Positions 1 to 64,000 of a DNA stretch of 64,000 bases are shown piece after piece. Position 1 is the first letter of the stretch, and each line of letters opens with the position of its first letter. The stretch is from Macrocybe gigantea (taxonomy: Eukaryota > Basidiomycota > Agaricomycetes > Agaricales > Callistosporiaceae). Where the stretch lies: positions 124,001 to 188,000 of the forward strand of contig SJRY01000077.1 in assembly GCA_011319805.1 (NCBI GenBank), written 5' to 3'. Both the position numbers and the translations under genes were made by a program. The notes beneath the pieces were generated by a model. That model saw nothing but the letters and a program-made list of their open reading frames with translations, ran no database searches and was not told the DNA's origin.

Positions 1-3000
1 CGAACGGTGGAGGGCTGACGCTGGACTTTCCTGAGGATCCGAATGGGTCGTACTCCAACTCGTTCCCCAGCATACACTTCCAGCGGTCGACTTCGCCGGC
101 GACGGAGGGAGAGCTTTCTAGCGGGAGCGACGATGGCTTCGGCAATTTCGGGAATGGAAACGGCCTGCCCGCGCTTCGGAATGCGGTTCGCAAGCCGCCC
201 GCGCCAACTCAGACGCTTTATATACAGATGGTATGTTAAATATTTTTTTACCTTTTTTAATTCTCTATGTCGTCCCACCGGCTGATCCCTTGAAACCAAA
301 TCACAGGAATTCGTCGAAAGGCAAACTTTGAAGGAGGTTTGTAATTTGAACTTCCTGTATGACTTGTATGGTTTACAAGTGGTTTTACCCTGTAGAGAAT
401 CGATGAAGGATTGTCGGAAGCTGAAGCGTGGAGGCTTTTCCAACAGCTATTGGAGGCGTTGGTGCACATGGCTGGACTTGAGGTCTTGCACAGGGACATC
501 AAGCTCACTAACATCTTTATCGGTATGTACACTGCTGCTGTGCTTTCTATGTAACAACGCTGATTTTCAATCTGAACTCGCAGACTCTAGAGGAGACTGC
601 AAAGGTGAGGCCTTCATGTTTTGTCTTGATGGTATATGCCAGGTCTAAATGTCCGATGTCGACCAGTTGGAGATTTCGGACTCGCAACAACATCGAAGCT
701 GGCTGCTGTTGAACCCGGAAGTACTTCCCCGCACGGTTCCATGTCAGAGGGAGATATGACCCTAGGTCTGTGAATTCCCTTTCTGATACTTTCTTATCCG
801 TTTGCTCATGAATTGAACAGAAGTAGGAACGAGGTTGTACATCGCTCCAGAGCTCATGACCGGACACAACAATGGAGACCAGTCGAAGGCGGACATGTAC
901 AGTCTTGGGGTAAGGCTTGATTCGCGTTGAAGTGTCGGAGGGCATTCAACCGCTTGCTTCTATATAGATCGTGTTCTTTGAGATGAACTACAAGTTCACG
1001 ACGGCATCAGAGAGGATCGCAGTTATAGAGGATCTGAGGAAAGCCAAGCCTATCTTTCCTATGCGGTGGAACCCAAATCTTGTCAATCAACGCAAAAGTG
1101 AGTAATCACGTTTTGACGCGCAAGGGTCGTTCCTCGATCAAAGGCGGCTTTTCTAGTCATTGAACAGCTCCTCAACTGTGACATTGAGAAACGTCCAACT
1201 GCCGTTCAATTGCTCCAGAGTCCTTTGCTCCCATCTAGAGTCGAGGATGAACACTTCAGGGATGCCCTGCAATTAATCTGTGGGTAGCCAATGCCTCCTG
1301 ATCATTTTCTCGCTCACACGTTGCCCTGGCAGCGAACACCGATTCTCCTCATCGGGCGACCGTGTTGTCGTCATTCTTCAATCGTTCTGCAAACCCGGCT
1401 GCGGTGCTTCTTTATGACCTAAACTACAAGACGCCCGACCATGCTGCTTTGAACAGCATTGTATCTGAGCGTCTTGCTGCAATTTTTCGGCTTCATGGCG
1501 CCGTCGACATGGAACCTGCCTTGTTAGTGCCCACGGCGGCTCTGGAGATTGAAAACGAACCAAACGTATCGGAAGAATGCGCAACGTTCCTGGATAAAAG
1601 CGGTGACCATGTCAGCCTTCCTCCCAACCTTATCGTTCCCTTCACAAGACTGGCTACGCGAGGCAATACGCGGCGAATTAAGCGATATCACATCGCTAAT
1701 GTCTTCAAGTGCTTCTTTTCCCAATGCAATTCATGATGTTATTCTGATTTCGATTAGGAAAGCGACAGCACGTCAACCGCTGTCGGCGAAGGCGGCAGTC
1801 TTTGACATCATCACGCCGGACCTTGTTTCGGGACCGATTGCTGCTGGAGCTGAAGTGATTGCCGTCATCAGCGCCGTTTTGGACAGTTTTCCAAATCTCG
1901 CCAAGAACTACGAGATTCAGATATCGCATTCGAAGAGTGAGCATATGTCGCTCGCCGTTTGTTTTGTTGCTCATTGTTATCAATCTAGTTATTGAACTGG
2001 TTCTCGATCGTCTGCCGGCCGGACAGAGTGGGCCCGTAGTGGACACTCTCACCAGCCAAAATAGTCAATCACAGAAGCGCGCGACATTGCTTAAAGGAGG
2101 TCTCTTGCGGAGCACGGCTGACGAATTAGAGCTTCTTTGTGAAGTCGGTGAGTTGTGTAGAGGCGGTCCTTGTAGGCTGATGTTAACGTCCAATACAGAC
2201 GATGATGTTGCTGGATATATGGCTCGCCTAGACAAGGTCTCGCCAACTCTAGTTCCGCTCATTAAGCCCTATGTGAACGAGCTCCAAAACACCATCAAGC
2301 ACGCCAATGCGGCAGGAGTTGCACGGCCCATATACTTTCATCCCTTGCTTCTAGACGTACGAAAGAACACCCAACACAGACACGCTCAATTCAAGAATGG
2401 TATTCTCATCGAAGTTGTCCATCAGACGAGACATGACGAAGTCCTCGCCATTGGCGGACGGTTCGTCAACACAATCGCCAAGTCCGCTACCAGCACTCAT
2501 TGACTTGTTGCTTATCTAGCTACGATCATCTCATTGGCCACTCTTCGATGCCCAGTATTTGCGCTTTGGGAATCCAGATCGCGATGGATAAGATCACCTC
2601 TGGCCTGGCTGCATTCCAAAGTTCTTCTGTCAAGGCACTTCTCAAAGAAGGGCGGTCGTTTGGATACTGGAGTCCTCGTCGATGCGATGTTTATGTCGTG
2701 TCATATCATCCTGGGTACTTGCAGGACCGTCTGGAGCTTGTGGCCTACTTGTGGGAGCACAATATCAGCGCTGATATAATGTACGAATCGGGGCTCCCAG
2801 ACCTTGGTCACGAAGACTACGTCGAGCAGTGCCTCCGGGAAGGCATACTGTAAGATTGCATTTCGTCAAATGTGCTTTTCTTTTTTTGCTGAAGATGTAC
2901 GTAGTTTCACTGTATACCCACGGCCCCGCGGCCGGCGAGAGACTTTTAAAGTGAAGAGTATCCTGAAGGGCACAGAGTACGAACGTGAGTGCTTTTTAAG

Positions 3001-3598
3001 CCATTTCGTGACCGTCACTCAAAGTCGTTGCAGTGTCTCGCCAGGAGTTGGTTGGATGGCTGCAGCACCAGATCGCGGAGCAGAAGAAGATCGACATGAC
3101 CACATCCGGCGCGCCCAAGACCTCGATGGACTTGTCCACACACTCACACGGGCTGCCAATGAAGGAGACTGCGTCATCGTCCGACGTGCAGCTCGTGCTT
3201 CCTGCGGACACGAAGAAGCAGCGCAAACAAGTCAAGCAGATGTTCCTCGAAAGAGGTGCGATGAGACGAGTGATTTTTTCGTTCTGGCCTGCTGACTGAC
3301 TGACGTGCATGACTTTAGCGTACGAGACGGCGCAGCAGCTCAAGTCCGCGGCGCATAGCGGCCTGCCGACGCTGGCTGTGGATGTCCCCCTGCCATGTTC
3401 GACGCGATGGTCCGGAACGCGGCATGGATCACGGAGGAAGATGCGTGGAAGGCCATCGCGGCGACTGTACCGACCCCGTACGCAGCGTATGTGCAGCAGA
3501 TCCGCGAAGCAGCGGCGAAACGCAAGGCTGAGGGACACCGATTCGTCTTGCTCTTTGCTGTAAGAGACGAACGTGTGCAGCTCCTTCCACTGTCTTGA
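1..3598 (+). CDS. GCN2-type eIF2alpha kinase, 3' part (5' end outside window)
   Basis: Multi-exon gene open at the left edge. In order, the exons encode the C-lobe of a protein kinase, a histidyl-tRNA-synthetase-like region and a C-terminal anticodon-binding-like region. The kinase part shows the catalytic loop HRDIKLTNIFI (about 477-525), the DFG loop as GDFGLATT (about 668-690) and RLYIAPELMTG (about 835-865). The later part holds long helical stretches and the exon at 2500-2853, which reads like the HisRS anticodon-binding fold. The last exon runs to the stop at 3598. In known GCN2 proteins this order (kinase, pseudo-HisRS, C-terminal domain) senses uncharged tRNA and phosphorylates eIF2alpha during amino-acid starvation. 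The ATP-binding lobe and RWD domain would lie upstream. Introns are about 50-60 nt. The gene converges on the methyltransferase to its right. GCN2 is preferred over other eIF2alpha kinases because of the HisRS-like tail. Confidence 0.88.
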
Positions 3599-3923
3599 TC
3601 GCGGCTCGCCCCACCTGCCGAATTTCTCTATTCATTTTTCCTGTTATGATCACCACAACACATCTCTAGGATCACGACGTTCCCCATGTCTCGTAGAAGA
3701 CTAACAAGAACCACTAATATCTTTCAACGGTATCCCGCTACTCTGTACTTCATCCTTTATTCTGCTGTAATTGTATTCCCCGATGACGATTCCCCACTTT
3801 TCATTTAAAGACTTATGTACCAATTGAAACAACCATTGTCGACTAACGCTGCACTTAATATATGTAATGCCAATATCTGATTTGTTTAACTGACATAGTT
3901 GCATTCCTATATTCCCATTCATA

Positions 3924-5215
3924 TTATCGCCAAGCAATAACATAGTACGCATATTCGACCTCGTCCGTCTCCAAGTTTGGCCCCGCATCGCAGATGATGA
4001 TCTCCTTGCTCAGGATGCAAAGATCCAACTCTCGCGCGTGGACATCTTCGTCCGTGCGCAAAGCCGGAGCATCGTTCGCAAAGCCGAACACGGTTTCGAC
4101 CGTCCGCGACTCGGACGCATGAGTGTGGCGCAGGGGTATGATGAGGTGGAACACGGGCTCCGGCTCGTCCTCGTCCTCGTCCTCGTCCACGTTACCTTCG
4201 CGGTGCGGCCTGCGCAGGAGTGCCGTCAAACACGACTTGATCCAGCTGGCGTGCTGAGCCTCGTACACGACGTCCGCGCCCAACACGACATCAAACGGCG
4301 CGTCAAACGGCGGAGCGCCGCACTCAGGCGTCTCCAAAAACGTCGACCAGTCGAGTCGGTGAACGGCCAGGGACACGACCTCGGAGCGCGCAGACGGACG
4401 ATCGGGGTTTGGAGCGCCGGAATTGGCGAGCGCGTTCGAGCGCAGGTTGGTGAGGACGGGGGGATAGTAGTCTGTCGCGATCACAGTAGCAGATGACACG
4501 CGCCGCTCGTCGTCTCCATCACGATCAGTACCATTCGTGCCGAGCATCCTCTGCAGCACCTTCACCACACACAGACTGACCAGCCCCGTCCCGGCGCCGA
4601 GTTCCAAAACACGCAACGGGTGCCCCCTTCTTCGACGCGCGCCCGGATGGAGTCCGAACCGCCGCGGGTCCTCGACGATCATCTCCGCCATCACGCACGC
4701 GCCGCCCCACGTCTGCGCGCCGACGCTGCCATAATCCTGATTGTCGAGCGATACATCACGCATGTGGATTTTAATGGGAGAGGAAGATCGAGGAGGAAAG
4801 AACACGAATTCTCGCGTTATGACGCCAGCGCCGGACGCCCAGAGCATATCGCGAGAAGAGCAGAGGCAGAACGAACAAGCGACTCTCTCTCGTCCCTCAC
4901 ATCCACAGACTCCCCTTCCAGACGCAAGTCCTGCTCCGACAACGAGTCGGAGTCCGTCAGAAACGCGACGAGCGCAGTCAGCCAGCGCATCGCGTACGAT
5001 CTCTCAAACTTGTCCGCCTGAAGCTCAAGCTGTTCGCGACTTGAAGAGTCCGCAAGATCGTCGGGTCCTCGGCGCCGATCGCGCCGCCTCGCGCCCCTCA
5101 CCGGCGGATTATATATCGCTCTGAGGTATACGACCGCATCGGCGAGGTCCTGCAGGTCCTGCGACGCAATTTGCTTGACGGGCGGAAGACGCGTCGTTGG
5201 GGGCGCAAGGGACAT
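3924..5215 (-). CDS. Family-16 SAM-dependent methyltransferase (with one apparent frameshift)
   Basis: Two overlapping frames form one protein. The upstream frame (5215 to about 4840) gives an N-terminal helical part with PPVRGARRR and an aromatic FERSYAMRWLTALVAFL stretch. The downstream frame (about 4837 to 3924) starts at SGAGVITREFVF and carries the SAM-binding motif LELGAGTGLVSL and the motif VVLGADVVYEAQ. These are typical of the Methyltransf_16 group, which methylates lysines in translation factors and other proteins; the substrate cannot be told from sequence. The frames join if one base is missing from the CCC run at 4838-4840: the reading then passes smoothly from LLAICSG into ASGAGVIT. 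No intron with usable splice sites fits there. Either the base is a consensus error or the gene is broken. A start at 4847 would give a shorter protein without the N-terminal part. Confidence 0.75.
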
Positions 5216-5251
5216 GTATCAAATAAAGCAAAACACAGGTACATCGACGAT

Positions 5252-6534
5252 TTACTGAAACTCTACGCCCTCCTCTTCCGCAACCATCCCATCCGGTTCT
5301 CTGTCTGAGCTCCATAAAGCTGCCCATAGCTTCCGCCGCGGCGCCCGCGTCGCGTTTCACAAGGACGGTCCACGCCCAATCGCCCGCCGCGAAAAGGCCG
5401 ACAGCGAGCGCCATGTGGATGAACGCGTCGTGCCAGTCGGCGTGCACACTCGGGTGGGGACCACATGCCAGCGCGGCGAGGTCATAGATCAGGAAGAGCG
5501 CAAGCGTTGGGTCTGGCCCTGCGATGAGGAGCTGCGACGAAGGTTTGAGCACGGCCGGATGATTTTGGGAGCGTGGCGTACCATGAGGATAAGGACGGCA
5601 CAACACACGGCTTGAAAGGCTACTGTTGGAGGCGGAAGCGTCTGTAGTACGGACATTGATTAATTAATCAGAATCGCGCTGACGATCTGTAGAAAATGCC
5701 CAAACGTACCACAATTGTGCCCCACGTTTTGCACAAGAGCAGAACCGCGGTCCCAATCTGCGGCTTCACGAGGAGGTACATGAGATAGTCCTTGTGCGTA
5801 AACTCCCAGTTTCGGGGAGCACGGAATATGAAGACGAGGGCGTAGTATTGCGAAAGAATCGCTATGATCAGAAGGATCTGGCACACGAAAAGGTTTTCCG
5901 CCACCCAAGCCAGCGACCATCCAGCTGAAGGTATTCAAGTAAAACATCGCATCCTAATCGGAGGAATGCACCATACCCAGGCAGAGATTTCCGATAACAT
6001 AAACCGGAATAAATTCCAAGTGCGCGACCTCGGGTCTCCGCACGGCCGCTTGCCTTTCATCAGCCGCATCCGAGCCGACTCCGTGTTTCGCCCTCATGCT
6101 TCTGTACGCAGCCTCGCTGTCGAACGAATGCCACTTTGCAAGGCCCGGCCTCAAAGGGCCAAGCGGCCTCACCGCCTGAGCAAGATCCATCGTTTCATCG
6201 CGCAACGACGCGCCGCTCGGGCATGGCTCCTGAATCCAGCGTTCGTCCCTCGCGAACAGAGCGCCGCACCGTCCACGCCGTTTCCAAGTCCGTTGACGGT
6301 CGTAGGCAGCGCAGGAAAGGACTCCCGCGCAAAGAGGTCCGAGAGCCACGCGGCGTGGGCGAGGGTCTGGAGGGCGAAGAGCACGAGCACGAAGAGCGGG
6401 TGCGGCGCGTAGGCGACGTAGAGCCGTTCTGGCTCGAAGAGAAAGTGCAGCGTTTGGCCGGAGAGCGCGATGATGAAGGAAAGCACGGCGAGGAGCCGCC
6501 CGCGCGGGAAGGACGACATGGCGGGTTTCAGCAT
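5252..6534 (-). CDS. Multi-pass membrane protein of unknown function
   Basis: Starts at 6534 with MLKPAMSSFPRGRLLAVLSF and encodes at least six hydrophobic segments over several exons. A first pair (about 6500-6330) is followed by a soluble loop containing LRPGLAKWHSFDSEAAY. Then come LEFIPVYVIGNLCLG (about 6015-5975), AENLFVCQILLIIAILSQYY (about 5905-5840), MYLLVKPQIGTAVLLL (about 5785-5735) and LALFLIYDLAALACG (about 5510-5465). An intron (about 5970-5926, ending TTCAG) joins the second and third parts. Between about 6262 and 6258 the reading moves by one base, passing from DGAAL into FARDERW, consistent with one missing base. The C-terminus is uncertain: one frame stays open into the methyltransferase (to 5109), another gives an acidic tail ending at 5252. 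I do not recognise a functional family. Confidence 0.6.
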
Positions 6535-7114
6535 CGTGGAGTATGTTCTGGAGCACCGGAGAGCCTGAGGCGAGCTCTTTCATCGAAGATATAGGAGGCG
6601 TTGTGTCCTCGCAGTGAAGCCAACAAGCGAGCCTCCTAAAGGATCGTTGCCTCTGTTGCCTCTGAGGGGTCGTGTTTGGATATAGACCAGCAGCGAATGC
6701 CCACATCATACCGAGTCCTTGAGGGGCAGCTCCGTATCAGCGTTTATAATTTGCTTGTTGCTAATATGAGTTATGTCGGCGACAACGCGGTATGGAGGTG
6801 GTGTTGCGTGGGAAAGACGGACATCGACTCTACATATGATAACTAAACAGCAAACACAACACAAGAAGCTCCTGGATATGAACGACATGCAAATTGTAAG
6901 CGTCATGCAGACCACCGCTACTTGAATCACCTGCCAACGTAGCACGATGAGAACATGGACGAACCATTCACACATGAACCACAGCTCGCGACGAACAGTG
7001 CAGATAGAACCTCAACCGCCTTTTTCCTTTACAAGAGGCATGCTTTCCGAATCAATATGCATCTCAGCCTGCAGATGCCCCTCGCACCGATTCGCTACAA
7101 ATTCCAAACATCAC
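6535..7114. other. Intergenic region between two minus-strand membrane-protein genes
   Basis: About 580 bases with no convincing coding exon. Short open frames exist on both strands but show no domain, no plausible splice pattern and no coding-like composition. The region presumably holds the promoter of the membrane protein that starts at 6534 and the 3' untranslated region of the gene ending at 7115. Confidence 0.4.
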
Positions 7115-8623
7115 TCAGCCCCAATCCAAGCAGCCAAAAATCACAGACTCACCCGTCTCATCATTCATCTTCGCCGTCGTCGTCGCCAAAAACATGAACC
7201 CGCCCCACGCGGCCGTAAACATGCTCAGCGTCGCAACCAGCACGTCCACGATCGCCGAACCGACCGGCTTGGGCCTCTGCACCCTGCACGGGTACACCAC
7301 ACGAAGATGCGCCGGCGCGACGGAGCGCAGCGGGAGGATGTCCTGCGGCGCGCCGACCCGTCCGGACGCGCGACGGCGTCGTACAGCAGCGAGTCGTTCG
7401 CGGGGAGGACGGCCGTGCGCGCAAACGTCGCGTTCAGAGTCGCGTTCAGCGCGTCGCGGCGGACGAAAAAGTTGTTCGGGCTCGCGTTGCCCAGGTCCAC
7501 GCGCGCCATCGCGTAAAACGCCTGCGCGAGGTTGCGCAGCGGGTCCGCTAGCTCGTCTGGCGGCGGCGTCACGGTCAGGTTCACGTTCACGTTCGCGTTC
7601 GCGTCGGCGCCGCCTTGGCCTGAGCCGTCGCCCTCCGTGCCGCGCGCCGCCAAGGCGACGCCCTTCATGGTCACGCTCTGCGAGTACCCGCTGTTCGGCG
7701 AGACGCCCGTGATGTCTCTGAAGGCGCCGGAGTTGGTCAGGTCGTCGCCTTCGTACAGCCAGTCGGTTCCGCTAAGGTTGAGCGATGGCGTGGATGTGGC
7801 GCAGGGCGCTTCGGGGCCCAGCGAGGCGGGACACGGCGCGGCGGAGAAGTAAAGCGAAAGAGCGGTGATCCTGCGCGACGTCGTCTTGTTGTTGTAGCTC
7901 TGCCCGCGGTTGATAAAGTCCTTGGCGGCCGCTTGCGCTCTACCAGACAAGACAAAAGTCAGCTGTGGACAGAAACGCAGAAACCAAAAAAAAAAAGTGC
8001 CCGAGCATGCGCACATGGAATTGGCGAAGCGGGACAGAGAGTCGTGCGAGTTGACGGAGCCCATGAAGCTCCACGGGCGGAACGAGTACGACGTGCGCGC
8101 TATAAAGTCAAAGCCGTCGGTCCCGTTGCAGCTGATGATAGGGTTCACCTCCAGCGCGATCGAGCGCAGATCGCAGCCCATCGTGATGTGGGTGACGTCG
8201 CAGCTGTCCAGCGTCGATCCGCTGTACGCAAGGCCGACGTCCTGCTCCGAGCCGTTGCCTCTGGAATAGAACGTCCACTGGAAGAGGTTGTAGTTCGTCG
8301 TGAATGTGTCGCCCGGGATGAAGAGCACGGGGTCGCATTGCGATTTGGAACTCTTGGTCTGCAGGCGGCCGTTTAGGTTGTACCAGTGATCTTGGCGCAA
8401 GTTGAAGTACGGGCGGGAGACCGTCACAGTCTCGTACCCCACGAGCGCCACTGTGGAAAAAGTCTATCTTTGATGCACTTTGCAAGTGGCTAGGAAAAGC
8501 GATACCGTTGATGACGATGAGGACCGCCAGAACAACCAGGCTGAGAGTATACGCCACAGGCGTGAACCAAGGCCATCTGAAAGGGCGACTGAGAGGATAC
8601 TCGAGTTTAGGCGGGAACTTCAT
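7115..8623 (-). CDS. Membrane protein with large, probably extracytoplasmic, N-glycosylatable domain
   Basis: Exon 1 (8623 to about 8503) encodes MKFPPKLEYPLSRPFRW and a hydrophobic helix with VVLAVLIVINGIAF. Exon 2 (about 8451-8000) continues with GYETVTVSRPYFNL, and exon 3 (from about 7940) with a Cys-containing domain rich in N-x-S/T sites such as NLSG, NATLNATF and NVNLTV. A second hydrophobic helix, VDVLVATLSMFTAAWGGFMF, lies at about 7250-7190. One membrane span at each end of a large domain suggests a type II/type I hybrid topology. This arrangement resembles uncharacterised membrane proteins common in mushroom genomes. The reading must move one base at the CCC run at 7357-7359 to pass from LLYDAVARPDG into VGAPQDILPLRSV. 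The only splice-like alternative would be a 32-nt intron, which is too short. Function unknown. Confidence 0.65.
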
Positions 8624-9735
8624 GGGAGCACAGAGATGGGGTGAGTCGAGCGGACAATCCGTCCTTAATCAGGCCCTTTGAATAGCACCCTATCAGCCTC
8701 GTGCCAGTCAGGCGGTGACCGATGCAGGAATATGGGCGTCTGGGACATGATTGAAATGAATTATTATCCTTTTCAAGTGGCGCCGACACTGCCTGTGTGC
8801 CTTGAGCACAACAAATCGGTCAGCAAGCCATACGGCATCCAATCCATAGGCGTTGGAGCTGGGTGAAAATGTCACAGCATGAAGGCATTGTCCCTGTTAT
8901 CAATTCAGTCGGAAGCGCTGGTCCTTGGCAGGGGCCTACCGTTCGAGGGAAGAAGGCTTTCCTAATCTGCTCACCGACAGGCGTCAATCTCGTTTACTCG
9001 GAGCGCAGATGACGTGTAGCGTTTGGATCACTTCAGATACCTCGATCGGGGCTCATCCTGTGTTTGTATGTCCTTTTTCATCTCCACCCCACGTGTGCAA
9101 CTAGAATATCACTCGGAGCTGTGCGACCCCGGAAAGCAACTTTAGCTGAGAGCCCAAAGCCGAGTCCCTGTCCATTAATAGATCTAGCGCTTCGACACAG
9201 TGTCTGAGGATCTGAGAGCTCGGACGATATTCAGGTCCGTAGGAGAAGCAGTACCATGCACGAAGTCCAGTGTTACTAATGCAGAAGGTTCGAAGAGGAG
9301 CCGGCAGACAAGTCCACCAGAAAACATTGATAACCGGCTGTGGCAGAACGCATCTTCATGCCGCTATAGCGATGTGAGATCCGGACTCTTCATAGAGCGC
9401 GTGAGACCGAAGCTTTCGTATAGGGTGGATGGATGGATGGATAGACAAGTAGACAGATACGCCGTGCAGTCCCGAGGCGGTCGAATGGTGACTCGAAGAC
9501 TGGTAAGTATGTAAATCGGAATCCTACTCCTCGGTGCTCTGCCAGTAAAAGCGTCTGCTCTCGCCACGTGACAGAAGCCCGTGCAAGGCCGTGCGAAGCT
9601 TTGGAAACAAAAAACGCGATTGCTCATCGACCTCGCGGATCAGCGCGATCGAATGATGGCTATCGTAATACACTCGCTCTATATAAAGCACGGAAAACAG
9701 AAAGAGATGACATACCTTATCTCTCGTTCATCGAC
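8624..9735. other. Intergenic region with GGAT microsatellite
   Basis: About 1.1 kb without recognisable coding exons, between divergently transcribed genes (membrane protein leftward, reductase rightward). It contains a short tetranucleotide run (GGAT)n at about 9426-9440. A TATA-like element lies near the right edge (see 9682). Confidence 0.5.
9682..9688 (+). promoter_or_regulatory. TATA box of the first reductase gene
   Basis: TATAAAG lies 54 bases before the ATG at 9736. The sequence around it (CTCTATATAAAGCAC) is the only good TATA element upstream of the gene. Confidence 0.5.
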
Positions 9736-10476
9736 ATGGCACACACTATCGCTCCGGGAAGCAAGGTCCTCGTCACCGGCGCCAACGGCTTCATCGCCGC
9801 CTGGATCGTGCGCACGCTCCTCGAGCGCGGGCATGCCGTGCGTGGCACCGCACGCTCTGCGGAAAAAGCGCAGGGTCTCAAGAAGGTCTTTTCCAACTAC
9901 GGCGACAAGCTCGAGGTCGTCGTCGTGGAGGACATCACCAAGGCGAGCGTCTCCTGCGTCGATCCGACGAGATGTCTTTTTAATCTTTTTTTTTTTTTTC
10001 CTTTTCCAATGTTAGGACGGTGCTTTTGACGAGGCCGTTAAAGGCGTCGACGCCGTTGTGCACGCGGCCTCGCCGTTCCACATGAAAGCAGACGATCCGC
10101 AAGGCGAGTCTCGCGTGCTGCGAATACATTTGCGATTGACGGATCGAGGCGCTGACCGATCATCGCGACGCCGACTTTGCAGAGCTCATCAAGCCCGCGG
10201 TGCACGGGACGCTCAGCGTGCTCGAGAGCACGCTCAAGTTCGGGTACGCCACCAGCCCTTGTCATCATCTCCCCGCAGCCGGTCTGGTTTTACTCTTTTC
10301 TTTCTCTCTGTCCTGCAGCACGAACGTCCGTCGCGTCGTCGTCACCTCGTCCTGCGCCGCCGTGTTCCATGTGACAAAGGAGCCCGTCACGTACACCGAG
10401 AAGAACTGGAACACGCAGTCCATTGAGGAGGTCGAGCGTCTCGGCCGCCAGGCGGCTCCGGGACACAAGTACAGGG
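9736..10476 (+). pseudogene. NAD(P)-dependent reductase, 5' part (split by retrotransposon)
   Basis: Extended short-chain reductase of the dihydroflavonol-4-reductase / GRE2-like group. The protein starts MAHTIAPGSKVLVTGANGF, with the dinucleotide-binding TGANGF at residues 14-19. It continues over short introns through VDAVVHAASPFHMKADDPQ, ELIKPAVHGTLSVLEST and VVVTSSCAAVF. The catalytic motif would be YRASK, but the codons are interrupted after TAC AGG G by an LTR element. The remainder resumes at 16118. The intact paralog at 17151 shows the expected order of exons. Such enzymes reduce ketones or aldehydes with NADPH; the substrate cannot be inferred. With 5.6 kb of opposite-strand retroelement in the catalytic motif the gene should be inactive. 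Confidence 0.85.
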
Positions 10477-10681
10477 TGTAAGCCTGTGTAGTGTCAGGCT
10501 CCACTGGTGAGTGGCGGGACGGAGAGGGCACAAGACAGAACGGGCACAAGACGTCTATTGAGAGGGAGAAGAGCGTAGTACGGAAAAAGGGGATTCGCTA
10601 GCTAGCTGTCCTCGTGTCCTGTATGTATATATGTGAAGTCTACGGTCACGTGTCCTGGTAAGCCTGAGGGGCAGGCTTACA
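10477..10681 (-). repeat. 3' LTR of the Gypsy element (left copy)
   Basis: 205 bp, TG...CA termini, same sequence as the right copy at 15913-16117 by direct reading. Its right end contains a perfect 8-bp inverted repeat, TAAGCCTG/CAGGCTTA, around a 4-5 base loop. Confidence 0.95.
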
Positions 10682-10836
10682 CCGTCCCCCCCCTTCGAAA
10701 AAGAGACGACAGGTCAAAAAAGAAAAAAAAAAAATACGGGGAGGACAGAGAAGGAGGTAAGTATAATGGGCCGAAGCGCGGGTGCGTTAAAAAACCTCGG
10801 GGAGGAAAAAGCTACCGGCTGGCGTTCGAAGCAAAC

Positions 10837-13800
10837 CTACATATTAGAATATTGCTTCTTTGCCAACCAGATATCTAGTGCTTCGCAATCGTCGATTTCC
10901 CGCCCTGGAAGCCAACGGTCTTGATCGGGACCTTCGCCGCGCCAGCGTACCAGGTATTGAAACCCTCGACCCCGTCGCCGTTCGTCCAGGATCCTGTCAA
11001 TGAAAAATTCCTCTTGTCCGTCGACTATGACCGTCTCGGGTGTCGGTGTCGTCCTTGCTGGGAACAGCGTGTCGTCATTGGCATGGAACGCCTTTACGTC
11101 ACGTGTAGAGAAAACGGGGTATGCATTCGGGGAGTCCGGCATGTCGAGGGTGACTGTGGAATGTTCAGTCGATGCCCCAATTACCTTGTATGGGCCATCC
11201 CATTTTGGCATAAACTTCGCCACGCGTTTGTCTCCACGTCTTTTGTATTCGCGGCGGCGGTTCAACGTCGAAAGCATTACGAGTTGGCCAACCTGGTATT
11301 CAGGATCCTCCATTCGTGTAGTATTGGAGCACAGAGATTGCGAAGTCTTGGCGCGTAAGAGATTGTCTTGAGCTTCCCAAGTGTCTTGTTCCAGTCGTTG
11401 AATGACCTCGATCGCCCGTATGTCCTGCAAGTCGTCTGTGTTTGCTTGGACCAGAGGCGGGACCACTCGCGGCGAGCGGCCCATGCGCAGTTGGAATGGC
11501 GTGAACCCCGTAGAATCGTTAACCGTGTTCATGATGGAGAAACGGATCCGGGGCAGTGCACGCTTCCATCCCAATTGATTGCGCTCGACGTGGTATCGGA
11601 CACACTGATTTAAGGTCTTGTTGGTGCGTTCGCTAGCACCGTCCGTCTCCGGGTGATACGCCGTGGACATTTTGATTTTGACACCGGTTAATGTGTGCAG
11701 CGCCTGCCAAAAACGCGAGAGGAATAATTTGTCACGGTCGCATACTATATCCAAGGGCAGTCCATTTTCGCAGTACCAGTGGTCGAAAAAGATTTCAGCT
11801 AGTTCCTCGGCCGACAAGGTGATCACGGTGGGGACCAGGCGGATATCACTTCCGAGTCGATCAGTTATCGTCAGGATACAATTCGACCCATCATCTTCTG
11901 GCAGGGGGCCCACAAAGTCCATGGAGACAGAGTCTCCACGTTGATCGGGGATAGGGAGCGGGTGTAGTGGACCCTCGGAGCGCGTCGTCGAAGACTTATT
12001 ACGCTGGCACTCCGGACACGCCGGGATGTACGCTTGCTCCAAGTCGCGGCGCATGTTAGGCCAGTAAAACGAACTGCGAAGTGACCCATATGATTTAGCG
12101 AAACCAAAATGTCCTAATGCGTCGTGGGCCAAGAAGAACAACGCCTCGCGGACATGTGGGACGCGGGGAACGACCAGGCGATTAGATAAGAAAAGCAGGT
12201 TGTCGCGGGTGACGAGGCCGTTGGGTGGTATGGCGGCCTGCATGAGGCGTTTGCAGAACTCATCGTCGGCATATCCGTCACGAATGGCGGAAAGCAGCTC
12301 CTCATCAGCCGTTATGGAAACCGTGGCGTTTGCTGCGTGTTCTACCGCAGGACAGATGGTAAGTGAGGCGACACAGGACCACGGGCAGTCGTCGTTAGCC
12401 GCTACCATCGCGCCGCCATGAAGGGAGGATGAGTAGGGAGGGAAAGCAGCATTTTCGACATTGGAAAATGTTGTCCGGGACAGTGCGTCGGCCGCAGTGT
12501 TATTGGCACCCTCAACGTATACAATCTTGCAGTCATATTGTGACAAAAACTCCATCCAACGCGCTTGACGGCGGCTGAGGTCCCGTTGAGTGCTGAAATT
12601 CTCGAGCGTACGGTGATCCGTGTATACAAGGAACGGCACTCCGAGTAAATCACATCGCCATCGCTTTAGGGCCCTGATGATGGCGAGCAGCTCTTTTTCG
12701 TGGACGGGATAGTTCAATTCCGCACCTTTGAAGGTCATGGAGTCGAAGGCTACAGGCCGAGCTGCGTCCCAGGAGGGTCCGAATGAGAGCACGGCTCCAG
12801 ACTGATAGTCACTGGCGTCTGTGGTGACAAAAATCTTGTTGTGTTCGAGATCGTCGTGGTCGATGGTCGTGAGGCACTCTCGACTTATAACTGCAGTTTT
12901 GATGGCATCAAAGGCAGACTGATGCGCCGTGCTCCATTCGACCGCGTTGTTCCCATGTCCCGTAATAGCGGAGAGGATGCGAGTGTGTTTAGCAATATTG
13001 GGTAGGAATGTGGAGATATAATTCACGAGACCGAGGAAACGGCGGACGTCAGAGACTGTTTTAGGTGCAGGCCAATTGAGAATTCGGTCAATTTTTCGCC
13101 CGTCGGCCTCAATACCTCGGCCAGAGATATGGTGGCCTAGAAAATCAATCTCGGTGCAAAATAAACGGCTCTTCTTGAGGTTGCAGTATAGGCGTGCTTG
13201 CCGCAAGGCCTCTAGGACTGTTCGCACGTTCCGGTCATGCTCCTCAATGGAGTTAGACCAGATTACAATATCATCCAGGTAAATATGGCAGATTTTGCCA
13301 ATCAGGTGTCGCAGAGCCGCCGAAACGCGCCGCTGATGTATTGCAGGGGCGTTCTTCAGTCCCATTGGCATAACAAGCCATTCATAGAGACCAAAGGGTG
13401 TCGTCACGGCCGTTAGTGGTATGTCATCGGGATGCATGCGCGTCTGGAAGAAACTGTTCGTCATGTCAATCGTTGCCCAGATTTTACCTTTCGCGCAATC
13501 AGCCAGGATGTCGTCGACCCGTGGTAAGGGATGACAGTCTGTGATCGTGTTTTCGTTAAGCTGGCGAAAATCGTTAACCCATCGCGGAAGCACCGTGGGA
13601 TCTGCTTTCGGTATAATGAAGGCGGGCGATGCGAATGCGGATGAAGACGGTTGGATGCGTCCAGCCTCCAGATGCTGCTGGATGAGAGTCTGCCAAGCAG
13701 TTCTGTATTTCCGCGGGCAGGAATATGATCGTGTAGCGAAGGTTCTATTGGCATCTTTCAGACGGATGCGTGCATAGACATCTGTTGGCAGCTCGGCGAC

Positions 13801-14415
13801 ATGAGGGATCGGCTCGAAGACGTCGTGAAAGTCGTGCACAGCTGATTCGTGTCGCTTGTTTAATTCAGTCTGGAAGGCGAGTGTCACAATGCGCTCTTTT
13901 ATCATTGCTGCGACGTTCAAAGGTCTCACAGCCTCGGGCACATTTTTTCCTTCCGCTAATCGCTGTTTGCAGACTCTTACTAATTCTTTTAGCACGGCTT
14001 GCTTGTGTAGTCGGTTTTGTTTCATCTGGTCACGTAAACGCAACTTTGGGGGCGGGGGCGGCACAGGGGGAGCTGGATTAATGAGGTCGTAATTACAAGT
14101 TTCTACAATGGCACGACGTCTCCCACAGTCCAATATGATAGCGTTGTGTTCGAGGAAAGGCATGCCGAGTAGTAAAGGGACACAAAGGTTTGGGACGACG
14201 ACAGCCTTGATTGACTTTGAAAACCACTGAGAATCGAGCGAAGACGGGCAAATTTTTACGTATTCGGATAGAGACGAGGCAGACTGATTCCGGTCACCGA
14301 TAGCAAGAGAAATGGACAATTTTTTGTGCAAGGTGAAACGACGAAGACCTAGTTCTGAGGCAAGCCCTGCGTCGATGAGGACAAGGTTTGCGCCGGAGTC
14401 CAGCATAGTGTTCAC
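10837..14415 (-). CDS. Retrotransposon Pol polyprotein (PR-RT-RH-IN-chromodomain)
   Basis: 1192 codons without interruption. Near the start is the aspartic protease motif LDSGANLVLID. Reverse transcriptase has the catalytic YLDDIVIW at about residue 378. RNase H starts at about 533 with TTDASDYQSGAV. The integrase zinc finger (H...H...CPECQ) lies at about 763-802, followed by the catalytic core beginning MDFVGPLPEDD. The last 50 residues, with FQYLVRWRGEG and RWLPGREIDD, form a chromodomain, which in related elements directs integration to marked chromatin. The frame lies at -1 relative to gag and remains open upstream to about 14466, overlapping the gag end by about 55 nt. Pol is therefore probably made as a Gag-Pol fusion by -1 slippage; the first codon listed is GTG and is not a believable start. 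Confidence 0.93.
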   Translation of the reverse strand: MNTMLDSGANLVLIDAGLASELGLRRFTLHKKLSISLAIGDRNQSASSLSEYVKICPSSLDSQWFSKSIKAVVVPNLCVPLLLGMPFLEHNAIILDCGRRRAIVETCNYDLINPAPPVPPPPPKLRLRDQMKQNRLHKQAVLKELVRVCKQRLAEGKNVPEAVRPLNVAAMIKERIVTLAFQTELNKRHESAVHDFHDVFEPIPHVAELPTDVYARIRLKDANRTFATRSYSCPRKYRTAWQTLIQQHLEAGRIQPSSSAFASPAFIIPKADPTVLPRWVNDFRQLNENTITDCHPLPRVDDILADCAKGKIWATIDMTNSFFQTRMHPDDIPLTAVTTPFGLYEWLVMPMGLKNAPAIHQRRVSAALRHLIGKICHIYLDDIVIWSNSIEEHDRNVRTVLEALRQARLYCNLKKSRLFCTEIDFLGHHISGRGIEADGRKIDRILNWPAPKTVSDVRRFLGLVNYISTFLPNIAKHTRILSAITGHGNNAVEWSTAHQSAFDAIKTAVISRECLTTIDHDDLEHNKIFVTTDASDYQSGAVLSFGPSWDAARPVAFDSMTFKGAELNYPVHEKELLAIIRALKRWRCDLLGVPFLVYTDHRTLENFSTQRDLSRRQARWMEFLSQYDCKIVYVEGANNTAADALSRTTFSNVENAAFPPYSSSLHGGAMVAANDDCPWSCVASLTICPAVEHAANATVSITADEELLSAIRDGYADDEFCKRLMQAAIPPNGLVTRDNLLFLSNRLVVPRVPHVREALFFLAHDALGHFGFAKSYGSLRSSFYWPNMRRDLEQAYIPACPECQRNKSSTTRSEGPLHPLPIPDQRGDSVSMDFVGPLPEDDGSNCILTITDRLGSDIRLVPTVITLSAEELAEIFFDHWYCENGLPLDIVCDRDKLFLSRFWQALHTLTGVKIKMSTAYHPETDGASERTNKTLNQCVRYHVERNQLGWKRALPRIRFSIMNTVNDSTGFTPFQLRMGRSPRVVPPLVQANTDDLQDIRAIEVIQRLEQDTWEAQDNLLRAKTSQSLCSNTTRMEDPEYQVGQLVMLSTLNRRREYKRRGDKRVAKFMPKWDGPYKVIGASTEHSTVTLDMPDSPNAYPVFSTRDVKAFHANDDTLFPARTTPTPETVIVDGQEEFFIDRILDERRRGRGFQYLVRWRGEGPDQDRWLPGREIDDCEALDIWLAKKQYSNM

Positions 14416-15695
14416 TCGGAATCCGTGGACTCCGAACCACTTCCCAATACAGCGGATGGTGCAACTTCAGGCATAACGACAGCGATGGTCGCGGATACGT
14501 CCGAGTCCTCGAGTTCTTGAATAGAAGCGGCGGCGACTTTTGGAGCGGGCATTGATTGTGCAGAGGCGGGCGGGACAAAGTTACGGGGTTTGTGACTGAG
14601 AAGGATGGCTTCGGTGAGTTCAACGTAGGAGTGAGCATCAGGGAACTCATCGGGGCAGTTACGAGCGGTGTGGTGGACATATCCACGCCGGCACTTGAGG
14701 CAACCAAAGTGCTTGAAGAGGAGCTTCCGCTCCGCCTCGGACAGTTTCGGTGGGCGCAGACGTGCTGTCGGGATGCTAGAGGAGGACTGGACACGGGCAT
14801 TGGCGGTATTGCCGTTTCTAGAGGGATTACCGAGGGCAACACGCTTCGACTGCCGTTCCGCTTCGTGGAACTCGCGATACCGTTTATTGTCAGCTCGTCG
14901 CTCTCGAGCGAGTTGCTGTACCTCGGCATACCATACGGTAAGACGAGCATCCATAGTCTTCTCACCTGCGGTGTCCGTGGCGGCTTCCACTTTGGCGCCT
15001 ACACCTCGACCGCGCAAGCGTTCCAAGAGGTCGAGGTCCAAGAGGTCCTCAACTTGTCCACGGAAGGCATCGGCATCCAGGTGGTGTCTACTGTCCTGCA
15101 GCAGGATGTTGTAATGCTCGACAGAAGTGTACCAAGCCTCGAAGTCATCGTTAGGCTTGAGATATGACGATCTCATTTTGCGACGGATGTCGTCCTCCCA
15201 GTTCGGCGGCAAGGCTTTCAGGCGCAGAGTGGAAACGAACTCGGCCCAGGGCAGAGCCTTCAATGTTTCACGGTTGTTGTTGATCCATTGGCGAAGACTA
15301 AGGTCACGGAATCCAGATAGTATTTTGGTAACACGGTCTTTGGCTTCAATTTTTGGATTGGCATCGAAAAAATCTATGCAAGACGTCTCCCACACGCGCA
15401 ACGTGAGTGGAGACACCCGCCCTGCCGTGAGGATGGGGACATCCTTCGGTTTATCGTGCAAAACTTGGGCATTGGCAGAAGAAGATGACATCGCGTGCAA
15501 TTTTCGTGAGGCAGGGACAGAGTCAGAGTTCGTATCCGAAGAAGATGAAGACGACGGAGGCGGCGGCGACGGTGATGATGTCAACGACGGCAAGTGAGGC
15601 AGAGGCAGTGGCAGCGGCAACGTAGGGTCTGATGGCGGTGGTATGCTATCAGAACCCGTCAGCGGATTCAGAACAACGGCAGCGGAGGTGGCCAT
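14412..15695 (-). CDS. Retrotransposon Gag-like protein with zinc knuckle
   Basis: 427 codons starting MATSAAVVLNPLTGSD. A Ser/Pro-rich N-terminus is followed by a helical capsid-like region with LTLRVWETSCIDFFDAN and a basic stretch. A single zinc knuckle, CLKCRRGYVHHTARNC, sits at about residue 335; its spacing (C-x2-C-x6-H-x4-C) is looser than the classical C-x2-C-x4-H-x4-C. The tail is acidic. Gag proteins package the element RNA into virus-like particles. The stop lies within the start of the pol frame. Confidence 0.88.
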   Translation of the reverse strand: MATSAAVVLNPLTGSDSIPPPSDPTLPLPLPLPHLPSLTSSPSPPPPSSSSSSDTNSDSVPASRKLHAMSSSSANAQVLHDKPKDVPILTAGRVSPLTLRVWETSCIDFFDANPKIEAKDRVTKILSGFRDLSLRQWINNNRETLKALPWAEFVSTLRLKALPPNWEDDIRRKMRSSYLKPNDDFEAWYTSVEHYNILLQDSRHHLDADAFRGQVEDLLDLDLLERLRGRGVGAKVEAATDTAGEKTMDARLTVWYAEVQQLARERRADNKRYREFHEAERQSKRVALGNPSRNGNTANARVQSSSSIPTARLRPPKLSEAERKLLFKHFGCLKCRRGYVHHTARNCPDEFPDAHSYVELTEAILLSHKPRNFVPPASAQSMPAPKVAAASIQELEDSDVSATIAVVMPEVAPSAVLGSGSESTDSE

Positions 15696-15912
15696 ATGCG
15701 CTACCTTGTAGGTGTATGCGCTTGGTTCTCTCGAGTAAGACTCTGTGACGACGAGAAATGTGGGGCAGAGACCGAGCCAAGCTCTCGATGTGGAGCAGGC
15801 CCGTTGCTACGGAGATGCGGTGCCAGATTTGGCGGGGAGTGTCTGATGACAACTCACGATGTTATGCGCGCTCAGGGTCGAGCGGGCGTCTTGATCGCCG
15901 TTCAAAAAAAAG

Positions 15913-16117
15913 TGTAAGCCTGTGTAGTGTCAGGCTCCACTGGTGAGTGGCGGGACGGAGAGGGCACAAGACAGAACGGGCACAAGACGTCTATTGAGAG
16001 GGAGAAGAGCGTAGTACGGAAAAAGGGGATTCGCTAGCTAGCTGTCCTCGTGTCCTGTATGTATATATGTGAAGTCTACGGTCACGTGTCCTGGTAAGCC
16101 TGAGGGGCAGGCTTACA
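15913..16117 (-). repeat. 5' LTR of the Gypsy element (right copy)
   Basis: 205 bp, same sequence as the left copy (10477-10681). It is followed directly by CAGGG at 16118-16122, which duplicates the five bases before the left LTR. Confidence 0.95.
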
Positions 16118-16970
16118 CAGGGCCTCCAAAACCCTCGCTGAGAGATGTTCGTGTCGTGTCTTCTTTGTGTCCTCCAGTTCCGCGGTCTGATGCTTTCCAC
16201 TTCCTCTATAGCTGCTTGGGACTTTGTGGAAAAGAATAAAGACAAGATCAAGTGGGATCTTGCAGTGATCAACCCTCCTTTCGTAAGTGCTTCAAAAGCA
16301 TTTATGCTCTTAACCCCCTCTCTAAAGCCCCATCGCAGGTGTTCGGCGTACGTCAGCTAGCCATGACAAGCGTATAACCTAGCCTAACCATTCACACGCT
16401 CACAGCCCATCATCAACGACATCCCCAACGTCGAATCGCTCGGCGAGTCGGCGCGCGAACTCTACCAAACCCTCCTAGTCGAGGGCTCAAAGTCGCCCGA
16501 GACACTCTTGACGCAGGGCTCCGCCTGGATCGACGTGCGCGACATCGCAGAGGCGCACGTTCGCGCGCTCGAAAAGGAGGAGGCCGGCGGCGAGCGCATC
16601 ATCGTTTCCGCCGGTGAGTCGTTCTACTTCTAATTGTTTGCGTTTCACTGGGTGCTTAAGTGTCTGTAACGCGACTCTAGGTTCGTTCGTCTGGCAAGAC
16701 TGGAGTGAGTAACCTTCCCCGTCTACAAAGCGGCATACGTCCTCGCAAGAAACTAACCCTTTCTCAGTCGACGTCGCCAACTCGCTCAGCCCGAACCCCA
16801 TCCCCTCGCACAGCCCGCTGCCGCGCGGTGTGCCGAGCGAGGGTCGCAAGCCAGTCTACACGATCAACTACAACACCGAGAAGCAGACGCGCATTCTCGG
16901 AATCAAGTACAGGTCCCAGCAGGACATTGTGCGCGACGCCCTCGCAGACTTTGAGGCGCGCGGCTGGTAA
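16118..16970 (+). pseudogene. NAD(P)-dependent reductase, 3' part (separated by retrotransposon)
   Basis: Continues the gene started at 9736. The first codons complete the catalytic motif (ASKTLAER). After an intron (about 16148-16208) come AWDFVEKNKDKIKWD and LAVINPPF, then VFG, then PIINDIPNVESLGESA and WIDVRDIAEAHVRALEKEE. The last exon ends DALADFEARGW with the stop at 16968-16970. Each exon matches the paralog at 17151-18626 in order, and both genes end in the same ADFEARGW. Removing the element and one CAGGG copy would restore a continuous frame, showing that the gene was intact until insertion. Confidence 0.85.
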
Positions 16971-17150
16971 GAATTGGACGCTTAGATAGAGCTGTATGTA
17001 TTTCTATTGTAAGGTGGCAAAAAAAAGCGTGATACCTCGTTTACTACCAAAGTTGCGACCTACGAAAATGGAAATTCTCTTGCCATACATAAGCCGCCTC
17101 TCTTGCACTCCCTCTCTCACTCCAACTCCAACACTCCCACCACAGCAGAC

Positions 17151-18626
17151 ATGTCGCACACTATCCAACCAGGCAGCAATGCCAGGATCCTCGTGACGGG
17201 CGCCAACGGCTTCCTCGCCGCGTGGGTCGTCAAGACTCTCCTCGACCGCGGTCACTCTGTCCGCGGGACGGTGCGCTCAGAGGCCAAGACGCGCCACTTG
17301 AAAAAGCAGTTCAACTCGTACGGCGACAGGCTCGAGCTCGTTGTCGTCAGTGACATCACAAAGGCGAGTTCCTCACCCTGCCATGCGCCGCACGCGGTGT
17401 CCCTGATTCTGTTTCGTCCGGCGCACGGGGATGTAGGAACACGCATTCGATGAAGTGGTCAAAGACGTCGACGCCATCGCTCATACGGCGTCTCCCTTCC
17501 ATATGGAGGCCGACGAGCCCAGAGGTGCGTCGAGACTCGCTTGATGACCAGCCCTGAGCCGACTAGATGCGCATATATCGACAAAATATTCGATATTCAG
17601 AGCTTATCGATCCCGCAGTGAACGGCACCGTCGGCGTTTTGAAGAGCGCCATGAAGAACGGGTATGTACCCCTGCGCGTGTGCGCGACTTGATGCCCTGG
17701 CTGAGCATAAACAGAAGTAATGTGAAACGCATCGTGATCACCGCGTCCTGCGCTTCCGTCAACCACGAGCCGGAGAGGCCGAGGACATTCGACGAGCGCA
17801 ACGTGAACGACATGGCTATACAGCATGTGAAACAACAAGGAAGAGACGCGTCGCCCATGGAGAAGTATGAAGCGTCCAAGACCCTGGCAGAAAAAGGTTG
17901 AACCGTTTCGTAGTCTGGAGAGAGCTCAGCTCAAGAAGAAGCAATAGCTGCTTGGGACTTTTACGAGCAGCACAAGAAGAATATCCGCTGGGACCTCGCT
18001 GTCATCAATCCGCCTTATGTGCGTACCGTTTTATCCTCGTGACTGGTGTCTTTAAAGATTGAATTGGTTTTGATCAGATATTCGGAGTAAGGTCTCTGGA
18101 TTTTGCAAAGAGACTCGCTTTGACAGTTGTATCCGCAAGCCTATCATTCACGAAGTAGCAAATGTCGCTGCACTTAATGAATCTGCAATGCAGTGGTACA
18201 TGGCGGTCCTCATCCATGATTCCACGTCGGAGAAAAATCTTGCGACGCAGGGCCACTGCTGGGTCGACGTACGCGACGTCGCCGAAGCGCATGCCAGAGC
18301 GCTGGAAAAGGAAGAAGCCGGAGGAGAAAGGATGATTGTCTCCGCAGGAAACTTTGTTTGGCAAGATTGGAGTGCGTCGCTTCCTCATAACGTCCGTATC
18401 GAGATGAATATGTTGATATCATGCAGTCGATGTGGCCAATTCTCTTTCCCCCAGTCCGATTCCATCCCATCACTTGGCCAAAGGCAAGCCTGGTGCTGGT
18501 CGCGATGCAGAGCACAAGATCAAGTACGACACGTCCAAGTCGGAGAAGATTCTTGGGATCAGGTATAAGACAAAGGAGGAGACGGCTCGCGACAGTCTCG
18601 CCGATTTTGAGGCTCGCGGGTGGTAA
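17151..18626 (+). CDS. NAD(P)-dependent reductase (intact paralog, GRE2/DFR-like)
   Basis: Starts MSHTIQPGSNARILVTGANG, with the TGANGF nucleotide-binding loop. Further exons encode VDAIAHTASPFHMEADEPR, ELIDPAVNGTVGVLKSAMK, VVITASC-like VKRIVITASCASV, and the catalytic YEASK (Tyr and Lys at the YxxxK positions) followed by TLAEK. The end is LADFEARGW at 18626. Introns are 50-90 nt. It lies 180 bp after the disrupted copy and shares its exon order, so the two arose by tandem duplication. The enzyme probably reduces a carbonyl substrate with NADPH; no pathway partner is evident nearby. The neighbouring copy being broken, this is the only working version in the window. Confidence 0.88.
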
Positions 18627-18767
18627 GCATGAGGAAAAGACAAACTATGTGTACCAATAGCAAATAGAGCCAAATAGATGGAAGAGAGCTGGCCCGGCTT
18701 ACTTGTCGATGACGTCGATACGGAAACGTCATGGAGGCTGCTGCTCCGCTGCGGTCTTGTTAAGACC

Positions 18768-19472
18768 ATGTCGGGCGCAAAAACACCCAGAATCAGGTCA
18801 GCCAGCATTCACGCAGCCCGAACATCATCTCCGCCCCCTTTTGGCATCGACATCAACGACGAAGAAGAATCACCCCCACCGATGATAGAATCCACAGATA
18901 ACCCCAACGCAATCGAGACTCGAAGTGGCGAGGAGCACGACTTGCCCCCTCCTCGACGTGGAAAGGCGCTGCGCTCAGTCTCGCCTCCGCTGTCGTCGAC
19001 GCGTTTGAGCCGCCTCGTTTACCTTCTCGTGGCGCTGAGCGCCCTGCTTTCAGCTTACTATGCGTATCGCCTCGCTCAGTGGGAAGGGGACATGATATTG
19101 GGCTGGCCGTGGGCCAGAGGGTCTGCGGGAAACAGCATCGACGAGGGTGCGGGGATCTTGCGCAAGTTTAGAATCGGCAGAGCTGGTGCGGGACTTGGAC
19201 GTGGCAAACAGTCGAGGAACGTGGGTTCCGGAAGGGGCGAAGACGCCAAAGAAGATGATGGTTCTGGAAGCGTGGAAGACAAGATCAATGACCTGGCGCG
19301 CGTGCTGGGCATCCCGCCGCGCGAGCTCGCGTCTGCGATTGCTGTAGCTGTGCGGGAGGAGCGCGTCCCGGATGCGCGTGCGAGCTTGTCGAGCGTCGCG
19401 GCGAGGGAGACTGGACCGGCTGTGAGGGCGCTTGTGCGGGGTGTGGAGGAAGGGGAACGAGGGGGGATGTAA
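18768..19472 (+). CDS. Single-pass membrane protein, unknown function
   Basis: An intron-less frame is open from 18678; I prefer the ATG at 18768 (MSGAKTPRIRSAS), since the upstream one lies only 52 bases after the reductase stop. The predicted 234 residues show a disordered acidic/Pro-rich N-terminus and one hydrophobic helix, RLVYLLVALSALLSAYYAYR (about residues 80-100). A Gly/Arg-rich linker follows, then a conserved-looking helical C-terminus, INDLARVLGIPPRELASAIA. Unrecognised. Confidence 0.6.
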   Translation: MSGAKTPRIRSASIHAARTSSPPPFGIDINDEEESPPPMIESTDNPNAIETRSGEEHDLPPPRRGKALRSVSPPLSSTRLSRLVYLLVALSALLSAYYAYRLAQWEGDMILGWPWARGSAGNSIDEGAGILRKFRIGRAGAGLGRGKQSRNVGSGRGEDAKEDDGSGSVEDKINDLARVLGIPPRELASAIAVAVREERVPDARASLSSVAARETGPAVRALVRGVEEGERGGM

Positions 19473-20221
19473 GACGGGAGAGGGAGGGAGGACGAGGGTT
19501 AAGCTGGAACGCATGGAGGAACTGCGACAAATGACTGGGCGATGCTCAGAAGTTCTCAACGCCATACAGGCTTTTTACGACTTGTTGTAATCGACCTATT
19601 TTTTCTTCTCTCACAACTCGACGACTGCGCTCTCATGAGTAGTAGGGGCATCCGAGCGCCACGGAGAACCACTTCGTTGGGAAACCTGGATCTGAAGAAG
19701 ATTCAAGGCATCAAGCGCCCGCATCAGCGCTTATTCCTGTTTCTTTCGCCCCTCGTTGTCTCTAACACCCCGCCCTCTTACATCCCGTGAATCTAAGGCG
19801 TCAGGCGTTGGCGCTTAATTATCTATCTTGCGTTCCTCGTTGTCCTCACCCCTCATCCTGTCCATATGCGTCGACAAAAAAAAAGGAAGGAAAAGAAACA
19901 CGGCCGCCCAGATTCAAACGGTGGAAGGGTCCGAGAATTGATTGCAATCCGCAAAGTCACGACAGGTGCAACACACTGACGGACACGCAGTACGGCACTG
20001 CATGGAAGAAGGAAATGAACGACTCCGAGTAGCTGGTTGGGTAGAGCAGGCTGTGACCCTACGCAATGGCAAAAGAAAAATAATAAGTATGCTAGATGAC
20101 ACTATCTATACATGGCTCTCGTTGCAATTATGTTCATTCCTCCATTTTAGTGAAGGCACGGTCATTGAAAACCAAAATTAAGGGCGCGATAAGATATGCT
20201 CCTGTGTCGGAATCGGCGGCA
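19473..20221. other. Intergenic region between convergent genes
   Basis: About 750 bases at the 3' ends of two convergent genes. It is A-rich in places (polyA-like run at about 19876-19885). No RNA gene or coding exon was recognised. Confidence 0.4.
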
Positions 20222-22065
20222 TCAATTCCTGGATGTGCTGGAGCTCATGCAGATATTGATCAACACGATGAACGCGACTGCGCTTCCGGTCGACAGCACG
20301 GTGCCCCCTATCCAAGCGTGTTTCGTGGCAATGACATCTTCAGAAAGCAGGACGATGACGTTGTACGCCTTGGCGGTGCCGAGCGCGAGCACGCTGCTGT
20401 TGCACCAACAACGGCCGAAAAAGTTCATGAACTGGTACAAACACGCGAGGATGAGCCAGACGGCGTTGCACGCGGCGAGGATCTTGCCTAGACGCCTGAA
20501 GCAGATCGACAGCGCCCTCGCAAGGCGCTTCCAGACGTCATTTCGAGCGGTGCAGGTGTGAAAGTGCGAAAGGAGACTCGAGAGGACCAGAAGCACCCAA
20601 ACGGCGGTGCCTATGACGCCGTACAGGAGATATAACCCCGAGCGACATCCCAGCCCTGCAATGCAGTGACAAAAAGCCAATTAATTTGTGCCCGATGCGT
20701 TCGTCAGGAAAAAGATAACGCACCTCTGGTAGGCGTGAGGAACGTGGTGACGAGAGCTCCGCCCACGTGCCCCACTGTAAAAAGAGAGCGAGCAGAGACG
20801 CAATGACGAATCGAGACCAGGTGCCATTCCCCCGATACGTAATGTCAGGCTGCTGCGTGTTCTCACTGGATGATGCCGTATATACTTCCACGTGTTCAGC
20901 GGTCTGGACGCCATTACTCGAACGACTCTCCCGTTTCTCGACATCTATTTCCGTCCCAGGGTGACGGTGCGCAGGCTTGGACCGAAGTTCGGTCGCCGTC
21001 CGGAACACATCCAACACGAGGCGAACAGAGTGCGCCCAGGGAAAGAAGCGGGCATAATCAAAGATCGGAGGCGAGCGATCTTCGTCGCAGCGCAGCGAGT
21101 CCTGCGCATAGCGAGGGAGGGAAATGGCATCCCCCGTCGAAAGTCGGTGCGCCGGAACGGCTCGGCCATTCCAAGTCACATAGGCCAATTTGTTAGCTCG
21201 CTAGACGGCCTTGCGGGTTCGATGCGAGTCACATTTCGGAGAGATCTGCAGCCAGCAGGTGACGATGGGCAAGAGCCAGAGCCATGCAGACCCGACGTGC
21301 GCACTTACGGCGAGCGCGTCTCTGATGTCCGTCGTAAAAGAGTCGACGATCGTGAATAGGTAGGCGAGGACGACCCAGGACGTGGATGCCACGGCTGAAA
21401 TGGACCACGTGTGCGTATAGTCCAGCCAGGACGTGAGCTCCGTCCACCATCCGTCGTTTTGGGGAAGGACGATCAACGATGACAGGAGATGATCGGCGGT
21501 CGAAACTCGGAGGGCCGACTGCTGGAGATCGTTGAGGATCTGCACGGCCTTTCTAGAGTGGGGGCGGTCATAGGGCATGAAAGACCTGATGAGCCATCGG
21601 CGGTTGAGCACGGTGAACGCCAGCGAGTATGCGGCCAGCGCGGGAGAGCCGACTGTCAGTAGGGCTGACTGGAAATTATCAAGCCTGTCATGGGCCCCGA
21701 ACGGCAGCTGGGAAATCAGCGCCAACCACGGAAGCAACCACGCGCTGAACTGCTGGGTGAACGAAACCCACTTGAAGGCCTTGGGGCCTGCAGAACAGGC
21801 GCTCTTGCAGACGTTGTATGCGATGGCCGTCGCGTTCGCGACGGGAACCACGCCGCCTTTGTTGTCTCTACCACCCACGTCGCCAAATTTTCCCTCCTGG
21901 AGGTCGGCCAGGCAGGCAGTAAAGTTGGTGCCAGAGACAACAGGAAGTATCAGAAAAGACGACAGGATAACAACCCGCATCGTGTCTGCGTAGAACACAA
22001 TGAGGACAAAAGTTGCAGTACAAGCAAGACAGGAACTTACAGGTAAAGATGGTCGTGCATGTCAT
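20222..22065 (-). pseudogene. Multi-pass membrane protein with in-frame stop
   Basis: A short first exon (MTCTTIFT, ATG at 22063-22065) is spliced to a signal-like segment, TMRVVILSSFLILPVVSG. A luminal part with Cys residues (YNVCKSACSAGPKAF) follows. Then come at least six membrane spans, including FSAWLLPWLALISQLPFG, PALAAYSLAFTVLNRRWLI, STSWVVLAYLFTIVDSF and SAWLWLLPIVTCWLQISPK. The next stretch, RANKLAYVTWNGRAVPAHRL, continues in the same frame but behind a TAG (plus-strand CTA at 21201-21203). Further exons encode IFDYARFFPWAHSVRLVLDV, VGHVGGALVTTFLTPTR and GLGCRSGLYLLYGV, to the stop at 20222. The part after the TAG reads like normal protein of the same family, so the TAG is either a real nonsense mutation or a base error. 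An intron covering it has no good donor/acceptor pair. Function unknown. Confidence 0.6.
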
Positions 22066-23472
22066 TGTGGACGTGAAAGGGTGAGAAAAAAGTTGGATAA
22101 AGCATGGACAGCAGTTTTAAGCCTGCTCTTAAATTGAATGACGCGGAATAATGTAGACATATCTGGCTTGACGTAGAGGGCGTCCATGGATATCCATATG
22201 GGGTTCAAAGCGGTATAGCAATCTGGACGACCATTGGAATGAGGCAGAGGCGTGTACGGACTGGTGAAAGTCGCAGTCATGCCATGCCATCGATTATCCT
22301 ACGATATGATTTTACCTTTGTTTTTTCCACTTGCTTCGGGAATTCTTGGCGATATACAATGGGTGGAAGTTGCGGGCGAAGGGTAAGACCTGATATGCAA
22401 TTTTTCGCCCAATGACCCAGGGCGCATTTGTGTGGGCGTCTGAGCCTTTGCTTGGAAACCAGCGTGGCGATGATGTTTGAGGGTTCCAGAAAGAGATGTA
22501 ATCGGTCACCAATCACAATGTGTGTGGGCGTTGGTGTCGGGCAATAGTAAATTAATTGAAACTAGGGGGGGAACCATGAATCATATTGAAGCGGTCGCGA
22601 GTCCTTGCCTTGATTCATGAATAGCGACGTGCATAAATGTGGAACGATGATAACGTCGAGGCTGAAGTCGGAGAAGGTATACGCATCCGACGCTCATGTC
22701 ATGGGGACTAGCCAGAACGATAGGAAGATCGTTATCCTAGGCGAGGACCTTGACTGGAGCAATACCGTAGCTTTGGAAATGGACGTTTGGGCGCTGGCAG
22801 TGCCTTAAAATACACCAGCGCCCAAGGCGCATCGGTGCAATTCAGAGTGGTTGAGATAAGAAGCGCACAGCACCAAGGCGCCAGTGCATTGGTGTCGGGT
22901 CTAACCTGCATACATGTTGCCGAGCGCAAGCAAGAGATAGTCGCTGCAGAGAAAATATGATGTCGGCGTGATGCCTGAGAGCATGGGCTCCTTCATCATT
23001 TGGCTTGCTGGGCTAGGGTTTGTGCCTCTGGTCATGGCAAATGGGCGGATACATAATGGCGGCGGTCGTAGTCACGCTTGTGATGGTTGAGACTGAAGGC
23101 TAGGTATGAAGCAGTAACGAGGGGGAATAAACCGCAGCCATTCAGACATGCAATTGGCAACTAGAATAACGGGTCAGTATGGGAATTTTAAGTCATGACA
23201 ATATGATGGCCGTCTGCGTCGGGGTCGGTGTGGCGGATTGCTGGAATACACAGGAGCGGGAGAAGGAAGACCATGAGGCACAGGCGTGTCGAACGAGATC
23301 GACGGGGTGACAGACACTTGCTGTCATTGTACCTGTGGCCTTTTCGAGGACCTGAAACAGTGGAACTGGTTGCACAAAAGGAAGGTACCCAAACGGCGAA
23401 ATCAGGTACCTCGGTGGGGACGGTGCGAAGAACAGATTCTGCGTCGGTAAAGGCCGGTTAGAAAAGGGGGCG

Positions 23473-23660
23473 AGGGAGCAGGAGTCCGTCAGCTAGATAG
23501 CCTCCCATCAAGCCAAGTCTACAGCATAGCAGCATCTGCCTGGATGTGACTTGTGGCATTGCCTCTTGAGGAAATCGGAAGTCGATAATCGTGGTTTTAT
23601 GGTGGGCATTTTGTCCTTGCATACCATTCCATTGTGCGATCGGAGCTGAAACCAGGAATT
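23473..23660 (-). repeat. Degenerate direct repeat, copy 1
   Basis: Shares motif order with 24155-24330: plus-strand CTGGATGTGACTTGTGGC here against CTGGATATGACTTGTGGC there, flanked by similar stretches. The minus-strand translations also align: EFLVSAPIAQWN with EFNASTPSTSWN, and MPQVTSRQMLL with SPQVISRAMML. It may be a relic of a duplicated gene or of a mobile element. Confidence 0.45.
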
Positions 23661-24154
23661 CACCTCGTTCTAAAGTTCTCAACGAGCGATCGAGCCTCCA
23701 AACATCAAAATCGAATGGGGCCTCCAAGGTCGCCGCGAAGCGGACGGGATTCGTACCATTATAGCCCCCAAACCGAGAACGCACAACCTGTCGGCCTTGC
23801 CCCTGACATGCCTCTGCGATTCTGTACAAAGAAGTAATGTCACCGACGATCACTTGGGAGGTGGGTCTGGCTGGACCGGAAATTCAACCGAGAAATAAAA
23901 ATGCTGCTAATCCTCATAGCCCCCCCCCTTCGGTGCAGCGACCAGATAGCTTCATTTCACATTTCCCCTTGCTAACACGGTCATCCGAAAAGCAAGTAGC
24001 GGATGCAGACTGCGCAGGAATTGCTTTTGCGAGACCTAGAACGATGGTGCTGAGGCAAGAAAAGGAAGATTCCAACGCGGCGGAGTTAGGCACCGTCGGC
24101 GCTAGATGTGCAAGGAGTGGATTCCGAACAGGAAACGTTTCTTCAAAAAAGGTG

Positions 24155-24330
24155 GCAAGCAGGGAGATTCGCCAGCTGGACAGCCTCCTCGTCCAGCAAA
24201 GTTCATAGCGTAGCATCATCGCTCTGGATATGACTTGTGGCGATGCCCCTCGAATTGCTGACGTATCCAGTGTATTCCATGATGTCGATGGGGTGCTTGC
24301 ATTGAATTCCACCACACAGCGAACAGAGTG
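24155..24330 (-). repeat. Degenerate direct repeat, copy 2
   Basis: Second member of the pair described at 23473-23660. The minus-strand frame gives SPQVISRAMML, matching MPQVTSRQMLL of copy 1. A weaker third match (plus-strand ATGTCATGTGGTCTATGC, around 26318-26340) lies beyond the thioesterase gene. Confidence 0.45.
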
Positions 24331-24583
24331 CACCTTGAAATCCTACGGTTCGACTTGGATCTCGAGGAAAAAGAAAGCGGAGGCAGAGAAGCAGAGGTAC
24401 GAAACCGAACGAGGAAGCAAGCTCTTTACATAATCAGTACTACCTCCGGCAAGTTGTCGGTCCGAGGTTAATTGAGCCGACCAACGGACGGAAAAGAAAA
24501 GCTTGCAACAGCGACGAAGGAAGTCCGTCTCTGCCTTTTTACTCGTTTCTTTGTTTTTTTTTCTCTTCTGTTCTCGCCAAAAC

Positions 24584-25747
24584 ATGTCCTCGACGCTCCT
24601 TCGACACCCAGCACACCTCAGCAGAACGTTCCTGCGCCACCGGCGTCTTGCCAGCGCAAACCTCAAGCCCCGCTTCACCAGCAGCGCACCATCCGCCTCC
24701 ACCCCGCCTCCGCCTCCACCTCCACCTCCACACGATCCACACACACTCCACGGTCCCACGCCGCTCCGACCACCGCTCCTCGTCCTCGCATCCGGGCTCG
24801 CGCTCTCCCTCACAGCCTACACCCTCGGCTCGCTCTACCCGCCCTCCACGCTGACGCTGCTCTTCCCACGACCGGCCCCAGGCCCCCCGTCCGACCCCAA
24901 CTCCGCCGCCTCGCTCGCCTACACCGCCGCGCTCGAATCCACGCTCCAGTCCCTCCCGCGTCTCCAAGCGCACCGCTCGCGCACCTCGTCCTCGTCGTCG
25001 GCCACCGTGTCCACAGACGGAGAGGGCGCAGCAGCGCAAGGGTGGTACGAGGTCCGGCCGTACGTCGACTTTCCTGAAGAGCGACGCGTGAACAGCCTCA
25101 CGTCCGGTGCGCTGCGCGGACCAGGCAAGCTCGCGCTCCCAGCGCTGGCCCGCGTCAGGCGCGACGAGCGCGAGAGCGAGGTGTACATCCACGTCGGGCG
25201 CGGGCTGTGCGGGCACGACGGGATCGTGCACGGAGGGATGCTCGCTACGCTGCTAGACGAGACGCTCGCGCGCACCGCGATCGTGAACTTGCCAGAAAAA
25301 GTCGGCGTGACGGCTCGTCTCACGCTGAATTATCGCGCCCCGACGCGGGCTGATCAGGTGTGTGTTTTCCGAACGTCGCTCTTTTTTTCTTTCTGCCTCT
25401 TGACAGTTCTTTTTTTTTTTCGTTTTCTTCTTTTTTTTCCATAGTTCATCGTCATAAAGACGAAGCTAGAAGACCTGCAAGGCCGCAAGGCATTCGTCTC
25501 CGGCCAAGTGGAAGACTTGGACGGAAACGTCCTCGTCGAAGCCGAGTGCGTCGTTCCAAAACCCTTTGCATCTCGAAACCTCATCTTCATGCTTTTATAA
25601 TCCACCAGGGCGATGTTCGTCCAGCCGCGCTACGCCAAGCTCCTCAACACGCACGCCGTCAAACGGGCCATGGGCGAACCTCCCGAATCCGACGAGCCCG
25701 TCCTCCTCGCCGACGGCGAGAAGATGCGCCCAAAGCACGCAGCATAG
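24584..25747 (+). CDS. Hotdog-fold thioesterase, probably mitochondrial
   Basis: Three exons: 24584-25357, 25445-25545 and 25609-25747. The N-terminus is Arg/Ser-rich with few acidic residues (MSSTLLRHPAHLSRTFLRHR), like a mitochondrial presequence. A Pro run and a hydrophobic helix (LLVLASGLALSLTAYTLGSL) follow. The hotdog domain has GHDGIVHGGMLATLLDETLA, the motif HGGxxxTLLDE of acyl-CoA thioesterases, then VTARLTLNYRAPTRADQ, LEDLQGRKAFVSGQVED and MFVQPRYAKLL. Members of this family hydrolyse acyl-CoA to free acid and CoA; some fungal ones are inner-membrane proteins of mitochondria, which suits the helix here. Chain-length preference cannot be read. A T-rich first intron is typical of this genome. 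Confidence 0.85.
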
Positions 25748-28700
25748 CCCCCTAGCCCCCTACCTCCACCCTTCTCACACGCACGGACTGACGACCGGAC
25801 CGATGATTCATTATACACACTCATAGACTGGACTCGTGGTGCATTGGTATACATCTTTTTTTTTTTTTTGTTCTTTTTGCACAACGCGTATACCTCGACT
25901 TGACTTGTCTGGAGCTTATCAAAAAAACATCAGCGCGACGCTGGCGGTTTGCGATGATTTCGATGCTGATGCCTACCATATCACGTCCCAGCATCAAATT
26001 TGCGGGGCCCCTCGTTTGATCGTACTGCACCTAGGAGAACAGGACACCCTTCGATGCTTATTCTCTGCTGCGAGATCGGATGCGGCCGAGTTCAGCATAC
26101 CAATCGTCGTGCGTCGTAACTGAGCCAGACGTTCTCGTTGTCACATATTCCCTGCCGCTAAAATTCTCGCTGTCAAAGTATACCATGATCGGCCAATGAG
26201 GCAGCACCAAAAAGACGACTCGTTCATATCTGCGATACACATCCATCATGTACCGGGCGCATGGGGTACTGATGACTGCCAGGGAACGAGGTTGGCTTTC
26301 GGATCCTCGTCTGCTTGAGATGTCATGTGGTCTATGCATTGTTGGCCCTCGTGGAGCGTCCGTCATCGACGCCTCAAGGAGTTTCACGAGCCGATCGACA
26401 GTAACGCCCTACCATACAGGTTCCATAACACAGATTTGGAATGGAGGCGCTGCCCGCCGACATACCCGAGATGGGCTGTCGTCGTAGAGTGAGACGTCAG
26501 ATCGACGAGGCGAATTGTCGAGTTTGACGTTGAACGGTCCGACGCAAACCAAAGAACGGAGTTCTTTGAACGAGAAAAGCTAAAATGAGAAATAGGTCAT
26601 GTCCGTCATCGCATTCGCTTCGGTGTCCTCGGCACTCTTAATCGCGACGGTCCTGTTCCATTTTCACCGGGAACTCGAGGCTTTCCTCTCTCATGACTAG
26701 CGTAATGGCATAGTGCTCACATGACACGCACACGCTGCCCGGATATCCCCTCTCAGACTGATCCTTCGATCAAATGTGGGGGAGACCAGGCTTTGAAGTT
26801 TAGACCAGCGCCATATCGCCCCACAACGCTCGACGCGGATCACACCCCAGCCACCGCACTCGTCGCTGCCTCCATGCCGCAAAATATCACAGTCCCAAGA
26901 AATGCCGGCCGTCACGCAGTCAAACAGCTGAAAGTTGAAACACGAACGATCGTTGTCAGGACATCTTCGGCGCGGCGCGCCGCAGGGCCCTAGCCAGGGG
27001 CCGGGCCCTTTTGCGTCGAACGATGGCTGTCAGCCGCCACTTGAATGCTCGCATACCATGCATGCATGTGTTGTGTGTGTGTGAGCGGTACGTACATATC
27101 GATACATATTGCGGTTTCGCTTATAGTAACGCGCAAGCGGAGCGTCCGAGGAGATTACGGCGTCGTCGTCCTCAGTGGGTCCACTGATAAAGTTATGCCG
27201 GCTAGAGAACATATCGTCGATCAGGACGTGCATACATGGAATGCACGGTGTGCAGGAATAGAACGCCGAAACTTGCTTGGCTCGTCGAGCTTAACTTGCC
27301 GGGCATCGATTCAAGCTTTCGCGGTCAAAAAGTGATCGACCATCACATCACGTCGCGTGCCTGTCAAATTTCTTCGATGTCGAGTGGGCGTATGCATGCT
27401 GTCCACGTTGACAGCTGCCAGCTGTCTTTCAAAGTTTTCCTATGTTCATCTGACAGAGCAAGAGAGAAGATACCGGAAGAAGACGCAAAACCATCAAAAA
27501 ATGTCGCGCGTGAACAGACGACACTTTATCAGGTTTTCGATCATGATTGCGATGTCTTTGGAGCAACATTCCCTAGGAGACAAATTGTAGAGTCAAGTCT
27601 TGTCATGATGCATACACCAGGAAAAGGGAGTGATCCACCGGACTGCAGCTGTCGTGTTGCAGGTGCTGCTGCCTGATGAACCATCCATGCAAGTCGTGAG
27701 CGCCATCAAATTGCGAGTCATCCAGGCAATCTTCAGACTTCAGCCAAAGGGGGAGGGTGTAGCGCACCATCACACGGACGAGGGCGATCGAAGCAAAACG
27801 CGCAAAGAAACATTGTTTTCAGGCCCAATGGAGCTAGCGACGCACATTGATCGAAAACAAGCTTCACCCCAAAACGGTATGACACTCGGAAGATGCTCGT
27901 CTGTTTTTACTTGACGCAGGTATGCACTATGCACATACACGCAGCCTTTCAAGTGAGTGGCGGTGATCATGCAGGGTGTTAAGGCTATCTAGATTTCCCT
28001 TTGCACGCAGCGCCGGTACGTGGGGCGAGTAGGCCTCGTCGGCGACGTGTTCGGAACGGTTTTGTCGTGTTGTCATTCCCGACGTTTCAGCATCAGCGCA
28101 ACGTTACAGCGAGCCTCGCCCACCGGAATTTGACTTGCTTCATAGTACAGTGATTGCTCGAATAGCTGCGCTGTGAAATGGAATACCGTAGAACATTGAA
28201 ATGAATGTCCGGCGGAATGTTCGCCAGAGTCGGACTCGACAACAGTAGAATCGGATGGCGGTGCAACAGTGTTTGCCCAAACCGCGGAAACCAAATAATT
28301 TCCAAAATAAGGCGCTTCCCGCAATCAAATTTGGCAGGGCCAGATCAAGCGCGACCAGAACAAACAAATTTTTTCACTTCTTCATTTGATGGCATCTGGG
28401 CGAACCTCCTGAGTCGCGAACGGGTATTTGTTTCGGCTGCTCGCATTTTTTCCTAATATTCCATTTCGCGATGACATCGGTAATTAGAATTCAGACGTCG
28501 TGCGCGAGTGCTTGCAAAACACGTTAACGGTGGCACGTTTCGGAAAGACGCATTGTCCGCAGGCTGCAATGTTGTGGTAAAAGTTTCGGTGCGTCATACC
28601 AGGCTTTTTTGTGAAAGCCGCCGGATTTTGCTGGTCGCGCGTAGAGGTCGTAGCCGACGCCCGACGAAGCGAAACAGAGGGAACAACATCTGCGGAATCT

Positions 28701-29147
28701 TGAGACTTTGGAGCTTGTCTCATTCCATATGATCGAGGGTGCGAGGCGTTGCTCAACGGATTCGATTCCATAACAGGGTCGGATAGGCATGATTCTGGGG
28801 GGGGGTCCTCCCATCCGCATGTCATCAGGGGAGCGGGACCTTGAAAAATTATTTGCTGGCGTGGCGGGGGGCGGCTTTACTTTTTTTGTTATAAACTCAA
28901 CCCTGGTTACTTGGCTGATGCTCATCAAAACAGTTCCTCGCCAATATGAAAAACTAGTCAAGCCCTCCTGATTTTTCTACTCTTTTCTCTTCTGCCTCTG
29001 CTTTCCCGTCGACTTTTTTTTTTTAAAAAAAACCTTCGTCTCGTTCGTGTTGCTGTCCCCGTCGTCTTATTCAAGAACAACATAATTCTCTCCAACCTGG
29101 AACTTGACGTTCTCATATACACTCACGAGCTCGGGACCGGGCGCGTC
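25748..29147. other. Gene-poor region of about 3.4 kb
   Basis: No gene could be supported. Several frames of 70-145 codons exist on both strands but none shows a domain or a consistent splice pattern. The minus frame at 26058-26387 contains a hydrophobic VVFLVLPHWPIMVYF stretch and is the best candidate for a degraded gene. A GC-rich palindromic patch lies at 26968-27010 and a short TG run at about 27068-27080. The last 170 bases are pyrimidine-rich and form the promoter of the next gene. Confidence 0.4.
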
Positions 29148-31135
29148 ATGGATCGTCACCCCAACTGCTCGTGCGATTCCTCTCCCTCTCGCCACGGCTT
29201 ATCCCAGCCGCAGGGCTACCTCTTCAGTCCCTGGTTCAAACTAGGAAAGCTATTTAGCAAGCGTCCTCATTCGAGGGACCCGAGTCCGCACATTGTCGTA
29301 CCCATCGACACCAGTCCCACCACTGTTCATTCATCCTTCCTGTCCGAAAAGCAGGAGAAGTGCATCTCAGAGACACCGGCTCAGCCTCGCCGTATGAAGA
29401 AACCTCCCCCGTTGCACCATTCGATTTCTGCCCCCGCGCTCAAGCAGCGATCCTCGATGTTGTGCTCTCCGAGTAAGTCGTGTCCGTTCAACGCACTGAT
29501 CTTCGTCCTCTGACGACCGAGTTCTTTGCATCAGACAGGAAACTCCGGTTTGACGACGCCAGACCGGCTTTGCAGGCAGATGTTTCATCGCAGAAGCAGG
29601 ATTTAGCCTCGAAACAGAAGAGCACATGGAAGAGGAAACTGTCGATGAGGCGACTGAAACCTCCTCCTTCGTCTCCTCCGGCGACGACATGCGATCTTCC
29701 GGACGACTCTGTTTCGACTTCGAGCACGATTCGGTTTGCGCCTACCCCGGCTGCTTCGCTGCCGCGACCCTCAGCAAACGCCAGCTCGCCGCCCGTCGAG
29801 TCTGGAAAGCAAGTACCCCGAATTGTGACTGAAATCGGCGTCCCAATTCTTCCCCGCTCCGCTCCACCTTCTCCCTCTTCTCCTCCTCGCTTATTCCCAC
29901 CTCCTCCTCCGAAACGGGAAAGTGCTACGACAGAAGACCTTCCATCCCCGTCTCCCGTATCGACAATCTCTATGTCACCCGTATCACACAAGTCCATGTC
30001 CATGTCAACGGACAGCTTTTTCAGCTCAGACGGCGTTGGTGGGAGGTCTAAATGGGCCGAGCAGCATCCCTGGAACGACCGACGACGTGGCAACATGAAT
30101 AAGGTCGCTAGGCTCCTGGGAGGCCTTCCTGAAGGTCTGGACTATCCCAACGAGGTCGGTGACTTGCGCCTTAGGGCCGTAGAGTCCCCATCACTGCGGT
30201 CGCGTTCCCCACCGCGAAGGCATTCGATAGCTCCCCCAAAGCGGGCTTCGCTCTCGCTTTCAGCGACGATAGGGTCCATTCCCTCGCTCTTCCGGTCTGC
30301 ATCGCAAACAATGCGCCCTTCAGACGCTTCACAATCGCCGCCCCAGTCGCCTCTCCCCATCGGGAACAAGACCGACAAGTCTTCGCCTTCGCCAAAGTCT
30401 GATAGACAGCGATGCCGGCCGTCTGTCAAGATTGACTGCGTCGAAGACGAAGAAGGCGCCGGAGATCAGTTTGAGGACGACAGCAGCAGCGCCGCGAGCA
30501 GCGCACGGTCCAAGCCGATCTCGCCTATAACGTTCCTTCCTCCAAGCCCCGTTCGTGCGATCAAGGCGAACTCGCAGGTGTTCACGCCTCTCACGCCGCT
30601 GCCAGAGCAGGGAACGGCTGCAGGACTGACGGTCCGCATGTCTCGGACGTCAGTTGACTCGCCACCGAGACGAGACAAATGGGGTTCCGCCACCTCCGCC
30701 GGCACAGCCACGAAGGGCGGCAGCGGCAGTAACCTTGGCCGGAGCGGGAACGGTAAGGGCAACGGAACCGGTGCTCTTCGTGGAAGCCTGTTCCTGGCCC
30801 CTCGTCCGCGATCCATCTCGTGCACCCCGTCGCGCCACCACTCCTTGCAGCCACCCTCATCCCAAACGACGTCCCGGACCGACTCGGACAGCCTTGGCGG
30901 TGCTGCGATCTCGAGCAGCCCGCAGCCTTTCCAGGGCGAGACGTTCGTGCCTCTCCGGCCCACCTGGTCCGACCAGTCTGATCGCCCTCCGGACAGCAAG
31001 TCAGCGTCAGGCCGGATGTCGTTGACGTCTGCGGACGCCGCTGATGGAGACGGAGACCTCCATGCTTGGACTGGCCAGTGGAACCAGGCTGACATGCAGC
31101 GAGTCATCAAACGACTGCGACAGCTGAAGTCATAG
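29148..31135 (+). CDS. Large intrinsically disordered Ser/Pro-rich protein, unknown function
   Basis: Two exons, 29148-29472 and 29535-31135, joined across a 62-nt GTAAGT...CAG intron. Nearly 640 residues are low-complexity, rich in Ser, Pro, Arg and Thr, with many SP/TP sites and basic patches, e.g. SFFSSDGVGGRSKWAEQHPW and RSRSPPRRHS. Two parts look ordered: NMNKVARLLGGLPEGLDYP (about 30093-30150) and the last 25 residues, WNQADMQRVIKRLRQLKS, a short amphipathic helix. Such proteins often act as phosphorylated signalling or cytoskeletal adaptors, but nothing here identifies a role. It is one of the longest uninterrupted frames in the window, and its codon bias supports it being real. Confidence 0.75.
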
Positions 31136-31138
31136 CCA

Positions 31139-31779
31139 AGCCAAGCGCTATCGGCCTCTATTTATTCGTCCGCTTCATCCTCTCAACCGCTGAACACCAC
31201 GACTGCATCGACATTCATTCAACGCCCAAAGTCGCATTTCAACAACAACAGACATCTCACGCTCCCTTGTTTTGTTTCAGTCATGGCGTCCTTTTTTTTT
31301 TTTTTCTATCTTATGACTCTGTGCATAATCTGATAGTTTCCACCTGTATATTTCGTCACTAATGCACTACTATAGTCTTATTTCCTTTTCGTACTAGACT
31401 CTGGAGAAACAAGAATGGAATCGAGGCATCTGTATAGCATGTACTTATCAAAACACCGATATAATGGAAATGAAAGTAAGGCTTTAAACTAGTTTGCGTG
31501 AGCAATCGCCACTGCAATAACGAAATCCTCAAAGGCAGACGACGTTGGCGCTCTGCACCTGAACTTTCAGAAACAGCTTCGTAAATCATGTCCTTGAAAC
31601 TTAGATTGATTGCTAGGGGTATAATCTCTTGGGAAGCCTCTGATGCGAGGGTGCGTAACGTAGAACATCGCATAACAAAACAAAATCCTACACATAGAGG
31701 CAAAAGACATACGTCGACCTATCACGTCTGCTTTTTTTTTTTACTTTTCCTCTAGTGCTACGGCACGGCAGCGCAGCAT
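31139..31779. other. Intergenic region between convergent genes
   Basis: Holds the 3' ends of the disordered-protein gene and of the eL8 gene. A poly-T run occurs at about 31291-31304. No coding exon was recognised. Confidence 0.4.
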
Positions 31780-32771
31780 CTAGAGCTTGCCTAGGCTAGC
31801 AGCGGCAACGTTCTGGCCAGCAGCCTTGGCACGCTTGCGGAGCATCTGTGTGGACTTGTTGCCCCGAATGCCTCCACCCCATTGACGACGTTGCTCCTCG
31901 TACTTGTCAGAGCTTTTTCACATGTCAGAAAGGAAGATTCCAACGGTTGAACATCCTATATGCGACTCACAAGTTGGCCTTGGCGGCGCTGATGAGGGTG
32001 GCGAGCTCTTTCTGGTCCTCGCTCTTGACATCTTGGAGGGCAACGACAGCCGCGGTCTTCTTGTGCACGACGGTGCCGAGACGGGCCTTGCCCTTGACGA
32101 TCACATAAGGCACACCCATCTTGCGGCAGAGCGCAGGCAGGAAGACGACAAGCTCGATGGGGTCGACGTCGTGCGCGATGACGACGAGCGAAGCCTTCTT
32201 GGCCTCGATCAGAGCGACGATGTGGTTCAGGCCGTATTTCACGAAAAGCGGCTTCTTCGTGTCTTGCTGCAAAAGACGGTCTCAGCGACATCTTGGCAGA
32301 CGGAAAGAAGAATGCTACGAACCTTGACAGCCTTGTCCTCGGCAGCAGCGGCAGCAGCAGCAGCCGTAAGACGAGCCTTCTTCTCCTGCTTCGTCTCGGG
32401 GCGATACTTGTTCAAAAGCTTGAAGAGCTGCGTGGCAGTGTTCTTGTCCAAGGTGTGCGAGAACTGCGCGATGGCAGGAGGGACCTTGAGGCGCTGGTTC
32501 AAGATGACCTTCTGGCGCTGCAAGCGGACGTATTCGGGCCACTTGACGAAGCGCGTCAAGTCCGTCTTGGGACGAATGTCCTGACCTGGTCATCGCGAAA
32601 CCTTCAGATCGACCGCGGAAGGAAACGCAAACTCATGTCAAAGCACGCACCAATGCCAAAGTTTTTAGGCTGGGCCTCAAAGAGCGGGTTCTTCTTGGCC
32701 TTGGTGACCTTGCTGGCGCCAAAGGGCGCTGCGGCGGGCTTCTTACCGGAACCGGGCTTGGATTTCGGGGG
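31780..32771 (-). CDS. RPL8: 60S ribosomal protein eL8 (L8/L7a)
   Basis: Four clear exons on the minus strand. The first (from 32771) encodes [18 protein letters not shown] and [13 protein letters not shown]. Then comes [20 protein letters not shown] with [17 protein letters not shown] (about 32587-32325). The third, about 32265-31971, carries the L7Ae RNA-binding fold, [20 protein letters not shown] and [17 protein letters not shown]. The last encodes [20 protein letters not shown] and ends SLGKL at 31780. eL8 is a structural protein of the large ribosomal subunit that binds 25S rRNA. The initiating exon is not certain: exon 1 must end on a full codon, and a tiny exon at 33054-33056 (ATG followed by the GC-type donor GCAAGT) would fit but is far away. 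The protein length without it (about 260 residues) is normal for the family. Confidence 0.93.
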
Positions 32772-33295
32772 CTGGTCATTGAGACGAGGGCAGGGTCAGC
32801 AACGTGCTATAATGCAGCAGCGACTGCAGCGCCTCGGAGCTCTAGCGTCAACTCGCAGATTCGGAGATCATGCGATTAGACCCAGCACAATGTTATAACG
32901 CATCGTCGCAAGACAGTCCTGCTCCGCGTAATTGACCAAAGTAGCAGGTATCACACGAGCTACAGATCACATATCAAGAGTGCTGAGAGGCGGGATCTAA
33001 GAGGAGGTCAGGATATACGCAACAGAAAAAGGTAATCCAGCAAGACGACTTGCCATCCATCTCGAATTCAATGATTATGCAGATCCCGACCTGCGAACGC
33101 TATGGCTCCGAGGCGCATGAAAGCAAGCTCTCACCATTTCTCGTCGAGTTGGTCTTGAGGATGTCGACTGGACTTGATGGGAAGGATAGACAAGCCAGAA
33201 TTGCTTTTAGAGTTTGGTCGATTTGTCAGACGGCGTTTGCCGAGGATCCTTGGATTGCCTTTTTAGGATCTAGTTACTGGATGCCAAAGTCGGAA

Positions 33296-34365
33296 TCACC
33301 AATAACGCCGACTCGAGTCCCTGCCACCCCGTCTCTCTCTGTACCGATGCGCCTCCTCCACCTCCCGTCTATTAAACTGATCCCCGTACCCCTCGTCCAA
33401 ATCACCCCCATGCACCGTGCTCGGCGTCACGCTGCCCGCCAACTCCCTCTCCTTGCGCCTCTTGAGCGCAAGCGCGCGCTCGCGTTCTGAAGACTCGCGC
33501 TTCAGCCGCTCGTGCGTCGCCATGCCCGCGCCGCCGGACGCATGAGGAGGAGGAGGAGGAGGAGGAGGAGGCATCTGCTGCAGCTGCTTTGAGCGGTGGG
33601 TGTTGGCGTGCGAGGATGGTGCTGACGATGGACGGGCGGCGAGCTGCCGTGTTATGGACGTGAGAGGGTCGTGTCGCGATTTGCGGGCCGCCTCTCGGTT
33701 CCTGCAGGACGGTCATCGTCATTAGCGAGGAGGCGTGTGGACGGACGTACTTTCTTTCTTCATTCTCGTCGTCTTGGTGGTCTCTGTTCTTGTCAGAATA
33801 CCAAGGATTCAGATCCTTCGTCGACGGCGCCAAGGGGACACCTTTATCCGTCTCAGCCGGGGCAGCCTTTTTGCTCGCTCTCATAACAGTAGCAATAGCG
33901 TTCTGTCATTAACTCGTCAGCTCTCACATCACGCAAAAAAAAACCCAATGCCAACGCCAAACGCACCTGCTCCAAGTCCTCAAAAAAATTGATATGACCG
34001 TTCGTCGTCGGCAGAGCCGCACCCATCCCCGTTCCATATGACGAGGTCGAGGTCGAGGTCGAGGCAGCGACGATGATTTCATCTAAATCTTCCTCCTTGC
34101 CTTTCTTCTTCGACTTGGCCACGACGCCCGCGCGTTCTCGCAGAAGCTCAATCCGGGCTTCAGAGTCCTAGCATTACGATCAGAGCATTCGACACGGCAC
34201 AAAGGCGCCATGAGGGTAGGGGAGAAGACCTACTGCGAGCATCATCCGCCCTTCTTCTTTGGCTTCCTCGCGCTTCGCTTCCTCTTCATCTCGTCTGACC
34301 CTCTCGATGTTGTCCCGCCGGTACGGATGGTACGATTTGTGATGCGCGATGTTGAGCTTGCCCAT
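33296..34365 (-). CDS. CIR_N-domain protein, LENG1-like
   Basis: Starts MGKLNIAHHKSYHPYRRDN, the signature of the N-terminal CIR_N domain, followed by charged helices with VRRDEEEAKREEAKEEG. Later exons encode DSEARIELLRERAGVVAKSK, HINFFEDLEQ, and KDLNPWYSDKNRD, a motif also seen in LENG1-type proteins. The C-terminus has a poly-Pro run encoded by a GAG repeat (plus strand 33546-33570), then a basic helical tail, ERERALALKRRKERELAG, and stops at 33296. CIR_N proteins bind splicing or transcription complexes in the nucleus; LENG1 relatives are associated with the spliceosome. The family name rests on the N-terminal motif and overall layout. Confidence 0.75.
33546..33570. repeat. (GAG)n trinucleotide repeat
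   Basis: Eight to nine copies of GAG on the plus strand inside the LENG1-like gene. On the coding strand they give a proline run of about nine residues. Repeat length is likely variable between strains. Confidence 0.8.
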
Positions 34366-34513
34366 GACAAATTGTCGCGAAAGAGACGTTCAGAGCTACT
34401 TGCAGACTTGGTCACTGCCGCAAGTCCGGTTTACCACGTGACTTGATCACGTCATCCGACATCCGTTTCGATGAGTGTACTTACTTAAGTATTGCAAGTA
34501 CAGAGCATGTGAA

Positions 34514-35800
34514 ATGGCCTCTGCGCCTCAACCTCTACCATCTACGCTTCCAGATCACCTGTTGTCCTCTCCCGATTCTCATCATTACAAGAGCTCCTAT
34601 GATATTTGTCTCCGCCTCGAAAGCAAGTTACAGTCCGAGCTCGCCACTAAAAAGCTGAAGAAGGACATTGAGACGCTTAAGCTACCGCTTATATACTGTC
34701 GCATCCTCGGACTTCTCCTCCACCACGCCCCAACCGAGCATGCGCGTCGCCAGGTACATAAGGAGATTTTATCATGCGGCGGTGAAGACGCGAAGCTGCT
34801 TCAACTTGGGCAGATGTATAACGACCATTTTATTAGAGCCTGTATGTGTACTATATTAAGATCCGTGTATATTTTCAGCTAACTCGTCTCCCATCAAGTT
34901 CGATTGAACAAAGGACGGACACCTGCTCCTTCATCTCATCCATCTCGTCCTCTTTTGACGAGGCAATTGATGAAGTTGAATGGTTAATGAAGCATGCACC
35001 TCAAACTCATAGCAACGCTAAAACACTTGTTCGTACTTTCAAGTCAATCTGTTCTTCGTTCCTCATCACTCAATCCGAAGGCTTTAATCCGCGACGGATA
35101 CCGATGCGTCATATCCGGCCGTTATGATTCCACGAGTGTTCACAACAACAAAGTGGTTCCGACAGCCACAGGCGCCCCTAATTCAATGACCCAGTTGGCC
35201 CATATCATTCCAGAATCAACTAACAACAATCTGCACCTCGTTGATAAAGTGTGTGTACTATTATACTTTATGTGGTTGCTTGTTGAACTGTCTAGGCTGG
35301 GTACGCTGCCACTGTCTGGACTATTTTCAAGAATTTCGGTTATCCGAACATCTTGAATGAGTTAAACGGTAAAAACGTGCATCGCTTGGAAAATGTCTTC
35401 ACATGTCAACCCGACTTGCATGGGTTTTTCGATGCTTTGCATATTTGGTTGTCCCCGACGGTATGCTTTTACGTTTCTGGTCGGTAGCAACAAACTGACG
35501 AAAACCTAGGAAATTCCTCATCGATACAAACTTGAAGGGAGAATGCAAGGCTACACACCGGTCTCGGGCCGTTTATAACCCTCAGCTCGACTGACCCAGA
35601 ACGCCTTCCACCGCCATCCCCTGACTATCTTGCCCTTCACGCCGCATGTGCAAAGATCGCTCATCTCTCAGGAGCGGGGGTTCACATCGATAAAATTGAG
35701 CGATCTTGAAGAATCGGTGTTTTGGCAGAGGATGGGACGTCGGCAACTTGCTCGAACATGCCCTCTATGCGACCAACAGAGTTGTTCGTGTACGGTTTGA
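34514..35800 (+). pseudogene. HNH-endonuclease-domain protein with several frameshifts
   Basis: The start ATG at 34514 opens MASAPQPLPSTLPDHLLSSP. After an intron the protein reads FRLNKGRTPAPSSHPS; the reading then must move one base (near 34949-34951) to continue DEAIDEVEWLMKHAPQ. The next exon encodes the HNH core, ALIRDGYRCVISGRYDS and LAHIIPESTNNN, then GKNVHRLENVFTCQ, the usual order of a family of HNH proteins that is expanded in Agaricomycetes. The frame then stops at 35578, but homologous-looking sequence (STDPERLPPPSPDYLALHA, SGAGVHIDKIER) resumes one base off after the TTT run at 35572-35574. It ends as NLLEHALYATNRVVRV in yet another frame. At least three shifts in one gene suggest a pseudogene, although sequence errors may contribute. 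The biological role of this family is not established. Confidence 0.6.
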
Positions 35801-36427
35801 AAGGATTGTGGAAGTCGGCTTGCAACATTTCCATTTTGATATCGTTTCTTTCGTAGTGTCATTTTGTTGTCTTTGTATTTAGGAATAGGAAATAGATTGC
35901 ATCCCGCTTTTGTCCTTGAGCTGGTTTATATAGTTCTCTTTCCGAATTCATTCCCAAGGTGAGCTCATCCGACGCGGCCCGCGTGCCAAGAACGCGCGAC
36001 TGAACTAGACCGTGTTTCTGCATCCCAGCTCGGCTTTTCTGCCATGCTCACAATGCTTGCATCCGTCTGCTGTGTGCTTTCGGGCGATGTTCGCGTTATC
36101 CGTTTTAGCCTCTGGCGAGTCATGCATAGCCTCTTCTCGATGGCGACTCTTCTTGCACATGTGCCAGGTGAAGCTCAAGTTTGATTCGACCCTCGAGATG
36201 AGCATATCATAGCTACGGTTCAAGGAACTGTAGGACAACGCGCTGATTGCCCGAACAGACGCTTGGCCAACGGAGAGCAGGAGGTTCTACGGTGTACAGT
36301 CAGTTCAATGAGGACATTCACGATTCTGTCCACGTGATTGTCTTCCCCACATCCTTCTTCGAAACAAAGTTGCAGGCCATGTATCCTTCCTTTCCATGAG
36401 TCTCAGCAAGCTCGGTATACAACACCC
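35801..36427. other. Intergenic region
   Basis: About 600 bases between the HNH gene and the XPF gene. No coding exon or RNA gene was recognised. Confidence 0.4.
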
Positions 36428-39400
36428 ATGTCGACGCTTCTTCCGTTCCACAAGGAAATCCTCGAACGCATTCACGATCCCGCCACGAGCGATCTGCTCG
36501 TCATAGCGCGCGGGCTCGGTCTTCGTCGAATCGTCTGCACGCTCTTGAAGATCTACGACTCGCCTCAGAACCTGGTCCTCATCGTCAATGCCTCGCAGGA
36601 GGAGGAGTCCGAGATTGGCGAAGAGCTGGGGCTCATGGGTTGCCGCAGACCGGGCCTGCGCGTCGTCGGGTACGAGACGGGGAGCAAGGACAGGTACGTC
36701 AAGTTTGATAGTCTGCAGCCGCTGTGGTCGGTTTAGGACAGATTTGTTCGCAACAAGACAGGAACTGTACAAGGGAGGCGGGATCATATCCGTCACGTCG
36801 CGCATCCTCGTCGTCGACATGCTCCAGGGCGACATACCCGTCAATCTCATAACAGGAATCATGGTGTGCACGCTGAAAAGTAGGCTCGAAGCCGCGACGA
36901 ATCTCGTTTATGCCTATGTCTGACATTGCGTTGCAGAGTCACGCCGCTGGTCCTCGAGGCGTTCATCGTCCGCCTGTACCGCGAAAAGAACACGTCCGGG
37001 TTCTTGAAGGCGTTCACAGACCAGCCAGAGCACATCACGAGCGGGATGTCGCCGCTCAGAAACATCATGAAAGAGCTTCAGCTCCGTCGAGTGCACATAT
37101 ATCCTCGGCAAGGCAGTGCTTCCGAATTTCGTGGATTTAAGGACTTATGCTCATTTCAGGTTTCACGAGGAGATTAAAAAATCACTGGAGAGACGGAGAG
37201 CAGATGTCGTCGAACTCGCTCAACCACTGACCGAACCCATGCAAGAGATCCATCACGCGATCATCCAGTGCATGACAACAACACTGTCCGAACTGAAACG
37301 GTCCAACACGACGGTATAGCGTTCCGCCCTTAAATCTCGCTTCACCCTTCGACTGAGAACCATGTTTGCTCAGCTCGACTTGGACGATTTCAATGTCGAG
37401 AACGCTTATTTCCGTTCTTTCGATATCATCGTTCGCCGGCAATTGGATGCGGTGTGGCACAAAGTCGGCCCAAAGACGAAACAGCTCGTAAACGACCTCG
37501 GGACGCTCCGCCAGCTGCTCTAGTGCGTCACATGTCTGTCATTCGTTCACCGCTGACCCTTTTTCTCATACCCAACGTCTGCGGACGATTTCAGCTACCT
37601 GCTGACGTACGATCCCCTCCATTTCCACGCCTATCTCGAAACGCTCATCGAATCCAACTCCGTCTCTGCTTCGGGCGGACCGAAGCAGCATCCCTCCCCT
37701 GGCTCTTGACAGACGCCGCCAACACGATCTTCCAGGTCGCGAAACGGAGGTGCTACATCATGACCGCCAATAAAAAGGTGGTTCCTCCTCCGGCAGTCAT
37801 CGATTTGATAGACGACGAGGACGTCTGGGAAGCGTTGGACGAGTTGGAGGCGCAGTCGGCCGGGGAAGCGACGAGCGTCGTAGGGAGGTCAATGGACAAG
37901 GGAAAGGGAAAGGAGAAGACGAAGGAGTACATCAGACCTGCCTGGCTGCCGGACGGGATGGAGCCTGTCCTGGAGGAGCTTCCGAAATGGAATCTGCTGG
38001 CAGACATTTTGCAGGAGATTGAGGAAGAGATGATCCGTTGGGAGTCAATGCGGAAACCTGGTGAATCCCTCCGTTGTTTTAATCTCTTCATATATCTCAC
38101 CAAACACTCCAGCTTCTCCAGGCAGCAATATCGTCCTGGTCATGGCCTCTTCGACCCTTATGTGCTCCGACATGAGCGAGTTCCTATCGAAAATTGACCA
38201 CGATGCGCCTCGCGGGGCGAAGGGACGAAGGATGATGATGCGGAAACTCCGTTCGTACCTCTGGTGGAAAGGCAACCTCAGCAAGATGAGGAACGAGGAA
38301 GCAAAAACAGGGCCTGCGGCTTCCTCGTCGACGGCAGGTGACAGGACGTCCTCTCATGGGGGAGCGGGTGGCGGCGAAGGCATCAGCGAGGCGTTGAAGA
38401 AAAAGGATAGAGAGATCGCTAAACGGAGCGCGGGTCGGAGGAGAGTGAGAGGCGGAGCGCCTGCTACTGCATCTGAATCACACACGTCGTCGAGCGCAAA
38501 TTTGAGGCCCGAGGTTTCTGCTGTCGTGGGTGAAGTGCGCAACGAGGCCGACGCTTTTGCGGAATCGTAGGCGTTCGTTTTATTATTTATTCTGCGCTGC
38601 ATTTACGGCCCCCCCTCCCCCTTTTTTTTCTCTTTCCTTGCAGTCGGGCTTTGCAGAATCCAGAAGAGTCGATGGCGCTCGTGCCGGACGCCGAGGATGA
38701 CCTGACGCTCCTCGATTTCAGATCCGGGGCGCTGGGGAGCGAGTTTGATACATATTATGGGCTGATTCCTCCAGAAGAAACTGTGTTGGTGAGGGCGTAT
38801 TCGGAGGACGCGGATGATCGGATGCTCGCGGAGATCCAACCGAGGTTTATCGTCATGTTTGAGCCCAACATGGAATTCATCAGGCGCATCGAGGTGGGTC
38901 TTGGGGGGAGTGTGCCGCTATTTCTTGGTTTTGACCGAGCGAGGCATAGGTATATCGCAGCGCGAATCCTGGGTTGGGAGTGAGGGTGTACCACATGGTG
39001 TATCGTGATTCTTGCGAAGAGCACAAGTACCTGGCTGCGATACGCAAGGAGAAGGAGTCGTTTGAGAGGTTGATCAAGGAGCGGGGAGTGAGCTTCTTCG
39101 TGTCATTTCTTGAATTCGGAGGGCTAAACGAACCGTCTGAACTGTAGTCGATGCTGATGCCTATACATGAGGAAAGGAGGGACGGTGCTGGGAGGAGCGA
39201 TACGCTGATCAAGACTATCAGTACACGGCTGGCAGGTGGACGGAGAGAGCTGAACCAAGAGCCGTCAAGGGTATAGTTGTCTACTATTGTTACCGATGTT
39301 CCGCTGACAAGCATGGCTCGTCTAGGTCATCGTTGACATGAGAGAGTTCCGCTCCTCGCTGCCCTCTCTTCTTCACGCGTCCAACCTGTTGATCGTTCCG

Positions 39401-40162
39401 GCGACTCTGACCGTCGGAGACTACATCCTCACACCGGACATTTGCGTCGAGCGCAAGAGCTTGGCTGACTTAGTCTCGAGTTTCAACAGCGGGAGATTGT
39501 CCGTCTCGAGGCTTTACGTCTGCCGTTCAGAGAGCTGATGTGATGGACAGGTACACGCAGTGCGAGCTCATGTCTGTTCATTACAAGACTCCGGTGCTGT
39601 TGATCGAGTTTGAAGAGGACAAGGCGTTCACGCTCGACGTACGTACCGCGTTCCCGATGTTATGCCTGACGCCCAGCAAACAAAAAAAACACGCAGATCA
39701 TATCGGACATGAAGTCGTACGTGAAACCGACGGGGAAGTACCGAGCAAGAAAAAGGGAGCAAACTCGTACGAGGCGGAGCTGGCGCCGTCGATCCAGTCC
39801 AAGATCGCGCTTCTGGTGCTGTCCTTCCCCGCGTGCGCATCATCTGGTCGTCGTCGCCGTACGCGACGGCGGACGTGTTTAATGATCTGAAGAAGAACAG
39901 CCCCGAGCCCAGCCTCGTGCAGGCCGTCGCTGTCGGCGCGGACGACGACCCCGATGCGGGCGCGGGCGTCAACGGTGCGGCGGAGGAGCTCCTGCGGTGC
40001 CTTCCTGGCGTCACGGCGAAGAATGTGAAGCACGTCATGAGCAGGATCGGCACCGTGCGTGAGTTTTGTGGGATGGATCTCGTCCAGGTGCAGGATATTC
40101 TGGGGGTCGAGCCGGGTAAGCTGTGTTGGGAGTTTATGCACAAGGGCGATCGGAAGAGTTGA
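36428..40162 (+). CDS. XPF/RAD1-family DNA repair endonuclease
   Basis: Many exons from ATG 36428 ([19 protein letters not shown]) to the stop at 40162. The N-terminal helicase-like part includes [20 protein letters not shown] and [16 protein letters not shown]. The nuclease centre has [20 protein letters not shown], the conserved ERKxxxD metal-binding motif of XPF. The C-terminal double helix-hairpin-helix region includes [20 protein letters not shown] and [19 protein letters not shown] works with ERCC1/RAD10 to cut 5' of bulky lesions in nucleotide excision repair and in crosslink and recombination repair. Two one-base gaps are needed to read it through: in the A run at 39750-39754 and in the C run at 39827-39830. 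Both sides are highly conserved, so consensus errors are likely. The intron at 37108-37159 has a GC donor. Confidence 0.88.
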
Positions 40163-40519
40163 TGAGGACGTGTGGGACTTTTGCGGTGTATTTAGTATAG
40201 TTTTCCTTTTTTTTTTTTTTTGGATAATGGTCTCCGTTGCAGTGTCAGATTTCACATTTGCATTCAGAATCAGAGGACAAAGATTTCATGGTATTCAGGT
40301 CGAGGTGGATGTGCGCAGGCAATTTCATCCTTGTTGGGCACGAAGCAGCCAGTTTTTTTTTTCCATGATCGCGAAGTGAAGCAAGACAAAACAGTTTTTT
40401 CAGTGACTTGAAGAGTCGCACCAGCGGAGTGAGTGGATATTCGGGAGACAGATGCATGCGCTTACATAAGGACATCTTCGTCTCTTTTCCAGCGCCCAGC
40501 ACTTTTTTAAGGACTGGCC
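40163..40519. other. Short intergenic region
   Basis: Contains the 3' end of the XPF gene with a T run at about 40207-40220 and the promoter of the next gene. No feature beyond that was seen. Confidence 0.4.
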
Positions 40520-41384
40520 ATGCAGAATCCGTTCCTCGCACCCACGCCACCGACGGCGTTCAATTTCTCCGTTTCAGCCAGCATGGCTTCCGTCGCCCAG
40601 CCAGGCCTCCTCGTCCCGAGCCAGCACCGCCGCTGCCGTCTTTGTTGCAGCAGACCGCGCCCGTGTCGGGACATGGACCCGGACCCGGACCTGGCGACGC
40701 GGACCCGTCTGCGTCGACGACGCTGCACCAAGGCGGCGCGGACCCGAACTCGCCGGACTTGTTCAGGCAAAACATCCTGTTCATCCAGGCTGAAGTGACG
40801 CGGCTGCAGCATCTCGCGAGGGAGACTCTTGCAGGGATGTAAGCAGCGGCTTTCATTAATTCTTTTTTTTTTCCCTTTTTTCAGTCATGCGTTGGCTAAA
40901 CGATGGTGTCCCAGACAAAACGCGTATCATCCAGGAGCGAACCCTGCTCACACAGAAGGTCCGGTTCTTGCTCGTTCATTATCTTCAGCTTCGCACAACT
41001 CACGCTCCCCGCTCCCGCTCCGGCTGCACAGCCCAAATTGCCGCGCTGAAACAGACGATCCAGCACATCGTCGACATGCTGCGCCACACGGGCGTCGGCG
41101 GGCTTCCGCTGCTGCACCCAGAGGCGAGACCGGGAGGACCGCACGCTGCGGCGCCGGGCGACGGCACCGCGGACGCGACGCTGCTGCCGACGATCGTGCT
41201 GCCGGCGGAGGAGCAGCTCATGGCGGACACGGAGCGGTCTATCGAGGTGCTTTTTGAGCGGCTTAGGCGGAGCCAGGAGAGCGCTGCTGTTGTCGCTAAT
41301 TTGCTTGGCTCTGCTGCGAGTGCGAGCGCGGACGCCTTGGCCGGCGCGAGGGCTGGTCCGACACCTGCGCCCAGCGGGGTATAA
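40520..41384 (+). CDS. Small helical protein, unknown function
   Basis: Starts MQNPFLAPTPPTAFNFSVSA at 40520. A Pro/Gly-rich stretch is followed by a helical part, DLFRQNILFIQAEVTRLQHL, and then over two short introns by QNAYHPGANPAHTE, IAALKQTIQHIVDMLRHTG and EEQLMADTERSIEVLFERL, ending at 41384. The heptad-like pattern suggests coiled coils. To join the first 30 residues to the rest, one base must be missing near 40600-40605 (CAGCCAGG), where the frame passes from ASVAQP into RPPRPEPAPP. The layout resembles uncharacterised fungal proteins; I cannot name a family. Confidence 0.6.
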
Positions 41385-41582
41385 CTATAGGATGGAGTAG
41401 TTGGAGGATGCGGATTGCTGTCGTTTGGGTGCCCAGGAGTGGCATGTTCGTGCGTATCATTCAAGGTCACGCGTCGCTGTGGCAAGCATAAAATGTTTGT
41501 ATTTCAACTACAAGCAGAGAAGGGGAAAAAAGGTATGTGGATACGTAGCAACGAAAGGTATGTGGACAGCTTCAAACATCGT

Positions 41583-42157
41583 TCAACCGATTACATGATT
41601 CTCATCGTCGTCCCACAGGACAAACTTGTTATCGATCTCGCGAAGCGAGTAGTGCTTTTCGTGAAATGGGATCCAAACTCCAGGCACCGCGATGACGGCG
41701 TTTTCCCCAGGCTGACCATATTGTGCTCCCACTGCAGCAGCAGCACGCTCGCAGCCGTCAGCCGCGAGTTTGTAATTCTCAAAAGAGAGCAAAAAATAAA
41801 AAATAAAATCAACTCACAGTGATGTGCTGTCCCCCAGGCAGCGCCAGCGGCGGCGAATGCGGCCGAGTTTGGGTGACCCTTCAACGCATCAGAGAACCAC
41901 CTGGCGCCGAGCCCCACAGCCGCGGAGCCCGCAAGACACGCTATGCCGATCTCGCTGATCTTCCTCCAGCTCTCTCCCGACGAAAAGCGATTGCCGCCCG
42001 AGTCGATCCGCGCCTCAAAGTGGTGGGCAAAGGTCGCGAGCTGCAGCCGGATCGTTTGATCTGGCTGCATCTCGTTGTGGAACGCGAGGGGTGTGGAGAC
42101 GGAGAAAGCGACGTTGAGCGTTGAGGAGGTTTGGTTGTGCAAGGTGATCTCGGGCAT
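41583..42157 (-). CDS. Small hypothetical protein with glycine/alanine-rich membrane-like helix
   Basis: Two exons separated by an intron of about 90 nt with a GTGAGT donor (near 41822) and a CTGCAG acceptor. I start at the ATG 42155-42157 (MPEITLHNQTSSTLNVAF); the in-frame ATG at 42265 would add an unlikely extension. The N-terminal part looks like a beta-rich domain (TIRLQLATFAHHFEARIDSG). The middle is Ala/Gly-rich (IGIACLAGSAAVGLGARWF), and the C-terminus ends VWIPFHEKHYSLREIDNKF plus an acidic tail. The layout resembles small uncharacterised proteins common in mushrooms; the function is unknown. Confidence 0.6.
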
Positions 42158-42474
42158 TTTTTTTGGGCGGTTTGGTTGGGTGGGTGGGTGAGCTGCGCAA
42201 ACCTGGACTGCGGCTTTGACTTCGAATAGCGCCGTGCTTTCGGGCGCCAATCTAATGCTGCCCATTTCTTTTTAGTGGTAGTCGGAGCAGAGACGACTGT
42301 TGCTACGATAGCGTGGATGCGATAAGAACATCCTTAGCAATGGCGTTGCTGTGTTCATAGGTATTTAGGAGTTGTGGACTTGGGAGTACGATAATTGCAA
42401 TTGGTGTTGCGTGAGAAATATCACAAGTCCGTTTACGCCTTGCAAGTCTCAGTTATTGGTCCGCAATCACCATC

Positions 42475-44459
42475 ATGTTCGATTTGCCTGCAGAGCTCGC
42501 GCTCGCGATCCTCGCCTACCTCCCATTCGAGTCTTTGGCAAGCCTGAAGCTCGTGTGCCGCGCCTGGCGGACGTTCTTTGAGGTGCACGACTCGGCCATA
42601 TACCACAAGGCCGCGTTCTTCCACGGGCTCATCCCGTCTCTCGCGACGGCGCTGGGAGATGTCCGGGGCTTGTATTCGAGACGGGCGTTGGTCGGTGTTA
42701 CGGGTTGGAAGGACCTATGTATGTCGCGGAACGTCCAAGGAGCACATCCAGGTTTGACTGGCTGACGATTTCAGGTCGACGGAGGCGCCTTATCGACCAG
42801 AGTTGGTCCGGCAAAGCCTCGTCTGGTATCGCACAGTATCACTCTTCCGGGACGTCTGTTCATCGTATCAAAGTCGACGAGAAGGCGGGGTACATTCTTA
42901 CCACGTCGTCGGAAGGCGGGTTGAGGGTGATTGACATGGAGCGAGACAAGGTGCTGTGGTCGCTTCCACAGGTGCGCGCTACCCGGATCGCTGAAACTAG
43001 GGATGCTCTCCGTTCGGTTTGCGCTGACCAGGATGAGGGCAGAACCATGTCCGCGGGTACGCTCATTGCGAGTACGCAGAAGGGTTCGTCGTTTTCGACT
43101 GTGTCGACGGCGCCAAGGAGGTCTGGCGCCGCGTTGATGATTACGATGAGGACGAGGCGTCGCGCGTCGTAGACGAATCGTGCCCCAGGGCGCGCCAGAT
43201 GACCGCATGGATGGTGGCCAACGCCGCTCAAGCCGCCGAGGCAGGGGAGGCCAACGGCAGCACGCGGGGGCGCTTTCGCCCGTGGGCGCTCCTCCGCCCT
43301 CCAGAGCCGACGCGCGCGTTCCGCTTCTCGTACCCGCTGCTAGGCGCCGCGGCGTGGGACAACGTGTACCTCTGGGACGTGCGCACGGGCAAGCTCGTGC
43401 AGACGATCGAGGGGACGCAGTCGGATGACGGGCAGGCGCACGTAGCCGATGCGTGGCCGGCGCACCGCTTCCTTGGCAATATCAATTACATCGAGATCGG
43501 ACCGCGTCACGTCTTTGTGTGCGGCATCCACTGCCTGCGCGCGTTCTCGCGCGAGACGGGCCGGTGCGTGCTCGATCTGCCGTCGTCCCGCCCTGCGTTT
43601 GGCGCGTGGCGTTTCGCGATCTCGTCCGACAGGCCTGATGATGTGAACGCGGAGTCTGCGCTCGTGCGGCATGCGTTGGTCGTCAATGCGGAGCTGGAGC
43701 GGACGGAGCACACGGTCGTCGACGAGTTCATCGCTGGTGCGTCTGTGTTTGCGATCTGGTTCGGGAAAGCCGGGGGGGACCGAGTTTCTTACTTTGTGAT
43801 TCTAGTGCATGTGTCGTCGTGCGGTCGTCATCTCGCGTGTCTGCTGCTGAGCTCGAAACTCGTCTTCATACGCGATTTCGAGCGTGCAAGGCAAGAAGAC
43901 GTTTCGGTGTTTGACCTTTCTGTCGAGATCCAGCTGGGTTCTCCGTGCTATTCCTCGCGATACCTCGCGTTTGAGAACGGACGAATCGGGGTCGCGACGG
44001 TGCGTTCCTCAAAGGCGTCTTACTTTGCGATCATTGATCCTTCTATTGCCAGCGCACGGGCGTGTTTATCGTCGAACCCGACTGGACCCAATCCACTCCG
44101 ACGCGAGACGAACCACCTCGTCTGTCCGTCTCGCGCGTGCCGATATTCGGCAATCGATCCTGCCTCGCCGGCATAACCTGTCTGCAGATGACGGACACCG
44201 GTCTGTTCGTCAACTGGGACTCGTCCAATTATGGCTCTGGCGACTATGCCGACTACGACGAACTGTTCTATGAGGCGCTCGAGGAGGAGGCCAAGTATGC
44301 TAGCCTTTCGAACGGCGTCCTTGTGGCGCTTGTTGATTTGAATGGTGAGTTGATAGTGCTGTCGGACTTGGTGGTTGTTCTGATTGCATACTTTGGTCGA
44401 TAGAAGGGAATGGTGATGATTCTTCGACCGTTTTTAGCGTGGACTTTGTTCCGGCTTGA
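42475..44459 (+). CDS. F-box protein with beta-propeller-like repeats
   Basis: The N-terminus, MFDLPAELALAILAYLPFES then LASLKLVCRAWRTFFE, is a typical F-box, which binds Skp1 in SCF ubiquitin ligases. Downstream exons hold stretches typical of WD-like blades: VHRIKVDEKAGYILTTSSEG, AAWDNVYLWDVRTGKLVQTI and HVFVCGIHCLRAFSRETGRC. The last exon ends DDSSTVFSVDFVPA at 44459. One exon starts after an acceptor near 43043 so that the frame reads NHVRGYAHCEYAEGFVVFD. Substrates of the presumed ligase are unknown. The gene lies just outside the inverted duplication. Confidence 0.8.
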
Positions 44460-44830
44460 GGCGTTGCGTCTTTTGTCAGCTGTAGTTCACGTTGTTTTCT
44501 GTTTCGCTTTTACTGTATGTTGACATGCTTTCCTTCAATGTTAGTCGTTTGTTCGAGAAAACCGCACTGCTGCGAATATATCCTCAGGCAGAACGACCGG
44601 TGATGCACCTCAGGAGAGACCGGACGCAAGACACAAATGAACGACGTTGAGGAAACTTTACAACACGAGTAAGTAGGACTACAGCGGACCAGAATCTAGG
44701 CCTAGCAGAAGGTGAACGCAGCTAGAGCCTGTAAGTAGCCGTGACACCGGTCAGACGCTGCCGAAGCACCAGCACGACCCAAGGAAGGGCTTACTTACCT
44801 GTTGTAGAGACACGGTCCTCTGGTTCAGGC
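44460..44830. other. Intergenic region at the left border of the inverted duplication
   Basis: Holds the 3' untranslated regions of the F-box gene and of repeat-peptide gene A. Similarity to the other arm fades here, around 44740-44830. No coding exon was seen. Confidence 0.4.
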
Positions 44831-45327
44831 TTAAAGGAGCTCGTCGGCAGCGACGCGCCAAGGGCCGATGCGCCACTTGGGAGGCTTGATGCTGTCGGCC
44901 GCTTCGGTGAGGACGTCGTCGGCCGCGACGCGCCAGGGCCAATGCGCCATTTGGGAGGCTTGATAGCGTCGACTTCAACGAGTTCGTCGGCCGCGACGCG
45001 CCACCGTCTGATACCCCATTTGGGCGGCTTGATCGCATCGCCGTCCGTCATGATCTCGTCCGCGGCAACCCTCCACGGTCCGATGCGCCACTTCGGCGGT
45101 TTGATGCTGTCTGCCTCGACCAGCTCGTCAGCAGCCACGCGCCACGGCCCAATGCGCCATTTCGGAGGCTTGATGGCGTCAACAGCCTCGGCAAGGACGT
45201 CGTCCGCAGCCACGCGCCAAGGACCAATGCGCCACTTGGGTGGTTTGACAGCGTCCATCTTGTCATAAACGCTACCGTCAGTCCAGAGCACGTGTGAGAT
45301 ATCAGAGAACGATCTCACAGATGCCAT
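44831..45327 (-). CDS. Repeat-peptide precursor gene A (six KPPKWRIGPW units, one frameshift)
   Basis: Starts MAS at 45325-45327. A 60-nt segment (45259-45318, starting GTGAGA and ending CAAG) follows, which can be spliced out or read through since it is a multiple of three. Then come six units of 22-26 residues: core KPPKWRIGPWRVAADE with acidic spacers such as DVLAEAV and LVEADS. Unit 4 has the variant KPPKWGIRRWRVAADE. In unit 5 a base is missing in the run at plus-strand 44936-44938; without it the frame derails, and with it the protein continues to the TAA at 44831-44833, like its partner gene D. The function is unknown. The cationic Trp/Pro-rich core with acidic spacers resembles multi-copy peptide precursors. 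There is no signal peptide. Confidence 0.75.
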
Positions 45328-45408
45328 TTGGTTAGATATGTGTTGTAGTTGTGAGTGCAGAAGATGCGAGAACGAGTCTGAGAGACAACAAGGTGCGATT
45401 GAACTGTG

Positions 45409-45416
45409 CTTTTATA
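45409..45416 (-). promoter_or_regulatory. TATA box of repeat-peptide gene A
   Basis: TATAAAAG on the minus strand, 82 bases before the ATG. The same element in the same context (CGTATAAAA) precedes all four genes of the family. Confidence 0.7.
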
Positions 45417-45699
45417 CGAGTCTGGCAGTGCAGAGCCCCCACGATGGAATATCCTTTGACAGCCGTGCCATACCGCAGCCGACCAACCCCACAGATAGAA
45501 GGCACAGGCTTGATGCCATCCTGTGGCGCCTTTCTCTCATCATCCATCCTCACTCCCGGTGTTTCGTATCTCCGTCAGAAACAACGCCGTAAGAAGGGTC
45601 CTCCATTGAAGCCGTCAAGTTCAAGTTCCTTGCATTGTTCGGATACTTGTTTCTGTAAGGAGGGTGATATTCAAACGACCCTTTGGTGTTCGTAGTTTG

Positions 45700-46640
45700 A
45701 AAACGAAGAGTAATGGATGGCTACTGCATAAGCCTCACATTCTGTGTAGACCCTTCCAAAGCGGTTATGCCCAAACGAAGACCGGTATTTGCATTGAGCT
45801 GAGACAGAGTAATCAATGACGATGGCGGTGATACTGAAACCCGTCCTTAGTCGCTTCGGTTACACCGCAAGCTAGTGTTTCCAGGAATCAGTCTTTCCAC
45901 ACCAGGATTGACCTACATTCCCTATGTCAAACAGCTCCAAAAGACCCTCTTGATTGAATAACTAAAGCGTGCAACCAGGGTATATTCGGTTCGCCGATGA
46001 TTTGCAACCTGTTCGCCGTTCTGCGAACGTTTTACGTTTCAGTCGAACATACGTAGAAGTCAGGTGGCGCGAACGTCTGATGGTAGCAGTGCAGATGAAT
46101 TCGGGAGACTATCCAGATCAATGTGTTGGCGGAATTCTAGCCAATCTTTGTATGAGAAAGCGCAGGCTGAGAGCGCATTGAGCTATATTTTCAGGCAGAT
46201 TCCCTGCAAGTTGAAGTTGCGTTGAAGTGTTGAAACGTTCAAGTCGTGTCACGAATCTCGTGGGACGTGACAAACGCGCTTTGGACCGAACCGCGGGCAC
46301 AGTTTATGACCCTTTTCAAGTATCCAGCCTTGTGCCAAAGGCTCTTCAAGACGCCTACGATAATTTTGTTTGGTCAGATCAGGCAGCAGAGCTTGGCAAC
46401 ACTCGCGAAGCCTTGACTAAGACTCCTAACAATCAATGATTCAGATATGTGGAGAATGTGAAGCCTTTACGTGCTCTCAAGTGGACCATTCATGCAAAAG
46501 ACAAAGACTGCGATTCACTACAAAACTTTAGGTACAGAAAGACTAGTACGAAGGCACATTGAGGATCAGGGCCTACAACAAATCTGTCATAAGGGGCAAG
46601 CCGAATCCCAGCGAGAAGATACTGACCACCTTTACGAAGC
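45700..46640 (+). other. Spacer between genes A and B with disrupted small frames
   Basis: Holds two plus-strand frames with counterparts in the other arm: 45969-46181 (MQPGYIRFADDLQPVRR...) and 46227-46439 (SSRVTNLVGRDKRALDRT...). Relative to the other arm it shows extra or missing bases (an 11-base insertion near 46215-46226; single missing Gs near 46332 and 46411), so the second frame is broken here. It may be a relic of a small gene oriented opposite to the repeat-peptide genes. Confidence 0.35.
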
Positions 46641-46653
46641 AGACCTTGCGAGT

Positions 46654-47152
46654 TCAGACGTACAGGAGCTCATCGGCGGCGACCCTCCACGGACCAATGC
46701 GCCACTTGGGAGGCTTGATGCTATCCACGTCCGCGAGAACCTCGTCGGCAGCAACACGCCAAGGGCCGATGCGCCACTTGGGCGGCTTGATCGCGTCGGT
46801 GTCGGACATGATCTCGTCCGCAGCGACCCTCCACGGTCCGATACGCCATTTCGGAGGTTTGACGCTATCTGCCTCGACGAGCTCGTCAGCAGCGACGCGC
46901 CACGGACCAATGCGCCATTTCGGCGGCTTGATCGCGTCGTCGTCCGCCATGATCTCGTCGGCTGCAACGCGCCACGGTCCGATGCGCCATTTCGGAGGCT
47001 TGACGGCGTCAACAGCGTCGGCGAGGACTTCGTCCGCAGCCACGCGCCAAGGACCAATACGCCACTTGGGAGGTTTGATAGCGTCGATCTGTTAACACGA
47101 CGGTGAGCGACGAGAAACAATGCAGAAGAGAGACACGACTGACAGAGGCCAT
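46654..47152 (-). CDS. Repeat-peptide precursor gene B (six KPPKWRIGPW units)
   Basis: ATG at 47150-47152 (MAS), a 55-nt intron (GTCAGT...AACAG), then the second exon to the stop at 46654, about 148 residues in all. Six units carry the invariant core KPPKWRIGPWRVAADE with spacers such as VLADAVD, IMADDD, LVEADS, IMSDTD and VLADVD; the end is ELLYV. Because the intron is not a multiple of three it must be removed, so the mature protein has only three residues before the first repeat. A secretion signal is absent. Codons of the core vary between units only at synonymous positions. It is the counterpart of gene C in the other arm. Confidence 0.82.
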
Positions 47153-47224
47153 TTCGTATAGAGATATGTGTGTTTGCTTGTGAGTAGAGAACGACTCTGA
47201 GGACCAAGGCAGTTGTTGCTGCTC

Positions 47225-47233
47225 TCTTTTTAT
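47225..47233 (-). promoter_or_regulatory. TATA box of repeat-peptide gene B
   Basis: TATAAAAAG on the minus strand, about 73 bases before the ATG, in the context ACGCGTATAAAAA shared with gene C. Confidence 0.7.
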
Positions 47234-47500
47234 ACGCGTCCACCCGCATTCCAACGTTCCAGAAATGGGCATAAACTGCGAAGCTCACAGCCGAACAAAG
47301 GAGGCAGGTGGAATGCACGCCCGCACTCCATCACGCCCTATTGTTCCTCTTCTTGCACCAAACAGACCCTCAGACCCTCGCTGAGCGTCAGCTCGGTTAC
47401 CCCTTCTCTCCAACGTTTGAAGCAAGGCAAGTCGATCGCCGCTAGTACTACGTTGGGAGGCGAGGAACGCCCTGTTAGGACGAAGAACAAAGAACACGCT

Positions 47501-47792
47501 AGTCGTCTCAATGGCATCCTAAACGGCGCTCTACCGAGCGCATCGATTTCGCAAGACGACGAACACATCACATCGCTGATCGGGATTCGGGACAACGGCT
47601 TGGACGCACCACGCCATTGCCAGCCACTTACCCAAGGCGGACACATCTCGCCTCGAGGGGCCCCCCTCCTCAGGCGATGAAAAGAGATGACAAAGCCGAT
47701 ACGTTACGTAGTACAAATTTCCACCCGAGTCTACACTACATTACACTACACACCTTCCCTGTCACGTACACAAAAAAAAAAAATCCCAACCC
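47501..47792. other. Intergenic region between gene B and the P450 gene
   Basis: Contains the region upstream of gene B and the 3' end of the P450 gene. An A run lies at 47771-47782. No coding exon was seen. Confidence 0.35.
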
Positions 47793-49788
47793 TCACGCAC
47801 CATAATCCTCCAAAAGCTCACGCACGCCCTCATACGTCTTGGCCGCCCTCGGCTCAAACACGACAGAAAACGGCATGGGATGCGCGTTGGCCGACTCTGT
47901 GAACGCGAGGTCGTCGATCGGCGGGGCGCGCGGGTCAGGCTTGACGGTGAACGCCCACTGGATGAGCGCCGCGTTGAGGAACACGGACGCGCTCGCCATG
48001 TGCTGCCCTGGGCACACTCTGCGTGTGGCGTGTCGGAGGTGAGAGACAAACAGTCGGTCAGCCAGTCGAGCGAACGGCAGGGAGAGCGATTTTAGCGCAC
48101 CTGCGACCGAAACCGAACGAGTAAGCCTTTAGGTCTTCCTTGATCTTTCCCTCCTTGGTGAGCCACCTCTGCGGATCGAAGCGTTCCGGGTCCGGGAAGA
48201 ACTGCGGGTCACGACCCACAGCCCACACGTTTCCAATGACAGCCGTCCCTTTAGGAATAACATAATTTTTCTACCAAAAGAAAAAAGAACGTTCGAACCC
48301 GAACCGAATCACGAAAAAAAAAAAAAAAAAAAGATCATGCGCACCCAAACGATATCCTTGCTCGCCTTGTGCGCGAACCCACCGGCGCTGACAGGACGCC
48401 ACCTGAAGCTCTCGAGGACAAACGCCTGAAGCTGCGGCAAGTTTTCCTGGTCCGACAACGTCGGCGCACGGGTCCTCCCAACGACGGCATCGAGCTCTCG
48501 CTGCACCTTTGCCTGCGCCTCGGGGTGGCGCGCCGCGGCGAGGACGGTGACGCTGATCGCCGACGCGGTGGTGTCGGATCCGGCGCCGAACATGGACCCG
48601 GCGAGGTACGCCGTCTCATTGTCGGACAGGCCGAGCTCGCGCTGTCTGTCGAGCAAGTACTTGCCGAAACAGTCTGGCGTCGCGTCGCCGCGCTCGAGCT
48701 TGCCCTTGAGCTCCATGAGCTGCGTCTTGAACAGGTCGAGCTCTTCGCGGTGTCCGTCTTGCAGCTCTTTGAGGTATCCGGGGATGTAGCTGATATATAA
48801 AAAAAAAGAACATGAAGAACGGGCGCGTGATGAGCCGTTAGTGGTGAGGTTGTGCAGTGGCGAACGCGCACCGGAGGATGGGCCAGGCGTCGACTTTCCA
48901 CAGCCCAGGGCGGAGGTTGTTTCCGAGACGAGTGAGGCAGCGGTTGACGGCTTTGATCTCTGGGTCATCGTAATCTTTGGAAATCTTTCCATACGCAAGG
49001 GCCATGACGACTCTTGCAGCGTATCTTTCAGAAGGAAAAGAAAAATGCTCACGTGAGCTGAGACGACAGCAGAGTGACGTCCTTCCTACCGTTTGGCATG
49101 CTCCTGGTGTCCCTCTGGCCGATCGAGAATGTCATAAACGTGCTGTCTCGCGAAAAGGCTCATGGTAGGGGCGTAAGTCGTGATGATTTTAGGCTGCAGA
49201 TGCGCGTGCAGTGCCCTTGTCACCACGTCCAGAAACGTCATGTTATGCAAAACAGGCAACGAAACACGGGCCGCTCACCTGCGCATGCGCTTGAATCGGT
49301 CGCCGGCGGGGGTGAGGAGGACGCGCATGCCGCCCGAGAGTGTCTCGCCCGCAGCGATGCTCTTCGGTCTGTCGACGGTGTACGCGCCCTCACGCTCCAT
49401 GATGTCGATAGCGGCCTGGAGACGGCCGATGATGATGATGGTCTGGAACCCTGACGGAGCGAAACATCGGGCCGTACTCCTTTGTCCACTCTTCAAATTG
49501 CGATACGCGCTGCGCGTGTGTGAAGACGTTTGGATGGTGGTGGTGGGGACAGATTAAGCGAAAGTCGTCAGTCTCGCGAGTGTCGTTAGACTAGGGGAGA
49601 TCGTAGACGTACAATTTTGTGGGGATGGTGTTGCCGAATATCCAGCTGTCCCTTGGCGGGCCGGGCGGGAGCGAAACGTTCGAAGGCGTCTTGCCCGTCA
49701 GATGTCTGTGCAGCACCGCCAGCAGAGTCCCGCACAGCACCAAGACGGCGACGGCCTGCGGCTGCGACAGCGTTTCCAACAGCGACAT
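47793..49788 (-). CDS. Cytochrome P450 monooxygenase
   Basis: N-terminal membrane anchor in MSLLETLSQPQAVAVLVLCG and the hinge SLPPGPPRDSW. Then come AIDIMEREGAYTVDRP, the oxygen-binding helix AGSMFGAGSDTTAS, the ExxR motif as ESFRWRP, and the haem loop YSFGFGRR joined to VCPGQHMAS across an intron, with the thiolate Cys in VCPG. The end is at 47793 (LLEDYGA). It belongs to the large group of fungal microsomal P450s that hydroxylate small molecules with NADPH:P450 reductase; substrate unknown. Near the N-terminus two bases are apparently missing, one in the AAA at 49462-49464 and one in the CCC at 49449-49451; restoring the reading gives the usual pattern, EYGPMF then SLRQG then TIIIIGR. The gene lies inside the inverted duplication, next to gene B. 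Confidence 0.85.
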
Positions 49789-51457
49789 GACGGAAAATTC
49801 CCAATGCCCGCAGCGTGCAACGGTCGAATGCTCTAATAGTCCGGGACTGAGTGTATGTTCTTGGTGACGAGAGGAGATGCGCCCGCGAGGTGCGATGCAA
49901 GATAAGAAGAAAGGGGGGGGAGTTGGGGTAGGGTGGGGGAGAGCGTGCGTGCGTGCGTGGGGAGCAGCGGGGAAGCCGGAGAGGATCTTGAAAGGGCTTA
50001 TATTCAGGTGGCAGGCGCGGAGGGACCGGTCACTTGGGATCGCGCCAAGATCCGGACGGGCGGGGAAAAGACGAGCCTTGAGTGAAAAAGCAAAAAGTGG
50101 AGAGAAGAGCGATCTTCACGATAGATCCGGTCCCGGTCACGGGGCTGAGCGAGGAGAGTGTGTGTCGGTGTGAGCAATGCGGTTTCTATTGAAAAAAAAA
50201 ATTAGAAAACAGAGAACGGATGATGGCGACATGACAAGCAGAAGAGCCGCCTCTGCGTACACTTTTCGTTTCTCCATCAACCCCAAGGAGCTTTCCGATC
50301 CCGTCGATCCCTCCAAGTGCTCCCATGATCCCGAGACCGAAACCGAAACCGAAACCGAAACCGTGGTATAGGATGCACCCAGCATCACTTCCAGACTGAC
50401 GAGGAGGACCATGCGCACGAGCGCCTTTTCCGCCCGTCCAAAACGCTAGTTCTTGCATAATCAACGACCCCTTGGTCCCTGCAAACCGAAGCCGACCCTT
50501 GGACCCTAAACGGGGCAAGCTGACTGCCTCTTGCTTATCGTGCGAAACCCGTCCTCGCCCATCGGACGCGCATGACGTCGGCCCTCTCTCTCTCTCTCTC
50601 GATGTCACTGCGATAAGCCTGTACTAGCCTCTGGGATTACGATTACTGCCTTGCCCGTCCCTCCTCTCCGAATCCGCGTTTATTGTAAATTTTTTTCCTC
50701 TCTTCTTTCTTCTTTTTGAGTCACTCCGTTTAATCTGCGGGATCCCTTCTTTTCTTTTTTTTTTTTTTTTTTTTTTTGATTCCGAGAAGAATGCGGTTCC
50801 GTCGTCCACGTGAACCAGGAATCGACCCTGAGATAGAGTTTGAACGGCTTCAAAAAGATCGACCAAGGGCTTCGACATGCACAACGATCACCGCATCACC
50901 GCATCACCGACTCTGCAAACAACCTGCGAATACTAGATAGCCACCCCCCGCCGGACCCGCATCGCTCTTTAGATCACCCCCTTCTGAGCATCTGCAAGAG
51001 CGCACTCGTACCGTGTACCTGACCTGTGTAGAACCAGCCAACCTCGACCTCGCCTCGCTCTCGCTCTCGAACGCAACCGCCTCACTCCTGGCCAGTAACC
51101 ATTTCGACCCCGCTCTCCACGCATGCAACGTCCATACCATACATACATACCGATATACCGACAAGCGCCCCGCCGGCCCATAGCGATACCAATCAGACAC
51201 TTACAAGTGCATCCCCCGAGACCATTATAGACCAGATCTATCCCCATCCGTCCAGCGACGCACACCCACGGGCCGGTGACCGTTCACATTTCACACATGT
51301 ACCCAGACCGTTCCAAGGGAAACGCATCGATACACGTCGAATCCTACTTATAATCTACATCGATCTGCACCCGCGTCACCAACATTACAGCATTGTAAAT
51401 CAGAAAGAAAAAAAAGAGTTGTAATAAAAAAACGATATCCAAGGATGTCACATGCAT
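49789..51457. other. Intergenic region with simple repeats
   Basis: About 1.7 kb between the P450 start and the 3' end of the acetyl-CoA hydrolase gene. Simple repeats: (ACCGAA)n at about 50336-50363, a TC run at about 50583-50600 and a T run at about 50754-50777. No coding exon was recognised. Confidence 0.5.
50336..50363. repeat. (ACCGAA)n hexanucleotide repeat
   Basis: Four to five copies of ACCGAA in tandem, upstream of the P450 gene. Confidence 0.75.
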
Positions 51458-53885
<2,428 letters not shown>

Positions 53886-54317
53886 GGTTGGTTGCTTTTC
53901 GGGAGGAGCAGGTAGGGGGATGTTAGGAGGGGATTGTTGGGGTAACCATACAGACGTCAGCCGGGGTGTAATATAAAACAAAAAAAACACACAGAAATTG
54001 GGGTCAATGCCGGCCGTGCTTGCCTTTTGCCTTTAAAGATCAAGCGGAGCATCCGATACCTTTGCTAGTGATGACGTAAGCGCTCCAGACCCTATCGCCT
54101 TGGACGAGTTAACTGCTTGTTACGTCCTTGGTCGTGTAAAAAGAGCTCTGACAAGCCGGGAGGTAGATTGATCAAGTCGTCCGCGTCAGCAATCCAGCTA
54201 TGGATTTTCCAATCGTCGCTCATCTCAGACGATTTTCAAAGCTACTTTGGATATATCAACTACATGACGATGCAGGGCATTCATCGGTCTATCATCCGCG
54301 ACGCGAGCGCACTTTTA
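53886..54317. other. Intergenic region
   Basis: About 430 bases holding the promoter of the acetyl-CoA hydrolase gene and the 3' end of the dienelactone hydrolase gene. No coding exon was seen. Confidence 0.4.
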
Positions 54318-55550
54318 TCACAGGTAGCTCGAGACCACAGTCTTTTCGGTCAAGCTAAACTCGTCGAACCAATTCAAAATACCTCTCGCCGATTCTTCCT
54401 TTGCCCAACCTACGTGAATTCGTGAATCTGTGCTCCTGCCATGCTGCAAGCCACTCACGCTCGATCTGCACTGCCGGATCGCCGCGCACGGCGAACCCGT
54501 GAGCGACGCCCGAAAAGACCTGGATGTGATATTTGGCTTTGGCTTCTATCAACAGATCTTCTGCGCGTCGGCGCTTCTCAAGCGGGAACGTGTGATCGAT
54601 TTCTGGCATTCCGCCGTCAGACAAGAGACGCTGCAAAGGACCGAACGCCACCGAGGACGCACCGGCGCAGACATCATCACGGGCCCTTTGGGTCGTTGAC
54701 AAAGTGAAAAGCTGCGGTCAGTTTTTCGTCAGGCGGTGCGATGAAAGTGGTGGCGTACGCTTGACTCTGGTGATCTGGTCCTCGCTCAGGAACGCCGGAT
54801 GCGCAAAGGCGGCTTTCAGACGCGCGTCAGATACGCCAAACAGACGACGATCACGGACGTTCGCGCTCTCGCGAACGCGGCTCACCAGCTACGACTTTCT
54901 CCGTCGTGGCCATGTCAAGCGCGAACGGACCGCCAAAGCAGTACCCTACAAGTTTACAATCATAAAAACATCAAGAGCTCAAAAAAAAAAAATCGATTTG
55001 GTTCTGGAATGGCTGACCTACGGCGCAGTACTTTGCGTTGGGTCCGTACTGCCTGAACACGGCGTCGAGCCAGCGCGGCACCGCTGCGACGGCAGTCTTT
55101 TTCGCCTTGTCCATCCATGCTTGGCGGTCGAACCCTGCCTCCGTGTGAACGTGCACCGGATCGCCGAAAAAGTAGTCGACGCCCAACACGACGTATCCTT
55201 TTTTTGTTGTATGTCTCAATATTTCCAGAGACTAGAAGAAGGAGGAAAAAAAAAAAAACGGACGACGCGGAGGAATGGGAATATTCACCGTGCTCGGCAA
55301 AGTAGTCCTGGAGCAGCTGGTTGTTCAGGAAGAAAGGGCCCCACACGTCGGCGAAGAACAAGAGCACTCTTCTCTGCGCGCTTCCTTCCTTGCGCGGCGA
55401 CGACGACGGAGGTGGTTCAGAGACGTACGTCGGCACGCCGGCGATCGTCACGGATCTGCCGACCGGCGTGCCGCTGTGCTTGACGCCCGTGAAGCAGTGC
55501 TCGCCTGGCGGGCCTGCGAGGACGGCTGCGGAGCGTGTTGTGCTGGTCAT
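54318..55550 (-). CDS. Dienelactone hydrolase family protein
   Basis: ATG at 55548-55550 (MTSTTRSAAVLAGPPGEHCF). Later exons give VLLFFADVWGPFFLNNQLLQ, YVVLGVDYFFGDPVHVHTE, and the nucleophile motif GYCFGGPFALD with the catalytic Cys in G-x-C-x-G. The Asp/His part follows: EIDHTFPLEKRRRAEDLL and FSGVAHGFAVRGDP with the catalytic His in HGF. The end is NWFDEFSLTEKTVVSSYL at 54318. Family members are alpha/beta hydrolases that open cyclic esters such as dienelactone; many fungal ones have unknown substrates. Together with the adjacent P450 it could modify a small molecule, but this is not shown by the sequence. Confidence 0.88.
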
Positions 55551-57109
55551 CGTGGGCTTGAGTGCGTGATTGAACGAGGTCAGTGCTTGTGAAGAGGAAG
55601 GAGACTACGGCTCGGCGAGCGCGTGCAAGGCCTTTATTTATTCATCTGTTCATCTGATTCGTGCGAAGCCTGACTGGGAAGGCTCAAGACTGACGTGGGG
55701 ATGCGTGCTTAATCAGAGGAAGCAAGGAAGCGCAGAGCTGCCAGTGTGAGAGCCCCACCGGACGATGGATGTTGCGTGCGTTCTGCGGCAGTGCCGGTTC
55801 GTGTAACGTTAAAATAACACATGTCCCCGAGTGCAGCAGTGCCGGCCGGGTACGTGCATGGCGTTCGATGGATGCGATGTCAGTTTGACTTTCGTTTTTG
55901 CATTTTCATAATTTTGTACGTGCCAGGAAGGGAGGCTCTGGGAGGCAGGTCGAGAGGCGTTGGCTGGGAGCCTAGCCTTGTAGGACTTTCGCATCAACGC
56001 GGAGAGCCGTGGGCGTTCTTCCAGGCGGTGAGCGGCGGCGGCTGGCTTCGGAACGCGTCTCGCTTTGGAGTTCTTGTGCAGCGTGTGGTTTTGATTGCCG
56101 ATTCGAGTTGCCCTGCTTGTTCCGTTTCTGCTACGAGAATGAATGGGTTGCATCATCATGCGCTGGACAGTGCGAAGCTCGTGTCGTGTCGTTTAGTAAC
56201 TTACTTGCAAGAATGGATGTGTTATTTGTACGGAACGCACTGCTCCCCCCCGCTCTATGGCCGAAGGATGTAGCCAAGGCACCGCATTCCCGTCGCTTTA
56301 CCCGGCTATGACATTGATATCTTGCTATTGTCGTAGGACAAAGGGTGGAAACTTGAAAGCACCACTTGCAAAGTCGGACCGCACTCTCGCCAAGCATTCT
56401 CTATCGCTCACAACATCTGTAACCTGAATGCATAATGTACTGTACAAGTCCCAAATCGTCTACGGTTTCCGACTCGCAAAAAAAATAGCCTCCGTTTACT
56501 GCACAAGGATGTGCTTTGCAACCGGAACTTGACCTTTCCTTACGCTCATGGAGGCTGTTCGCCATCCGTGTCTACGCTTTCTTCTTCAAGAATCAAGACG
56601 GCGTTGTCACGACGTCTGCGAAAACTTTTTTAGCCGCTATGTCGCTTCTTCCGTCATTCGCCAGACTAGCCAAGGTTAGGACAGAATCAGTGTTCGAAGC
56701 GGTAGACAAATGAAAAAGTGTGCTCATCCTCCTATCTTCGGTCATAATGGACCTGCATGGAATAACTGGGCCTAGTCGTCGAATAACAACCCAAGCCAGA
56801 AGCGGTGTGCTGTTATGACAAGGCCGGCAGGGAGATGGTGTTTCCTTTCCGGCTTCATTCCATGGGTTGTATCTTGTAGAGGTTCCTCCGGTCGCGCTGC
56901 AAGGGACGACTGGAAAGTCTTCGACATCACAAACAGGGTTGATTGAGGGCTTTTGTCATCAGAAATGGGTAGAAGATTGGACGCTGAGGTCTCGCACCAA
57001 CCTCGAAGGATCCATGCCGCCCAGTGAGGACAGGAATTCTGACAAGGATACGTGCACTCTCCAACCCGAAAAGGTGGTGTACTATCGCTTATGCAGAGGA
57101 TAGGTCTTG
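55551..57109. other. Intergenic region left of the right duplication arm
   Basis: About 1.6 kb without a recognisable gene. One plus-strand frame (56516-56713) gives a short unrecognised peptide. The long minus-strand frame that enters this region from 57392 has no domain and overlaps the promoter of gene C; it is not accepted as a gene. Confidence 0.4.
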
Positions 57110-57371
57110 TTCTAGAAGCGGGTCCTACGACGGCTACCCTTGTGGAATGCAGTGCGCCAAAGGAGAGGGGGTAACGGCTCCTCCTCGCCTCCGACGCATG
57201 AACGGGCGACCGAACAAACATTGAGGGTTTGATGTTCACTACTGTCGCTGACAAGACGAGGAGCAATGGGTCGCGATGGAGCGTGGGCGCGCATTCCACC
57301 TGCCTCACTTTGCTCGGCTGTGAATTCTCGCAGTTTATGCCTATTTCTGGAAGATGCAACGGGTGGACGCG

Positions 57372-57379
57372 TATAAAAG
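57372..57379 (+). promoter_or_regulatory. TATA box of repeat-peptide gene C
   Basis: TATAAAAG in the context GACGCGTATAAAAG, 81 bases before the ATG at 57453; same spacing as in the other family members. Confidence 0.75.
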
Positions 57380-57452
57380 AGAGCAGCGACAACTGCCTTG
57401 GTCCTCAGTGTCGTTCTCTACTCACAAGCAAACACACATATCTCTATACGAA

Positions 57453-57954
57453 ATGGCCTCTGTCAGTCGTGCCTCTCTTCTTGGTCATTTGTCGTTGCTC
57501 ACCGTCATGTCAACAGATCGACGCTGTTAAGCCGCCCAAGTGGCGCATTGGCCCGTGGCGCGTGGCTGCTGACGAGCTCGTCGAGGCAGACAGTGTCGAC
57601 GCCATCAAGCCTCCCAAGTGGCGCATCGGACCGTGGCGCGTCGCAGCCGACGACATCATGGCGAACGATGATGCGATCAAGCCCCCGAAGTGGCGCATTG
57701 GGCCGTGGCGCGTCGCTGCTGACGAGCTCGTCGAGGCAGACAGTGTCAAGCCTCCGAAATGGCGCATCGGGCCGTGGAGGGTCGCTGCTGACGAGATAAT
57801 GGCTGACACCGACGCCATCAAGCCGCCCAAGTGGCGCATCGGTCCCTGGCGTGTTGCTGCAGACGAGGTCCTTGCGGACGCGGATAGCATCAAGCCTCCC
57901 AAGTGGCGCATTGGTCCGTGGAGGGTCGCCGCCGATGAGCTCCTGTACGTCTGA
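57453..57954 (+). CDS. Repeat-peptide precursor gene C (six KPPKWRIGPW units)
   Basis: Exon 1 is only ATG GCC TCT (57453-57461). A 55-nt intron (57462-57516, GTCAGT...CAACAG with a GCTCAC branch-like site) precedes exon 2 (57517-57954). The protein has about 148 residues: MAS, then six units with an invariant core (K-P-P-K-W-R-I-G-P-W-R-V-A-A-D) and acidic spacers such as LVEADSV, IMANDD, IMADTD and VLADAD; it ends ELLYV. The core is strongly cationic at its front half, the spacer strongly acidic. No signal peptide, no transmembrane helix and no Cys. The frame is intact throughout. Alternatives to a peptide precursor are a short solenoid or a scaffold protein with 24-residue repeats. Confidence 0.85.
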
Positions 57955-59121
57955 ACTCGCAAGGTCTGCTTCGTAAAGGAGGTCAGTATCTTCTCGCTGG
58001 GATTCGGCTTGCCCCTTGTGACAGATTTGTTGTAGGCCCTGATCCTCAATGTGCCTTCGTACTAGTCTTTCTGTACCTAAAGTTTTGTAGTGAATCGCAG
58101 TCTTTGTCTTTTGCATGAATGGTCCACACTTGAGAGCACGTAAAGGCTTCACATTCTCCACATATCTGAATCATTGATTGCTAGGAGTCTTAGTCAAGGC
58201 CTTCGCGAGTGTTGCCGAGCTCTGCTGCCTGATCTGACCAAACAAAATTATCGTAGGCGTCTTGAAGAGCCTTTGGCACCAAGGCTGGATACTTGAAAAG
58301 GGTCATAAACTGTGCCGTGTGACTCATTGCGGTTCGGTCCAAAGCGCGTTTGTCACGTCCCACGAGATTCGTGACACGACTTGAACGCTTCAATTCAACT
58401 TGCAGGGAATCTACCTGAAAATATAGCTCAATGCGCTCTCAGCCTGCGCTTTCTCATACAAAGACTCGCTAGAATTCCGCCGACACATTGATCTGGATGG
58501 TCTCCCGAATTCATCTGCACTACTACCATCAGACTTTCGCGCCACCCGACTTCTACGTATGTTCGACTGAAACGTAAAATGTTCGCAGAACAGCCAAGCA
58601 ATTGCAAGTTATCGACGAACCGAATATACCCTGGTTGCACGCTTTAGTTATTCAATCAAGAGGGCCTTTTGGAGCTGTTTGACATAGGGAATGTAGGTCA
58701 ATCCTGGTGTGGAAAGACTGATTCCTGAAAACACTAGCTTGCGGTGTAACCGAAGCGACTAAGGACGGGTCTCAGTATCACCCCGGTCTACACAGAATGC
58801 GAGGCTTATGCAGTAGCCATCCATTACTCTTCGTTTTCAAACTACGAACACCAAAGGGTCGTTTGAATGTCACTATCCTTATAGAAACAGGTATCCGAAC
58901 AATGCAAGGAACTTGAACTTGACGGCTTCAATGGAGGACCCTTCTTACGGCGTTGTTTCTGACGGAGATACGGAACACCGGGAGTGAGGATGGATGATGA
59001 GAGAAAGGCGCCACAGGATGGCATCAAGCCTGTGCCTTCTATCTGTGGGGTTGGTCGGCTGCGGTATGGCACGGCTGTCAAAGGATATCCCATTCGTGGG
59101 GGCTCTGCACTGCCAGACGCG
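57955..59121 (-). other. Spacer between genes C and D with small conserved frames
   Basis: Holds two minus-strand frames matching the left arm: 58428-58640 (MQPGYIRFVDNLQLLGC...) and 58190-58393 (SSRVTNLVGRDKRALDRT..., ending NTREGLD). Here the second frame is continuous while its left-arm counterpart is broken. It reads ALVPKALQDAYDNFVWSDQA, which looks protein-like, but I do not recognise a family, and an in-frame stop separates the two pieces. Confidence 0.35.
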
Positions 59122-59129
59122 TATAAAAG
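59122..59129 (+). promoter_or_regulatory. TATA box of repeat-peptide gene D
   Basis: TATAAAAG in the context GACGCGTATAAAAG, 90 bases before the ATG at 59212. Confidence 0.75.
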
Positions 59130-59211
59130 CACAGTTCAATCGCACCTTGTTTGTCTCTCAGACTCGTTCTCGCATCTTCTGCACTCACAACTACAACGCA
59201 TATCTAACCAA

Positions 59212-59712
59212 ATGGCATCTGTGGGATCGTTCTCTGTCATCTCCGACGTGCTCTGGACTGACGGTAGTGTTTATGACAAGATCGACGTTGTCAAACCACC
59301 CAAGTGGCGCATTGGTCCTTGGCGCGTGGCTGCGGACGAGGTGCTCGCCGAGGCTGTTGACGCCATCAAGCCTCCGAAATGGCGCATTGGGCCGTGGCGC
59401 GTGGCTGCTGACGAGCTGGTCGAGGCAGACAGCATCAAACCGCCGAAGTGGCGCATCGGACCGTGGAGGGTTGCCGCGGACGAGATCATGGCGGACGGCG
59501 ATGCGATCAAGCCGCCCAAATGGGGCATCAGACGGTGGCGCGTCGCGGCCGACGAACTCGTTGAAGTCGACGCTATCAAGCCTCCCAAATGGCGCATTGG
59601 TCCCTGGCGCGTTGCTGCAGACGACGTCCTCGCGGACGCGGATAGCATCAAGCCTCCCAAGTGGCGCATTGGTCCGTGGCGAGTCGCCGCCGATGAGCTT
59701 CTCTATGCCTGA
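59212..59712 (+). CDS. Repeat-peptide precursor gene D (six KPPKWRIGPW units)
   Basis: Begins MAS. The next 60 nt (59221-59280) are in frame (VGSFSVISDVLWTDGSVYDK) and may be an unspliced intron equivalent, since the homologous place in genes B and C holds a 55-nt intron; here the donor is weak (GTGGGA). Six units follow with cores KPPKWRIGPWRVAADE; unit 4 carries the variant KPPKWGIRRWRVAADE as in gene A. Spacers: VLAEAVD, LVEADS, IMADGD, LVEVD and VLADADS; the end is ELLYA at 59712. The frame is intact. It is the counterpart of gene A, whose unit 5 is frameshifted. Confidence 0.83.
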   Translation: MASVGSFSVISDVLWTDGSVYDKIDVVKPPKWRIGPWRVAADEVLAEAVDAIKPPKWRIGPWRVAADELVEADSIKPPKWRIGPWRVAADEIMADGDAIKPPKWGIRRWRVAADELVEVDAIKPPKWRIGPWRVAADDVLADADSIKPPKWRIGPWRVAADELLYA

Positions 59713-60345
59713 GCCTCCCAAGTCCGTGCCTTGTGCATTTGGTAAGTCTTGGCTAGAATTCGTATTTGGAGGCCACTCAAAGAGTTTGTCAGAAGAACTA
59801 GTTTCTTTGAAGTATTTCGTAGGTTTCCAGTGATCCACGTCTATTTTCTGCCTGTCCTGTACTTCAAGTCTGTAGTAGATCCAAGTTTTATAAACGGAAT
59901 TTTGGTTCGTTGTGCTTTACCCCAAAGGACGCGTGTGTCACGCTGCACGATTCGCGTGACATAACCCTGGTCAAGAATTTTCCGATGGCCAGTTTTAATC
60001 CTCAAAGCCTCACAAGACGTATCCACATCAATATTTTCTTTCATCTTCCAGTTCAGAGCACTCTGTGATCGATAACTTATGCGCAAATTATATCAACATT
60101 GTTCGTTGCCCTCGTTTATGACGGCACTGTGACAGCGAATGCAACCTCACTTGCGACATTCATCTGCTCAACATGTACTTGAAGCTTTTGTGTCAGCGCT
60201 TGAAACATATTAGAGGCACGGCCTTCGACCATACTCGGATCAGACGGACGGGTTCTTTTCGAATGTCAGCCATCATGCCCTAGCTGAATTCCCCGCCTCT
60301 CGCTATTGAATCCCCCTCTTTCACCGTCCTTTACTGGCGTCGACC
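59713..60345. other. Intergenic region right of the duplication
   Basis: About 630 bases between gene D and the BTB gene. No coding exon was recognised. Confidence 0.4.
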
Positions 60346-61520
60346 ATGTCTGAAGATGTGGCGAACAAGGTAGAAGCCAGAAACCTCCAGTGCATCAAGA
60401 ATTTCATTCGCTCAGACTTTTGGTTTCTGGACGGCAATATCGTCATCGTCGCTGGTGAGGCCGCGTTCAAGGTCCACCGTGGTCAACTGGAGCGGCACTC
60501 GGAGATATTCCAGGATCTCTTCTCCATCGGGCAGCCCCTTGGCCATGATCTCATCGATGGCTGTGCGTGGGTGGAGCTCCACGACTCCCCAGCAGACGTA
60601 TTCTACTTCCTGAGCGCTCTCTACGATGGCTTGTATGTCAAATTAACCATTTCCTTTCTTCGCTGTGACTGATTGTCCTCTTAAGGTACTTCAAAACGCT
60701 CAGGGCAAACGATTTCGCCGCCATCGCGGGTGTTCTGCGACTATCCACCAAATACTTTGTGGAACACCTTCGTCAGCGCTGTCTAAATCGCCTCGGTCTT
60801 GATTGGCCGTCTACATTGGCCGGCTGGGATAGGCGAGAACGCGAAGCGACAGATGCTGCAGGCCGCTATGTTCCTCGCGACACATGTCCGCACCCTGTGC
60901 TCGTTATCCAGCTCGCTCAAGAACTGCAACTCTTGTCCTTTCTGCCAGCCGCATTCTACGATCTCTGTCGCTACGGACCGAGTAAGATCATGATCGGGGC
61001 AGTCCCATCACCTGTCCTCTTTGATTCGTACATCCCGCATTCGAAGCGGTCGAAATACCCAAAAAATGTCACTTTGTCTCGCAATGACTTGATCAAGGTC
61101 CTGAAAGGCAGGGAGGCGGTTCAGCGCTATATGGCCAATTTCATCGCCACACAGCTTCAGTCTCGGAAACCTTCTGCCGACTGCTTATACCAGTTCGAAA
61201 AGGACCCTAGCAGACCGTGTCATGAGTCGTTTTATTTCATCATGCTCAACGTCCTACGCTCGGTCGGCGGAATCGCGTGCGGGCGGGACGCGGATACTTT
61301 GTTCACGCTCATACAGGCCACGGATATGCTTTCGAGGACGGACTTTTCAGACGGACAGCGGCAATGTGGATTGAAGATCTGTTATCCGTGCAAAGTCGAG
61401 TTTGCTGCTTCTGCGGCCAAAGCTCGGCAGGAAGTTTGGTCGAGTCTGCCACAATGGTTCGAGCTAGAAGGTCATCCGCAGGGCGTGAACGAAGTGCTTA
61501 ACGTCGGAGATGTGATCTAG
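60346..61520 (+). CDS. BTB/POZ-domain protein
   Basis: Two exons; the junction at about 60630-60685 passes from LYDGL to YFKTLRANDFAA. The N-terminal half is a BTB fold: FWFLDGNIVIVAGEAAFKVH then LERHSEIFQDLFSIGQP, with FYFLSALYDGLYFK and IAGVLRLSTKYFVEHLRQRC. The C-terminal half holds helical parts (LVIQLAQELQLLSFLPAAFY) and a Cys-containing end. This layout matches a large family of fungal BTB proteins, probably adaptors for protein-protein contacts; partners unknown. The single frame is intact to 61520. Confidence 0.85.
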
Positions 61521-62039
61521 CTTTGCTTTCGCCTTTCTTCTCTTACTGTAATTTTCGCTTTTTTTTCGCTCTTTCTGCTTCTCTTGTTTTGTGCTTCGTT
61601 GATTTACTGTTGTCAATTTCCTTTTATTATGTCTTGCGTCACGTCCATGGATCCTGTCCTCAAGCAAGCGCTCATGATGCCAGCATGCGAGGCTGTACAT
61701 GTCGTCCCATTTCTATCAAAAAATGTGCAGAAGCTTCTATTAGGGTTGGACTGGTAAGTTGAAGTGCAGAAACTTCTCACGGAGTTGAATTGATCTGACC
61801 GCGCAACGATCATTCCCTTCACAGCATTTGAGCCAACGTGACTCGACACACAGGATTCGACACAAAACTGGTCTGTGGAAGGCCACGACCAGGTACACCC
61901 TTACAAGATCAGAAATCGAAGTTCTTTTCTGCGATACTCATCATGCAACGGCCCCGGCGTGCATATTTAAAGGTGCGCAGGCGTACATCCGCTGTCTCTT
62001 GACCCAAGTCCTGCTTTTGTCCCCGCCCTTTCTATTACT
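61521..62039. other. Intergenic region
   Basis: About 520 bases; T-rich sequence just after the BTB stop and nothing coding recognised. Confidence 0.4.
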
Positions 62040-64000
62040 ATGCATCGTCGTCTTTCTACCCTTGTGAAGAGCGTCCGCGATGAATCGGTTGACACCGAGT
62101 CCAATGATTCTACTGTCATCGCTGAGGAGCCTCTACCGGTGCCTTCTCTTAAAGTCAAACGTCTAGACTACTATTACAGTGGATGGTCGAAGACTTGGAA
62201 GTATAGGGTGTGTGCTGCCGTTCTGCCTTGCTTTGCATAGCTTTGATTCGGCGCTGCGTGCACGTAGAACATGAGTTCGAGAGTCACTGTTGAGACGATT
62301 CCTATTCTGCAGAGCAGCGGCAACAACGATGCATGGAAAGACTGCAGCTTTGTGTATATTCATCTCAGAATCCCACTAAATCTGCAATGAAACCTTACTA
62401 CCGTTACATCCCAGCCTGGTCCGCACGATTCCCAGAGAAGAGAACCGTGAGCCGACATTCAAACTTGTCGTCAAGAGTGAATACATCTTGAAGGCTTGCA
62501 AGGACGTTATCCATTCATGGCCTGGGGTTTCCTGGATTGCTAGTCCTCTTGAGGTACTTTTAATTTGCATCACACAGTGCAGCAGCTGATCGTAGATTTT
62601 CCTATCTATCTGTAAAGCTCGATCCGGAGATGTTCATTACCTTCTTCAAAGAGTTTATAAAGTACAGAGACTCGCTCTCGGATAAGAAGCCGAGGACGGA
62701 AGCCGAATCCCATATTTTATCTTCCGTCAACCTCCTCATCTCTTCCCTCTCTGTGGACTACCGTTCAACCTTGGCCACCCTTGACAATCTCCTTGCCCAT
62801 GGCGAAATCACGTTCGACCTTCTCTATGCTATTCTTATTCCCAGGACATTGTTCGTCACCCGCTGCGCTGTGACTGGTCAACCAAGGGTCTTCAAGCTGA
62901 TTTCTTTCCAACGCACGGCGTATGATGGGAAAATAGTCTATCTACTCAACTGCGAGAGCATAGACCTCGTTGATAGCATCATAGGAAATGAAATCAGTGT
63001 TGGCAGGGTGCAAGCCACTATTCTTCTGAAGTACTTCCGTGGAACGGTCAAGATTCAATCCTTGGACGCTTACCCTATCCAGTTCCACCCTGAGGAGGCA
63101 CAGCTGCGCGAATCGTTGTTGCGTCGTGGCAAGAAATGGGTTAGTCTTATAGGAATGCATCACAAGCAATTCAGCGGGATTGCTGCACTCAAGATGGGAG
63201 AGAAGCTTATGAAGCACAACGTACGGTATTCCTCTTATGCTTACGAGCGCGGCAGTTTCCCTGACCCGCTTCTTTAGGTGAAAGGCCGAATTATGGTGGA
63301 TAGAGGTCAGTCCTGTTCGTCTCCTCGTAGGCTTCATTTACTAAGTTGATGTTCAAGCCACTTTCAAGCGTTTGAATCCGACCTATCAGTTTCCACTGCC
63401 AGTTCCTTCGAATACTCACGTGAAGCAGCAACCTAACACTCAGCAACGACACATTCGCGACCCCACGCCCGGAATGGAACTTCTGCCTGTGCTGCCTCAG
63501 CCCGTAAACCCTCCGAACCAGTATGCCAATGGTAAATATAATGTAGCTCGCAAGTCAACATGTTGATAATTTGTTTTCAGTCGTCTTGGTTGAATCCCAG
63601 AAAGGGGGTGCCGCGGCCAACGACGTTCAATTGTCGGATGAAAAGCTGCTTCTGACGTCTACAGTCGTTTACGGTTTTAGTTTGTCGGACAAGATGTGGT
63701 GTGAGCGTCAAGATGTCTTTCAAATGCCATGTAGGACTGAATGGTCTACTCTAGTCGAATTTGATGTCGAACAAGTCCAAGACGTCCAATGGGACGTTGA
63801 CGCTTTCGCCAACCTTGTCCTTCCCGCTGATCGCAAGGAACCTCCTTCGTTCATTGGTCGAAGCGCATCATCGTGAACTGGGGTTCGACGACTTCATCAA
63901 AGGCAAAGGTCAGGGGCTTGTCATCAACCTTTTCGGGCCTCCTGGTGTCGGTGAGTCAATTGGAGTTATGATGAAGCAACTGGGCATTCACAGTTATCCA
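62040..64000 (+). CDS. AAA+ ATPase, 5' part (3' end outside window)
   Basis: ATG at 62040 (MHRRLSTLVKSVRDESVDTE). Exons then encode DYYYSGWSKTWKYR, TIPILQSSGNNDAWKDCSF and EPTFKLVVKSEYILKACKDV. A long exon follows with LDPEMFITFFKEFIKYRDSL and LLAHGEITFDLLYAILIPRT, the region typical of a domain found upstream of AAA modules in fungi (DUF7025-like). Further on are FSGIAALKMGEKLMKHN and VVLVESQKGGAAANDV. The last visible piece, GLVINLFGPPGV before a GTGAGT donor, is the start of a Walker A P-loop. Near 63840 the frame must change by one base (KEPPS against KELLRSLVEAHH), either one extra or two missing bases. Family members of this type are unfoldases of unknown substrate. Confidence 0.8.

Follow-up and report, generated by a model that had tools for sequence, protein, structure and literature searches.

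Do the four small repeat genes of this locus encode precursors from which short peptides are cut, or proteins that work as intact arrays? We suggest, with confidence about midway between doubt and acceptance, that they belong to a family of non-secretory, multi-core peptide precursors from which peptides would be released. The main rival to this reading is an intact multivalent motif array. The evidence comes from the window (the whole stretch of 64,000 nucleotides that was analysed) and from related loci elsewhere in the genome.

The window genes and their repeat unit

An earlier note on this DNA had reported four genes of six units each. Units were indeed found at all four places, and the count of six holds for g2, g3 and g4; g1 is not one open frame, being frameshifted in unit 5. 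This frameshifted member, g1 (44831..45327, minus strand), has exon 1 at 45319-45327 (MAS), a predicted intron at 45259-45318 and repeats from 45258; the frame is lost in unit 5 and the last unit is readable in another frame. The model of g2 (46654..47152, minus strand, 147 aa) comprises exon 1 at 47144-47152 (MAS), a predicted phase-0 intron at 47089-47143, exon 2 at 46657-47088 and a stop at 46654-46656. On the plus strand, g3 (57453..57954, 148 aa) comprises exon 1 at 57453-57461 (MAS), a predicted intron at 57462-57516, exon 2 at 57517-57951 and a stop at 57952-57954, and g4 (59212..59712, 146 aa), whose unit 4 carries GIRR, comprises exon 1 at 59212-59220 (MAS), a predicted intron at 59221-59280, exon 2 at 59281-59709 and a stop at 59710-59712. 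The repeats of g2 and g3 are not in the reading frame set by the ATG, and in all four genes removal of a predicted phase-0 intron, 55 or 60 nt long and placed straight after Met-Ala-Ser, would join MAS to the repeats; g1 and g4 keep an open frame even when it is retained. TATA-like boxes, which are consensus matches only, lie about 88, 81, 80 and 89 bases before the ATG of g1 (45409..45416, minus strand), g2 (47227..47234, minus strand), g3 (57372..57378, plus strand) and g4 (59122..59128, plus strand), respectively. The four genes are two pairs forming an inverted duplication, with a left arm at 44936..47230 (g1 and g2) and a right arm at 57375-59603; its blocks I1-I5 are 89-97% complementary, and the arms reach 92% over 1408 bases and 95% over 931 bases.

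The window genes are built of tandem 23-26-residue units with the core KPPKWRIGPWRVAADE, the whole unit being KPPKWRIGPWRVAADEVLADADSI (computed monoisotopic M 2689.434). For KPPKWRIGPW and KPPKWRIGPWR the computed values are 1263.724 and 1419.825. The core is cationic (charge +4) and Trp/Pro-rich. Among the 23 intact cores readable across g1-g4, the stretch between the tryptophans is RIGP in 21 and GIRR in two (the fourth units of g1 and g4). The alternation of a fixed basic core and a variable acidic spacer described in the earlier note stands as a layout, but part of the sequence between cores is constrained: an Asp three residues ahead of the core, [IV] immediately preceding it and two hydrophobic residues after it are kept in all 23 units. 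The proposed charge balance between basic core and acidic spacer is also borne out, with a net charge of 0 in g2 and in g3 and of +2 in g4. At the DNA level the core exists in 20 distinct versions, which translate into only 3 protein sequences, and over all 253 pairs of intact cores pS is 0.639 and pN 0.031. With 64% of synonymous sites but only 3% of nonsynonymous sites differing between cores, the peptide sequence is under selection. The predicted g2-g4 proteins contain no KR, KK or RK and a single RR, inside a g4 core, in agreement with the claimed absence of Kex2 sites.

A family of thirteen loci

The family comprises 13 loci in the genome: the four of the window (contig C77), one on C205, seven on C50 and one on C274; C132 carries two further copies beyond these 13. 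A weak match on C171 (E 0.38) was rejected as a further locus, its plus-strand ORFs of at least 60 aa holding no repeat array. Lesions are present in five of the 13 loci and reflect gene turnover. Each locus has 2-7 modules of the form W-x(4,5,7)-W-[RKHQ]-x-x-A-D-[DE]-x-L, and the spacers are acidic. The two tryptophans and the W-[RK]-x-x-A-D-[DE]-x-L tail are conserved across the family, and the loop between the tryptophans varies from gene to gene (19 loops among 25 distinct modules) where the W...ADE.L tail is constant. The distance from the second tryptophan to ADE-x-L is fixed in all 25 distinct modules, a shape that the alignment rule itself required. A single loop is used in all units of g2, of g3, of the C50 gene 50k and of C274 (there with one N/D change); different loops are mixed within one protein in the C50 genes 52k, 42k, 19k and 21k, and g4 mixes RIGP and GIRR. 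The tail is present even after the last core, and unit spacing, 23-26 residues in the window, is longer in C50.

Loci without DNA similarity have a common predicted gene plan: a TATA-like box, a first exon of 3-12 codons (MAS, MSEQLKGTQLT, MSETQRQEQT, MSQQTSVNAP and others), one phase-0 intron and 2-7 modules. The short first exon and phase-0 intron recur in the seven C50 genes, each with the donor GTTGAG, and the TATA-like box lies between -71 and -93 in 11 of 12 loci, and at -67 in C274. The predicted proteins, of 61-239 aa, consist of repeats with short ends. The absence of a secretion signal is likewise a prediction from these models: as the earlier note had proposed for the window genes, none of 11 predicted N-termini showed a signal-like stretch in a hydropathy check, and with a TATA-like box 67-93 bases ahead of the ATG an upstream exon would hardly fit. 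The predicted proteins of g2-g4 and of four C50 genes, seven in all, contain no KR.

The C274 member departs most from the window genes. Its core, MGWATGHHFNW (computed monoisotopic M 1342.567), is followed by KR and then an acidic stretch after all seven cores, the only case of KR between units. This core lacks proline and carries little charge, the predicted protein as a whole has a net charge of -19, and its cores give pS 0.61 and pN 0.01 by a simpler count than that used for the window. The earlier note had taken a cationic, Trp/Pro-rich antimicrobial peptide as the essence of the family; because the C274 core is neither Pro-rich nor strongly basic, that description does not suit the whole family. 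Other parts of that interpretation are retained, namely the layout, the charge balance, the predicted lack of signal peptide and Kex2 sites in the window genes, and the apparent novelty of the core.

As to this novelty, no described family with this core was found in the libraries searched. All Pfam and NCBIfam matches were below curated cut-offs (for Pfam, five predicted family proteins were scanned), the best PDB sequence match had E 0.32, and a set of 5.8 billion proteins returned nothing at E <= 1 with either g2 or a 9-sequence family alignment as query. These last searches scored the 7997 candidates sharing most words, a depth at which a very distant relative could escape. As a control, the DUF7025 stretch of the window retrieved 81 proteins from the same set, including two of Mycena rosella and one of Lentinus brumalis, which shows that agaricomycete proteins are present; unannotated short repeat genes may still be absent. 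Prokaryote genomes gave seven pattern matches, none confirmed; 7-residue strings from the family had no match in a literature search, and no title or abstract shown by topic searches describes such a family. Structure predictions returned no confident fold, and thus no confident solenoid of known function, the outcome that the earlier note had set against its reading. AlphaFold2 gave pLDDT 60 and pTM 0.49 for g3 exon 2 (3 sequences), with the other four models at 30-39, and pLDDT 54 and pTM 0.14 for the C50 gene 52k (9 sequences); such predictions are disorder-like. A strand-turn-strand pattern in the first g3 model was not trusted. Foldseek found no PDB fold at E <= 0.001 (best E 0.69).

Precursors, motif arrays and other readings

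The predicted products are little more than tandem W-loop-W-[RK]-x-x-A-D-E-x-L modules, and a protease would free several copies of short tryptophan-bracketed peptides from each precursor. The product, or core, would consist of the loop and its two flanking tryptophans. After each core, the W-[RK]-x-x-A-D-[DE]-x-L tail and acidic spacer would form a recognition or follower element and balance its charge, and a cytosolic enzyme would cut near the second tryptophan. Defence or signalling is a candidate role. This reading draws on the protein-level selection on window and C274 cores, the product-like logic of a loop kept within genes and changed between genes beside a constant tail, the gene plan common to dissimilar loci, the balanced charges (net 0 in g2 and g3), the lack of a confident fold and the gene turnover. 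It also has an analogy, as agaricomycete peptides from Kex2-processed repeat proteins (KEPs) likewise end in Trp ahead of basic residues in the examples drawn from PMC9769878. Against it, no protease site is invariant between units, the tail is retained after the last core, where a spacer is unneeded, each single unit is conserved more strictly than the dosage of a redundant peptide needs, and some proteins (C50 52k, 42k, 19k and 21k; g4) mix loops. Processing enzymes do not help either: UstYa (PF11807, DUF3328) matches lie on C206, C203 and C292 only (lower bounds), and prolyl oligopeptidase (PF02897) on C318 only, unlinked to the loci, in an exon-wise search that does not separate A from B type. 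The selected neighbour ORFs that were scanned revealed no processing gene shared by the loci. These ORFs encode F-box, P450, acetyl-CoA hydrolase and DUF7025 proteins in the window (with a BTB match at E 0.003, below cut-off) and alpha/beta hydrolase, Amidoligase_2, PTPA, RRP14 and short-chain dehydrogenase on C50; three ORFs beside C274 had no Pfam match.

Several of these points suit cytosolic proteins that stay whole and present a short linear motif, W-x(4-7)-W-[RK]-x-x-A-D-[DE]-x-L, in an array; each would bind several copies of one putative partner and act as inhibitor, decoy or scaffold. Calpastatin is an inhibitor of this style. We regard such arrays as possible, if somewhat doubtful. 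The distance from W2 to ADE-x-L, fixed by the shape that the alignment rule asked for, the tail after the last core, the lack of an invariant cut site, the missing signal peptide and the disorder-like predictions all fit, and unit spacing that lengthens in C50 suggests flexible linkers. However, loop identity within g2, g3, C50-50k and C274 set against free change between genes fits a defined product better. The charge blocks and the Trp/Arg content of the window genes could also suggest a condensate or stress protein in which basic-aromatic blocks alternate with acidic ones, or else a reserve of cationic antimicrobial peptide that strictly resembles indolicidin; we consider this improbable, because the sequence is constrained far beyond what a charge pattern requires and the C274 core is neither cationic nor proline-rich. 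It seems very improbable that these are ordinary secreted KEPs with a signal peptide that the gene model overlooked. The KR after every C274 core points that way, as do, in the relevant parts of PMC9769878, agaricomycete KEP cores that often end in Trp and one KEP whose lack of a signal peptide was ascribed to misannotation, but the 11 predicted N-termini, the close TATA-like boxes and the seven KR-free proteins speak against it.

Comparison with known precursor systems

By the definition given in PMC7329392, a KEP has a signal peptide and at least three repeats with dibasic sites between them. The family resembles KEPs in tandem near-identical cores, acidic spacers, multi-copy logic and a core ending in Trp before basic residue(s), and differs in lacking a signal peptide and in having dibasic sites between units in C274 only; at least three repeats between KR, KK, RK or RR are found in C274 (7 KR) and in none of g2, g3, g4 and four C50 genes. 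MSDIN precursors of amatoxins and phallotoxins are described as 33-37 aa long, with a 10-residue leader, one variable core set by two prolines, a conserved helical follower, a gene family and introns of 52-58 bp (PMC5159998). On that description the agaricomycete origin, the combination of leader, variable core and conserved follower, the gene family and the short introns are alike. In contrast, the present family has 2-7 cores and no invariant prolines, its predicted first exons and cores show no MSDIN-like 10-residue leader ending in Pro and no single Pro-bounded core, and the sole prolyl oligopeptidase found is unlinked. Borosins are basidiomycete RiPPs whose precursor is cleaved to give the core (PMC9233826). 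As portrayed there, that precursor carries its own N-methyltransferase region, whereas our proteins are repeats only, with no such fusion in the five scanned against Pfam. Dikaritins and epichloecyclins pass through the Golgi and are Kex2-cut, dikaritins being cyclised by UstYa-type enzymes (PMC9233826, for the cases outlined). They are likewise multicore precursors with repeated cores, but our family has no signal peptide, and none of the UstYa/b (DUF3328) matches, lower bounds as noted, is near its loci.

As a rather unlikely idea, we raise a fifth class among the RiPP-like precursors of fungi. Its members would be cytosolic and multi-core, each variable Trp-to-Trp core being followed by the recognition tag W-[RK]-x-x-A-D-[DE]-x-L, and an enzyme, for instance the P450 beside g2, might cross-link the two tryptophans. 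Pieces of this cytochrome P450 gene (47796..49553, minus strand; PF00067 in 48312-49085) lie directly upstream of g2 on the same strand, and collinearity indicates that its neighbour copy moved to C205 along with the repeat gene; the P450 is a putative partner. Surveys for repeat-peptide precursors, as portrayed in the source passages used, begin from signal peptides, so that by design they would miss a multicore family without one. Should peptides be released, a single genome would contain many core variants of a new natural multi-copy peptide system; otherwise the family would represent a new repeated binding motif.

Position, duplication and selection of the window genes

The four repeat genes lie where the earlier note had placed them, two on each strand: g1 (44831-45327) and g2 (46654-47152) on the minus strand, g3 (57453-57954) and g4 (59212-59712) on the plus strand. 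The pairs g1/g4 and g2/g3 are counterparts in an inverted duplication (89-97% identity in aligned blocks, inner ends about 10 kb apart). The arms of this large segmental duplication (44936-47230 and 57375-59603) carry two repeat genes each, and between them lie a P450, an acetyl-CoA hydrolase and further genes. Outside the repeat-gene finding, the window also contains a 216-base direct repeat, 98% identical (10476-10691 and 15912-16127). The repeats of g2 and g3 are not in frame with the ATG; a phase-0 intron of 55 nt (g2/g3) or 60 nt (g1/g4), predicted directly after ATG-GCx-TCT, would place MAS immediately before the repeats in all four genes.

The 23 intact window cores comprise 20 DNA versions and three protein versions (pS 0.639 vs pN 0.031, 253 pairs). 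Between the duplication arms, pS and pN were 0.323 and 0.030 for g2-g3, where some aligned units differ in type, and 0.054 and 0.016 for g1 (up to its lesion) against g4. Position by position, the core is almost fixed and the next four residues reach pN values of 0.36-0.43, the first two being hydrophobic throughout despite high pN there; D-x-[IV] stands ahead of every window core. Judged from these sequences, the window repeats are not a product of chance and are selected as protein. In each of the predicted g2 and g3 proteins, basic and acidic residues number 24 apiece and Trp 12, and both Cys and dibasic pairs are absent. The cationic, Trp/Pro-rich character behind the antimicrobial reading in the earlier note holds for the window core and fails as a family definition, since the C274 member (below) departs from it. 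Synthetic peptides derived from mushroom Kex2-processed repeat proteins (KEPs), loose analogues only, are reported to have no antibacterial activity (PMC9769878).

A diverged family across the genome

Using the repeats as query against the 41.2-Mb genome, we found a diverged family with four genes on the window contig, one on contig C205, seven on C50 (18.9-138.7 kb, all minus strand) and one on C274, plus copies on C132. The C132 copy of C50-50k lies within a 6.6-kb stretch that shares 99.7% identity with C50 (C132:38269-44900 vs C50:45134-51756), perhaps a second haplotype or a recent duplication; retrotransposon-like ORFs adjoin it on C132, which also has a truncated copy of the 52k gene.

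Each module consists of two Trp enclosing a loop, a tail and an acidic spacer. Over 25 distinct modules, gathered with a loose motif so that the tail is partly selected for, the tail reads W-[RKHQ]-x-x-[AVT]-[DNS]-[DE]-x-[LVI]; the loops have 4, 5 or 7 residues and 19 different versions. Excluded from this set are the C132 copies, the decayed modules of C205 and, from each of C50-19k and C50-42k, one module that is out of frame. In 11 of 12 loci a TATA-like box precedes the ATG by 71-93 bases, the exception being C50-42k (-41); C50-19k has extra matches beside that at -79. Predicted first exons have 3-12 codons and predicted introns are phase 0 and 55-80 nt long, with donor GTTGAG in all seven C50 genes and the least certain acceptor in C50-21k. 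In seven predicted proteins (g2-g4 and four from C50) the last module forms the protein end, as tail plus 2-4 residues; the C274 protein has a longer C-terminal extension.

The C274 gene was initially a weak match (E 0.02). On reading, it showed MSQQTSVNAP, a predicted 73-nt phase-0 intron, seven MGWATGHHFNWKRSADDIVENEAQTES-type units and a TATA box at -67, which is the gene plan of the family, and this plan played no part in the search that found it. With its own repeats as query, no other locus was recovered at E <= 1; what places it in the family is therefore the motif together with the gene plan. Two consecutive tails, searched as a DNA pattern, gave 58 matches in the genome (backward control 2), 34 in family loci and 24 elsewhere, with no series among the latter. 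At the thresholds applied, the window, C50 and C274 stretches show no similarity to one another in their DNA, and their common motif is therefore not a recent copy.

Lesions occur in five of 13 loci: frameshifts, possibly assembly errors, in g1 (unit 5), C50-19k, C50-23k and C50-42k, and a lost intron donor in C205. Most differences between the latter and g2 are of the C-to-T type (46 of 63 at CpG). C205:44140-48856 is a decayed copy of a P450 plus repeat-gene segment, with changes as after methylation or RIP-like mutation; it matches window 50.1-46.8 kb collinearly, except one inverted 154-base piece, and jumps on its 3' side to window 60.25-59.94 kb.

Relatives, neighbours and secretion signals

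No relative was found above cut-off in Pfam or NCBIfam, in PDB sequences, or among the candidates scored in a search of 5.8 billion proteins, a set in which a control search showed agaricomycete proteins to be represented. AlphaFold2 gave no confident fold, and at E <= 0.001 Foldseek returned no match. UstYa and prolyl oligopeptidase genes are in the genome but on contigs other than those of the repeat loci. Immediately upstream of g2, and on its strand, are pieces of a P450 gene, and in the C205 copy P450 and repeat gene are still together; by analogy with bacterial biarylitides, whose cross-links are reported to be made by P450s (PMC12951456), this P450 is a candidate partner, as a lead only. 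Between C50-23k and C50-42k, at C50:28642-29593, pieces of Amidoligase_2 (PF12224) were seen, one of which scored above the cut-off of that family; by its name, we take this to be a peptide-bond-forming enzyme type. Matches to 5.8S rRNA were noted at C306:88443-88596 (162 bits) and C211:59727-59880 (146 bits), the C211 match perhaps representing an rDNA copy that has diverged or decayed.

A hydropathy check of 11 predicted N-termini found no signal-like stretch in any of them, and no dibasic site separates units in the seven predicted proteins, which for g2-g4 agrees with the absence of signal peptide and Kex2 sites considered in the earlier note. Dibasic sites are present between units in C274 (375.9-376.7 kb), where KR follows each core without a signal peptide; this member looks like a Kex2 substrate unable to meet Kex2 unless exported by another route.

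Precursor or intact array

Four observations would suit a protein working as an intact multivalent array: there is no invariant cut site, the tail is retained after the last core, loops are mixed within some C50 genes, and each single unit is conserved more strictly than a redundant product requires. Such an array is the main rival reading, though less likely than a precursor. The loop is identical in every unit within g2, g3, C50-50k and C274 (one N/D change in C274), and varies between genes while the tail is constant. This constancy within genes, with change between genes under a kept tail, favours a precursor. At its Trp-then-basic end, the core also resembles mushroom KEP peptides, among which PMC9769878 reports QYKAPSW and relatives from Coprinopsis KEP 490115 and -AADW ends in Pleurotus and Lentinula. 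We give about even credence to a non-secretory multi-core precursor with putative cutting, in which the variable loop would be the defined product and the constant tail a recognition tag.
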